DNA from: Campylobacterales bacterium
Lineage (GTDB): Bacteria > Campylobacterota > Campylobacteria > Campylobacterales > Sulfurovaceae
Assembly: GCA_014763895.1 (NCBI GenBank)
Contig: JACXUM010000017.1
Coordinates: forward strand, 1-49,706
Direction of reading: 5' to 3'
Length of the DNA stretch: 49,706 nt
Positions 1 to 49,706 of the stretch are shown here, in pieces. Within the stretch, counting starts at the first letter, position 1; every line of letters begins with the position of its first letter. The position numbers were made by a program, and so were the translations under genes. The notes beneath the pieces are model-generated. The model was given only the letters and a program-made list of their open reading frames with translations, searched no databases and was not told the DNA's origin.

Positions 1-2
1 CC

Positions 3-176
3 GTTAAGTGTCTATATGAAGAAAATGGATCAGGCTGCATAATGATAGGTGGAATAAGAAGTTCTCAAAAAACTGTCTTGACAAACAGGGACATTATACC
101 TCCTTCCCTCTCTGATCAGATCAAGATTATAGCATACAATGAAAAAGGGAATTTCACACTACATTCACTTTTTTGA
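3..176 (+). CDS. C-terminal fragment of an unrecognised protein (runs off the window)
   Basis: The third frame is open from the first bases of the window to a TGA at 174-176, giving about 57 residues with ordinary composition (for example GCIMIGGIRSSQKTVL and DQIKIIAYNEKGNF). There is no ribosome-binding site in front of its internal Met, so it reads best as the tail of a gene that begins before the window. I do not recognise a family. A TATAAT box (179-184) right behind the stop fits a gene end followed by a new transcription unit. The fragment is short, so it could be a chance open frame. Confidence 0.4.
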   Translation, partial: VKCLYEENGSGCIMIGGIRSSQKTVLTNRDIIPPSLSDQIKIIAYNEKGNFTLHSLF

Positions 177-178
177 TA

Positions 179-184
179 TATAAT
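179..184 (+). promoter_or_regulatory. Putative -10 box for the small secreted-protein genes
   Basis: TATAAT stands about 30 bases before the ATG at 215, in an AT-rich stretch. No convincing -35 hexamer is visible at 16-18 bases. This is common in Campylobacterota, where the -35 is often replaced by AT-rich periodic sequence. Confidence 0.4.
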
Positions 185-214
185 AATCTATTAAGAACTA
201 CTCAAAGATAAACA

Positions 215-548
215 ATGAAAAAGATTCCATGTTTTGTAGGTATATTACTGATTTTGCATACATCTTTGTCTGCCGATGAGAAATCGTTGGGTTCTATTTT
301 GAAAAACAGCGGCGAATCTAAAAAGTTCATCAAAGCTTCTGCAAACAAAAAGACAAAATCATCCCATTTCATATTTGATAAGAATGGGGATTCCTAACGG
401 CATAGGGTTGTCTCAAACCGAAAAAGAAAAATGTAAAGATAAATCAAAACATTATGAATATGAAAATAAACCTAAATTTAACTTCAATTTCAACCCGGGT
501 AACAGGCAAGGGGGTATGGGAAACGGCGGAGGCGGCAGACACCATTAA
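215..548 (+). pseudogene. Small secreted Gly/His-tailed protein, copy 1 (frameshifted)
   Basis: The ATG at 215 opens with a clear signal peptide (MKKIPCFVGILLILHTSLSA, cleavage likely after SLSA) and a Lys/Ser-rich mature part, but this frame stops at 395-397. Another frame is open from 303 to the TAA at 546-548 and carries a polar, Asn/Phe-rich segment ending GMGNGGGGRHH. Removing one G from the GGGG run at 386-389 joins them into one protein of about 110 residues (FDKNG then IPNGIGLSQTEKEK). The next gene has the same architecture: signal peptide, charged middle, and a Gly-rich tail ending in Arg-His. Function is unknown; export to the periplasm is inferred from the signal peptide. The break may be an assembly error or a real mutation. 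Confidence 0.55.
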
Positions 549-621
549 AATCTAAACCTTCATACTCTTTTCATACTTCTTTTCTATACTTTGAATGTTA
601 ATAAAATTCGAAGGATCAATA

Positions 622-865
622 ATGAAAAAAATAGTGTTTAGTATCGTATTGGTAAGTTTTGGGACGGTTTCATGTGCAATGGCAGAAGGCTATCAGAAAA
701 AGAATCAATACTCTTGAGCATCAGCAACAGCTGGAAAAACAGGCTAAAAACCAATATAAGCATCAATACCGTTATAAAAATGAAAACTCTTATCAAGAAA
801 CAAATCAAAATATGGGAAATATGAACGGTAATGGTATGAGAATGGGTGGCGGAGGCCGTCACTAA
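622..865 (+). pseudogene. Small secreted Gly/His-tailed protein, copy 2 (frameshifted)
   Basis: The ATG at 622 has a good ribosome-binding site (AAGGATCAATA before ATG) and encodes a signal peptide (MKKIVFSIVLVSFGTVSCAMA), but this frame ends at 715-717. The downstream part lies in a second frame, rich in Gln, Lys, Asn and Tyr, and finishes GNGMRMGGGGRH at the TAA 863-865. Removing one A from the AAAAA run at 697-701 joins them (AEGYQKR then INTLEHQQQLEK) to give about 80 residues. The tail is nearly identical to that of the gene before it, so the two are probably tandem paralogues. A Cys in the signal-peptide region (SCAMA) raises the possibility of a lipoprotein, but the lipobox is poor. 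Function unknown. Confidence 0.55.
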
Positions 866-870
866 TCAGA

Positions 871-908
871 TTGATGAAAGGAATCTGTGCCTTTCATCAA
901 AACTTTTT
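871..908 (+). terminator. Rho-independent terminator after the small secreted-protein genes
   Basis: An 11-bp perfect inverted repeat (TTGATGAAAGG at 871-881, CCTTTCATCAA at 890-900) with an 8-base loop is followed by AACTTTTT. It begins a few bases after the TAA at 865. The stop codon of the opposite-strand permease (897) lies inside the right arm, so the stem sits exactly between two converging genes. Confidence 0.8.
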
Positions 909-1994
909 GACCATAAAATAGATTACAGGTCCCCATAAAAGAATACTGCTGCCGATGTCTACTAACGTCGTTTCCTCATGTAAATGTATCAGTGAAGCAG
1001 GGGTTATCATACTTTGATCAAAGATCATATCAAGACCGAGCCCAAACAGGATACTGCCTATAATAATGCTTCCAAGATAGATCAGCAAAGAACGGTTCCC
1101 CATCATTTTTTTAACGACACCTATCGTTACTGTATTGGTCGCAGGCCCTGCCGAAAGGAAAACAAATGCTGCCCCGGCACTCACTCCAGAAAGCATCAAG
1201 CCTGCTGCAATCGGTAGAGAAGCGGTCGCACAGACATACATTGGTACGGCGATAATGATCACGATAAGATAAGAGAGCCATGTATAGTTTTTAAGAAGCT
1301 CACTCAAATTATCCGGGATAGAAACGGTGATCAGTGCCCCAATGATCAATCCCCAAAAAAGAGGTTTGGCGATATCCCCAAGCAATGTGACAAAAGCATA
1401 TTGAAGAGCTGCTTTGAATGAAAAGCTTTTATGGTTTTGAGAAGTATTGCAGCAGGAGCTATTGGAACAGCAGGATGTTTGAGGTTGTGGTTTCTGATCC
1501 AAAGCAGTATTTTGGACAAAAGGGGATAAACCGGTTTTTGCTTCTGATGAAATCGAAAAATGATTTTTGGGTTTGGATTTATCTGCATCAATAAGGTTGG
1601 AAAGTATCCCCGCTATCATAGCAATAATTAAAGAACTGAAGATACGATAGATCGTAAAGACCCAGCCAAATATCCCGTAAGTAGCAAGGATCGAATCGAT
1701 CCCTGTGATAGGTGTTGAGATCAAAAAAGAGAGCGTAGCCCCTTTGCTTGCACCTGATTTTTTAATGGCTGTTGCCAATGGGATGACACCACAGGAACAT
1801 ACAGGCAGTGGAATACCAAAAAGGGTTGATTTGACAACTGAAAGAATGTTGTTTTTGCCCAGATGCTTAGTCACCAAAGTTTCAGGTACCCATTCGTGCA
1901 GAAAACCTGCAAAGATGAGCCCAAAAAGAATATACGGCGCCATCGCACAACTCAGCTGCCATAGAACCTCAAAGAAATGAATAATAATGTCCAT
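897..1994 (-). CDS. Permease of the SO_0444 type (putative Cu/Zn efflux)
   Basis: An integral membrane protein of 365 residues in the DUF318/ArsP-like permease group. The motif PLPVCSCGVIPLA near the N-terminus, a second block ending in SAGPATNTVT, and a central cytoplasmic loop crowded with Cys (CCSNSSCC) match the SO_0444 family, thought to export copper or zinc. About eight to ten membrane segments can be seen. I chose the ATG at 1994 because AAAGG stands seven bases before it and the protein then starts directly with the first helix. An in-frame TTG at 2024 adds ten residues but has a poorer ribosome-binding site. It lies 56 bases after the LOG-family gene and may be co-transcribed with it. 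The substrate metal is inferred from the family and the Cys loop. Confidence 0.8.
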   Translation of the reverse strand: MDIIIHFFEVLWQLSCAMAPYILFGLIFAGFLHEWVPETLVTKHLGKNNILSVVKSTLFGIPLPVCSCGVIPLATAIKKSGASKGATLSFLISTPITGIDSILATYGIFGWVFTIYRIFSSLIIAMIAGILSNLIDADKSKPKNHFSISSEAKTGLSPFVQNTALDQKPQPQTSCCSNSSCCNTSQNHKSFSFKAALQYAFVTLLGDIAKPLFWGLIIGALITVSIPDNLSELLKNYTWLSYLIVIIIAVPMYVCATASLPIAAGLMLSGVSAGAAFVFLSAGPATNTVTIGVVKKMMGNRSLLIYLGSIIIGSILFGLGLDMIFDQSMITPASLIHLHEETTLVDIGSSILLWGPVIYFMVKKF

Positions 1995-2050
1995 CCATAA
2001 GCCTTTATAATCAAAATGGTTCAAATTACCATCATTTCCTTAAATGTTGT

Positions 2051-2974
2051 TTAAATCAGAGGTTTGCCTCGCAAATCATACCATTGTAGTATTTTTTCCC
2101 ATGCTTCTACAGCATGATCGACATATCCGAATATCTTGATATCGTTTTCGTTTATTACCCCTTCATCGACTAAAAAATCAAAATCAATAGCCCGTGTCCA
2201 ATACTCTTTTCCTACAAGGATGATAGGAATCTCCTCTGTTTTTTTTGTTTGAACCAGGGTTAGGACTTCAAAGAGTTCATCCATTGTACCAAATCCGCCG
2301 GGAAAGATAACTAAGGCTCTGGCGCGTTGGAGAAAATGAAATTTTCGTATACCAAAATAGTGAAATTTGAAACATAGATCAGGCGTGATATAAGGATTTG
2401 GGTACTGTTCATGCGGAAGCTGGATATTGAGCCCTATCGATTTGGCCCCCACATCAAACGCACCTCTGTTGGCCGCTTCCATAATACCGGGTCCACCGCC
2501 TGTCATCAATGCAACCCTGCAATCAGAAGGCCCTTGCCCACTTTTTCCTACCAATTCTCCGAATTTACGTGCCTCATCGTAATAGACACTCTTCCTTACC
2601 ATGCTCTCAGCCTTGCTAAGAGCGATAAGAAGTTCTTTGGAATGAGGTGAGTTCTGAAGTTCTTTTTCTATTTTCTTCATCTTTTTATGAGCAGTTTCAG
2701 GCTCCATGATACGGGTACTTCCAAACACTACGATGGTATGTTTGATACCGTGTTCGCGCATTTTGCTTTCCGCTTTAAGATAATCTAGTTGCAGCCTTAT
2801 CATTCTGGCTTCATCTGTTTGAAGAAAGGATATATTTTCTTCTACAAGCTGATAGCTCGGATTTGACATGATTTTTTCTAGTCTTTCCAGAGCATGGGGA
2901 TCTTCTTTTTTTGATTTGGGGCGCTGCCAAGGGAAGAGGGGTTCTTCAAAGTGATGTTTTATTTTCTTCTTCAT
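2051..2974 (-). CDS. LOG-family Rossmann protein (lysine decarboxylase-like fold)
   Basis: 307 residues. The hallmark motifs are GGGPGIMEAANRGA and PGGFGTMDELFEVLTLVQ, which form the nucleotide-binding and catalytic site of LOG/YgdH-type phosphoribohydrolases. Those enzymes cleave base-ribose 5'-monophosphates; the true substrate here is not known. About 100 N-terminal residues, Lys/Glu-rich and probably helical, precede the Rossmann core (which begins near IVVFGSTRI), as in the longer LOG-family forms. AAGGATAGGATC stands before the ATG. It is divergent from pfkA, with about 100 bases between. Any functional link to the downstream metal permease is speculative. Confidence 0.8.
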   Translation of the reverse strand: MKKKIKHHFEEPLFPWQRPKSKKEDPHALERLEKIMSNPSYQLVEENISFLQTDEARMIRLQLDYLKAESKMREHGIKHTIVVFGSTRIMEPETAHKKMKKIEKELQNSPHSKELLIALSKAESMVRKSVYYDEARKFGELVGKSGQGPSDCRVALMTGGGPGIMEAANRGAFDVGAKSIGLNIQLPHEQYPNPYITPDLCFKFHYFGIRKFHFLQRARALVIFPGGFGTMDELFEVLTLVQTKKTEEIPIILVGKEYWTRAIDFDFLVDEGVINENDIKIFGYVDHAVEAWEKILQWYDLRGKPLI

Positions 2975-3038
2975 GATCCTATCCTTTGGGATTATTATAC
3001 TAAGATTTTATGTTTTATACTACGTCAAAAATAGATGT

Positions 3039-3044
3039 TATAAT
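3039..3044 (+). promoter_or_regulatory. Putative -10 box for pfkA
   Basis: TATAAT is 31 bases before the pfkA ATG in the AT-rich divergent region. No clear -35 is seen at 17 bases. Confidence 0.45.
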
Positions 3045-3075
3045 GTTTAAAATCAAGCCATTGGAAAGGTAGAAA

Positions 3076-4041
3076 ATGGAAAAAATAGCCATACTCTGTT
3101 CAGGTGGGGATGTTTCGGGAATGAATGCTGCGCTTAAACGTTTTGTAGAATATAGTTTTGCAAAAAAAATGGTTCCTTATTTTATCCATAACGGATATGA
3201 GGGGATGATCGATGATCATATCTATCCCGCAGGATATAAAGATGTGGCAGGGATCATATCAAGGGGTGGGACAAAGATACGTTCATCACGTTCAAAGCGT
3301 TTTATGGAAGAGGGATATCGCAAACAAGCCATTGACAACCTCAAAGCCCATGGGATTGGTTATGTTGTGATACTGGGAGGAGATGGATCATTTAAAGGGA
3401 TGCAGAAACTAAGCCAGGAGAGTGACGGGATCAGATTTTGCGGTATTGGGGCTACTATCGATAATGACATTGCAGGTACAGACTATTGCCTCGGTGTCGA
3501 TACGGCGCTCAATGTCATCAAATATGCCATAGACTCCATCCGTGATACGGCTTCGTCATTCAGCCGTGCATTTGTCATAGAGACGATGGGAAGGGAATGC
3601 GGTTATCTGACATTAGTCTCTGCACTCACAAGCGGTGCAGAGATGTGTCTGATACCGGAAATTCCATATGATCTTGAGAGGTATAAGACAAATTTTCAAA
3701 AACAGATACAAGATGGCAGGGAGTACTTCATAGCAGTAGTCTGCGAGGCATTGAAAAATTCTCAAGAGATCGCTAAGTGGTTTGAAAATGAGGTAGGCAT
3801 AGAGTCCCGAGTTACGGTTTTAGGCCATATACAAAGAGGTGGAAATCCTTCGGTGTATGATAGACTGATGGCGTTTGATTTCGTAACCTATGCGATCGAT
3901 GAACTCTTAAAAGGAACAGAGTGCAGTGTAGTCTGTTACAGTAACGGAGGGTTTCATACCAAAATGATCGAAGAGGTTGCATTTCAAACCTATAAGATGA
4001 AACCTGACCTGCTCAAATTGGGTGAAGAGTACGGAAGATAA
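3076..4041 (+). CDS. pfkA: 6-phosphofructokinase (ATP type)
   Basis: 321 residues, the usual length for bacterial PfkA. It phosphorylates fructose 6-phosphate at C1, the committed glycolytic step. Visible motifs in order are CSGGDVSGMNAA (phosphate loop; the family usually has GGDAPGMNAA), GGDGS (the Gly after Asp marks ATP rather than pyrophosphate use), TIDND (catalytic Asp), ETMGRECGYL, IPE and GHIQRGGNPSVYDR. AAAGG lies six bases before the ATG. Helicobacter and Campylobacter, as I recall, lack PfkA, so its presence suggests a free-living relative. A decayed duplicate of its last 165 bases is found at 7672-7836 beyond ald and the lon-like gene. It is followed by ald after 71 bases containing its own TATAAT. 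Confidence 0.9.
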   Translation: MEKIAILCSGGDVSGMNAALKRFVEYSFAKKMVPYFIHNGYEGMIDDHIYPAGYKDVAGIISRGGTKIRSSRSKRFMEEGYRKQAIDNLKAHGIGYVVILGGDGSFKGMQKLSQESDGIRFCGIGATIDNDIAGTDYCLGVDTALNVIKYAIDSIRDTASSFSRAFVIETMGRECGYLTLVSALTSGAEMCLIPEIPYDLERYKTNFQKQIQDGREYFIAVVCEALKNSQEIAKWFENEVGIESRVTVLGHIQRGGNPSVYDRLMAFDFVTYAIDELLKGTECSVVCYSNGGFHTKMIEEVAFQTYKMKPDLLKLGEEYGR

Positions 4042-4074
4042 GCTACTTGGCGGTTTCCAGGATCGCCATATGCA

Positions 4075-4080
4075 TATAAT
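4075..4080 (+). promoter_or_regulatory. Putative -10 box for ald
   Basis: TATAAT occurs 32 bases before the ald ATG in the pfkA-ald gap. The -35 is not convincing, so ald may have its own weak promoter or be read through from pfkA. Confidence 0.35.
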
Positions 4081-4112
4081 GTGTTTCATCAAGATAAGCA
4101 GAGGGAATAGAA

Positions 4113-5255
4113 ATGAAAATCGGTATTCCAAAAGAGATCAAGACCAGGGAGTTCAGAGTAGCTGCCATCCCTTCAGGTGTAAAAACACTTGTACAAAACG
4201 GTCATGAGGTCTATGTTCAAAAGAGTGCAGGAGAAAAAAGCGGATATAGTGACAGAGAATATGAAGAAGCAGGAGCCGTACTGCTGGAAAGCGCCAAAGA
4301 GATATTTGATAGATGTGGAATGATCCTGAAGGTCAAAGAGCCTCAGACGGAAGAGTATGCTCTTCTAAAAGAGGGGCAGATGCTTTTTACCTATCTTCAC
4401 CTTGCACCCAACAAAAAACTTACGGAAATTCTTGCTACTAAAAAAGTGATAGCCATTGCCTATGAAACTGTGCAGGAAGGTGGCAGGGTGCCGCTGCTCG
4501 AACCGATGAGTCAGATCGCAGGAAGAATGGCTCCGATGGCAGCAGCCTATTTTCTGGGAATTCATAACAAGGGCAGCGGTGTACTTCTCAGCGGTGCAAG
4601 CGGTATCTTGCCATCAAAGGTTTTGATCATCGGAAGCGGAACGGTAGCTAAAAATGCAGCTAAAGTTGCTGCCGGGATGGGCGCAGACGTCATCGTGATG
4701 GGAAGGAATCCGAACAGTATGCAACAGATCGAAGAACTTCTACCGCCAAATGTCTCGACGCTTTATTCCAATCCTTACAATATCGAAACAACACTGCCGA
4801 GTGTGGATGTGGTCATAGGAGCGGTTTACATCACCGGTGAGAGGGCACCAAATCTGATCACCAAAGAGATGCTTTTACTCTGTAAAAAAGGAACGGTGTT
4901 GGTCGATGTAGCCATCGATCAGGGCGGATGTATAGAAACCTCAAGGCCTACTACGCATGATGATCCGGTCTTTGAAGTAGAGGGTATCGTGCATTACTGC
5001 GTGGCAAATATGCCAGGAGATTACCCGAAAACCGCTTCGGCTGCACTTGCCAATGCCACGCTTCCGTATGTGAAACAGATTGCGGAGCTTGGATGGAAGA
5101 GCGCAGTGTTAAAAAACAGTGCGCTTTACAGCGGTGTGAATGTCGCAGGCGGATATGTTACGAATAAAGCTGTGGCTGATGCACATGCTTTGAAATACAC
5201 CCAACTCGATGATATCCTGGATCAATGCCCTGAATTTGGAGGAAATAATGATTAA
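4113..5255 (+). CDS. ald: Alanine dehydrogenase, possibly NADP-preferring
   Basis: 380 residues, close to the usual 371. It interconverts L-alanine with pyruvate and ammonia. The catalytic residues are in their standard places: Arg15, Lys75 (VKEPQ), His96 (TYLHLAP) and the Asp in VDVAIDQGG. The dinucleotide fold reads LIIGSGTVAKNAAKVAAGMGADVIVMGRN. Where NAD-dependent enzymes have an Asp at the end of the second beta strand (for example VTVLDIN), this one has Gly197-Arg198, a change usually tied to NADP binding. The start follows GAGGGAATAGAA. Its last eight bases overlap the start of the Lon-like gene (ATGATTAA), so the two are translationally coupled. Confidence 0.9.
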   Translation: MKIGIPKEIKTREFRVAAIPSGVKTLVQNGHEVYVQKSAGEKSGYSDREYEEAGAVLLESAKEIFDRCGMILKVKEPQTEEYALLKEGQMLFTYLHLAPNKKLTEILATKKVIAIAYETVQEGGRVPLLEPMSQIAGRMAPMAAAYFLGIHNKGSGVLLSGASGILPSKVLIIGSGTVAKNAAKVAAGMGADVIVMGRNPNSMQQIEELLPPNVSTLYSNPYNIETTLPSVDVVIGAVYITGERAPNLITKEMLLLCKKGTVLVDVAIDQGGCIETSRPTTHDDPVFEVEGIVHYCVANMPGDYPKTASAALANATLPYVKQIAELGWKSAVLKNSALYSGVNVAGGYVTNKAVADAHALKYTQLDDILDQCPEFGGNND

Positions 5256-7635
5256 ACCACTCAAAAGCGATAAACTCTATACACCTTGTGATCTTGATAT
5301 TTTTGATTTTGGAACAACCGATGAACTGCAGGCGCTCGATGAGATTATTGGGCAAAAAAGAGCTCTTAAAGCGATCAGTTTCGGCATAGGGATCAAAAAA
5401 GAAGGCTACAACCTCTATGCCATGGGTAGAAGCGGCAGCGGAAAACATAGTGTCGTAGAGAAGTTCATCAAGAGTCGTGCTATCAATGAAGAAAAACCGG
5501 GAGACTGGTGTTATGTCAATAACTTTGAAGATCCCACAAAACCTGTCTATCTCAAACTGGCATCATCCATGGGGATTGAACTAAAAAAAGATATGGAAGA
5601 GCTCATTGAAGAGCTGCAAACCATCATTCCTTCGGTCTTTGAAAGCGAAGAGTACAGGGTACAAAGACAGGCGATCATTGACAGGCTCACCGATGCCAAG
5701 GAAAGGTCGATCCTTGAATTGAAAGAAAAAGCAAGAGGAGAGGGGATAGCCATAAACTTCAGCCCGTCAGGGTATGCTCTCGCACCTATGAGCCGTGAGG
5801 GAAAGATACTTGGAAAAGAGGAGTACCAGGCACTTTCAAATGCAGATAAAGACAAGATCCAAGAAACGATAAACAAGTTCAGGATCATGCTCGAAAACGC
5901 AGTACAAAACATTGCCATAGAGAGCAAAGTACAGCAAAAAGAGATCAGAGAACTTGAACGAAGAATGACCAAAAAAGCCGTTGATACCAGCGTCGATGAA
6001 CTCAAGGATAAATACAGTCCGTATGAAAAGGTCGTAGCGTATCTTGACAGCGTAGAGTCAGACATCATTGCCAACTCCCAGGATTTTTTGATTGCGGCGC
6101 AAAGTGCGCTCTCTCCAATGGGCGTAAGTTCCTTCAAAGAGAGCAGTATGTTCAACCGCTACAAGGTCAATATTCTTGTATCGCATAAAAAGAGCGAAGG
6201 AGCGCCCATCATCTATGAGAACAACCCGACCTACGGAAACCTCTTCGGAGAGATAGAACACGTTGCGCAGATGGGTATGCTTTTAACGGATTTTAACCTC
6301 ATCAAAGCGGGTGCTCTGCACAAAGCAAACGGCGGCTATCTCATGCTTGATGCGGCAAAAGTACTGATGCAGCCTTTTGTATGGGACGGCATCAAGAGGA
6401 TGTTAAAGTCAGGCCAGATACGTATTGAATCTCTGGGCCATACACTCAGCCTTATCAGTACCGTATCTTTGGAGCCGGAAAGCATTGAGCTTGATGTAAA
6501 GATCATCTTGATCGGAGACAGGATACTTTATTATCTGCTCTATAATTACGATCCTGAGTTCAAAGAACTGTTCAAGATCAATGCAGACTTTGAGAACGAA
6601 ACTGAAAGAACGGACGAAAATAGCATCCTTTACGCACGGATGATCGCGATGATCGCTAAAGAGCACGGCCTTCTTCCTCTTCATAAAGAAGCAGTAGGCA
6701 AGGTCATCGAATACAGCTCAAGAATTGCCGAGGACAGCCAAAAACTCTCTACGCATCTGGGAAGTCTGAGCGACCTGCTTCATGAAGCGGACTTCATCGC
6801 AAATGAAGCTAAGAAATCATTCATCTCCAAAGAGGAGATTGCTCAGGCGATCAGAGAAAAGATCGAGCGATCCGACAGGATAAAGGACAGGATGTTTGAA
6901 GAGATACAAAGAGGTACCATCCTCATAGAGACCAAAGGCACTCAGGTAGGGCAGGTGAACGGCGTAGCCGTCGTAGATCTTGGTAACTTTTCATTTGGAC
7001 ATCCTTCAAAGATCACGGCTTTAAGCCGACTTGGCAAAGGAGATGTCATCAACATACAAAGAGAAGTGAAACTCAGCAGTCCGACACATGACAAAGGCAT
7101 TATGATACTCTCATCCTACCTTGCGGCTGTATATGCAAAGGATTTTCCTCTCAGTATGACAGCTTCTTTGGTGTTTGAACAGACCTATGGCATGGTGGGG
7201 GGTGACAGCGCATCATGCGCAGAGCTTTTCGCACTGCTTTCATCTCTAAGCGAAGTACCCCTTGAACAGGCCATCGCGGTAACGGGCTCAGTGAACCAGA
7301 ACGGTCAGGTGCAGGCCGTAGGCGGCATCAACGAGAAGATAGAAGGTTTTTTTGATATCTGCAGCATCATTGACCCCAAGAGCGTAAACGGGATCATCAT
7401 CCCTTCCTCCAATGTCAAACACCTGATGTTAAAAGAAGAAATTCTAAAAGCCGTAGATGCAGGCAAGTTCAAGATTTATGCTATAGAGAGTGTGCAAGAG
7501 GGTATGGAGATACTTACAGGCAAAGTGATGGGTAAAAAGGACAAGGAAGGAAAATATCCGAAAGGTTCCATCAACTACCTTGTCGAAGAGAAACTGAGGT
7601 TTTTTGCGAATAAAAGTAAACAAAAAAAGTTTTAA
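5248..7635 (+). CDS. LonB-like ATP-dependent protease
   Basis: 795 residues from the ATG at 5248, which has GGAGG seven bases upstream and overlaps the ald stop by eight bases. An earlier in-frame ATG at 5209 lies inside ald and is unlikely. The N-terminal part carries a P-loop (GRSGSGKH, near residues 61-68); a coiled-coil insertion spans roughly residues 110-280; the AAA core includes KANGGYLMLDA; and an S16 peptidase domain is at the C-terminus. The catalytic dyad is visible as Ser654 (GGDSAS) and Lys697 (GGINEKIEG), 43 residues apart as in Lon. There is no Lon-type N-terminal substrate domain, which fits the LonB/COG1067 group. Role: degradation of damaged or regulatory proteins. The partner ald is not an obvious functional relative. 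Confidence 0.85.
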   Translation: MIKPLKSDKLYTPCDLDIFDFGTTDELQALDEIIGQKRALKAISFGIGIKKEGYNLYAMGRSGSGKHSVVEKFIKSRAINEEKPGDWCYVNNFEDPTKPVYLKLASSMGIELKKDMEELIEELQTIIPSVFESEEYRVQRQAIIDRLTDAKERSILELKEKARGEGIAINFSPSGYALAPMSREGKILGKEEYQALSNADKDKIQETINKFRIMLENAVQNIAIESKVQQKEIRELERRMTKKAVDTSVDELKDKYSPYEKVVAYLDSVESDIIANSQDFLIAAQSALSPMGVSSFKESSMFNRYKVNILVSHKKSEGAPIIYENNPTYGNLFGEIEHVAQMGMLLTDFNLIKAGALHKANGGYLMLDAAKVLMQPFVWDGIKRMLKSGQIRIESLGHTLSLISTVSLEPESIELDVKIILIGDRILYYLLYNYDPEFKELFKINADFENETERTDENSILYARMIAMIAKEHGLLPLHKEAVGKVIEYSSRIAEDSQKLSTHLGSLSDLLHEADFIANEAKKSFISKEEIAQAIREKIERSDRIKDRMFEEIQRGTILIETKGTQVGQVNGVAVVDLGNFSFGHPSKITALSRLGKGDVINIQREVKLSSPTHDKGIMILSSYLAAVYAKDFPLSMTASLVFEQTYGMVGGDSASCAELFALLSSLSEVPLEQAIAVTGSVNQNGQVQAVGGINEKIEGFFDICSIIDPKSVNGIIIPSSNVKHLMLKEEILKAVDAGKFKIYAIESVQEGMEILTGKVMGKKDKEGKYPKGSINYLVEEKLRFFANKSKQKKF

Positions 7636-7671
7636 ATGGACTTAGAGAGAGCAGAGAACATTTGTACAATA

Positions 7672-7836
7672 TTTGATTTCGTAGCCTATGCGATCGATGA
7701 ACTGATAAAAGGTACGAAGTGTAGTCTGTCATCGTAGCGGGGGGGATTCCATACCAAAATCATTGAAGAGGTTACATTTTAAACCTATAAGATGAAATCT
7801 GACCTGCTCAAAGTAGGGGAGGAATACGGCCGATAA
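7672..7836 (+). pseudogene. Decayed copy of the pfkA 3' end
   Basis: This stretch aligns base by base with 3874-4041, the last 165-170 bases of pfkA including its stop, at roughly 80% identity by eye. Short deletions and in-frame stops have accumulated. It still encodes recognisable pieces: FDFVAYAIDELIKGTKCS, then in a shifted frame HTKIIEEV and YKMKSDLLKVGEEYGR followed by TAA. It is a dead remnant in direct orientation, so the ald plus lon-like block is flanked by a 165-bp direct repeat. The upstream remainder of the second pfkA copy is absent. Confidence 0.85.
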
Positions 7837-7876
7837 GGTTGTATGATTTATTTTTATTTAAAGTGAGTAAGGATAG

Positions 7877-7882
7877 TATAAA
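7877..7882 (+). promoter_or_regulatory. Putative -10 box for sodB
   Basis: TATAAA occurs 22 bases before the sodB ATG, which itself has a strong AGGAGAAT ribosome-binding site. The -35 is unclear. Confidence 0.35.
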
Positions 7883-7903
7883 GAAAAACTATAGGAGAAT
7901 ATT

Positions 7904-8587
7904 ATGAAACATGTATTACCTGATCTACCGTATGCAATAGATGCATTGGCTCCTTCTATTTCTGAAGAGACTTTGAGATACCATCATGGGAAACACCATG
8001 CGGGGTATGTCAATAAACTCAATGCTCTGATCGAAGGCACAGAGTATGAAGATATGTCGCTTGAACAGATCATTCATCAATCTGACGGTGCGATCTTCAA
8101 CAATGCCGCTCAAACATTCAATCACAACTTTTACTGGCATTCACTGAGCCCGACCAAAACGGAACCATCAGAGCCTTTGCGTAGGGCGATAGAAGAGAAT
8201 TTCGGTTCGATGGAAGTATTCAAAGAGAAATTTGTGCAAGCTGCAACGGGACAATTTGGTTCGGGTTGGGCATGGCTGGTGCTTGATCCGCACGACAAGC
8301 TGATTATCGAAGCGACATCCAATGCCCATACGCCGATTGAACATCATATGACACCGTTGTTCGTCTGTGATGTATGGGAACATGCTTACTATATCGACTA
8401 TCGAAATGAGCGTCCTAAATACGTAGAAACATTCTGGAATCTGATCAACTGGGACTATGCTTCCAAGATCTTTGAGGATAAAGAGCATTTAAAAGCCACA
8501 ACCATGTTGCCGCTTTGCAACAATCCGGATGATCCGATGTGTGGATATATTGATGATATGACGCATCAGGATACAGTCAGTAGTTAG
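7904..8587 (+). CDS. sodB: Iron superoxide dismutase with C-terminal extension
   Basis: 227 residues. It converts superoxide to hydrogen peroxide and oxygen in the cytoplasm. The four metal ligands are visible: His27 (RYHHGKHH), His74 (FNHNFYW), Asp156 and His160 (DVWEHAYYIDY). Gln70 in NNAAQTFNH is the outer-sphere Gln typical of the iron form. The dismutase fold ends near residue 196; the last 30 residues carry two Cys (PLCNNPDDPMCGYIDD) and are beyond the usual FeSOD length. The start has AGGAGAAT six bases upstream. It faces the Na/Pi-type gene across a terminator hairpin. Confidence 0.92.
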   Translation: MKHVLPDLPYAIDALAPSISEETLRYHHGKHHAGYVNKLNALIEGTEYEDMSLEQIIHQSDGAIFNNAAQTFNHNFYWHSLSPTKTEPSEPLRRAIEENFGSMEVFKEKFVQAATGQFGSGWAWLVLDPHDKLIIEATSNAHTPIEHHMTPLFVCDVWEHAYYIDYRNERPKYVETFWNLINWDYASKIFEDKEHLKATTMLPLCNNPDDPMCGYIDDMTHQDTVSS

Positions 8588-8600
8588 AATTTCTATAGAC

Positions 8601-8623
8601 TTCTCCTCTTTTAAGGAGGAGAA
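8601..8623. terminator. Hairpin between converging sodB and Na/Pi-type gene
   Basis: TTCTCCTC (8601-8608) pairs with GAGGAGAA (8616-8623) across a seven-base loop. It sits in the 50-base gap between two converging genes and could end transcription from either side. There is no long T-run, so its strength is uncertain. Confidence 0.5.
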
Positions 8624-8637
8624 AGAGGAAAGGGAAA

Positions 8638-10239
8638 CTATTTTGCTGTATAGATGATCATCTTTTCGGTGTAGTATACAATTCGCCAAATATGAGTACT
8701 GACACGCGAGAGCCATCTAACGGCTTCAAGCTGCTTTGTTCCTTCAGGAATGGTAATCTCGCTCTTGGCAATTTTATGAGCGATATTTTCCCTGTAATCC
8801 TGCATGGAATTGTTGATTGTTTTTTCAGTCTCTTGTGCATATTGTATAGCAAAATCAAATTTTTTGGATGCAAATGCATCAATGATTTTTTGATTGGTTG
8901 TGGTCAACAGCTGCCGCTCTTTGTGTAGATCAGAAGAGAGTTCAACCATTTTAGCCCTGTATGCTTCTTCTTCACATCTTTCATGCAAACGCTGCAAGTG
9001 ATCTAGTATGTGGACTAAAGAGATCATTCTTTCCCATTTGCTTATCTCTTTGGGCTGCAGTTCTATTTTGTCTATGTATTCTTGGGTTTCATCCAAAGAA
9101 GATTGCAAGAGGGTAAGGTCCGCTTCTTTACCATATTTATTATCGCCCAAAAGAAAATTGATATGTTCTAAAAGTGCTATGTACTCTTTTTGGGCAGAAA
9201 CACGAGCAACTTCGAGTGCCAAAGAAGGATCTTTTAGAAGTCTTTCGTCGAGCTTTGCTGTAAAGTAAAGTTCATTTGAAGGAATAAGCTTCATCATTAG
9301 ATTTGCAAATTGTTTTGTAAAAGGCAAGATGATCAAAACGCCCAATAGGTTAAAAAAACTATAAAATGCTACCAAAGCGATCTGTGCTTGTGTATCTATG
9401 AAAGTCTCGGAGAGTGATTGTACAAATTCTGTGTACGGCGTGACAAGAAAGAGGGCCATAATACCTGTAAAAATGTTGTAAACTACATGAGAAAAACCGG
9501 TTCTTCGCACATTGACCGTACCCCCTATAGAGGCCATAACGGCCGTAAACGTTGTTCCGATATCCATTCCTATGATTAAGACTGCAGCCTGTTCAAAAGT
9601 GATCGTATGAACATAAAGAGCAGTTAGTGTGGCTGCAACGCCTGCACTTGAAGACTGTGTGATGATCGTTACGATCATTCCCATGAGAACAAGTTTGATT
9701 CTTCCGCCCCACGAATCCGGAGGGAAATCATTCGTATCGATCATACCTTCAAAACCTTGCATGCCATTTTGAAGAAATACGATACCTACAAAGATCAAGC
9801 CAAAGCCAGCCAATGCATATCCAAATCCGGAAATTTTTCCTTTGAAAAACAGTTTTGCGATCATACCTAATAGTATAAATGGCAATACTACTGTGGAAAG
9901 ATCAAGTTTAAAGCCAAGTATGGCAACCAGCCACCCTGTCACAGTCGTACCTATGTTAGCACCAAAAATGATCCCCAGAGCTTCAGGAAAGGCCATCAGG
10001 CCAGCCCCAACAAAACCGACAGCTGCAACCGTAGTTGCACTGGAAGACTGAAGAAGTGCTGTACCTATGGCTCCGGTTAAAGCACCAGAATAAGGCGTTT
10101 TCGTAAATCGCATTAAGGCATTCCGGATAGTATCGCCTGCCAAGGATCTCAAACCATCGGTCATGACGATCATTCCAAGCAGAAAGATACCCAGTCCACC
10201 AGCTGCTTTTATAAAGGATAGGGTCGATATATTTTCCAT
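8638..10239 (-). CDS. Na/Pi cotransporter family protein (NptA/PhoU type)
   Basis: 533 residues from the ATG at 10239. Upstream in-frame codons reach 10416 but run back into the preceding gene and are not membrane-like. The N-terminal 320 residues hold the two Na/Pi-cotransporter repeats with their signature QSSSATTVAAVG and QSSSAGVAATL, together with GANIGTT and GMDIGTT. The C-terminal 200 residues are soluble, helical and charged, resembling a PhoU domain. The likely role is sodium-driven phosphate transport or its regulation. The gene starts six bases after the YjdF-type stop, and its GGAAGA ribosome-binding site overlaps that stop, so the two form an operon. Confidence 0.85.
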   Translation of the reverse strand: MENISTLSFIKAAGGLGIFLLGMIVMTDGLRSLAGDTIRNALMRFTKTPYSGALTGAIGTALLQSSSATTVAAVGFVGAGLMAFPEALGIIFGANIGTTVTGWLVAILGFKLDLSTVVLPFILLGMIAKLFFKGKISGFGYALAGFGLIFVGIVFLQNGMQGFEGMIDTNDFPPDSWGGRIKLVLMGMIVTIITQSSSAGVAATLTALYVHTITFEQAAVLIIGMDIGTTFTAVMASIGGTVNVRRTGFSHVVYNIFTGIMALFLVTPYTEFVQSLSETFIDTQAQIALVAFYSFFNLLGVLIILPFTKQFANLMMKLIPSNELYFTAKLDERLLKDPSLALEVARVSAQKEYIALLEHINFLLGDNKYGKEADLTLLQSSLDETQEYIDKIELQPKEISKWERMISLVHILDHLQRLHERCEEEAYRAKMVELSSDLHKERQLLTTTNQKIIDAFASKKFDFAIQYAQETEKTINNSMQDYRENIAHKIAKSEITIPEGTKQLEAVRWLSRVSTHIWRIVYYTEKMIIYTAK

Positions 10240-10244
10240 AGGTT

Positions 10245-10847
10245 CTATCTTCCAACTATCTTTTGATATGCCAAAAAATACCAACGGTAAAAAAACAGGT
10301 TTATAAGAGCTCCGAGAAATGCAGCGATGGTATCTTTTTGTGCATCCCACACATCTCCCTGTGTTCCCAAAAATGCGATTCCAAGTTCCGGATGTAAAAT
10401 GACCGCTGCGAGCCATTCGATGATCTCATAAAGTGTGGAGATGGAGAGGATAACGGTGAATGAAAAAAACATGGCGGCTTTAAATGTTTTGATCTTAATG
10501 GCAACTAGCTCAAAGAGAGTTCTAAAAACCAGCAGACCAAAAAGAAAATGTACTAGGCGGTCGAAATGGTTTCTCTCAAAACCCATCCATTGGGTGATCA
10601 CATCAAAATATTCCATCTCGGCATAAGTAAAGTGTGATCCCAAAGAGTGTAAAGAGGAAAATACCAACAACATACTCAGCGCAACCAAACTGAAATGATG
10701 CCTGTAATCCATCCATAAGATGAATGGAAAGAAGATAAATACCAGCATATTCTCCAGCAGCCAATCTTGCGGATATTTTGGATGGATCGCCATGATGATC
10801 CATACAATGATATAAATACCGTAAATGATTTGGTGCGATTTTGGCAT
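10245..10847 (-). CDS. YjdF/DUF2238 family membrane protein
   Basis: 200 residues with about six membrane segments. DUF2238 motifs are present: ERNHFDRLVHFLFG, YEIIEWL and QGDVWDAQKDT near the C-terminus. The function of the family is not established. GAGGAGGGATC stands directly before the ATG. It is first in an operon with the Na/Pi-type gene. Confidence 0.8.
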   Translation of the reverse strand: MPKSHQIIYGIYIIVWIIMAIHPKYPQDWLLENMLVFIFFPFILWMDYRHHFSLVALSMLLVFSSLHSLGSHFTYAEMEYFDVITQWMGFERNHFDRLVHFLFGLLVFRTLFELVAIKIKTFKAAMFFSFTVILSISTLYEIIEWLAAVILHPELGIAFLGTQGDVWDAQKDTIAAFLGALINLFFYRWYFLAYQKIVGR

Positions 10848-10914
10848 GATCCCTCCTCTTTTAAGGAATATTATAGTCTAAAGGTATTAAATCTACAAAA
10901 AAATTTTGTTACAC

Positions 10915-10920
10915 TATAAA
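10915..10920 (+). promoter_or_regulatory. Putative -10 box for the aldo/keto reductase gene
   Basis: TATAAA lies in an AT-rich tract about 53 bases before the chosen start at 10973. No clear -35. Confidence 0.3.
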
Positions 10921-10972
10921 ATAAATGAATAAAAATAAGTTTTTTATTTTAGTTAGAGAATCAGGAGTTGAT

Positions 10973-11992
10973 ATGGATTATAGGTATATAGGAAGAAGCG
11001 GGTTGAGAGTCAGTCCCATCTGTATGGGGACGATGACATTTGGTACACAGTGCAAAAGTGAAGGAGAGGCATTTGCCATTATGGACAAAGCCTATGATGC
11101 CGGTGTGAATTTTTACGATACGGCTGAGTTGTATCCCGTTCCCCCTACATCCAATCAAGCTGGGATTACCGAAGAGATCGTGGGCAAATGGCTCAAAACC
11201 AAGCCTAGGGAAAGCGTTATCCTCGCCTCAAAGGTTGCGGGTGCTGCGAATGGTTGGTTCGTTCCGCCTATCAGGCATGGGATGACGGCTATAGACAGTT
11301 TTCATATAGAACGTGCGGTTGAGGGGAGCTTGAAAAGGTTGGGAACGGATTATATCGATCTGTACCAGATGCATTGGCCAGATACCGTTGTACCCATCGA
11401 AGAGAGCCTTAAGGCATTTGACCGGTTAGTTCAAAGCGGAAAGGTACGCTATATCGGTACCTCGAACGATACAGCCTACGGGACAACAAAAGCTTTGATG
11501 ACATCGGCATTCAAAGGGTATGCAAGGTTTGAGTCGATCCAAAACAATTTTTCTTTGCTGAACCGAAGATTTTTGGATGAATTGGCTGTAGTGGCACAAA
11601 AGGAACAGATATCGCTTTTGCCTTATTCCCCTTTGGCAGGCGGTGTTCTTAGCGGCAAATACAATCAGGATAAAAATGCGGAAGGACGCTTCAGCGACTA
11701 TATCCACTCTCCAAACAAGAGGCAACGTTTGATGGCGGCAAGATTTATGAATGACAGAACGCTCGCTTCGACACAGAAATACCTCAAAATTGCTGCGGAA
11801 GCAGGGCTTGATCCGGTTACGATGGCGATATCCTGGTCCAAACAGTTCAGTTTTGTTGCTTCTACGATCATCGGGGCCACCTGTGTCGATCAGCTTGACG
11901 CATCATTGGCAGCGATGGATTTGACTTTAAGTGATGAAATTTTGGAAGCGTGTGACGTAGTACATAGAGAAATTCTTTATCCGATGGGATAA
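10973..11992 (+). CDS. Aldo/keto reductase of the Tas type
   Basis: 339 residues from the ATG at 10973, preceded by CAGGAG; an upstream ATG at 10925 has no ribosome-binding site. It is an NADPH-dependent carbonyl reductase of the AKR fold. The tetrad is visible: Asp and Tyr in FYDTAELYPVPP, Lys in ASKVAG and His in QMHWPD. The stretch YPVPPTSNQAGITE closely matches the E. coli Tas protein, which is otherwise uncharacterised in substrate. The cofactor region near the C-terminus (STIIGATCVDQL) is typical. It is followed after 73 bases by metK, which has its own promoter. Confidence 0.88.
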   Translation: MDYRYIGRSGLRVSPICMGTMTFGTQCKSEGEAFAIMDKAYDAGVNFYDTAELYPVPPTSNQAGITEEIVGKWLKTKPRESVILASKVAGAANGWFVPPIRHGMTAIDSFHIERAVEGSLKRLGTDYIDLYQMHWPDTVVPIEESLKAFDRLVQSGKVRYIGTSNDTAYGTTKALMTSAFKGYARFESIQNNFSLLNRRFLDELAVVAQKEQISLLPYSPLAGGVLSGKYNQDKNAEGRFSDYIHSPNKRQRLMAARFMNDRTLASTQKYLKIAAEAGLDPVTMAISWSKQFSFVASTIIGATCVDQLDASLAAMDLTLSDEILEACDVVHREILYPMG

Positions 11993-12005
11993 TGATCCCG
12001 ATCGC

Positions 12006-12035
12006 TTGAAAGCAGAGCGGTGATTGTGCTATGAT
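12006..12035 (+). promoter_or_regulatory. Sigma-70 type promoter of the metK operon
   Basis: TTGAAA (12006-12011) and TATGAT (12030-12035) are separated by 18 bases, each one base from consensus. The start codon lies 31 bases further on behind a perfect AAAGGAGG (12051-12058). Confidence 0.65.
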
Positions 12036-12065
12036 AAACACAGGTTTATCAAAGGAGGATATATC

Positions 12066-13268
12066 GTGTATCTTTTTACTTCAGAAGCGGTTTCTGCAGG
12101 GCATCCTGATAAATGTGCGGATATCATCGCAGATTCTATCGTGGATGCATTACTGCAGTTGGATAAAGATGCCAAAGTTGCTACTGAAGTTTTTATCAGC
12201 GGTTCTCATATCATTATCGGGGGAGAGGTCAAGACCTCTGTTGAACTTTCAGATGAATGGTATAAAAAGACTGCAAGAGAGGCTCTTAAAAAGATCGGTT
12301 ATCCTGAAAGCGGGTTTGAAAAAGGTGAAACACTTTTCCCGGATGATACGGATATCCATATCTATGTCAGTATCCAATCTCCCGATATTACTATGGGAGT
12401 GGTGAAAGCAGATGATGAGATCGGTGCAGGGGACCAGGGGATGATGTTCGGGTATGCGACCTCTGAGCGAGAGGATTATATGCCTACGGCTTTTGCCTAT
12501 GCCAGAGAGATCCGCGATGTGTTGTACGGCTATGCTTTGAAACATCCAGATATTTTTGGAGTTGATATGAAAACCGAAGTCGTGATGGATTACGGTACAA
12601 AAGAGAATTTTGACCGATGCAAGCCTCAAGGCATCTCCAAGATCATCGTTGCGATCTCCCACTGTAAAAATGTAGCTCAGCATGAAGTCCAAAAGCTCGT
12701 TAAGGAATTGATACGGGAAAAAGTACATTTTGCGCCTGGGCATTTTGATGAAGACAAGGTTACTTTCTATATCAATAATACCGGGCGTTTTGTAAGGCAT
12801 TCTCCTATAGCCGATTCGGGATTGACAGGAAGGAAGGTTGTATGCGATTCATTTGGAGGATATGCCCCCATCGGGGGTGGATCTCAAAGTTCGAAAGATT
12901 ATACTAAAGTGGACAGATCTGGGCTCTATGCAGCTAGGTGGCTCGCCAAACATATCGTTGCAGCAGGGCTGGCCCAAAAAGCATTGGTTCAGCTCTCATA
13001 TGTGATCGCAGAGCCAAAACCTATCTCGGTGACTGTAGATACACAGCATTCAGCCATAGGCAGTATCAGTGATGAAGAACTTTCCGGGCGTATCGCTGAA
13101 AAATTTCCATTGACACCTCGATGGATCACCAGAAAATTTGGACTCGATCATCCTTCAAAAGAGCATTTTTTATATGCTGATGTTGCTGCAAAAGGGCAGG
13201 TCGGATATGATGAATATCCGTGGGAACAACTCGATGAGATAGAATGGTTTAAATCATTAAAGAAATAA
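12066..13268 (+). CDS. metK: S-adenosylmethionine synthetase (epsilon subtype)
   Basis: 400 residues from a GTG at 12066, which sits eight bases after a perfect AAAGGAGG; the product then begins MYLFTSEAVSAGHPDKCADI like other MetK proteins. It makes AdoMet from methionine and ATP. GAGDQGMMFGYA is the adenine-binding loop. The P-loop reads GGGSQSSKDYTKVDRS instead of the usual GGGAFSGKD. I recall a similar version (GGGAQSSKDYTKVDRS) in Campylobacter, so this is a lineage feature and not damage. It is first of a three-gene unit with the beta-CASP and macro-domain genes. Confidence 0.92.
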   Translation: MYLFTSEAVSAGHPDKCADIIADSIVDALLQLDKDAKVATEVFISGSHIIIGGEVKTSVELSDEWYKKTAREALKKIGYPESGFEKGETLFPDDTDIHIYVSIQSPDITMGVVKADDEIGAGDQGMMFGYATSEREDYMPTAFAYAREIRDVLYGYALKHPDIFGVDMKTEVVMDYGTKENFDRCKPQGISKIIVAISHCKNVAQHEVQKLVKELIREKVHFAPGHFDEDKVTFYINNTGRFVRHSPIADSGLTGRKVVCDSFGGYAPIGGGSQSSKDYTKVDRSGLYAARWLAKHIVAAGLAQKALVQLSYVIAEPKPISVTVDTQHSAIGSISDEELSGRIAEKFPLTPRWITRKFGLDHPSKEHFLYADVAAKGQVGYDEYPWEQLDEIEWFKSLKK

Positions 13269-13291
13269 TGTAAAAAAATAAAGGAGCAACC

Positions 13292-14689
13292 ATGGCAACA
13301 GTAACATCATACGGAGCAGCAGAAGTAGTGACAGGTTCCTGTCATTTGTTAGCGATAGAAGGAGGGCCTAGGATATTGATCGATTGCGGGATGTTCCAGG
13401 GACCTGAAGAAGAACACAATTTCGGCCCTTTTCATTTTGATCCCAAAGAGATCGACTATCTCCTGTTGACGCATGCGCATCTTGATCATAGCGGACGGAT
13501 CCCTAAGCTCCTTAAAGAAGGGTTTGAGGGGGAGATTTACGCAACGGAAGCTACCCGTGACATCGCGGAGGTCATCTTGCTTGATAGTGCCAAGATCATG
13601 AGGGAAGATTATGATACCAATTATAAAAAAGCGCAAAGACGGGGCAGAGAAGATGAGGTCAGAGAGCCTTTGTATACAGAGGATGATGTTGAGGCAGCAT
13701 TTGATCTGGTATGGCATTTTCCAGAATATGATCAAGCATTACATTTGAGCAAAAATGTCAAGGTAACCTTTCGCAATGCAGGGCATATCTTGGGATCTTC
13801 GTTTGTAGAGATCAGATATTTTGAACGGGACGTTGAACAGACGATCGTCTTTTCCGGGGATATCGGCAATAGTCACAGTCTGATCCTTCCTAATTTATCT
13901 GAATGTACATATGCCAATACGCTGTATGTCGAGTCAACATACGGTGATCGAAACCACCGAAATATGGATGAAACCATTACGGAGTTTAAACGTATTATCA
14001 TCGATACGCTGCATGACTGGGGGAATGTGCTCATTCCGTCTTTTGCGATCGAACGTACCCAGGAGATACTATTGATACTCAAAGAAATGTATGAGAAAAA
14101 AGAGCTGCCTGAATGCAAGATATTTCTAGACAGTCCGATGGCTACACGGGCAACACAAGTGTACAACAACCATTCCAACCTACTGAGCAAAAAATGCCAG
14201 GAGATTAAAAAGAGAGATGGAACGATTTTTGATTTTAAGCTGCTTACCTATACCCCTGACGTAGAGGCATCCAAAGCGATCAATGAAGTGGATCGCAGAG
14301 CGATCATCATAGCCGGAAGCGGGATGTGTACGGGAGGCAGGATACTCCATCACTTCAAAAATCGTCTTTGGAACCGTAAAAACGCTGTGATCTTTGTAGG
14401 TTATCAGGTTGTAGGTACCATGGGGCGTCACATGGTAGACGGGGCCCGCTGGGTCAAGATCTACCATGAGGATATTCTGGTTCAGGCAAGCATCCATACC
14501 GTCAACGGCTTCTCTGCCCATGCCGATCAAAGTTCGATAGTGAAGTGGGTGTCCAAAATGGAAGATCTGCATCAGATATTTTTGATCCATGGGGAAGAGG
14601 ATAAACAGGCAATCTTACGTAGTGTACTGGAAAATACATTGGATAAGAAAGTGCATATCGTTGAACCTGAAGAGGTCATCTATCTGTAA
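13292..14689 (+). CDS. Metallo-beta-lactamase/beta-CASP RNA-processing nuclease
   Basis: 465 residues. His61, His63, Asp65 and His66 in THAHLDHSG form the two-metal site; the Asp in FSGDIG is a bridging ligand. STYGDRNHR starts the beta-CASP part, which contains SFAIERTQEIL, GSGMCTGGRI and, near the end, NGFSAHADQSSI with the last His ligands. This is the CPSF73/YSH1-like branch, probably an RNA endo- or exonuclease acting in RNA maturation or decay. AAAGGAG stands before the ATG, 23 bases behind metK. Confidence 0.88.
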   Translation: MATVTSYGAAEVVTGSCHLLAIEGGPRILIDCGMFQGPEEEHNFGPFHFDPKEIDYLLLTHAHLDHSGRIPKLLKEGFEGEIYATEATRDIAEVILLDSAKIMREDYDTNYKKAQRRGREDEVREPLYTEDDVEAAFDLVWHFPEYDQALHLSKNVKVTFRNAGHILGSSFVEIRYFERDVEQTIVFSGDIGNSHSLILPNLSECTYANTLYVESTYGDRNHRNMDETITEFKRIIIDTLHDWGNVLIPSFAIERTQEILLILKEMYEKKELPECKIFLDSPMATRATQVYNNHSNLLSKKCQEIKKRDGTIFDFKLLTYTPDVEASKAINEVDRRAIIIAGSGMCTGGRILHHFKNRLWNRKNAVIFVGYQVVGTMGRHMVDGARWVKIYHEDILVQASIHTVNGFSAHADQSSIVKWVSKMEDLHQIFLIHGEEDKQAILRSVLENTLDKKVHIVEPEEVIYL

Positions 14690-14706
14690 ATACCAAAGGA
14701 AAAAGA

Positions 14707-15249
14707 TTGAATACTCATCCTGATATCCTTTTGAAAGTAGGTGATATCACCAAGGAGAACGTCTGTGCGATCGTGAACGCGGCAAACTATTCGCTGATGG
14801 GTGGCGGGGGCGTGGATGGTACGATACACAGAGCCGGCGGAAGCCAGATATTGGATGAATGCAGAAAAATCAGACAAGAACAGTATCCTGAAGGATTACC
14901 TACCGGTAAAGCGGTAGCTACGACTGCCGGAAAGATGCCGGCACAATATGTTATCCATACAGTAGGGCCGATCTATCATCAATGCGGACAAGCGTGTCCT
15001 TCACTTTTGGCATCCTGTTATACCTCTTCGCTTCAAACTGCTGTTGGATTGGGATGTAAAGATGTCTCATTTCCAGCTATTTCAACGGGTATCTACGGTT
15101 ATCCAAAAGAAGAAGCAGCCCGTATCGCTTATGAGGCAGTTAAAGCTTTTTTGGAAGAGGGGCATGATCTAAAAGTGTATTTTATCTTCCATCATTTTGA
15201 TGATAAAGAAATATTTGAAAGAGCGATTTCCAAGCTAGAGAGGGATTAG
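14707..15249 (+). CDS. Macro-domain protein, likely O-acetyl-ADP-ribose deacetylase
   Basis: 180 residues from a TTG at 14707 with AAAGGAAAAAGA upstream, 17 bases behind the nuclease gene. The macro-domain fold is clear: VNAANYSLMGGGGVDGTIHRAGG (catalytic Asn and Asp and the phosphate loop) and FPAISTGIYGYP. The family hydrolyses O-acetyl-ADP-ribose or removes ADP-ribose from proteins or nucleic acid ends. Its place behind a beta-CASP nuclease could point to work on ADP-ribosylated or 5'-modified RNA, but that is only inference from context. Confidence 0.9.
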   Translation: MNTHPDILLKVGDITKENVCAIVNAANYSLMGGGGVDGTIHRAGGSQILDECRKIRQEQYPEGLPTGKAVATTAGKMPAQYVIHTVGPIYHQCGQACPSLLASCYTSSLQTAVGLGCKDVSFPAISTGIYGYPKEEAARIAYEAVKAFLEEGHDLKVYFIFHHFDDKEIFERAISKLERD

Positions 15250-15279
15250 CCCTCCAGTTTGAGATTCAGTGTAGTTTCG

Positions 15280-16308
15280 TTAGTTCCATATACCCTCAAG
15301 TGTATATCCGCAATGCGGGCATGTTCCGTTGTTGTCAAGTGTATTGGTAACGTACTGGCCGATATTGCCTTTTCGGTCGATCACTCTTTTCTTACATTTT
15401 GGACAGTAGGTTGATTCATAGTCTTCATCATCTATATTGCCCACATAAATATATTTCAGTCCTTCTTCTTTACCGATCTCATAAGCCCTCCGTAGTGTAG
15501 AGAGTGGAGTGGGCGGAACATCAAGCATTTTATACATCGGATAGAAAGCTGAGAGATGCCATGGCATAGAAGGATCGACTCCGGCGATAAATTTTGCAAT
15601 GTTGCGGATCTCTTCATCCGAATCGTTTTTGCCCGGGATCAACAGTGTGGTTATCTCGACCCATATCCCTTTTTCATGGGCATATTTTACGCACTCAAGG
15701 ACCGGTTTGAGTCTCGCGCCGCAGATATCTTCATAGAACTCTTCGGTAAAACCTTTGATATCGATATTCATCCCGTCAACATAGGGCTGTAACAGATCAA
15801 TGGCCTTGCGTGTTTCAAATCCGCTTGTAACATAGATGTTCTTCAGCCCTTTCTCATGCGCGAGTTTTGCCGTATCATATGTATATTCAAAAAAGACGAT
15901 GGGCTCATTATAGGTATAGGCGATCGATTTGCATCCGTTCTCTATCGCAAGTTCAACGATGCGTTCAGGTGGAAGTTCTCTGCCGAAAATCTGGTGTTCG
16001 TGTTCTTTTGGGTATTGGGAGATATCAAAGTTTTGACAAAATTTGCACGAAAAGTTGCATCCGACCGTACCTACTGAAAATGCGGTACTGCCTGGCAGGA
16101 AATTGAACATCGGTTTTTTCTCCACCGGATCAATGTTTACGGCTGCCGCAAGGCCGTACACCAGCAGTTTCAGTTCGCCGTTTTCAACTTTTCTCACACC
16201 GCAGATACCGTATTCACCTTCATCCAGTTTGCATGATTGTGCACATGCCTGACAAAGAACCTTTCCGCTTGAAAGTTTTTTACTTAACCATGCTGTTACA
16301 ACTGACAT
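15280..16308 (-). CDS. amrS: AmmeMemoRadiSam system radical SAM enzyme
   Basis: 342 residues. The iron-sulphur motif is Cys84-x3-Cys88-x2-Cys91 (GCNFSCKFCQN). In front of it are four Cys at 19, 22, 26 and 36 (CQACAQSC and GICGVR), and at the C-terminus a Cys4 zinc-ribbon-like pair (CPKCKKR and CPHCGY). This layout is that of AmrS, a partner of AMMECR1 and Memo proteins whose reaction is not settled. No AMMECR1 or Memo gene is seen in the window. Activity would be cytoplasmic and oxygen-sensitive. It has its own promoter at 16344-16372. Confidence 0.88.
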   Translation of the reverse strand: MSVVTAWLSKKLSSGKVLCQACAQSCKLDEGEYGICGVRKVENGELKLLVYGLAAAVNIDPVEKKPMFNFLPGSTAFSVGTVGCNFSCKFCQNFDISQYPKEHEHQIFGRELPPERIVELAIENGCKSIAYTYNEPIVFFEYTYDTAKLAHEKGLKNIYVTSGFETRKAIDLLQPYVDGMNIDIKGFTEEFYEDICGARLKPVLECVKYAHEKGIWVEITTLLIPGKNDSDEEIRNIAKFIAGVDPSMPWHLSAFYPMYKMLDVPPTPLSTLRRAYEIGKEEGLKYIYVGNIDDEDYESTYCPKCKKRVIDRKGNIGQYVTNTLDNNGTCPHCGYTLEGIWN

Positions 16309-16343
16309 TTTGCTCTCTTTTTTACAAATCTTGAAGCTTCTTA

Positions 16344-16372
16344 ATTATACTACTAAAATCAGTTGTTTTGAA
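16344..16372 (-). promoter_or_regulatory. Sigma-70 type promoter of amrS
   Basis: On the minus strand TTCAAA (16372-16367) and TATAAT (16349-16344) are 17 bases apart. The predicted start of transcription would be about 30 bases before the amrS ATG. Confidence 0.6.
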
Positions 16373-16416
16373 GACCATTGTTTTTTGCTATATGGATTAA
16401 TAAAAAAAGATAGTGG

Positions 16417-17349
16417 CTAGAGACTACCATACTCCTTCGCACATGAGAGCCTGAGACAATTTTGAGGGATTTTTCCTGCGAGGAACTGTTCCATGTTTTC
16501 TAAAGAGATCATCAGTATTCTCTCCAGTGCCTCTTTGGTATAGTATGCCATATGGGGAGTGAAGAAAAAATTCTCTTTTTGTGCCAATGTGATATTGCTG
16601 CAGACATCACAGGCGATCATATTGGGTAGTGTATCGTATAAAGATGCTTCGATGATCTCGCCTCTTGCGGTGTTGATGATCATCGCCTCTTTTTTGATAA
16701 GATGACTATTTTGAAGGTTGATCAGGTTTTGTGTCGCCGGAGTCAAAGGCAGTGCGGGCATGATGATATCCGCATTTTTCAATACCTCTTCAAGCGATGT
16801 AAAACGGATACCCAGTTCGTCAAATAACGGTTTTTGGGTTCTGGAATAGCCAAGAACTTCCATGCCGAACCCCTTGGCTATCTTTGCCATCTGCAAACCG
16901 ATCGTTCCAAGTCCGAGTATCCCAATAGTTTTACCAAAAAGCTCTATGCCTTTGAGATCCACATAGTTTGCATCCCCATGTTTGGAACGATCCAAAGCGA
17001 TATGGGTCTTGCGCGTGGCATTGAGCAAAAGCGAAAATGCAAATTCCGCTACCGCAGGACCACCATAACCTACAACATTGCTTACCTTGATGTTTCGTTC
17101 ATAAAGTTGTGTACACTTGATATGGTCATAACCGGTCGATCTGGTCTGCAGATAGGTCAGTTTTGGGAGCTTATTAAGGATATCATCGGTGATGTGGGAA
17201 TGGACAAATACCGAAACAGCATCATAAGCCTCTGTTTTAATTAAAGCATCTTGTATCGTTTCATTAAAAAATGAGAGTTCATGCTCTTTCAACCCGGACT
17301 CGAAAAATTGTTTTTCTTCCTCTTTGATCTCAAAAAAAGCGATTTTCAT
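16417..17349 (-). CDS. D-isomer-specific 2-hydroxyacid dehydrogenase-like protein
   Basis: 310 residues of the D-lactate dehydrogenase/glycerate dehydrogenase fold. The N-terminal part has RSTGYDHI; the Rossmann motif is GILGLGTIGLQMA; the catalytic Arg is in NTARGEII and the catalytic His in FFTPHMAYYTKEA. The loop that normally carries the catalytic Glu (DVFExEP) reads CDVCSNITLAQ and looks shortened, so the Arg-Glu-His triad is incomplete. The end of the second Rossmann strand is GYSR where NAD enzymes have Asp, which hints at NADP. AAAAGGACAATAGT precedes the ATG. Substrate unknown. Confidence 0.82.
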   Translation of the reverse strand: MKIAFFEIKEEEKQFFESGLKEHELSFFNETIQDALIKTEAYDAVSVFVHSHITDDILNKLPKLTYLQTRSTGYDHIKCTQLYERNIKVSNVVGYGGPAVAEFAFSLLLNATRKTHIALDRSKHGDANYVDLKGIELFGKTIGILGLGTIGLQMAKIAKGFGMEVLGYSRTQKPLFDELGIRFTSLEEVLKNADIIMPALPLTPATQNLINLQNSHLIKKEAMIINTARGEIIEASLYDTLPNMIACDVCSNITLAQKENFFFTPHMAYYTKEALERILMISLENMEQFLAGKIPQNCLRLSCAKEYGSL

Positions 17350-17388
17350 ACTATTGTCCTTTTCTACCTGGATTTACTGTTATTTGTG

Positions 17389-18666
17389 TCATGCAAAGAC
17401 AAGCGTATTTAGCCAAAGTCCGGTACCCATCATTCCCAAAGTGATCAAAAAGAAGATAGAGACTTTTGCCCCGATCATTTTTCCGCCTATCCAATAGACA
17501 ATACCCAATTTGATCAACGAATTGGTAACAGAGGCTATGACGATACCGTTGATTGATGCTCTCAAAGAAAGTTTTTGATCGATCTCAAGCTGGGAAAGAG
17601 AAAGGGTAATGGCATCAACATCGGCCAATCCTGAGAGGAAAGAAACGACATAGACACCGATATTTCCATATTTATGAACCATGGTGATCATTCCATAAAT
17701 GACTCCGAACAATAATCCGAATTTGATTGCTTCACTCAGTTGAAGCGGATTTTTCTTTATCTCTTTATTTTCTAACTCCACCGTAATAGGCTGGTCACTT
17801 TGATAGATCCAGTATACGAAGATCAAACCGCTTAAACTTGCAGCCAGATAGGGTATTGCTAATAGAAGTGCAACTTTTTGATTGATCACGAATGCTTCAA
17901 AAAGGACTCTGAGATACATAAAAGTACAAGCGATGGCAATTCCAGCCGCAAAATTTTTAAGGAATGTTCTTTGTGTCAAATAGATCTTTGATAAAGAGAT
18001 GGAAACGGCGGTTGAGGAGATAAGCCCTCCAAAGATGCCTGTAAGCAGTATACCCCGTTTATTGCCAAGTATTTTGATGGCAACATAACCTACAAAGGAG
18101 ACAGCAGCGATAATAACGGCCATCAGCCAGGTTTTGTAAGGATTAAAGAGTTTGAAAGGGTCTATCATTTCATTGGGAAGTATAGGAAGGATAAGAAAGG
18201 TCATTGCCAAAAGCAGTATGGAGGCACTGAGGTCATCCGGGCTGATGTGTTGTTCTATCTGTTGAAGCCTTGGTTTGCTTTCCAAAAGCACGATTATCAT
18301 GACACCGGTAAAAATCGCATACTCTTCCAAATGCAAATAGATCATGAGACCCAATAAGTAGGTAATGATCGCAGCGATCTGTGTGGTCATACCCATTTTT
18401 TGAAAAAGCAATGATTTGGCAATATATGATATCCCGATAAGTGACATTACTGAGATTGCAACAATGGTAACAATGATCGGGGCAGATGAAGATAATTGAC
18501 CCGATAAAAATCCAAGCAGCGATATAAAGGCAAATGTCCGTGAACCTGCAAAAAAGGTTTGCTGTTTATCCTTGATACTGTAAAGGTGTGCCATGGTACG
18601 CTGCAAGCCAATGATGAATCCTAATACTACAGCGATTAATAGTGATTTGATCAATTCATATTCCAT
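17389..18666 (-). CDS. MgtC/SapB family protein with DUF4010 domain
   Basis: 425 residues with 11 to 13 membrane segments. The N-terminal third is MgtC-like (AVVLGFIIGLQR, GSRTFAFISLLGFLSG), a family linked to magnesium limitation and membrane energetics. The rest is DUF4010 with the conserved GGLISSTAVSISLS and FLSGLADVDAITLSL. Its ATG lies inside the last 11 bases of the P-ATPase gene, so translation is coupled and the two probably act in the same ion-homeostasis pathway. The transported ion, if any, is unknown. Confidence 0.85.
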   Translation of the reverse strand: MEYELIKSLLIAVVLGFIIGLQRTMAHLYSIKDKQQTFFAGSRTFAFISLLGFLSGQLSSSAPIIVTIVAISVMSLIGISYIAKSLLFQKMGMTTQIAAIITYLLGLMIYLHLEEYAIFTGVMIIVLLESKPRLQQIEQHISPDDLSASILLLAMTFLILPILPNEMIDPFKLFNPYKTWLMAVIIAAVSFVGYVAIKILGNKRGILLTGIFGGLISSTAVSISLSKIYLTQRTFLKNFAAGIAIACTFMYLRVLFEAFVINQKVALLLAIPYLAASLSGLIFVYWIYQSDQPITVELENKEIKKNPLQLSEAIKFGLLFGVIYGMITMVHKYGNIGVYVVSFLSGLADVDAITLSLSQLEIDQKLSLRASINGIVIASVTNSLIKLGIVYWIGGKMIGAKVSIFFLITLGMMGTGLWLNTLVFA

Positions 18667-21600
18667 GATTATCCTTTATATGTTTGAAGATGACGGTTTT
18701 TTTGCACCCTAACCATTTTACAATCTTATACCCTTCAACGAAGATAAAGACCGGGAGGGCAATCTCAAAGATAAGCAGCCAATCCTTCCACCCTAACGGT
18801 ACGGTGTGCAGTATCTCTTGTAAAAACGGCGTATAGATAGCTGTGATCTGTAAGGAGATGGTTGTCAGCCATGCTGCTATCAGCCATTTGTTACTTAAAA
18901 ATCCAAGCGTATGAAGAGGAGCATGCAGCGAGCGGTAATTGAATACATTGATCTTTTCAAGGATGATGATCGTCGTAAATGCAATTGTTTGAGCCAAAGC
19001 GACAGCCTGGTTTTGAGGCACACCCGATGAAAGATAGTGATAAAAAATCCAGAGTGTTACTCCTGCGATATATCCGCCGATCAAAATGATCATAATAATT
19101 CCTTTTTTTGCAAAAAAGGCCTTTGATGTGCATAGGGAGGACGGGACATGGTGCCTGATTCTATCTTTTCCATGCCCAATGCCACAGCGGTCATACCGTC
19201 TGTCACCAGGTTCATCCATAGTATCTGTATCGGCAGGAGGATAAGCGGCCCGCCCAATATGATATTGATAAAGATCGTAAGTACTTCGCCTATATTGGAT
19301 GAAAGAAGATAGGTTACGAATTTTTTGATATTTTCATATTGGCGACGGCCTTCTCTGACAGCGTTGATAATAGATGCAAAATTGTCATCAAGCAGTATCA
19401 TATCGGCTGCACCTTTGGCAACCTCCGTCCCCCGTTTTCCCATAGCGATATCGATGTCGGCTTTTTTAAGTGCCGGTGCATCATTGACTCCGTCCCCGGT
19501 CATCGCAGTGACCAACCCTTCATCCTGTAATATCTTTATAATCCGCATTTTATCCGAAGGCGTTGTCCTGGCAAAAAGTGCTTTTTCTTTGATGATCTTT
19601 TTTAATGAAATGTCATCCATTTTTCCAAGCTGCGTATCTGTTATTACATGAGATACGTTTAATCCAACCTCTTTGGCGATGGCGTTGGCTGTCAGCGGAG
19701 CATCTCCGGTGACCATAATGACATCAATACCCGCCATTTTGGCAGTTTCTATGGCATGATAAACTTCTGGCCTTGGAGGGTCTATGATACCCACCATCCC
19801 TAAAAGTACAAGATCGTTTTCTATGATCTTCTCATCGAGCTTGATACCTTCGGGCAAACTATGTTTTGTATAGTCTATTTTTTGGCCATCTTGCTCAAAA
19901 TGCCCTTTAGGATCATATCCGCTACCTGTCACATTAAAATGACCGTTAAAAAGCCAAATCTTTTTTACGGTCATTTCATTTTGTGTCAATGTACCTGTTT
20001 TATCTGCACAAATAACATTGGCATTGCCCAATGCTTCTGCAGAACCAAGACGCCGAAGCAGGGCTTTTTGCTGCAGCATCGCTTTTACCCCCAATGCCAG
20101 GGTGATGGTTACAACTGCAGGCAGACCTTCAGGTACGACTGCAACGGCCAGAGAGATACCGATTAAAAACATTTCTGTCAGATCTTTACCTGTAAGATAG
20201 CCGAAAATCGCAACAAATGCCGCTATAACTACAGAAAAAATACCCAGTTTCTTACCCAAAACCGCCAGTTTTTTTTGCAAAGGCGTTCTTCCTGCAACGG
20301 TTTGGGTGGTCATTTTGGCTATTTCCCCAAATTCCGTTTTCATGTTGGTTGATACAACGATACCTTTTGCATATCCGTTTACGACATTGGTCCCCATCCC
20401 TGCCATACAATTCTGTTCTTCCAATGGCGTAACGGCTACAAGCGGTATCGTATCTTTATGGACAGGAACCGATTCTCCTGTCAGTGCAGATTCATCGACT
20501 TTAAGGTTTACTGCATCTATCAGACGTACATCGGCAGGTATCTTGTCGCCGATCTCTAAAAAAATGATATCCCCCGGTACAAGCAACGTAGAATCTATCT
20601 CTTTTTTAATACCCTCTCTAAGTACATTGCAGCGTAAAGAGAGCATTTTCTGCAGTGCTTCGATAGCCCGTTCTGCTTTGAACTCCTGAACAAATCCGAA
20701 AATACCGTTCAATACAACAATTAAAAGAATGGCAAGGGCATCTTTACTCTCTCCGATACTGAATGAAATAACAGCTGCTATAAGAAGAATGATAATAAGA
20801 ACATCGGTAAATTGTCTTAAAAAGATCCATTGCCATTTGATGACTTGAACGGCCTGGATACGATTTTGGCCATACTGTTCGAGTCTCTTTTGTGCTTCAT
20901 TTTCCCAAAGGCCTTTATCAATATCCGTATTCAATAATTTGGCTATTTGGGCACTTTGCTGCATATAATAGGGTGGTTTTTCCTCTGACTTTGTCTGTGA
21001 AATAGGGCTGCTTAATGGATTTTTGTCCTGTGAAGGTGTCATTATCTGGTTTTTCCATTTTGAAACGATCAAGGTAAAAAGTAAAGGTACAAATATTGTA
21101 GAAAATGAGGAAGCAGCCACCAAGGCGGTAAACAGGTGACTGTCGATCAGGTGTGCATCATATAAAAGTTTTGCTACGATGATCTCGGTTGTAAGACGTA
21201 CATTAAGTCCTATGCCGACTGTCAGACCCTCTTTAAAGGTAAGTTTTTTTAGAGGCACCATCAAAAGGATACCGAATGTCTTGCCGATAAAGTCTGCCAT
21301 AAATAAAACAAGAGCGAGAAAAGGTGTTTGTACGAGCCCTTCAAGGTCGATACTCATTCCGATCCACAGAAAAAAGATCACCCCAAAGAAGCCGTAACTT
21401 ACTGCACGTACCGCATGCGTAGCTTGTATACCAGCTTCACCTGAAGCCTTAAAGACAGGTCTCATCAATATTCCTGCAACTATCGCTCCTACAACCAGTC
21501 CAAGATCGGTATATTCAGCAAATCCACCGAAGACAAATAAAATAATGATGGTTAAAAGAATAAGATTCGAGACACGTATTTCCAACCAATGTGAAAGTGG

Positions 21601-22244
21601 TACAAGGATCCATTTTCTGACAGCCCAGGCAGCTAAGACAAATAGAGAAACATTCATACATAACATAACAATTTCTGTAGAATTTTTGCTGATAAAACCG
21701 TTTTGATTACCTATCCAAAGTGAAACAACGGCAACAAGAAAGACTTCGATCACATCATCCAACACACCGGCTCCGACGATATAATTGCCTATTTTAGTCT
21801 TTATAAGTCCAAACTCATCCAAAATCGGAACGATCACTGCCTCTGCTGTAGGCATTCGCGTCATTCCGATAACAATAGCCACCATCCATCCGTAGTCCAT
21901 ATAGAGCATAAAAGCTGCACCGAGTAAAAATGGGAAAAGGGTATTGAGAACTGTGGCAAGAGTGATATCATTGCTTTGACTTTTCATCTCTTTCATATCA
22001 ATCTGCAAGCCGATAAAAAAAGTAAAAAAAGAACGCCAAGTTTTGCAAGTATAGTTAGAGTTTCGTTGAAAATGCCATGGAGCAGCAGATCGCCTATGGG
22101 GGAGTAATGTGCCGCCATCGCGACAAACAGTGCTGCAAGAATCCCCGGGATTTTCAATCGCTCCAGCAGGCCTGAAAATAAATAGGTAATGCCAAATAGT
22201 AACGATAAAAGCAGGAGAAATTGTCCAAATGTCTGGTCGCTCAT
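18656..22244 (-). pseudogene. Cation:proton antiporter fused to Ca-type P-ATPase (two frameshifts)
   Basis: Three reading-frame pieces form one product of about 1196 residues if two single bases are restored. Residues 1-400 are a KefB/NhaP-like antiporter (starts [44 protein letters not shown]). After a polar linker, Met402 onward is a type II P-ATPase: TGES, PEGLPA in the fourth helix, phosphorylation site DKTGTLT (Asp748, the 347th residue from Met402), [22 protein letters not shown] and NLVTDG in the fifth and sixth helices. These carry the calcium-site residues of SERCA-type pumps. No stop separates the two parts in the central frame. Frameshifts lie at the A7 run 22015-22021 and the A6 run 19112-19117, each one base short. 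Met402 could also be a separate ATPase start. Confidence 0.7.
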
Positions 22245-22318
22245 GCCCCGTCCTTCTTTTGGCTTTATTTGTCAATTTTATATTATAATAAAATAAAACT
22301 AAATTAAGATCAAGCAGA

Positions 22319-22332
22319 TAGGCAATTACCTA
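22319..22332 (+). promoter_or_regulatory. Imperfect palindrome upstream of ppsA
   Basis: TAGGCAATTACCTA is symmetric except for one base pair. It lies 68 bases before the ppsA start, close to where a promoter would be (TAGAAT at 22349-22354). It may be an operator; no regulator is recognised. Confidence 0.3.
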
Positions 22333-22365
22333 TAAAGTACGGATGTGTTAGAATAAAACCAATAA

Positions 22366-22378
22366 ATGACAATGTCAT
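22366..22378 (+). promoter_or_regulatory. Perfect 13-bp palindrome in the ppsA leader
   Basis: ATGACA-A-TGTCAT is a perfect inverted repeat ending 22 bases before the ppsA ATG and just before its ribosome-binding site. It could bind a repressor or fold in the leader RNA. Confidence 0.35.
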
Positions 22379-22400
22379 AGAGAGTCAGGAAGGTGGTACG

Positions 22401-24815
22401 ATGTCCAAATATATCAAATGGTTTAAAGAAATCGGTATAGAAGATGTAGAAAGGGTTGGGGGAAAAAATGCTTCACTGGGAGAGATGTATCAGAACCTGA
22501 CTGCCCATGGCATACGTATCCCAAACGGTTTTGCAATCACGGCGGAGGCTTATACACATATCTTGGATGTCAATGAAGCATGGAAAAAATTGAATGATCT
22601 GCTTGATAGACTTGATTTTGATGATGTAACGGCATTGCAGCAAAAAGGCAGTGCCTGCAGAGAAATCATGCTGGAATGTTCATTGCCTTCAGATATTGAA
22701 GAAGAGATCGCCAATGCATATGAAGCGCTAAAAACCGAGTATGGAGACGATGTTACGTTAGCGGTAAGAAGTTCTGCAACTGCAGAAGATTCACCGGAAG
22801 CATCATTCGCTGGACAGAATGACACTTATTTGAATATCGGTTCATTGGACGCACTTTTGGATGCCTATAAACGCTGTCTTGCTTCCAATTTTACCGACCG
22901 CTCCCTTCACTATAAACATGATAACGGATTTGATCCTATGAAGGTCTATTTGAGTGTTGTCGTGATGAAAATGGTAAGGAGCGATCTGGGGGCAAGCGGG
23001 GTAATGTTCTCCATAGACCCTGAAACCGGATTTAAGGATGTTGTTTTTATCAATGCTGCATACGGGCTTGGGGAAACAGTCGTGCAGGGTAGTGTCGAGC
23101 CTGATAGTTTTTATGTCCATAAACCGACAATGTCGAAGGGGTATAAAAGTGTTTTGAAACGAAGTTTGGGCGCCAAAAAGATACAAATGGTTTTTTCTGA
23201 CAAGATCAATGTTGCCAATATTGCAAAAGAGTATACCAAAACGATCGAAACTCCGATCGAAGCACAAAAAAAGTTTTGTATCACGGATGAAGATGTGATA
23301 ACTCTAGCTCAATATGCGGTCAAAGTGGAAGAACATTACTCCCAAAAAGCGGGATCCCAAAAGCCGATGGACATGGAATGGGCAAAAGACGGCATAGACG
23401 GCCAACTCTATATGGTTCAGGCCAGACCCGAAACGGTTGAATCCAGAAAAGAATTCAATATTTTACAAATATATGAATTGCAGGAGCGTTCGCGTGTTTT
23501 ATTGAAAGGCAGGGCAGTCGGGACAAAGATCGGAGCAGGTAAAGTACGCAAGATATCCGCTCCAGAAGCATTGGACCAGTTCCGGCCGGGAGAGATACTG
23601 GTCGCTGAGACGACCAGTCCGGATTGGGAACCGGTAATGAAGATCGCTTCAGCGATCGTGACAAACAGTGGAGGAAGAACCTGTCATGCAGCTATCGTTT
23701 CACGGGAACTTGGAATTCCTGCGATTGTAGGAGCCAATCATGCTACGGAGATACTGCAAAATGGAAAAGAGATCACCGTCAGTTGTGCCGAAGGAGAAAC
23801 CGGAATCATCTATGAAGGAATTCTTGAATATGAAGCACGGCAAATCGATCTGTCCGATCTTCCGAAAACAAAGACGCAGATCATGATGAATCTGGGCAAT
23901 CCCGAACTGGCATTTTCCTTGGCATCCTTGCCTGTAGACGGTATAGGATTGGCCAGAATGGAATTCATCATCACTACTTCCATCAAAGCCCATCCAATGG
24001 CTTTGGTACATCCTGATAAAACAGATCAACAAACGCAAAAATCACTGCATGATCTCACCTTTGCGTATCAGGATCATGAAGATTTTTTCATTAAAACACT
24101 TTCAGAAGGGGTCGCAAGTATCGCGGCATCAGTCTATCCCAAACCTTGTGTGGTCAGAATGAGTGATTTTAAGACCAATGAATATGCTACATTGTTAGGT
24201 GGGCAGTTTTTCGAGTTTGAGGAAGCCAATCCTATGATAGGATTCAGAGGGGCATCACGTTACTCACACCCGGCTTACGAAGAGGGGTTTGCTCTGGAAT
24301 GCCGTGCGATGAAGCGTGTCAGGGAAGAGATGGGATTTGAGAATGTGATCTTGATGATCCCTTTTTGCAGGCGCGTTCAAGAGGGAAAAAAAGTGCTTGA
24401 GACAATGGAAAAGTACGGACTCAAACGAGGAGAAAAGGGCCTTAAGGTCTATGTCATGTGCGAGATACCTAACAATGTGATCCAGATCGATGCTTTCAGT
24501 GAGCTTTTTGATGGGTTTAGTATCGGCAGCAATGACCTGACACAACTGACTTTAGGAGTGGACAGGGATAGTCAGATCGTTGCTTTTGATTACGATGAGC
24601 GGGATGAAGGGGTGATGAAAATGATCCAGATGGCTGTCGAAGGGGCCAAAAGAAATCATCGTCATAGCGGGATCTGTGGACAGGGGCCTTCTGACTATCC
24701 TGAAATGGCAGAAGCTCTTGTCAAAATGGGTATAGAGTCTATGAGCCTCAATCCCGATACGGTACTCCAAACTATTCAAAATATCAGTGAACTTGAAAAA
24801 GAAACTCTAGGATAA
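22401..24815 (+). CDS. ppsA: Phosphoenolpyruvate synthase
   Basis: 804 residues. It makes PEP from pyruvate with ATP, giving AMP and phosphate, the entry to gluconeogenesis. The N-terminal ATP-grasp domain has GGKNASLGEM and LAVRSSATAEDSPEASFAGQ; the swivelling domain carries the phosphorylated His429 in GGRTCHAAIVSRELG; the C-terminal PEP-binding barrel includes IGSNDLTQLTLGVDRDS and the active-site Cys in SGICGQGPSD. AGGAAGGTGG lies before the ATG. With pfkA in the same window the cell has both directions of the pathway. A pirin gene follows after 10 bases. Confidence 0.93.
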   Translation: MSKYIKWFKEIGIEDVERVGGKNASLGEMYQNLTAHGIRIPNGFAITAEAYTHILDVNEAWKKLNDLLDRLDFDDVTALQQKGSACREIMLECSLPSDIEEEIANAYEALKTEYGDDVTLAVRSSATAEDSPEASFAGQNDTYLNIGSLDALLDAYKRCLASNFTDRSLHYKHDNGFDPMKVYLSVVVMKMVRSDLGASGVMFSIDPETGFKDVVFINAAYGLGETVVQGSVEPDSFYVHKPTMSKGYKSVLKRSLGAKKIQMVFSDKINVANIAKEYTKTIETPIEAQKKFCITDEDVITLAQYAVKVEEHYSQKAGSQKPMDMEWAKDGIDGQLYMVQARPETVESRKEFNILQIYELQERSRVLLKGRAVGTKIGAGKVRKISAPEALDQFRPGEILVAETTSPDWEPVMKIASAIVTNSGGRTCHAAIVSRELGIPAIVGANHATEILQNGKEITVSCAEGETGIIYEGILEYEARQIDLSDLPKTKTQIMMNLGNPELAFSLASLPVDGIGLARMEFIITTSIKAHPMALVHPDKTDQQTQKSLHDLTFAYQDHEDFFIKTLSEGVASIAASVYPKPCVVRMSDFKTNEYATLLGGQFFEFEEANPMIGFRGASRYSHPAYEEGFALECRAMKRVREEMGFENVILMIPFCRRVQEGKKVLETMEKYGLKRGEKGLKVYVMCEIPNNVIQIDAFSELFDGFSIGSNDLTQLTLGVDRDSQIVAFDYDERDEGVMKMIQMAVEGAKRNHRHSGICGQGPSDYPEMAEALVKMGIESMSLNPDTVLQTIQNISELEKETLG

Positions 24816-24825
24816 GGAGAAGAAA

Positions 24826-25524
24826 ATGTTCAAACATATCCCGTTTGCATCCCTTTATACTGCAGAACATGATGGGCTTAAGAGCCGATACCATTTTTCT
24901 TTTGCGGAATATCATAATCCTCTTAACGTACATTATGGTGTACTGCGTGTGATGAATGACGATATCATTTCCCCTCAAAGCGGTTTTGATACCCATCCGC
25001 ATTATGATATGGAGATATTTACCTATGTACTTCGCGGTACTTTAACACATCAGGACAGTATGGGACATAAAGAAGAACTTACAAAAGGTACAATACAATA
25101 TATGAGTGCAGGCACAGGTATCTCTCACTCAGAATTAAACGAAGGGGAAGAAGAGGTCCATTTGATACAGACATGGATATTTCCCAGTCAAAAAGGCTTG
25201 AATCCCGGATATAAAACGAAGCGTTACGGAGAGAAAGAACGTTTGAACCGATGGCTCCATTTAATGGGGAGAAATGGTGTAGACTCAGTCATACCTATCA
25301 ATCAGGATGTCAATATCTACGTAACGCAGATGGAAAGTCATCAAAGCCTATTATTCGGATTGGGATCGCAAAGGCAGCTTTATGTTAAAGTTATGGAAGG
25401 AGAAGCAATGATCAATGATAAATTGTTTCAAACAGGAGATGCAGGAAAGAGTGATGAAGATCTCTTTGTACAAACAAAGAAACAAAGTGCGCATATACTT
25501 GTCATTGAGATGGCAAAACGCTGA
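24826..25524 (+). CDS. Pirin family protein
   Basis: 232 residues, a two-cupin pirin of normal length. The iron-binding residues of the N-terminal cupin are visible: the two His in FDTHPHYDMEIFTYVLRG, the His in GISHSELNEG and a nearby Glu. Pirins are redox-responsive proteins, some with quercetinase activity; the role here is unknown. It begins 10 bases after ppsA behind AAGGAGAAGAAA, so the two are likely one transcript. Confidence 0.88.
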   Translation: MFKHIPFASLYTAEHDGLKSRYHFSFAEYHNPLNVHYGVLRVMNDDIISPQSGFDTHPHYDMEIFTYVLRGTLTHQDSMGHKEELTKGTIQYMSAGTGISHSELNEGEEEVHLIQTWIFPSQKGLNPGYKTKRYGEKERLNRWLHLMGRNGVDSVIPINQDVNIYVTQMESHQSLLFGLGSQRQLYVKVMEGEAMINDKLFQTGDAGKSDEDLFVQTKKQSAHILVIEMAKR

Positions 25525-25610
25525 AAACAATACTATATTTTTTCGGATAAAGCATTTTTTTTTATGATACAATAACTAAATGGTGGTTTATTAAAAGGAG
25601 AAGATAAAAA

Positions 25611-25856
25611 ATGCATATCTATACTTATAATAGCGAAATTGGAACCTTTGAAATAAGACAAATCGCTCATAAAAGATACGAACTTTGGATCGAGGATGAG
25701 ATGCTGGATACCTATGAGAGTGCTGAACTCGCAGCCGCAGATGTAGCAGCATTCAATACAGGCTATAGCGAATGGGATAGATTTCAAAATGAGCTTGAAA
25801 ATTATCCCTCTGATCTAAGTGAATGGTCTATAGTTAAAGAAGAAACGCCGGAATAA
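25611..25856 (+). CDS. Small acidic protein of unknown function
   Basis: 81 residues, unrecognised. It is acidic and looks folded (IGTFEIRQIAHKRYELWIED, then an Ala/Asp-rich helix AELAAADVAAFNTG and YSEWDRFQNEL). A strong AAAAGGAG and the 17-base distance to the following DksA-like gene support a real gene and co-transcription. No signal peptide or membrane segment. Confidence 0.7.
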   Translation: MHIYTYNSEIGTFEIRQIAHKRYELWIEDEMLDTYESAELAAADVAAFNTGYSEWDRFQNELENYPSDLSEWSIVKEETPE

Positions 25857-25873
25857 AAAGAGAGGTAGGATGT

Positions 25874-26218
25874 ATGGAAACATTAAATTATAAAGAATTT
25901 GAAGAACGTTTGTTGGAGATGAAAAAAAAGTTGGAGTCCAATATTGCCCGCTTAAAAGATGAGATGGAAGCCATTGCAAGAGAAGATGAAATTGATGATT
26001 TGGAAGATATGGCAGCCCTATCAAGTGACAGTATGCATCATAGTGCACTTTTGAAACAACAGCAACACGAGTTAGAGGAAGTGAATCATGCACTCTCAAA
26101 GATCAAAAACGGTACTTACGGTATCTGTGAAAAAAGCGGTGATAGGATCGATCCTGAAAGGTTAAGGGTTGAGCCTCATGCACGTTATTGTATGAAGCAT
26201 GCCAAAGAAGCTCAATAA
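25874..26218 (+). CDS. DksA/TraR-like protein with incomplete zinc finger
   Basis: 114 residues. A long N-terminal coiled coil carries the secondary-channel tip motif Asp42-x2-Asp45-x-Ala47 (DDLEDMA), which in DksA acts at the RNA polymerase active site. The C-terminal globule corresponds to the C4 finger but reads Cys85-x2-Ser88 and Cys106-x2-His109, so one metal ligand is lost and another is His. It probably binds RNA polymerase as a transcription regulator, with reduced or altered zinc binding. AGAGGTAGGATGT stands before the ATG. Confidence 0.8.
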   Translation: METLNYKEFEERLLEMKKKLESNIARLKDEMEAIAREDEIDDLEDMAALSSDSMHHSALLKQQQHELEEVNHALSKIKNGTYGICEKSGDRIDPERLRVEPHARYCMKHAKEAQ

Positions 26219-26236
26219 CTCGGGAAACAGGGAGGC

Positions 26237-26497
26237 TTAAAACATTAGCTCTTGTTTAAGCTTCTCTTGGTTGAGCTTTTTGATCAATTTTGTAGAGAGC
26301 TCACCATAAGTTTGTTCGTCAAGGTTTAGTTTTGAACAAATTTGGGCAACCGGTGTTTGGGCTGCCCAGGCTTTTAACAGTTTATACTCTTTTTTAGTAA
26401 GTCTTACTTTAAGAACTTCATCAAGTCCTTCTTCATCTTTTAAAGGTCTTACTAGAATCCTAATATGTTTTTCAATTTCTTGAGAGATGGTTGACAT
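26237..26497 (-). CDS. Small helical protein of unknown function
   Basis: 86 residues from the ATG at 26497, preceded by AAGGAAAATA (an ATG five codons earlier has no site). Lys/Glu/Leu-rich and helical; the middle (LTKKEYKLLKAWAAQTPVAQICSKL) resembles a helix-turn-helix, but I cannot name a family. It follows crcB by 28 bases on the same strand and is probably the last gene of the ctpA-pur operon. Confidence 0.65.
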   Translation of the reverse strand: MSTISQEIEKHIRILVRPLKDEEGLDEVLKVRLTKKEYKLLKAWAAQTPVAQICSKLNLDEQTYGELSTKLIKKLNQEKLKQELMF

Positions 26498-26525
26498 TAT
26501 TTTCCTTATCACATTTTTTAGTAGT

Positions 26526-26912
26526 TTATTTAGTAAAGTAGAGCACGCCTAGATAGCCTAATCCTGCCATCATTATCGTACCTATAAGGTTGAGTGCCAT
26601 ATTGGCAAAAGCATGGGCATAATGTCCGCCATCCAGCAGAAAGAAGCTTTCTATGGCGAATGTAGAGTATGTGGTAAGAGCACCTAGTATCCCTGTAACA
26701 AGAAATGTTTTTAAAGCAGGCGGGAATGAGCTGTTTAGATGAAAATAGGCAAAGAGAATCCCGATGATCAAGCTTCCGATCAAATTAACTGCCAACGTTC
26801 CAAAAGGCAGGATATGCTCGACATGTCTGTTTACAAAACCGTTGATCAGCAGACGAAGTGTTGCGCCTACGGCACCGCCGCTAGCGACAGCGATGATGGT
26901 GAGCGTGCTCAT
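26526..26912 (-). CDS. crcB: Fluoride channel/exporter CrcB (FluC)
   Basis: 128 residues, four membrane helices. Family motifs GGAVGATLR near the start, FGTLAVNLIGS and ALTTYSTFAIE are present. It forms dual-topology dimers that let fluoride leave the cell. Its start overlaps the end of plsC by 32 bases, and AAAAGG precedes the ATG. Confidence 0.9.
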   Translation of the reverse strand: MSTLTIIAVASGGAVGATLRLLINGFVNRHVEHILPFGTLAVNLIGSLIIGILFAYFHLNSSFPPALKTFLVTGILGALTTYSTFAIESFFLLDGGHYAHAFANMALNLIGTIMMAGLGYLGVLYFTK

Positions 26913-27591
26913 GATCTATGACCTTTTGCATTTGTTCGTGAACTTCCTTGAACCATTCGTCGCCAGTATCTTTGACATGCACAGTAGGAAGAAAATGAAA
27001 TCTTACAACAGCATTGTGAGCGGTTTGTGTATGTTCGTTGATCAGTTGTTTGCTTCCCGTGATGACTACGGGTTGAACTTTGAGATCAAGCTTTTTGGCA
27101 ACCATATTTGTACCTTGTTTAAAAGGCAGGAGTTCTTGTCCTTTTGCTCTGGTACCTTCTGGAAAAATGGCAACAGCCCTTCCTTTAATTTCTGTAGATT
27201 CTTTCACGTCTTTAAGAAGTTTGACCAAACCGGCTTTATTTTCTCTATCTAAAGAAATCATATCACCGAATTTTAATAGATTACCAAACCACGGCATATT
27301 GAAGAGTTCTTTTTTTGCAACCCATCTGAGATGATTGGTTTGCAAAGCCTCCATGGCAATGATATCTACGATACCCTGGTGATTCATGATATACATATCA
27401 GCATTCGTATCCATCTCTCCTTCCTGCTCGAGTTTAGCCCCCAATAAGAAAAGAATCACACGGTTGAGTTTATGCATAATGATGCCTTTGTGCTTATTGA
27501 AAAGCGCAATGGCAGGTATCATGATCAATCCTACAACAAAAGCGATGACAAACGCTCCCCAGAAAAATCTAATTTTCGCAAAGATCTTCAT
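26881..27591 (-). CDS. plsC: 1-acyl-glycerol-3-phosphate acyltransferase
   Basis: 236 residues. An N-terminal membrane helix is followed by the acyltransferase motifs NHQGIVDIIAM (NHxxxxD, catalytic His and Asp) and FPEGTRAKGQ. It acylates lysophosphatidic acid in phospholipid synthesis at the inner membrane. It overlaps the SH3-like gene in front by 23 bases and crcB behind by 32. The same order, pur genes then plsC and crcB, is as I recall found in Campylobacter jejuni. Confidence 0.9.
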   Translation of the reverse strand: MKIFAKIRFFWGAFVIAFVVGLIMIPAIALFNKHKGIIMHKLNRVILFLLGAKLEQEGEMDTNADMYIMNHQGIVDIIAMEALQTNHLRWVAKKELFNMPWFGNLLKFGDMISLDRENKAGLVKLLKDVKESTEIKGRAVAIFPEGTRAKGQELLPFKQGTNMVAKKLDLKVQPVVITGSKQLINEHTQTAHNAVVRFHFLPTVHVKDTGDEWFKEVHEQMQKVIDHEHAHHHRCR

Positions 27592-28612
27592 TTTTGATCC
27601 ATCCTATGATTCCTTTTTGATATTCCACTTTTTTAAATTCACCCCGTTCTCCAAGCAATATAGCTTCAAATTCATGATCTACTTTGGTACTCATTGTGCT
27701 GGTTTGTGTAGGTAAGATATAAAGTGATGCCCCTTGTTTAATACAGACTTTTTTATGAGGAATGTAAAAAGTTAAGAGAGTGATCAATGCTACCACACCA
27801 AATACCAGGTAAAAGAAATCTCTTTTAATGATGAACATTAACAAGAAAAAAATAACAAAGAAGATTAGAACATATTTCTTTAGCTGTTCAAAACTGTCTT
27901 CCTGGGGGTTAAGATCAGACTGGGTAGTGACGCTTGAATCAGTGATCTCCACAGGGATTTTAAACAAAATAAACTGTTGTTTGATCGTATTGAAGTAGGT
28001 AAAAGTAAGCACTTTTTGGGTGATAGGAATTACGGCATAGTACCCTGTTTCAACTTTTGCCTGTGTACGTTTAAGATCTTCAATACCATCTTCTACTACT
28101 TTTTTGAGTTGCATATCTTCCAGGTTTGCTTCGTAGGCTTCAATGGAAAGTGTAAGTAAATAATGGTTTTCATCATAATTTGAAACTTGATTGTTCTTAA
28201 TCTTCATGTCAGCAGCAAGTACATTTGAAAAATCCTCTCTTTTCGGAAGTGTTTCAAGAGGAATGACTTTCGCATCCAATGTATCTTGATGAGATTGGGA
28301 AATGATCATCAATGCTGGAATACGGATATCAGAATTTTGTGCTTTAAAATAGAATGTATAGAAACCATCCATTCCATTTTTGACTATAAGAGGATCTTTA
28401 AATAACGGTTGTACTTTGCTGTCTGTTGCAAAGGTGAATTTAGGAGTTGGTGACCCATCTTCACTCACAGCCATGACTGTGACAGGAAAGACCTGGTTTG
28501 AATAGACTTTTTTAGGGATATAACTGTATTTAAACTCGCTTTGTGCATTGAGTAGCGCGGTCATTATAGACAAAACTGTCCATATCAATGCAAAAAAGCG
28601 AAAGATAGACAT
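27569..28612 (-). CDS. Membrane-anchored protein with C-terminal SH3-like domain
   Basis: 347 residues. A signal peptide (ending near LLNAQS) leads to a beta-rich periplasmic region of about 200 residues, which includes YIPKKVYSNQVFPVTV like BatD-type domains. Two membrane helices follow around residues 240-285 (YVLIFFVIFFLLMFII, then FFYLVFGVVALITLL). The tail (KQGASLYILPTQTS to GIIGWIKNEDLC) looks like a bacterial SH3 domain. It starts inside the purQ stop (TAATG) and overlaps plsC. Function unknown; an envelope role is likely. Confidence 0.75.
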   Translation of the reverse strand: MSIFRFFALIWTVLSIMTALLNAQSEFKYSYIPKKVYSNQVFPVTVMAVSEDGSPTPKFTFATDSKVQPLFKDPLIVKNGMDGFYTFYFKAQNSDIRIPALMIISQSHQDTLDAKVIPLETLPKREDFSNVLAADMKIKNNQVSNYDENHYLLTLSIEAYEANLEDMQLKKVVEDGIEDLKRTQAKVETGYYAVIPITQKVLTFTYFNTIKQQFILFKIPVEITDSSVTTQSDLNPQEDSFEQLKKYVLIFFVIFFLLMFIIKRDFFYLVFGVVALITLLTFYIPHKKVCIKQGASLYILPTQTSTMSTKVDHEFEAILLGERGEFKKVEYQKGIIGWIKNEDLCEN

Positions 28613-29283
28613 TAGGATTCAAAACCTTTAAGCATTTTTATACCGTCTTCAGAACCCAGGATCGCCTCAAGTGCACGTTCCGGATGCGGCATCAAGCCAA
28701 ATACATTTTTAGTTTTATTGCATACACCTGCAATAGAAGTTACTGACCCATTCACTACGACAGGATTTCCTTGTGCATCTGAGTATCGAAGTAGTACTTG
28801 ACCGTTCTCTTCAAGCTCTTTCAATTCGGCTTCATCGATATAGTAGTTTCCGTCAGCATGGGCAATAGGAATGTTAAGTACTTCACCTTTTTTGCATTGG
28901 TTCAAAAATGTATTATCATTGTTGATCACACAAAGTGTTTGATATTTTGAGATAAAGTGCAGGTTGTTATTGCGTTTAAGTGCACCTGGCAAAAGTCCTG
29001 CTTCAGTCAAGATTTGGAAACCATTACAGATACCCAATACTTTTCCACCCTCTTGAGCATAGGCTTTAACTGCCTGCATGATAGGGGAAAATCTTGCTAT
29101 AGAGCCTGAACGTAGATAATCTCCGTAAGAAAATCCTCCGGGAACTACGACTAGATCGATATTCTCAGGTAATGTCGTATCTTCATGCCATACAAGCTCG
29201 GCTGTATGTCCCAATTTTTCAAATGCATATCGGGTATCAAACTCACAATTGGTTCCGGGAAATCTTAGTACAGCAACTTTCAT
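28612..29283 (-). CDS. purQ: FGAM synthase subunit PurQ (glutaminase)
   Basis: 223 residues. It is a class I glutamine amidotransferase with the nucleophile Cys in LGICNGFQ and the His/Glu pair in MPHPERA. It supplies ammonia to PurL for the fourth step of purine synthesis; PurL itself is not in the window. Its ATG shares bases with the purS stop (TAATG). Confidence 0.93.
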   Translation of the reverse strand: MKVAVLRFPGTNCEFDTRYAFEKLGHTAELVWHEDTTLPENIDLVVVPGGFSYGDYLRSGSIARFSPIMQAVKAYAQEGGKVLGICNGFQILTEAGLLPGALKRNNNLHFISKYQTLCVINNDNTFLNQCKKGEVLNIPIAHADGNYYIDEAELKELEENGQVLLRYSDAQGNPVVVNGSVTSIAGVCNKTKNVFGLMPHPERALEAILGSEDGIKMLKGFES

Positions 29284-29522
29284 TATGCAATCTCGATGTT
29301 GTAATCTTCAATAACAGTATTAGCCAGCAGTGTTTCGCACATCTCTTTAACTTCAGCTTCAGCTTTTGCTTTATCTGTTGTTGTCAATTCAAGAACAATC
29401 TGTTTACCGACACGGACATCTTTAACATCCCCAAATCCCAGTGTAGCAAGTGCATGGTTGACTGCTTTTCCTTGTGGGTCAAGTACACCTTCTTTCAAAA
29501 ATACGTTTACAATTGCTTTCAT
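29283..29522 (-). CDS. purS: FGAM synthase subunit PurS
   Basis: 79 residues, the usual size. KEGVLDPQGKAVNHALATLGF and VRVGKQIVLEL are typical of PurS, which bridges PurL and PurQ. AGAGG lies eight bases before the ATG. Confidence 0.92.
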   Translation of the reverse strand: MKAIVNVFLKEGVLDPQGKAVNHALATLGFGDVKDVRVGKQIVLELTTTDKAKAEAEVKEMCETLLANTVIEDYNIEIA

Positions 29523-29549
29523 CTTTTTTCCTCTATTTTGATTTAATGA

Positions 29550-30275
29550 TTATTTGCTGCCAAGTATTCTGTTCAATACTTCTTCATAAGCGACTTTCAA
29601 TCCACCAAGCCCCTGTCTAAATCTATCTTTATCCATCTTCTCACCGCTGGTGCTGTCCCATAGCCTGAAGTTGTCCGGGCTTAGCTCATCGATAAGGATG
29701 ATATTTCCGTCAATATCACGCCCGAATTCAAGTTTGAAATCTACCAGTGTGAGATTTTTTTGTGCATAGAACTCTTTAAGAAGTACATTGATTCTTCTTG
29801 CCATATAGCGGATATATTCCAGTTCAGAACTATCATTGACAAGTTCAAGGATCAAACAATGCTGGTCATTCAGTTTTGGATCTCCCAATGCATCGTTTTT
29901 GTAGTCAAATTCTACCAATGTAAACGGAAGCACTTTCCCATCCTCAATTCCAAGGTTTCTGCTTAAACTGCCTGTTGCGATATTTCTCACGATAACTTCG
30001 ATCAAAATAACTTTCGCTTTTTTATGGAGCATATGGTTGTCATCGATCATATCAACAAAATGGGTTGAAATACCTTTTTTATTGAGATATTTGAAAAGCT
30101 CTGTAGAGATTTTGTTATTCAGTGCACCTTTTCCTTCTTCGGTGGCTTTTTTTTGCCCGTTGAAAGCGGTCAATTCATCTTTGAACTCGGAGATATAAAG
30201 CCCCTCGTCATCAGTTGACCAGATTTTTTTTGCCTTACCTTCGTAAACAAGTGTTTTTTTCATTGCAGTTGTCAT
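29550..30275 (-). CDS. purC: SAICAR synthase
   Basis: 241 residues. It joins aspartate to CAIR using ATP in purine synthesis. Visible motifs are [33 protein letters not shown] and [12 protein letters not shown]. The ATG shares bases with the ctpA stop (TAATG); a Met at codon 5 is an alternative start. Confidence 0.93.
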
Positions 30276-31624
30276 TATTTTTTCCCTTTGTTTGTGATGA
30301 TTAATGCTTTGAGGATATCAACGCTGCTTTTGAGCTGAGCATCATTATAAAGTTGTTCTTCCGTAATGAGTGTAGGATCTGCCTTTGTTTCATTGTTTTC
30401 TTGAGACGATGCATTCGTATTTTTGGATTTGGACGGTTCGATCTTTTCAAGTTCACTTGTCAAATGTTTTTTAAGCTCACTCTCTTTAAGAAGTGCTTCA
30501 CTGTCATCTTTCTCAATTTTGCCAAAATGAACGATAATGTCCGGTTTGACCCCTACGGCCTGTATGGTACGGCCGCTTGGCAGATAGTAACGGGCAACGG
30601 TCAGTTTCAATGCTTCATCTTTACCGACAGGCAGCACAATTTGTACAGAACCTTTCCCAAAGGTATTTTCACCGACAGTCACAGAACGTTTGAAATCCTG
30701 AAGCGCACCGCTGACAATCTCACTCGCACTTGCACTTCCTCCATTTACGATCACAACAATAGGGGTCGTGGTATCCGTATTCTCTTTATTGGCTTCATAA
30801 GAAATGTTCTCTTCTTTCGTTTTGCCTTTTTGTGAAACGATCACGCCTTTATCGACAAAAAGATCAACCAGCCCGACAGCTTGATCAAGTAATCCACCAG
30901 GATTATTTCTAAGATCTAGTATGATCCCTTCTGTTTTCGGATGATCTTTGATCGCCTTTTTGACATTATCAACAACTTTTTGGTCAAAAGAGGTGATACC
31001 AAGATAAAGTACTTGATCATCTGTTTCAATGTTTTTAGCATAAACCGACTGGATTTGGATGATAGCCCTTTTCATTTGTACGATGACAGGTTTTGGTTCT
31101 TTTTCCCTGATCAATGTCAGTTGGATATCTGTTCCGGGCTTTCCTCTCATCAGCTTGACCGCTTCATCGATATTCATTCCTAGTGTCGCTTTATCGTTGA
31201 TCTTGAGGATAATGTCTCCAGCTTTGACACCCGCTTTGAAAGCTGGTGTACCATCAAGCGGTGCGATGACGGTCAAAGCGCCTTCTTTCATCCCAACAGA
31301 GATCCCAAGGCCGCCGAATTCACCTTTGGTCTGCACATTCAGGTCTTTGTAGTCTTTGGCATCCATATAGGCAGAATGGGCATCAAGATTGGTCATAAGG
31401 CCTTTTAGTGCCTTATCAATAAGAGCAGAAGTATTGACATCATCAACATATTGCTGTTCGATGACATTTAGAATTTGAGTGAATTTTATATAAGCTTCAA
31501 GTTTGTCTTTTGCCGTCGATTGGTTTTTGTTTGTCTTTGCCTCAGCGAAATTACCGAAAAGATAAGCAGCCGCTATGGTTGAAAGCAAGCCCATTGCTAT
31601 GAGTTTTTTACTTTTCTTTATCAT
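30275..31624 (-). CDS. ctpA: C-terminal processing protease (S41)
   Basis: 449 residues. An N-terminal signal anchor ([19 protein letters not shown]) is followed by a PDZ domain ([22 protein letters not shown]) and the S41 catalytic core. That core holds the Ser in [15 protein letters not shown] and the Lys in [11 protein letters not shown]. It is a periplasmic protease trimming C-terminal ends. The Lys/Ser/Asn-rich tail is of low complexity. It is first in the pur-plsC-crcB operon and divergent from clpB. Confidence 0.9.
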
Positions 31625-31662
31625 TCTTTTATTGTTCCTGTGTCATGCATTACTGAGGTAAA

Positions 31663-31668
31663 ATTATA
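31663..31668 (-). promoter_or_regulatory. Putative -10 box of the ctpA-pur operon
   Basis: TATAAT on the minus strand, 38 bases before the ctpA ATG, in the 216-base region shared with clpB. No clear -35. Confidence 0.45.
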
Positions 31669-31781
31669 AGCCATATTTTAGTTAAAAATATCTAAGAGTA
31701 GGCTTCTTTTTTGTGAATGTAGAGTTTTATGTCAGTATAAAATCAAAAAAATACTTTGTTTATACAAACATATGAAAGAAA

Positions 31782-31802
31782 CTTGACATGGATTGACTAA
31801 AG
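31782..31802 (+). promoter_or_regulatory. HAIR-like operator (HspR site) on the clpB promoter
   Basis: CTTGACA-N7-ACTAAAG resembles the HspR inverted repeat CTTGAGT-N7-ACTCAAG with two differences in the left half and one in the right. It covers the -35 and most of the spacer of the clpB promoter. HspR is the heat-shock repressor of Campylobacter and Helicobacter; no hspR gene is in this window. Confidence 0.65.
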
Positions 31803-31811
31803 TTGTATAAT
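31783..31811 (+). promoter_or_regulatory. Consensus sigma-70 promoter of clpB
   Basis: TTGACA (31783-31788) and TATAAT (31806-31811) with exactly 17 bases between: a full consensus promoter. The ATG of clpB is 29 bases downstream. Such a strong promoter for a stress gene is consistent with control by a repressor. Confidence 0.9.
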
Positions 31812-31840
31812 AAATTCAAATATTAAAAATGAGGTGAAGC

Positions 31841-34417
31841 ATGAAGAATATATTAGAAAAATTGACTCATCAGATGACAAGTGCGATCGAATCAGGAGTG
31901 TCACTTGCATTGCATAATAAAAATCAAGAAGTAGAACCGATCCATCTTATTTGGGCATTATTGACCAACAGCGGTTCGATCCTGCATCAGGCACTCAATA
32001 AAATGAATGTGGATAAAGCTGCCATCGAACTGGAAGCAAAGAGCGCTTCAACTAAACTGCCGACGGTATCGTCAGTGACGAAAGAGAATATCAGGCTTTC
32101 ACAAAACCTTGTACGTTCATTGCAGAATGCCGAAGGGGTAATGACTGCAAACGGCGACCAGTTCCTTGCTGTAGATTCATGGCTGATCGCCAATGCCAAT
32201 GAACCTTTTATAAAAGGTGTAGTAGGGAAATATCTTGATGTTTCTGAGTTTAAAAAGACATTGGAAGCTATCAGGGGCGGAAAGCAGATCGATTCACAGA
32301 GTGCCGATGAAACACTGGAAGCACTTTCGCAGTATGGCATCGATCTGAACAAAAAAGCGTTGGATGGAGAGCTTGATCCTGTCATAGGAAGAGATGAAGA
32401 GATCCAGCGTGCAATGCAGATCCTAATCCGCAAGACAAAGAACAACCCTATCCTGATAGGGGAACCCGGAACCGGTAAAACTGCTATCGTAGAAGGATTG
32501 GCACAACGAATCGTCAATAAAGAGGTACCGCTCAGTTTACAAAATATGAAAGTGATCTCTTTGGATATGAGCAGACTAATCGCCGGAGCGAAGTATCGTG
32601 GTGAGTTCGAGGACAGACTTAAAGCGGTGGTTGATGAAGTAAAGAGTGCAGGCAATATCATTCTCTTTATCGATGAGATCCATACGATCGTCGGAGCAGG
32701 GGCTAGCGAAGGAAGCATGGATGCCGCAAATATCCTCAAACCGGCACTTGCAAGAGGCGAATTGCATACCATAGGTGCTACAACGCTTAAAGAGTACCGC
32801 AAATATTTTGAAAAGGATGCGGCACTGCAGAGACGTTTCCAGCCGGTCAAGGTCGATGAACCTTCGATCAATGAAGCATTGCAGATCCTTAGAGGGATCA
32901 AAGAGCGTCTCGAGATGCATCATAATGTTACGATTACGGATGGAGCATTGGTGGCAGCAGCCAAGCTTTCAGATCGTTACATTACGGATAGATTCTTGCC
33001 GGATAAGGCCATTGACCTGATCGATGAAGCCGCAGCAGAACTGAAGATGCAGATCGAAAGCGAACCGACTGACCTTGCTAAAGCCAAACGTGAGATCTCA
33101 ACACTTCAGGTAGAAAAAGAAGCGCTCAAGATGGAAGAGAGCGAGAAAAATACCGTACGTTTGGTAGAGATAGAGAAAGAACTCGCAGATATTGAAGAGA
33201 AGAAACGTTCATTGCAAAGCCAGTTTGAAAATGAAAAATCTGTTTTCAGTCAGATTTCAGTGGTAAAGTCAACGATCGAATCGCTTAAAGTTCAGGCTGA
33301 ACAGGTCAAAAGAGAAGGGGATTTCAATAAAGCTGCTGAGATCGAGTACGGACAAATCCCTGCAAAGAACAGTGAACTTTCTTCGCTTGAGGCTAAATGG
33401 CAGCAGATGATGCAGGAGGGAACACTGCTTAAAAACTCTGTAGATGAAGAGATGATCGCAAGTATCATCAGCAGATGGACGGGTATCCCTGTAAGCAAAA
33501 TGCTTCAAAGCGAAAAAGAGAAGATCCTCCATATCGAAGAGGTGCTCAAAGAAGAGGTAGTAGGGCAGGAAGATGCGCTCAAAGCTGTGGCAAGAGCCAT
33601 CAAACGTAACAAAGCAGGACTCAGCGATGTGAACCGACCGATAGGCAGTTTCATGTTTCTGGGGCCAACAGGTGTAGGTAAAACACAGGTTGCCAAAACA
33701 TTGGCAAAATTCCTCTTTGATACGGAAAAATCGCTGATCCGTATCGACATGAGCGAATATATGGAGAAACATGCAGCCAGCCGTCTGGTCGGTGCCCCTC
33801 CGGGATATGTCGGATACGAGGAAGGCGGACAGCTTACCGAAGCGGTGAGAAGAAAGCCGTACAGTGTCGTACTCTTCGATGAGATCGAAAAAGCCCATCC
33901 CGATGTCTTCAATACCCTGTTGCAGGTACTCGATGACGGACGTTTGACGGATAACAAAGGGGTGACAGTCGACTTTAAGAACACCATTATCATCATGACG
34001 TCCAACATCGCTTCAGGCAAGATCATGGAGTTTAAAGATCCTGAGGACAGAAGAAAAGCGGTCAATGATGAGTTGAAACTTCACTTTAAGCCGGAGTTTT
34101 TGAACCGTCTGGATGATATCGTGATCTTTAACCCGCTCGATAAAGCGGCGATCACCAACATTGTGGATATTCTCTTCAAGAGTATCCAGAAAAAATTGCG
34201 TGAACGTAATATCAAAATCACGCTTACACCGGCTGCAAAAGAGTATATCGCTGAAGCAGGGTTTGACCCGGTATACGGCGCAAGACCGCTCAAGCGTGCA
34301 CTCTATGAGGTGGTAGAAGACACACTTGCCGAGTTGATCCTAGAAGACAAGGTCGTTGAAGGCTCATCTGTCCTTTTTGATGTAGAGAATGGCGAGATCA
34401 CGACGCAGGTGAGTTAA
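31841..34417 (+). CDS. clpB: ATP-dependent disaggregase ClpB
   Basis: 858 residues. Order of parts: Clp_N repeat domain, first AAA module (GEPGTGKT and [13 protein letters not shown]), the long coiled-coil middle domain near residues 400-530, second AAA module (GPTGVGKT and [12 protein letters not shown]) and the C-terminal domain ending in a small acidic tail. It rescues aggregated proteins with DnaK. GAGGTGAAGC lies before the ATG. It stands alone behind a consensus promoter with a HAIR-like operator. Confidence 0.95.
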
Positions 34418-34446
34418 GTTATTTACCGATATTCAGACTTCTATTG

Positions 34447-34467
34447 AGCAGAATCTATGATTCTGCT
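34447..34467. terminator. Hairpin downstream of clpB
   Basis: AGCAGAATC-TAT-GATTCTGCT is a perfect 9-bp stem 30 bases after the clpB stop. Only a short TTT follows on the plus strand, so it may be a weak or factor-assisted terminator, or an RNA-stabilising stem. Confidence 0.45.
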
Positions 34468-34516
34468 TTGAGGAACACTTTCATATTTTTTGAGTTGTTT
34501 TCTTCGCTTACCTTTA

Positions 34517-34957
34517 TTAATAATCGGTAGTTCTAATCACACGGAGAATTTCATACTCATCATAATCAAGATCATCCGGATCGTTACTCTCTTGCAGCAG
34601 CTCTTTGTAAAAGTCGTATGCTTCCGGGGTCAACTTTCCATTCGTCAGATCGTCTTCATATTGTTGTGGGTATTTTCAAGCAGATAGTCTGTTTCATCCT
34701 GATGGCAGCCTCCCATCGTCAGAATGCGAGCCAGCACCTTTGAATAACCCGCATCAACCAGTTTTTTAATCGATCCATCAATGCTTGTGGAGATGCCCCC
34801 ATCTACCACATCTTTAGGGATCCCTCCACCCCATGATGCCACGAACTTTAAAAGAGTCAGTCATACCGCTGATGTCCGGGACATTATAGGTATAAACAAT
34901 TAGTTTTGAATAATGATCATAAAAGACGATATGCCATCCAATTGCAATAAGTGGTTT
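34517..34957 (-). pseudogene. Broken gene of unknown family
   Basis: On the minus strand three open pieces read smoothly into each other with two single-base corrections. They are GWHIVFYDHYSKLIVYTYN...MTDSFK, then FVASWGGGIPKDVVDGG...DETDYLLE, then DDLTNGKLTPEAYDFYKEL...ILRVIRTTDY with a TAA at 34517-34519. The joins are near 34848-34856 (one base too many in an A/T run) and at the T4 run 34673-34676 (one base short). No start codon with a ribosome-binding site is seen above 34957, where an in-frame stop lies, so the 5' end is also lost or altered. I do not recognise the family. Composition is normal, which suggests a recently broken gene or sequence errors. Confidence 0.5.
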
Positions 34958-35258
34958 TTAAATGGAGGTTTTCGGCTTGTTTGAGGGATTTTATATCTTA
35001 GGTGCCGCTTGGTGGGAGGGAATTGTTTACGTCGGTAGTTGAGTTAACAAATGAAATTTTTTTAAAAGGAGGAAGAATAAAAAATTATCTTCGACACCTA
35101 AGACATAATGCAAGTATACCTAATTAAGATAAAATTTGTCTTAATTTTTGAAATAATAATTGTAATTATTGCAAATTATTTACAAACAAGCCAATTTCCC
35201 AGTTTGAAAATCTCTTGAGTCGCCGATAGAGCTTTCCATCCGTTGCTTTCAAGATACA
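34958..35258. other. Gene-poor stretch with an imperfect inverted repeat
   Basis: About 300 bases without a convincing gene. It is AT-rich and holds a GGAGG with no start codon behind it. A pair of inverted segments is present, CTTAGGTG (34997-35004) and CACCTAAG (35095-35102), which extend with two mismatches to about 15 bases on each side. They could be the ends of a degenerate small mobile element about 115 bases long, or a paired RNA. No function is assigned. Confidence 0.4.
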
Positions 35259-35519
35259 TCATTTTGTTGCCAAAATATCCGATACATACTTTTCTTTAAA
35301 GATGGGGAAAGAGCCGCTATGCAGCATATTGAAAATTTCTTGATGGTTTTTTGCTTTTTGATAATCTGATAGATCAAAACTATGTAAGGCCATCAGTGCA
35401 GCGTGCAACATCTCGTTTTGATGCAAGGAAGTACTTAGCGTATAGTAGGCCGGATAGGGCATTGCGGGATCATGGATAAGATCACTGATGTAGAGTTTTT
35501 CTTTTTTAGCCTGATACAT
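35259..35519 (-). CDS. Small protein of unknown function
   Basis: 86 residues, unrecognised, with normal composition and an AAAGG seven bases before the ATG. Pro/Tyr/His-rich middle (DPAMPYPAYYTLSTSLHQNEMLHAALMALHSFDL), helical at both ends, no signal peptide or membrane segment. It lies behind the DUF2207 gene, with a 15-bp palindrome 76 bases before its start. Confidence 0.6.
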   Translation of the reverse strand: MYQAKKEKLYISDLIHDPAMPYPAYYTLSTSLHQNEMLHAALMALHSFDLSDYQKAKNHQEIFNMLHSGSFPIFKEKYVSDILATK

Positions 35520-35594
35520 AACAAACCTTTAGTGTGAAGTTTGAAGATAAATATATGAAGAGTTTACTGTTTAGAGAAGAGAAGTTTTGAAAAA

Positions 35595-35609
35595 ATGTCA
35601 AATTGACAT
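35595..35609. promoter_or_regulatory. Palindrome ATGTCAAATTGACAT, copy 1
   Basis: A perfect 15-bp palindrome, identical to 40298-40312. It is set within a wider imperfect inverted repeat (TTTTGAAAA at 35585-35593, TTTTCAAAA at 35613-35621). It sits between the DUF2207 stop and the start of a small unknown gene on the minus strand, so it could be an operator for the small gene or a terminator of the lemA unit. Confidence 0.5.
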
Positions 35610-35635
35610 ATCTTTTCAAAAAGAGTGGAATAGGG

Positions 35636-37245
35636 CTACCAGGAGCCTCCACCTCCACCTCCGCCACCTCCGCCGGAGAATCCTCCACCCCCCGAAAATC
35701 CGCTGCCACCACTGGATGAAGGTGGTGTAGCTGCACTGTGCACGAAGGAAGAAAAATGGTTCAGATTATCGATATTGCCATTGTACCAGTATGGTGTACT
35801 CACCTGTAAAAGTTTATAGAATGAAAGCCAGTGTTTTGTCTCTTTGAACAAAACGGCATAAGGAAGCATCTTGTCCAGATACAAAGGATCTTCTTCAAGC
35901 CTTCGTTTGATCTCATCCTGCTTGACCCGCTTAATGAACATCTCCAAACCTAGCAAATGTGTACGAGTACGGGCACCTTCGGGTGTATATTTTCCTATTT
36001 TCTTATACACATAGACCATTATAAAAATGAGGATCAAAATAACACTAAAAGGACCGGATAGAAGTTCTAAAGCACCCAATTTGGAGTTCATGATTCCTAT
36101 CACGGGAATCATCCCGCTTGATGCAAAGATGATTCCAAATAGTTTAGAAGACCACGTTTTATTGCCGATCATCACACCGATACCAACAGACCCGAATATC
36201 AAAGGAAACAATAATGCAAAAAGGATATCAGGACCGTATTTGGTAGAGAGTGAATAGAGAGCCAGCCCCAGTACAGGGAGTAGAAAGAAAATGCTTTTGA
36301 CTAAAAAAGATTTTCGTACTCTTTGTGGATTTTCACTCATGTACCCAGCGCTGACTATCCATGTATAAAGCTGTTCATTGATTTTGGCAAATCCATCTTG
36401 GAGTGCCTGTGCTTTGGCAGATGATCCTTTTGAAAAAGAAAATGTCTGACCTGAGCTAAAGAGAACGTTGGAAAGCAGATACTTTTGATTAAAAATCCGA
36501 TCAATGCACCCCAATGCCAATGATCCAGTATCCAATCGGCAAACGTCTCTTTGACATTGTCCAAACCGTGTTGATCCAACAGATAAGCCGGATAAGTCAG
36601 TTCAGCGGTCAATCCCTCATGCGGTTGTAGCTGTGCAAGAGTGATCTGTAATGTCCTTGGATCAAGCCACTGCGTTGAAGCCGATGAAGTCATTATTCCA
36701 TATGCACCCGTGAATGTTGAGAGTGAAACGATGTTTTGAGAAAGGGATGATGGAAGATGTATATGGGCTTTAATATTGTAAATAGGAATTGCCCATCCTG
36801 TACCTATGATGTTCCATCTTATGGCATCATTTTTTTCATTCCCAGATGCCGGAAGCACCCCTTTTTGGACATGGTAAGTGATCATATAGGTGTGTTCTCC
36901 ATATACATAGGATGAAGCTGAACCTATTTTAAGTCGTATGACATCGCCGGCATTGGTTGAAGCCATGGTGGACTGTTGCCATTGAGTTGGATAACCGTCC
37001 ATCATTACAGAAAAATCATATAGACCGATATCTTTAGGACGGCCTTTACCTACAACCAGATATGGAATATCACGGAAAATACCGTGTTTTTGCAGTTGCT
37101 CAAAATCGTAAACGATGGTTTCCTTGACAACAAGCTCACCGCTTTGTTCTACGGTGATATCTATATCATAACGATTGATCTTTTCTGCATGAGCATATAC
37201 GCTCCATCCAATGATGAACAGGGCGGCTAAAAAAAGCTTTTTCAT
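35636..37245 (-). pseudogene. DUF2207 membrane protein, frameshifted
   Basis: The N-terminal piece (37245 down) has a signal peptide (MKKLFLAALFIIGWSVYAHA) and a DUF2207 domain (INRYDIDITVEQSGELVVKE, FRDIPY). Before its frame ends, the continuation switches to a second frame with two membrane helices and a Gly-rich tail ending in a run of Gly plus Ser-Trp. Adding one base to the T4 run at 36483-36486 gives LIGFLIKKYLLSNVLFSSG and an intact protein of 536 residues, the usual DUF2207 architecture including the Gly/Ser tail. It lies 10 bases behind lemA, a very common pairing. Role unknown, at the inner membrane facing the periplasm. Confidence 0.75.
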
Positions 37246-37255
37246 GGGAAAAAGA

Positions 37256-37819
37256 TTAAAAATTTATTTTTGGCATTTTTTTGACTTCAGCAGCCTCACT
37301 TTCATCCAGTTCAAAATACTCTCTTGGCTTAAACTGAAACTTTTGTGCCACGAAAAGATCCGGGAAAGACTCTAATTTGGCATTATAGTCTCTGACGATG
37401 GCATTGTAATAGCGCCTGGCGTTTTGGATCGCATCTTCAATCGATGAAAGCTCATTTTGCAGATGCAAAAAGTTGGTATTGGCTTTAAGATCAGGATAGG
37501 CTTCAGCAAGGGCAAAAAGTTTGCCCAACGCACCGGAAAGTATATTTGCGGCTGCAGATTTCTCATCGATTGTTGAAGCGCTTAGTCCCTGTTGACGGGC
37601 CAGAATGACCTTTTCAAGTGTTCCGGCTTCATAATCCTTATAGCCTTTGACAGTATCTACCAGGGCAGGGATCAGATCAAAACGTCGTTTGAGCTGTACA
37701 TCGATATCAGACCATGATGCATCAATCCCTGCTCTTAACGAAATAAATTTGTTGTAGATCAATACCAGATAAATACCGATACCTGCAATGATCAGTAAGA
37801 TAATGTTTCCAAAACTCAT
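37256..37819 (-). CDS. lemA: LemA family protein
   Basis: 187 residues. One N-terminal membrane helix (NIILLIIAGIGIYLVLIYN) is followed by the helical LemA domain with SWSDIDVQLKRRFDLIPALVDTVKGY and RRYYNAIVRDYNAKLESFPD. Function of the family is not settled; it is often paired with DUF2207 proteins, as here. AAAAAGGAG precedes the ATG. Confidence 0.9.
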   Translation of the reverse strand: MSFGNIILLIIAGIGIYLVLIYNKFISLRAGIDASWSDIDVQLKRRFDLIPALVDTVKGYKDYEAGTLEKVILARQQGLSASTIDEKSAAANILSGALGKLFALAEAYPDLKANTNFLHLQNELSSIEDAIQNARRYYNAIVRDYNAKLESFPDLFVAQKFQFKPREYFELDESEAAEVKKMPKINF

Positions 37820-37857
37820 AAGAACTCCTTTTTAGAGAAAATGATTTAAATGATAGC

Positions 37858-38421
37858 TTATCCGAAAAGTTTTTTCATTGCTGCAAAGAATATCTTGAAT
37901 AATCCTTTGTTCCCTACCAGTTGATTAATATATTCATCATAGGATAGACCTTTGTCTTCCAAAAATCCTAAAAGATAATTTTGTGCACCTTCCATACCTG
38001 ACTGTGCTTCGATCTCTCTAAGTTTTGCATAGACAGGCTCAATTGCTTTGATAGCATCTCTTGGAGCAGCTTTCCTAAATGCAGTGTAACTTATGATCTT
38101 ATTGGTTAATTTGTCCCTTTTTGATTCAAATTCCGTAACGACCCAATAATATCTTCCGTCTTTTGCCATATTTTTGACCAAAGCCATGATCGGTTGTCCA
38201 TTTTGAATACGATCCCACATCAGTTTAAATACGACCCTGGGCATATCCGGATGACGTATCATATTATGTGGCTGTCCAATCAGCTCAGATTCTTTATAAC
38301 CTGAAATCTCGACAAAATAATCATTACCATAGGTAATAACTCCTTTTTCATCCGTTTTGCTTACAATATACCGTTTTGGATCCAATATGATCTCTTCATT
38401 TTTCGGTGTCGGTTTTTGCAT
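37858..38421 (-). CDS. PAS-domain sensor, CetB/Aer-like
   Basis: 187 residues from the ATG at 38421, which has AGGGGG nine bases upstream; an ATG six codons earlier lacks a site. One PAS domain fills residues 15-125 with the Aer/CetB signature VSKTDEKGVITYGNDYFVEISGY, GQPHNMIRHPDMP and MWDRIQNGQPIMALVKN. In energy-taxis proteins of this type the PAS domain holds FAD and reports redox state. The C-terminal 60 residues are helical and end in a basic, Phe-rich segment that may touch the membrane. There is no output domain, so it must act through a partner. Divergent from a CZB-like gene. Confidence 0.8.
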   Translation of the reverse strand: MQKPTPKNEEIILDPKRYIVSKTDEKGVITYGNDYFVEISGYKESELIGQPHNMIRHPDMPRVVFKLMWDRIQNGQPIMALVKNMAKDGRYYWVVTEFESKRDKLTNKIISYTAFRKAAPRDAIKAIEPVYAKLREIEAQSGMEGAQNYLLGFLEDKGLSYDEYINQLVGNKGLFKIFFAAMKKLFG

Positions 38422-38521
38422 TTTCTCTTTCCCCCTCATTTATAATTTTTTTATTCTATCACAATTTCATATTGAATTTAAAAGATTATCGGTAAAATAA
38501 ATTAAAATATGGAGGAAGCGA

Positions 38522-38986
38522 ATGACCAAAGAAAAACTTCTTGAAGAACTGAAGGGATTTCATACCCATCATGATAACAGGCTAAAAACATTAGAATTTG
38601 CGATCAAAGGTATTGCCGGGGATGTGTCTACTTCATGTGTCAAGCTTGCAGACTGCGCTTTGGATAAATGGTTAGGTGAACGCAAAGATGTATTGCTTAA
38701 ACTTTTTGGTGATGAGACTATTAAGAGGCTCAATGCACTCCATGAAGAATGGCATGAAGAGAGTGAAAAGGTTTGTCATCTGGCGAATGAACATATTCAT
38801 AAGCATCAGTCTCTTATTACCAAAATGTTTGGAAAAAAAATACCGAAAATGGCTGGTGCCCAGAAAGATAGGGCACTAGCATATTATGCGAATCTTAAAG
38901 ACCTGACTTCCCAGATAGATGATACTTTTAATCGGATGACAAAGAGGCTTAATGCACTTCCAAAAGAAATGTTCACTGATGAATAA
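38522..38986 (+). CDS. CZB-like (chemoreceptor zinc-binding) soluble protein
   Basis: 154 residues, all helical. It shows the pattern of CZB domains: an early His pair (THHDNRLKTLEFAI), the core Cys-x-Leu-x-Lys-Trp-Leu (CALDKWL) and a later LHEEWHEESEKV with spaced His. These residues bind zinc and sense oxidants such as hypochlorite in chemoreceptors and diguanylate cyclases. Here the domain stands alone, as CZB proteins sometimes do. GGAGGAAGCG precedes the ATG. It is followed after 11 bases by the 5'-nucleotidase gene. The call is by motif only. Confidence 0.65.
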   Translation: MTKEKLLEELKGFHTHHDNRLKTLEFAIKGIAGDVSTSCVKLADCALDKWLGERKDVLLKLFGDETIKRLNALHEEWHEESEKVCHLANEHIHKHQSLITKMFGKKIPKMAGAQKDRALAYYANLKDLTSQIDDTFNRMTKRLNALPKEMFTDE

Positions 38987-38997
38987 GGTTCTGTTGC

Positions 38998-39888
38998 GTG
39001 GCGTATGATCTAAAAGATAAATTGGTAATTGCTATCTCATCAAGGGCGTTATTTGATCTAGAGAAGGAGAATCAGATTTTTAATGAAAAAGGTTTGGAAG
39101 CCTATTATGACTATCAATTATCCCATGAGAACGAACCTTTGCAAGTTGGTACAGCTTACCGTTTTATAAAAAATTTTCTATCTATCAATAAACAGTTTGA
39201 TGATAAATTGATCGAAGTGATCATCCTATCGCGTAATAATGCCGCAACTGGGCTTCGTATTGGACGTTCTATTGAGCATTACAAACTTGATATAGAACGG
39301 ACAGGTTGGACTGCCGGCACTCCGGTGGCTAGATATTTGGAAGCTTTCAAAGTGGACCTTTTTCTTTCAGCACACAGTGAAGATGTACAAGATGCGGTCA
39401 ATAGCGGTGTTGCTGCAGCTACGATCTTGCCACATACCCCAGTTAACCAGAATGATTCAACCATGGTAAAAATAGCATTTGATGGGGATGCGGTTATCTT
39501 TGGAGATGAAAGTGAAAAGATTTACCAGGAACAAGGGCTTGAATCGTTTTTGGAACATGAACGCCAAAATGCCAAACAACCGCTAAGTAAAGGTCCATTT
39601 TTTAAATTTCTTAAAGTTGTCTCAAGCATTCAGGACAGGTTTCCGATGGAACGTTCTCCGATAAGGACGGCTTTGATCACGGCACGAAATTTTTCAACCC
39701 ATGAGAGGGTTTTACGGACCTTGGATGCATGGGGTGTACGTGTGGATGAGGCATTTTTTCAAGGCGGGGTACAAAAGTATGAAGTGGTCAAGGCTTTTGG
39801 GGCAGATATCTTTTTTGACGATCAGGATGCACACCTTCAATATACGGCGAAGGATACACCTAGTGCCAAAGTGCCCTATAAGATATAA
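38998..39888 (+). CDS. 5'-nucleotidase (cN-I like, PF06189 type)
   Basis: 296 residues from a GTG at 38998, with AAGG ten bases upstream. It resembles the cytosolic 5'-nucleotidase I family: AISSRALFDLEKEN, GTAYRFIKN, VIILSRNNAATGLRI, KIAFDGDAVIFGDE and RTALITARN. It would release nucleosides from mono-nucleotides in the cytoplasm. Probably co-transcribed with the CZB-like gene. Confidence 0.85.
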   Translation: MAYDLKDKLVIAISSRALFDLEKENQIFNEKGLEAYYDYQLSHENEPLQVGTAYRFIKNFLSINKQFDDKLIEVIILSRNNAATGLRIGRSIEHYKLDIERTGWTAGTPVARYLEAFKVDLFLSAHSEDVQDAVNSGVAAATILPHTPVNQNDSTMVKIAFDGDAVIFGDESEKIYQEQGLESFLEHERQNAKQPLSKGPFFKFLKVVSSIQDRFPMERSPIRTALITARNFSTHERVLRTLDAWGVRVDEAFFQGGVQKYEVVKAFGADIFFDDQDAHLQYTAKDTPSAKVPYKI

Positions 39889-39919
39889 TATTATTTAATT
39901 TTAAAATGTATCTTGGCGG

Positions 39920-40243
39920 CTACAGTGTTACAAAATCGACCAGTTCGATACCGTTGCATCCTTTTTTAATGCGTTTATGAGTTCGTGCATCTTCTTCAGC
40001 CAGTTCGATGAGATCGGCAAAATCTCTCTTATCTACTTCCAATGTATAGACATCTTTTTCGCTCATGAGCTCAATTTTAGCTGTATCATTGCAAACAAGA
40101 GAGATATTCCGCATCCCTTTGGCAAATTCACTCTTGATGGTTTTAAGAACTTTTTCATTGGATAATATCTCTTGAAGATCAACCTGTTGGTAAAAATCGT
40201 CTTCACAGAGCATTTTGTAGCTGACTTGCATTTTGCCTTCCAT
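39920..40243 (-). CDS. Small protein of unknown function
   Basis: 107 residues, acidic, unrecognised. Helix-strand pattern (FAKGMRNISLVCNDTAKIELMSEKDVYTLEVDKRDFADLIELAEEDARTHKR) without membrane segments. AAAAAAGGAATAGAG stands before the ATG. A 15-bp palindrome identical to one at 35595 lies 55 bases upstream, between this gene and tgt. Confidence 0.65.
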   Translation of the reverse strand: MEGKMQVSYKMLCEDDFYQQVDLQEILSNEKVLKTIKSEFAKGMRNISLVCNDTAKIELMSEKDVYTLEVDKRDFADLIELAEEDARTHKRIKKGCNGIELVDFVTL

Positions 40244-40297
40244 CTCTATTCCTTTTTTGAAAATAGTATAGTTTTAGACTAGCAGAAAGATGATTTT

Positions 40298-40312
40298 ATG
40301 TCAAATTGACAT
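40298..40312. promoter_or_regulatory. Palindrome ATGTCAAATTGACAT, copy 2
   Basis: Identical to the palindrome at 35595-35609, here extended to 17 bp (TATGTCAAATTGACATA). It lies in the 79-base gap between the tgt stop and the start of a small unknown minus-strand gene, the same kind of position as the first copy. The inner TTGACA could double as a -35 hexamer for the small gene. Confidence 0.5.
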
Positions 40313-40322
40313 ATATTTATAA

Positions 40323-41450
40323 CTAGCTATTGGTATTTCGTTTAGCATAGAATTCATTTCTAAACTCTTCAAAATGTCCCTCCGTAATGGCTTCTCTCAT
40401 CTGTCTCATGAGATCAAGATAGTAGTAGAGATTGTGAATCGTAGCCAGTCTGAAATAGGTGATCTCTCTTGCCCTGAAAAGATGGCGCAGGTAAGCACGG
40501 GAATAGGTTTTGCAGACCATACAGCTGCATTCTGGGTCGATAGGTGATTCATCGGTCGTAAATTGGGATGCTTTGATATTTATTTTTCCAAATGAGGTAA
40601 AGAGGGTACCGTTTCTGGCATTGCGTGTTGGCATCACGCAATCAAACATATCCACGCCTCTGTATACATTTTCCACAAGATCTTCGGGTGTGCCTACACC
40701 CATGAGATAACGCGGTTTGTTTTGGGGCATGAACTGTGTTGTCCATTCGACCGTGTCGTACATTTCCTGGTTGGCTTCACCGACACTCAACCCTCCGATA
40801 GCAAAGCCGTCATAATCAAGAGCACAAAGCTCTTTGGCCGATTTTTCTCTAAAGGCTTTATCTGTGCCTCCTTGGATAATGGCAAAAATGTTCTGTTCGG
40901 TTCCGATACCTTTTTTTTGGTTTTCCCTATGGTAAATGATGGATTCTTCTGCCCATCGTGTGGTACGTTCAATAGAGGCTTTGATACGTTCCTGAGTTGC
41001 CGGAAGAGCTACCAGGTCATCAAGAATCATCATGATATCTGATCCAAGATTGTATTGGATATCGAGCACTTTTTTAGGGGTGAAGTAGTGTTTGCTGCCA
41101 TCGATATGGCTTCTAAAAGTAATCCCGTTTTCATCAATTTTGACATTGTCCGAAAGAGAAAAGGCCTGGAATCCGCCACTGTCGGTCAAAAAACTTTTGG
41201 GAAATTTTGTAAAACCGTGCAGTTTTCCCATTTGGGAAACGATCTCGTCACCGGGTCTAAGATAGAGGTGATAGGTATTCCCCAGGATGATCTGGGGTGT
41301 TAAAAATGTTTGAAGATCGGTTGCATCCAGGGCCTTGACAGCGCCTACTGTTCCTACAGGCATAAAGACTGGTGTTTGGATCGTAGAATGGGCAGTCTGG
41401 ATGGTGCAAGTTCTTGCTTTGCCGTCGGTTTTATCTATCTGAAATCGCAT
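40323..41450 (-). CDS. tgt: Queuine/preQ1 tRNA-guanine transglycosylase
   Basis: 375 residues. It swaps the wobble guanine of GUN-anticodon tRNAs for preQ1. Visible: [24 protein letters not shown] (active-site Asp), IGGLSVGE, the nucleophile region [11 protein letters not shown] with [14 protein letters not shown], and the zinc site [17 protein letters not shown]. The ATG at 41450 is divergent from the TrkA-C gene; its ribosome-binding site (GGGAG) is rather distant. Confidence 0.93.
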
Positions 41451-41455
41451 TGTGT

Positions 41456-41461
41456 TATAAT
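41456..41461 (+). promoter_or_regulatory. Putative -10 box for the TrkA-C protein gene
   Basis: TATAAT lies 66 bases before the chosen start at 41528 and only a few bases from the tgt ATG on the other strand. No clear -35 hexamer. Confidence 0.35.
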
Positions 41462-41527
41462 ATCTCCCAAATTAATGCCATTATTGTATCGCTTTTTTGG
41501 TTACAACTGTGCATAGGAAAGACAGGG

Positions 41528-42958
41528 ATGAAGAATATACTGATTTTAGCCGAAGGCAGTATCGCCAAACATTTTATCGATTGGGTAAGCCGTAAAAGGG
41601 TTGCTGATAATAAATATTATGTAGCGTGCTATAAAGCCGGAAGCTTACCGAAAAAAATGGGTAAAAATATCACCTCTATCCACGCTGACCCAACTAGCTT
41701 TTCCAAGATGAACCATATCTTGGAAGAGGTCAAATACAGTCTGGTTTTCATCATCATGGAGACATTGGAAGATGCACAGTATGCACTGAAGAATATTCGT
41801 TTGATCGATCCAAAAATACGTATCGTACTGCTTAATCCATGGGATGATGAAGAGATAGCCAAGGATGAAGAGAACATTATGATCGTGTATAGTGAGGAAC
41901 TTATTGCCGCACATCTTTATGATCATTTGCCAAACGTACCTGTCGTAGCACAAAACGTAGGATTGGGACGCGGAGAGATCATGGAAATATTGGTTCCCTT
42001 CGGTAGCGCCTATGCCTATAGACATGTGGGTTCTATCGTTCAGCGCAAGTGGAAGATCGCTGCTATTTATAGGCATGAAAGACAGATATTGCCTACGCAT
42101 GCAACAATGATCCGTCCCAATGATACGTTGCTTGTGCTTGGAAAACCAATTGTCCTTGATGGCGTATATAAGATGATCAATAAACGAATAGGGCTGTTCC
42201 CTGAACCATTCGGTAAAAATCTCTATTTGCTCTTGGATTTTAGGGTGGATGAGGAAAATGCAATGCTATATTTACAGGAGAGTATCTATCTGATGAACGA
42301 ACTGGAGGATAAGTCCCTCTATGTTCGTATCATTTTCCCAAACAACTTTGGGCTGATCGATGCATTGAAACAGTATGAATCCTCCAAAGTGACGATCATG
42401 GTAGGGTATGAAGAGAATGATATCAAATCACTTGTGGAACATGATGTAGCCCATCATGATGTCGGATTGATCCTTAATAGTACACGTACATTTGAATCAT
42501 CGGAAATCAAATCTGTATTTTATCATCTAAAAAAGCTAGTATATCTATTTGGAGAAAAACAGATCTATAACATCAAAGAAGTTTTGGTATTGATGAGTGA
42601 AAAGGAACAGATGGAATCGATCTCTTCGACTGCTTTTGATGTTTCGGAAAAACTCGGTTTGAAACTGACGCTTGCCGATTTTGACCCAGAAGGAAATTTT
42701 GAGAGTCATCAGATGATTAATGAACATTATGAAACACTGGCACAACTATTCAATACGGAGATCAATATAGAGCAAAAAATGTCCAATCCTATCAGGGAGA
42801 TGGAGAAACGCAAAGAGATACTTCAGATCGCTCCGTTTGAAAAAGAGTTGACACAAAGAGGGTTCTTTGACTTTTTATCTACCAAAACAAGGGATTTCTT
42901 ATTGATTTCCCAAAGGCATCCAAAACTGCTTGTGCCGTATGAGTCAAGTGAGGGATAG
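41528..42958 (+). CDS. TrkA-C (RCK) domain protein of the campylobacterotal type
   Basis: 476 residues from the ATG at 41528, preceded by AGGAAAGACAGGG; upstream in-frame codons run into the tgt promoter region. The N-terminal 130 residues look like a Rossmann RCK domain (MKNILILAEGSIAKHFIDWV) but without the Gly-rich nucleotide loop. A TrkA-C domain follows (LGRGEIMEILVPFGSAYAYRHVG, IRPNDTLLVLGKP), then a second, poorly conserved half. There is no membrane segment. It may gate a potassium channel or transporter encoded elsewhere; the lost Gly loop makes NAD binding doubtful. Confidence 0.75.
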   Translation: MKNILILAEGSIAKHFIDWVSRKRVADNKYYVACYKAGSLPKKMGKNITSIHADPTSFSKMNHILEEVKYSLVFIIMETLEDAQYALKNIRLIDPKIRIVLLNPWDDEEIAKDEENIMIVYSEELIAAHLYDHLPNVPVVAQNVGLGRGEIMEILVPFGSAYAYRHVGSIVQRKWKIAAIYRHERQILPTHATMIRPNDTLLVLGKPIVLDGVYKMINKRIGLFPEPFGKNLYLLLDFRVDEENAMLYLQESIYLMNELEDKSLYVRIIFPNNFGLIDALKQYESSKVTIMVGYEENDIKSLVEHDVAHHDVGLILNSTRTFESSEIKSVFYHLKKLVYLFGEKQIYNIKEVLVLMSEKEQMESISSTAFDVSEKLGLKLTLADFDPEGNFESHQMINEHYETLAQLFNTEINIEQKMSNPIREMEKRKEILQIAPFEKELTQRGFFDFLSTKTRDFLLISQRHPKLLVPYESSEG

Positions 42959-43059
42959 ATATGAGGGGTTTCAAGATAGCGTAGTAAAACCAAAGATTAA
43001 CCACAATTTAGATAAAATAGAAACCATTATCTATGATTTTATAAAAGGTTTATTTTCTG

Positions 43060-44112
43060 ATGGTAGTCCCTATCGAGCTGGTTCATACGCAAAATACAAA
43101 ATATAATATTACGATTGATGCATTAGGGCATCTTACTTTTGATACGAAAGTGGTTATTGTGACCAATCCTACAGTCGCAGGATATCATTTGGAAACGCTT
43201 CTTTCGCATATCAGTGCCCCTGAACTTCATGTAGTGACTATACCCGATGGTGAAGAGTTTAAGACGCTTGAGACAGTTGAGAAGATACTCAATAAACTTT
43301 TTGATTACAAGCTTGACCGCAAATCGCTTTTGATCGCATTTGGGGGCGGGGTTATCGGTGACATGACAGGATTTACGGCAAGCCTTTATCAACGAGGAAT
43401 CGATTTTATCCAGATACCTACGACTCTTCTGAGTCAGGTGGATGCCAGTGTTGGAGGTAAAACCGGGGTCAATAATGCTTACGGCAAAAACCTTATCGGT
43501 GCTTTTTACCAGCCTAAAGCGGTTTATATCGATCCAAAGTTTTTAAAGACACTTCCTCCTCGTGAATTTGCTGCAGGTGTAGCAGAGATCATCAAGATGG
43601 CCGTGATGTTTGATAAGGATTATTTTGAATTTTTGGAACAAGCCGATCTTTCAAATGAAGAGGCACTCAAAGAGGCTATCGCCAAAAGCGTTACACTTAA
43701 AGCATGGGTTGTCAATCAGGACGAAAAAGAAGCCGGGATCAGGGCGGTATTGAACTATGGCCATACATTCGGGCATGTCGTAGAAAATGAAACCCACTAT
43801 AAGAGCTATCTTCACGGTGAAGCGGTTGCCATAGGGATGGTAATGGCAAATATGCTGGCTGTAGAGTTAGGCCTTGTGAGGCAAGAAGATGCAGACAGGA
43901 TCAAATCCTTGCTTGAAAAATTTTCTTTGCCGACTGGTTATGCGATCAAAAATGTCGATGATTTTTATGATCATTTCTTCTTAGATAAAAAAAGTGCCAA
44001 AGGGCGTATCAAGTTTATTTTGCCCTATGGCATAGGAGATTTTAAAATCGTTTCTGATGCAGATGAAACGATCGTTAAAAAAGTATTGAAAAGATTTGGA
44101 GCGACTGCATGA
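43060..44112 (+). CDS. aroB: 3-dehydroquinate synthase
   Basis: 350 residues. Second step of the shikimate pathway, NAD and divalent metal dependent. Motifs: [43 protein letters not shown] near the C-terminus, and the metal ligands Glu in EIIK and His in [11 protein letters not shown] and LHGEAV. Its last four bases overlap the start of the mscS gene. Confidence 0.94.
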
Positions 44113-45785
44113 TGAGAGTTCTTGCAATTCTATTTTTGATAGCAGGAACGTTATTGTTCGCAGAGAACAATGTAACGGATATCAATCAGACCCAAACGAT
44201 GCTGCAGGAAGAAGAGAATGATAATGAGCGTTCTCAACAAAAGATAAAGCAGCTTTTGGATCAAAAAGAACTTCTTGAAAACGAGTTGTTGGAAAACAAT
44301 ATCTGGTTCAAGATATATAGCAACTATCATACCTATAAAGGGCTTGTCAGTCAAAAAAGAGAGTCGGATATTCAGATTGCGCTACTTGAAAAAAGAAAAA
44401 GACTGACAAAAAAAGAAGTACAGAAGTTACAGGAGTATAAACAAAACAGTTCAACCATAGTTGGCAAACTGCAGCTGCTTAAAGAGTATGAAACCGATCC
44501 TTTTAAGAAATTTCTCACTCCTCCCAAGATAGAAGATGTACCTAGTGTCGGAAATCCTTTGGCGATCATTGCGGCCTATTCCTACCGGGAAAAATTACAC
44601 TCTGACCAGATTGCATATGAGAGCAAATACGAATCGCTAGAACGTGTATTGAATAATCTTCATAAAAAACAGAACCTTCTAAAAGAACTGTTGGTGCTTG
44701 ATCCGGAAAATAAAACCTATCATGCTTCTTATTCGGATATTGATGAACAGATCAAAACATTTGAGTCCGTAATGGAGATCTTTAAAACGACTAAAAATGT
44801 CTATACCAAAAAGATTGATGAGATCAAACTCAATTTGAAAAATGACATTAATAGGGAAATGAACAAAATGGTGAATATCGGTGCCATCATATTGGTATTT
44901 ATCATTTTGCTTTTAGTGTCAAAATATTTTGTACGAAAATATATGTCTGACAATGAAAAATTTTATACGATCAACAAAGCACTCAATATTACTTTTGTGA
45001 CGCTGCTGATACTAGTCCTTTTATTTGCATATATTGAAAATGTAACCTATCTTGTCACCATTTTAGGATTTGCATCTGCTGGTATCGCCATCGCAATGAA
45101 GGAATGGTTTATGTCATTAATGGGTTGGCTGACGATCATTTTGGGAGGCTCCGTACATGTAGGTGACAGGGTCAAGTTTGTAAGGGGGAATGTGGAATAC
45201 GTTGGTGATATCGTTGATATATCATTGTTGAAAATGACCTTGCATGAAGATGTTACGCTTACAACGCAGATGCAAAACAGAAGAGCAGGGCGTATCGTTT
45301 TTATTCCCAATAACTTTATCTTTACCGATATGATCGCCAACTATTCGCATGCAGGGCTAAAAACCGTGTGGGACGGGATCGACCTTCTTATTACCTTTGA
45401 TTCCAATATCCACAAGGCCCAATCGATCGCCAAAGAAGTGGCAAGGAAATATTCTAAAGGATATACCGATATTACCAGAAAACAGCTCAATAAGCTTAGA
45501 AGCAGTTACAGTATGAAGAATACCAACGTAGAACCGCGTATCTATGCTTTTATCGATCCCAATGGTATCAAGATCAGTGTATGGTATATGACCAATGCAT
45601 TTGCGACCTTAACGCTTAGAAGTACGATCTCGGTAGAGATCATTACACGATTACAAGAAGAAGAGGATATCTTTCTTGCCTATCCTACACAATCTATCTA
45701 TATGGATAAAGATGTACGTAAACCGTTGGCAGGTGGGCAAACACATGTAGCACATTTGGAAGAGGCAGAGGATGCAGAACACTAA
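44109..45785 (+). CDS. MscS-family mechanosensitive channel with N-terminal coiled coil
   Basis: 558 residues. A signal peptide ([13 protein letters not shown]) is followed by about 230 residues of periplasmic coiled coil, then three membrane helices near residues 255-350 and the MscS core. The pore-lining helix reads [25 protein letters not shown]-like and the beta domain begins VHVGDRVKF. It would open on osmotic downshock. The start overlaps the aroB stop (ATGA); its end overlaps mtaB by 14 bases. Confidence 0.88.
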
Positions 45786-47034
45786 AAAAGTCTATTTTAA
45801 AACATTTGGATGCCGTACAAATCAGTTTGATACACAGGTCATGATCTCCAAACTCAGAGAGTTTGAATGGACTGAAGACGAACTGAACAGTGATATTGTC
45901 GTTGTTAACTCGTGTACTGTTACCAATGGGGCGGATTCTTCGGTACGTAATTATATCGCATCGATCAAACGTAAAAATCCAGGTGTGAAAGTGATACTGG
46001 CAGGATGCGGTTCCCATTCCAAAGGGGAGTCTCTTTTTGAAGAACAGAAAGTTTTTGGAGTGATAGGACACTCTGAAAAAGAGAAGATCAATGAGATATT
46101 GAAGCTTGAAACACCGTTTTACCAGATCGGTGATCTTAAACATATCGATTCGACTATTGTTGAAGAGTTTGTAGGGAAAAGCAGGGCATTTATCAAGATC
46201 CAGGAAGGCTGTGATTTTAGATGTTCTTACTGTATCATTCCTTCTGTAAGAGGAGATGCCAGAAGCCATAAAGAATCCGACATCCTTGCTCAAATAGAAA
46301 AATTGGCAAATAACGGTTTTGGGGAATTCATTTTGACAGGAACCAACGTAGGTAGCTATGGACAGGATCAGAACTCTTCGATGGCCAAATTGCTGAAAAA
46401 AATGAGTATGATCCGTGGGGTTAGACGTATACGTATCGGCAGTTTGGAACCAATACAGATCGATGACGAGTTCAAAGAACTGCTTCGCGAACCCTGGATG
46501 GCAAAGCACCTTCACATCGCATTGCAGCATACCAGCGATAAGATGTTAAAACTTATGAATCGACGCAATAGCTTTGATACGGATATCAAGCTTTTCCATG
46601 AAATTGCTGATAAGGGGTTTGCTTTAGGGACAGATTTTATTGTAGGACATCCCGGCGAAGATGAAAAAGAGTGGACTGAAGCAATCGAGAGGATCAAAGA
46701 TCTTCCGTTGACACACATCCATGCATTTACCTATTCCAAACGGGACAATACTCCATCTGCGACCATGAAACCTGAAGTGAAAGGGAATATTGCGAAGGTG
46801 CGATATAATGAGCTCACAGCGATCATCAAAGCGAAAAATTTTGCATTTAGACGTGACCATAGGGAAAATCTTGAAGTATTGATCGAAAATGACAAAGACG
46901 GGTCATATCACGGATATGACCAATATTACAATAAAGTCGAAGTCCAAAGCGATGAAGATTTAAGCAGCAACTGGGTATTGCTCAATGATGTGGAGGTGAA
47001 GAGTGAAGGCAATAAAGCACGGATTTCATCTTAA
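45772..47034 (+). CDS. mtaB: tRNA t6A37 methylthiotransferase
   Basis: 420 residues. A radical SAM methylthiotransferase of the MtaB branch, which adds methylthio to t6A at position 37 of tRNAs. The N-terminal domain has its cluster Cys in FGCRTNQFD, VNSCTVT and AGCGSH; the radical SAM cluster is CDFRCSYC; a TRAM-like tail follows. FGCRTNQ rather than LGCKVN is typical of epsilon members. It overlaps both neighbours. Confidence 0.9.
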   Translation: MQNTKKVYFKTFGCRTNQFDTQVMISKLREFEWTEDELNSDIVVVNSCTVTNGADSSVRNYIASIKRKNPGVKVILAGCGSHSKGESLFEEQKVFGVIGHSEKEKINEILKLETPFYQIGDLKHIDSTIVEEFVGKSRAFIKIQEGCDFRCSYCIIPSVRGDARSHKESDILAQIEKLANNGFGEFILTGTNVGSYGQDQNSSMAKLLKKMSMIRGVRRIRIGSLEPIQIDDEFKELLREPWMAKHLHIALQHTSDKMLKLMNRRNSFDTDIKLFHEIADKGFALGTDFIVGHPGEDEKEWTEAIERIKDLPLTHIHAFTYSKRDNTPSATMKPEVKGNIAKVRYNELTAIIKAKNFAFRRDHRENLEVLIENDKDGSYHGYDQYYNKVEVQSDEDLSSNWVLLNDVEVKSEGNKARISS

Positions 47035-48682
47035 TTCTCTCAATCAAAAAAATCTGAAGATCGTAATCGGTCTTTTTGGGCTGCTCATAGTATTGCTTTT
47101 ATTCTCGTTTCTAAGAGATACGGACAGATTGGTTACCCATACTCAGGCAAACAAGCTCTATAGTGAGGATAAGATACAAAAAGTGATCGTGGATGACCCT
47201 TATATCCGTCTTCATACGAGTGAAGGCAGAGTAAAGATATACAAAGATGCGATCAACCAGAATGCGTTTTTCAGTAAATATCCTGTAGAAGTGCGGGAAA
47301 AAAATATTACTTTATATGATCTGATCTCTTTGTTGATCGTTGTATTGATGTTTGGCTATTTTTTCAGAGTATTGAAACAAAATAGAGAAGAACAGCTTAA
47401 AAGGATACAAATTGCGTCAAATGCCCATCATGAAACGGTTGGTTATGGCTCGATTGAGGCGTTAACCTCTAAAGTGAGATTTTCGGATGTGGCCGGTATC
47501 AATGATGTCAAAGAGGAATTGGAAGAGATCATCGATTTTTTAAAAGATCCTCAGAAATATCGTGCTTTAGATATCCGTTTACCTAAGGGCGTTCTGTTGG
47601 TTGGCCCTCCTGGTGTAGGAAAAACTTTGATATCAAAAGCTGTAGCAGGAGAAGCTGGAGTTCCTTTCTTTTATCAAAGCGGAGCCTCATTTGTACATAT
47701 TTATGTGGGTATGGGGGCGAAGAGAGTAAGTGAACTTTTCAAAAAAGCCAAGCAAATGGCACCAAGCATCGTTTTTATCGATGAGATAGATGCTGTTGGG
47801 AAAAGCCGCGGTGAGTTCAGGAACGATGAAAGAGAAGCAACGCTTAACCAGCTTTTGACGGAGATGGACGGATTTGAAGAGAGTTCAGGAGTGATCGTCA
47901 TTGGAGCGACCAATAAGATTGAGGCATTGGATGAGGCGCTGCTGAGAGCAGGGCGTTTTGATAGGCGCATTCATATCTCCTTGCCGGATATGGAGGAACG
48001 GAAAAAAACGCTTGAACTTTATCTTTCTCATAAAGCCCATGAAGTTGACGTTCACTCTATCGCACAGATGACAGTTGGGTTTAATTCTGCCGCATTGGAT
48101 ACTTTGACAAACGAAGCAGCAATCCATGCGATGAGAGGTGGACGAGACATTATCTATACAGAAGATTTTGAAGCTGTGAAGGAAAAGGTTCTCCTGGGAA
48201 AACGGAAGATATTAAGTTTTACTGATGAAGAGAGAAAAATTTTGGCTCTTTATCAGGCTGCAAAAGCACTTATTGCAACTTGGTTGGATATAGAGTTTGA
48301 AAAAATCGGTTTAGTCAATACGAGGTTGATCATACAAGAACATGAAATCCTTTCCAAAACACAACTGCTCTCGCGCATAAAGATGTATTTGGCAGGAAGT
48401 GTGGCAACTAAAATGCATTATCAAGAACAGTTCACTAATGCAAGTGAAGATATTCTTCAGGCAAAAAAAATGGTCAAAAAAGTCATTTACGACTATGGTA
48501 TGACGGATGATTTTATTATTTCCCAAGACCAGGAAGCTGCACTGTTGAAAGAGTCGGTTGCTTCTTTGACAACGCTTTTTGGCACGTTGCATGAAGCACT
48601 TGATAAGACTACTGCGTATTTATTGCAACATGAAAATATTTCTTCAGAAGAGTGTCGAAAGATTTTACGTGAGATGTTTTAA
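47003..48682 (+). CDS. FtsH-like AAA protein lacking the protease zinc motif
   Basis: 559 residues from a GTG at 47003 behind GGAGGTGAAGA, inside the end of mtaB. FtsH order of parts: two membrane helices (near residues 20-40 and 105-120) around a periplasmic FtsH-ext domain, then AAA with Walker A GPPGVGKT (201-208), [11 protein letters not shown] and GRFDRRIH. In the peptidase region the zinc helix HEAGH is replaced by YQAAK (417-421), so both His and the Glu are gone, though the later [14 protein letters not shown] and YGMTDD remain. It is thus probably an unfolding or adaptor AAA protein and not a protease. A similar second FtsH lies in the same position in Helicobacter pylori, as I recall. 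Confidence 0.85.
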
Positions 48683-48684
48683 GC

Positions 48685-49197
48685 ATGAAATATTTTAACG
48701 GGTTTTCTCTTAGAGGGGAAGAGAAATTTTTTAAAGATATTTTGATCGATAGTCAAGCAACTGTTGCGGGATTCAGCTATGGTGCTCAGAAAGCTTTTGA
48801 GTATGCGTATGCATCAAGAGAGCGGATCGATAGACTTATTTTGATATCGCCGGCATTTTTTCAGACACAAAAACCTGCATTTATAAGAACTCAGTTACGC
48901 TATTTTGAGTCAGATAAAGAGGCATACTGCTCACAGTTCCTACAAAATGTTGTCTATCCAAGCTCAGAAGATCTTCACAGATATTTTGCATCAGGCATAA
49001 AAGAAGAACTTGAAATGCTTTTAACCTATCAATGGGATAAATCAAAAATGATTGAAATGATGGAAAAAGGTATAGCCATTGAAGTGTTTTTAGGAAGCAA
49101 AGATAAGATTATCGAGGTGAATGATGCTTATGCATTTTTTTCTAGTATTGTGACTACATATCTTATTAAAGATGTAGGCCATACATTACTTAAATAA
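48685..49197 (+). CDS. bioV: Pimeloyl-ACP methyl ester esterase, BioV type
   Basis: 170 residues, a short alpha/beta hydrolase. The triad is visible as Ser31 in AGFSYGAQKA, Asp140 in GSKDKI and His166 in VGHTLLK. Length, the start MKYFNGF and the helix AFEYAY match Helicobacter BioV, which frees pimeloyl-ACP for biotin synthesis. It starts two bases after the ftsH-like stop. Confidence 0.82.
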   Translation: MKYFNGFSLRGEEKFFKDILIDSQATVAGFSYGAQKAFEYAYASRERIDRLILISPAFFQTQKPAFIRTQLRYFESDKEAYCSQFLQNVVYPSSEDLHRYFASGIKEELEMLLTYQWDKSKMIEMMEKGIAIEVFLGSKDKIIEVNDAYAFFSSIVTTYLIKDVGHTLLK

Positions 49198-49223
49198 CTT
49201 GCCTATGAAAGAATAAAAGAAAT

Positions 49224-49246
49224 ATCATAGGCATGTTGCCTATGAT
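49224..49246 (-). terminator. Hairpin terminator between bioV and the His/Tyr-rich gene
   Basis: ATCATAGGC-ATGTT-GCCTATGAT is a perfect 9-bp stem. Read on the minus strand it is followed by a T-rich tract (ATTTCTTTTATTC), so it fits a terminator for the minus-strand gene; it may also stop bioV transcripts. A third partial copy of the arm occurs at 49199-49208. Confidence 0.65.
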
Positions 49247-49256
49247 TGAGGTTCTA

Positions 49257-49630
49257 TTAATGATGATTACGATCACGATCACGATCATGATCATGGTGAG
49301 GTTTGTGGTGAGGTTTAGGTTTATGGTGAGGCCTATGGTGGCGGTAATGTTCATGATAACCTCTTCTGTAATAATGCCCCCCATAATATCTGCGTCCATT
49401 ATAATAGTAGTATCCATTTCTCCAAACACCGCCATAATAGTATCTGCCGCCGTAATAATATGGCCTGTCATCATACCAGTGCGGTCTGTCATATACACCT
49501 AAAATAGCACCAATTACTACTTCGGGCGGAAGCGGTGGCGCAGCAAATGTCTACTGGGGTGCACTTAAGCCCAATACTAATATACCAGCAATCTTACCTA
49601 TGATTCCTATTTGTTTGTTTTTTTATTCAT
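49257..49630 (-). pseudogene. Secreted His/Tyr/Gly-rich protein, frameshifted with in-frame stop
   Basis: On the minus strand an ATG at 49630 with AAAAGGAGATGTT in front opens a signal peptide that is broken at an A7 run (T7 at 49618-49624 on the plus strand, one base short). Restoring it gives MNKKNKQIGIIGKIAGILVLGLSAPQ, then a TAG at 49551-49553. The frame then runs on without stops through FAAPPLPPEVVIGAILGVY, a Tyr/Gly-rich block (YYYGGRYYYGG) and a His/Lys/Pro/Asp-rich tail (HHKPKPHHKPHHDHDRDRD) to the TAA at 49257-49259. About 124 residues if repaired. The His-rich tail could bind metal. The TAG makes it a likely pseudogene unless that base is an error. Confidence 0.6.
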
Positions 49631-49706
49631 AACATCTCCTTTTAGATGATGTACCAGATAATATGTTAGACGAAGACTTCTGAGACAATAGAGATTTTCA
49701 AACCTG

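Follow-up and report, generated by a model that had tools for sequence, protein, structure and literature searches.

A probably damaged copy of a conserved fusion between a predicted NapA-type antiporter and a type IIA P-ATPase in the Campylobacterota

The window analysed here is a stretch of 49,706 nucleotides from a Campylobacterales bacterium, and it carries an ion transport locus in which all genes lie on the minus strand. An earlier note on this DNA had located the genes and their junction correctly but had given them as plus coordinates. The open reading frame from 22275 to 19090 (minus strand) matches PF00999 (Na_H_Exchanger) and then Cation_ATPase_N, E1-E2_ATPase, Hydrolase and part of Cation_ATPase_C, with no stop codon in between, as had been claimed for a frame that joins an antiporter to a type II P-ATPase. 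The first segment of the NapA-like antiporter (22015..22244) starts with the ATG at 22244 and runs for about 76 residues in its own frame until it reaches a T-run. This segment matches the N-termini of eight fused relatives residue by residue in the alignment; past the T-run its frame hits a stop at 21993. The T-run itself (22015..22021) is the first frame break, defined by DNA alignment with six relatives. The remainder of the antiporter membrane domain, containing the LDD ion-site motif and the conserved Lys, occupies 21061..22014 and is followed by the stop-free junction (20870..21060), which comprises a hydrophilic linker and the N-terminal start of the P-ATPase. The pump continues through M1, the A domain and M4 (PEGLP) up to the phosphorylation motif ADKTGT (19869..20869; PF00690, PF00122 and PF00702), with the catalytic Asp codon at 20002-20004. 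An in-frame deletion point lies at 19868..19869, where about 390 nt are gone. The rest of the P domain and M5-M6 (19110..19868) retain the ligand residues N/E and N/T/D in the alignment. The second frame break, also placed by DNA alignment, falls in T6/A7 runs between M6 and M7 (19103..19117), and the open frame ends at 19090. The C-terminal segment M7-M10 lies in a third frame (18656..19102; PF00689, E 1.4e-28 for the ORF 18656-19219) and retains the M8 Glu. Both frameshifts are thus found where the note had put them, and the junction is open as it stands, independently of repairing either.

The last stop of the fusion gene and the start of the next gene share 11 bases (18656-18666), the overlap that had been described before. 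This gene (17389..18666) is intact and encodes an MgtC/SapB-type DUF4010 membrane protein (PF02308 and PF13194), here a separate polypeptide.

The antiporter of the window is a whole-domain match to PF00999 (E 1.3e-33). The two Asp residues of the ion site and their partner Lys, which mark the electrogenic type, are invariant in all 25 relatives and present in the window. The nearest solved structure to the antiporter half of an intact relative is NapA of Thermus thermophilus (PDB 4bwz, 5bz2; E 3e-14), and the alignment spans residues 14-393 of the relative, the whole antiporter half. NapA is described as an electrogenic Na+/H+ antiporter (PMC9606361), and its ion-site Asp pair and Lys are also found in the fusion antiporter. 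NapA stands alone, whereas the fusion adds a P-ATPase at the antiporter C-terminus. The CPA2 model TIGR00932 scores 99.3 for an intact relative and 91.3 for the window, both below its curated cut-off of 238.3, so the antiporter is CPA2-related by Pfam and by its likeness to NapA but not a clean TIGR00932 member. This half is predicted to be a NapA-type CPA2 Na+/H+ antiporter.

In the fused relatives the pump half always holds the DKTGT phosphorylation motif, PEGLP in M4, KGAPE in the N domain and GDGVND. The nearest solved pump structures are, in order, SPCA1, LMCA1 and SERCA. The type IIA P-ATPase SPCA1/PMR1 (ATP2C1) is the closest (8iwp, 2e-179); it is not fused to an antiporter, and it carries S/A, M and D at positions of M5, M6 and M8 where the fusion pump has the two-site ligands of SERCA. 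The best NCBIfam match is likewise the PMR1-type model TIGR01522, on which an intact relative scores 769.7 and the window 599.2, both short of the curated cut-off of 798.3. LMCA1 (lmo0841) from Listeria, a bacterial type IIA Ca2+ pump, matches the pump half with E 2e-169. It is described as having a single Ca2+ site, with Arg795 occupying site I (PMC11977196). At the position of Arg795 a Glu is found in the fusion family, together with the other SERCA ligands. The equivalents of E309, N768, E771, N796, T799, D800 and E908, identified by alignment to a SERCA stretch, are invariant in 22 of 22 relatives and kept in the window. This ligand set leads to the prediction that the intact pump would move two Ca2+ per cycle.

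The window copy of the pump is itself badly damaged. Relatives match the window protein as two blocks, and the same stretch is absent between them each time: a clean in-frame gap flanked by 'QKIDY' and 'SLPEGIKLD' that amounts to about 130 residues and corresponds to the N domain with GEPTEA, RKRM, KGAPE and GLRTLA. Every intact relative has this segment, and the description of the window pump as a complete type II P-ATPase is therefore not upheld. The spacing from Met to the catalytic Asp, on which that description had drawn, lies upstream of the deletion and is blind to it. Neither the missing N domain nor a second intact copy was found in a search across the whole assembly, in which four positive-control genomes matched well. 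PEGLP and the catalytic Asp are retained in the window, but the residue preceding the phosphorylated Asp is A (T in 21 relatives and S in one), and KADIGIAMG reads KADIDIAMG, with the G present in 22 of 22 relatives. From what is known of P-ATPases, loss of the N domain should leave such a pump unable to use ATP. ATP-driven pumping has probably been lost in the window, where the gene probably yields no full-length product and most likely makes no working pump. The copy is likely to be a recent pseudogene. The bulk of the protein gives no clear sign of relaxed constraint, since the terminal branch of the window copy measures 0.26 and that of its sister 0.33. Nor do changes at columns that are otherwise invariant clearly exceed those in the sister, apart from slightly more in the last part. 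The lack of clear relaxation implies that the decay is recent, or else some of the breaks could be sequence errors.

The stronger version of the latter idea, that the window copy is truly intact and that the deletion and both frame breaks arose in sequencing or assembly, is improbable, although it has points in its favor. Both frameshifts lie in homopolymer runs, the substitution pattern is not clearly relaxed, and a DUF2207 gene in the same window (35636-37245) also shows an internal deletion and a frame change. Against this, an in-frame loss of 390 nt is unlike a homopolymer error, the lost piece is absent from an assembly that is 99.8% complete, and the residues beside the phosphorylated Asp and in KADIGIAMG have changed as well. 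The neighboring genes for ClpB, PEP synthase and an FtsH-like protein are full length. The coding sequence of 403 kb of the genome contains about 305 A/T runs of at least 7, yet a codon-usage frameshift scan of these 403 kb suggests few unexplained frame changes; the sensitivity of the scan is limited, as it missed the first break of the fusion gene and explained the second as a chance overlapping start.

Intact versions of the fusion, each a single frame, are present in 15 related Campylobacterota genomes from four families: eight belong to the family of the window and the other seven to three further families of its order. Several of these are complete one-contig genomes. Their fused frames span 1,319-1,356 codons from stop to stop, and an even sample of the phylum contains the intact fusion in 13 of 397 genomes. 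The search of related genomes proposed in the earlier note has thus returned the long homologues it looked for, and the possibility that relatives always encode two proteins does not hold, as the closest relatives are fused. Since 15 other genomes carry this fusion in a single open frame, chance is excluded as the origin of the open junction. The joining of two genes by the assembly was considered and rejected, as complete genomes carry the same fusion. By comparison of these genomes, the fusion is real and conserved among Campylobacterota relatives. Copies with a frame change also occur in two draft assemblies, at the junction in G047 (L068, near 1700) and inside the N domain in G038 (L064, near 8740).

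In the tree built from the whole protein, one clade (support 100, starred) unites the fused sequences with the window copy, and the split sequences form another. In the latter, sister to the fused forms, antiporter and pump come as two genes side by side. The split clusters of G137, G138, G094, G090 and G136 contain the three families of the fusion locus in unchanged order, with one gene for the antiporter and a neighboring one for the pump. A single change of state would explain the pattern of fused and split forms. The tree alone fits either direction (fusion or fission) because the branch of the outgroup L038, a split form with the title Deltaproteobacteria, is long. Within the window copy (19093-22244, minus strand) the nearest relative of the antiporter half is G099, but as a whole the protein groups with G139; this mismatch may reflect past recombination between the halves.

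The MgtC/DUF4010 gene comes next in nearly all relatives. This agrees with the earlier suggestion of a module for ion homeostasis as far as gene content is concerned. Some genomes lack the pump. G049 (L069) and G209 (L079) encode the antiporter directly followed by MgtC/DUF4010, and their antiporters nest among the fused forms at starred support, which means at least two losses of the pump half. G024 (L086) likewise has only antiporter and DUF4010, on a branch too long to place. In G204 (L078), a complete genome, the fusion has decayed, with its start lost, frameshifts, and in-frame stops around KGAPE; from these lesions it is taken to be an independent pseudogene of the fusion. The survival of the partnership after pump loss suggests that antiporter and DUF4010 are a lasting pair and that DUF4010 is linked to the antiporter.

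These observations bear on how the two halves work together. The proposal of one polypeptide coupling ATP-driven pumping to proton exchange finds no support beyond the physical linkage, given the split sister clade and the two pump losses. A tightly coupled machine, in which the halves pass protons directly, for example with the H+ taken up in Ca2+ export being expelled by Na+-driven exchange, would fit the predicted H+ handling of both halves, the retention of the fusion over long divergence and the near-constant linker, which measures 62-66 residues from the last antiporter helix to the GxNRI motif in the 15 fused relatives of the four families. The sequence of this linker is poorly conserved, however, the parts are encoded separately in the sister clade, and the pump has been lost in two lineages nested among the fused forms, where the antiporter and MgtC/DUF4010 remain. 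These two lineages make the halves look modular and lend no support to tight coupling, which is a distinctly unlikely reading. Slightly more doubtful still is a proton-recycling unit in which the pump would take up H+ while exporting Ca2+, the exchanger would return this H+ by means of the Na+ gradient and DUF4010 would be a third subunit. The opposite departure, that the joined frames nevertheless give two proteins through internal initiation or proteolysis of the linker, draws on the in-frame ATG found directly past the last antiporter helix in many fused genes. This ATG is not at a conserved position among those genes, stops are found in the linker of none of the 15 fused relatives, and G036 and G186 have no in-frame ATG, GTG or TTG between the last antiporter helix and the GxNRI motif of the pump. 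In these two genomes the absence of such codons makes separate production of the pump unlikely, and for the family as a whole such a scheme has little to commend it. A structure prediction (AlphaFold) of the antiporter, linker and pump N-terminus gave a mean pLDDT of 51, too poor for use.

The preferred reading, with a probability of roughly 0.78, is that the window contains a damaged copy of a conserved fusion of a NapA-type antiporter and a type IIA P-ATPase whose halves are modular. In intact relatives the product would be one polypeptide of about 1,310-1,325 residues, in which a NapA-type CPA2 Na+/H+ antiporter at the N-terminus is joined through a short hydrophilic linker to a complete type IIA P-ATPase. 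The sequences themselves show the fusion, the one clade that the fused forms make up, the intact active sites and the order of the genes; homology adds that each half would run through its own standard cycle, the antiporter exchanging Na+ for H+ and the pump driving Ca2+ export against H+ with ATP. With labor divided in this way, the fusion would mainly set a 1:1 ratio and the co-localization of the two transporters for Na+/Ca2+/pH homeostasis and would not create a shared catalytic step. In the genome of the window, deletion of the N domain and the two frame breaks would most likely leave no working pump.

It is unusual for a primary pump and a secondary exchanger to be joined covalently. NCBIfam returned no model that covers the fusion, and none of the 509 plasmid records that match the query covers 80% of it. 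A search of an open-access library yielded no account of it; absence from the sources searched is no proof that the fusion is undescribed, as database entries may name such proteins. Within the literature searched, it appears to be a hitherto unreported arrangement of known transporter families. The coexistence of fused, split and pump-less relatives makes the benefit of fusing two transporters directly testable by comparison. The domain of unknown function DUF4010 gains a consistent genomic partner in the antiporter, even after pump loss.

Two other genes of the window deserve mention. The gene for the DUF2207-type membrane protein, on the minus strand, is a second damaged gene of this contig: it is split between two frames, and about 85 internal residues present in the intact frames of three relatives (629-652 codons) are missing from it. 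At 13292-14689 (plus strand) lies a gene for a beta-CASP RNase-like protein with a metallo-beta-lactamase fold, whose best NCBIfam match, below the cut-off, is the type VII CRISPR Cas14 model.
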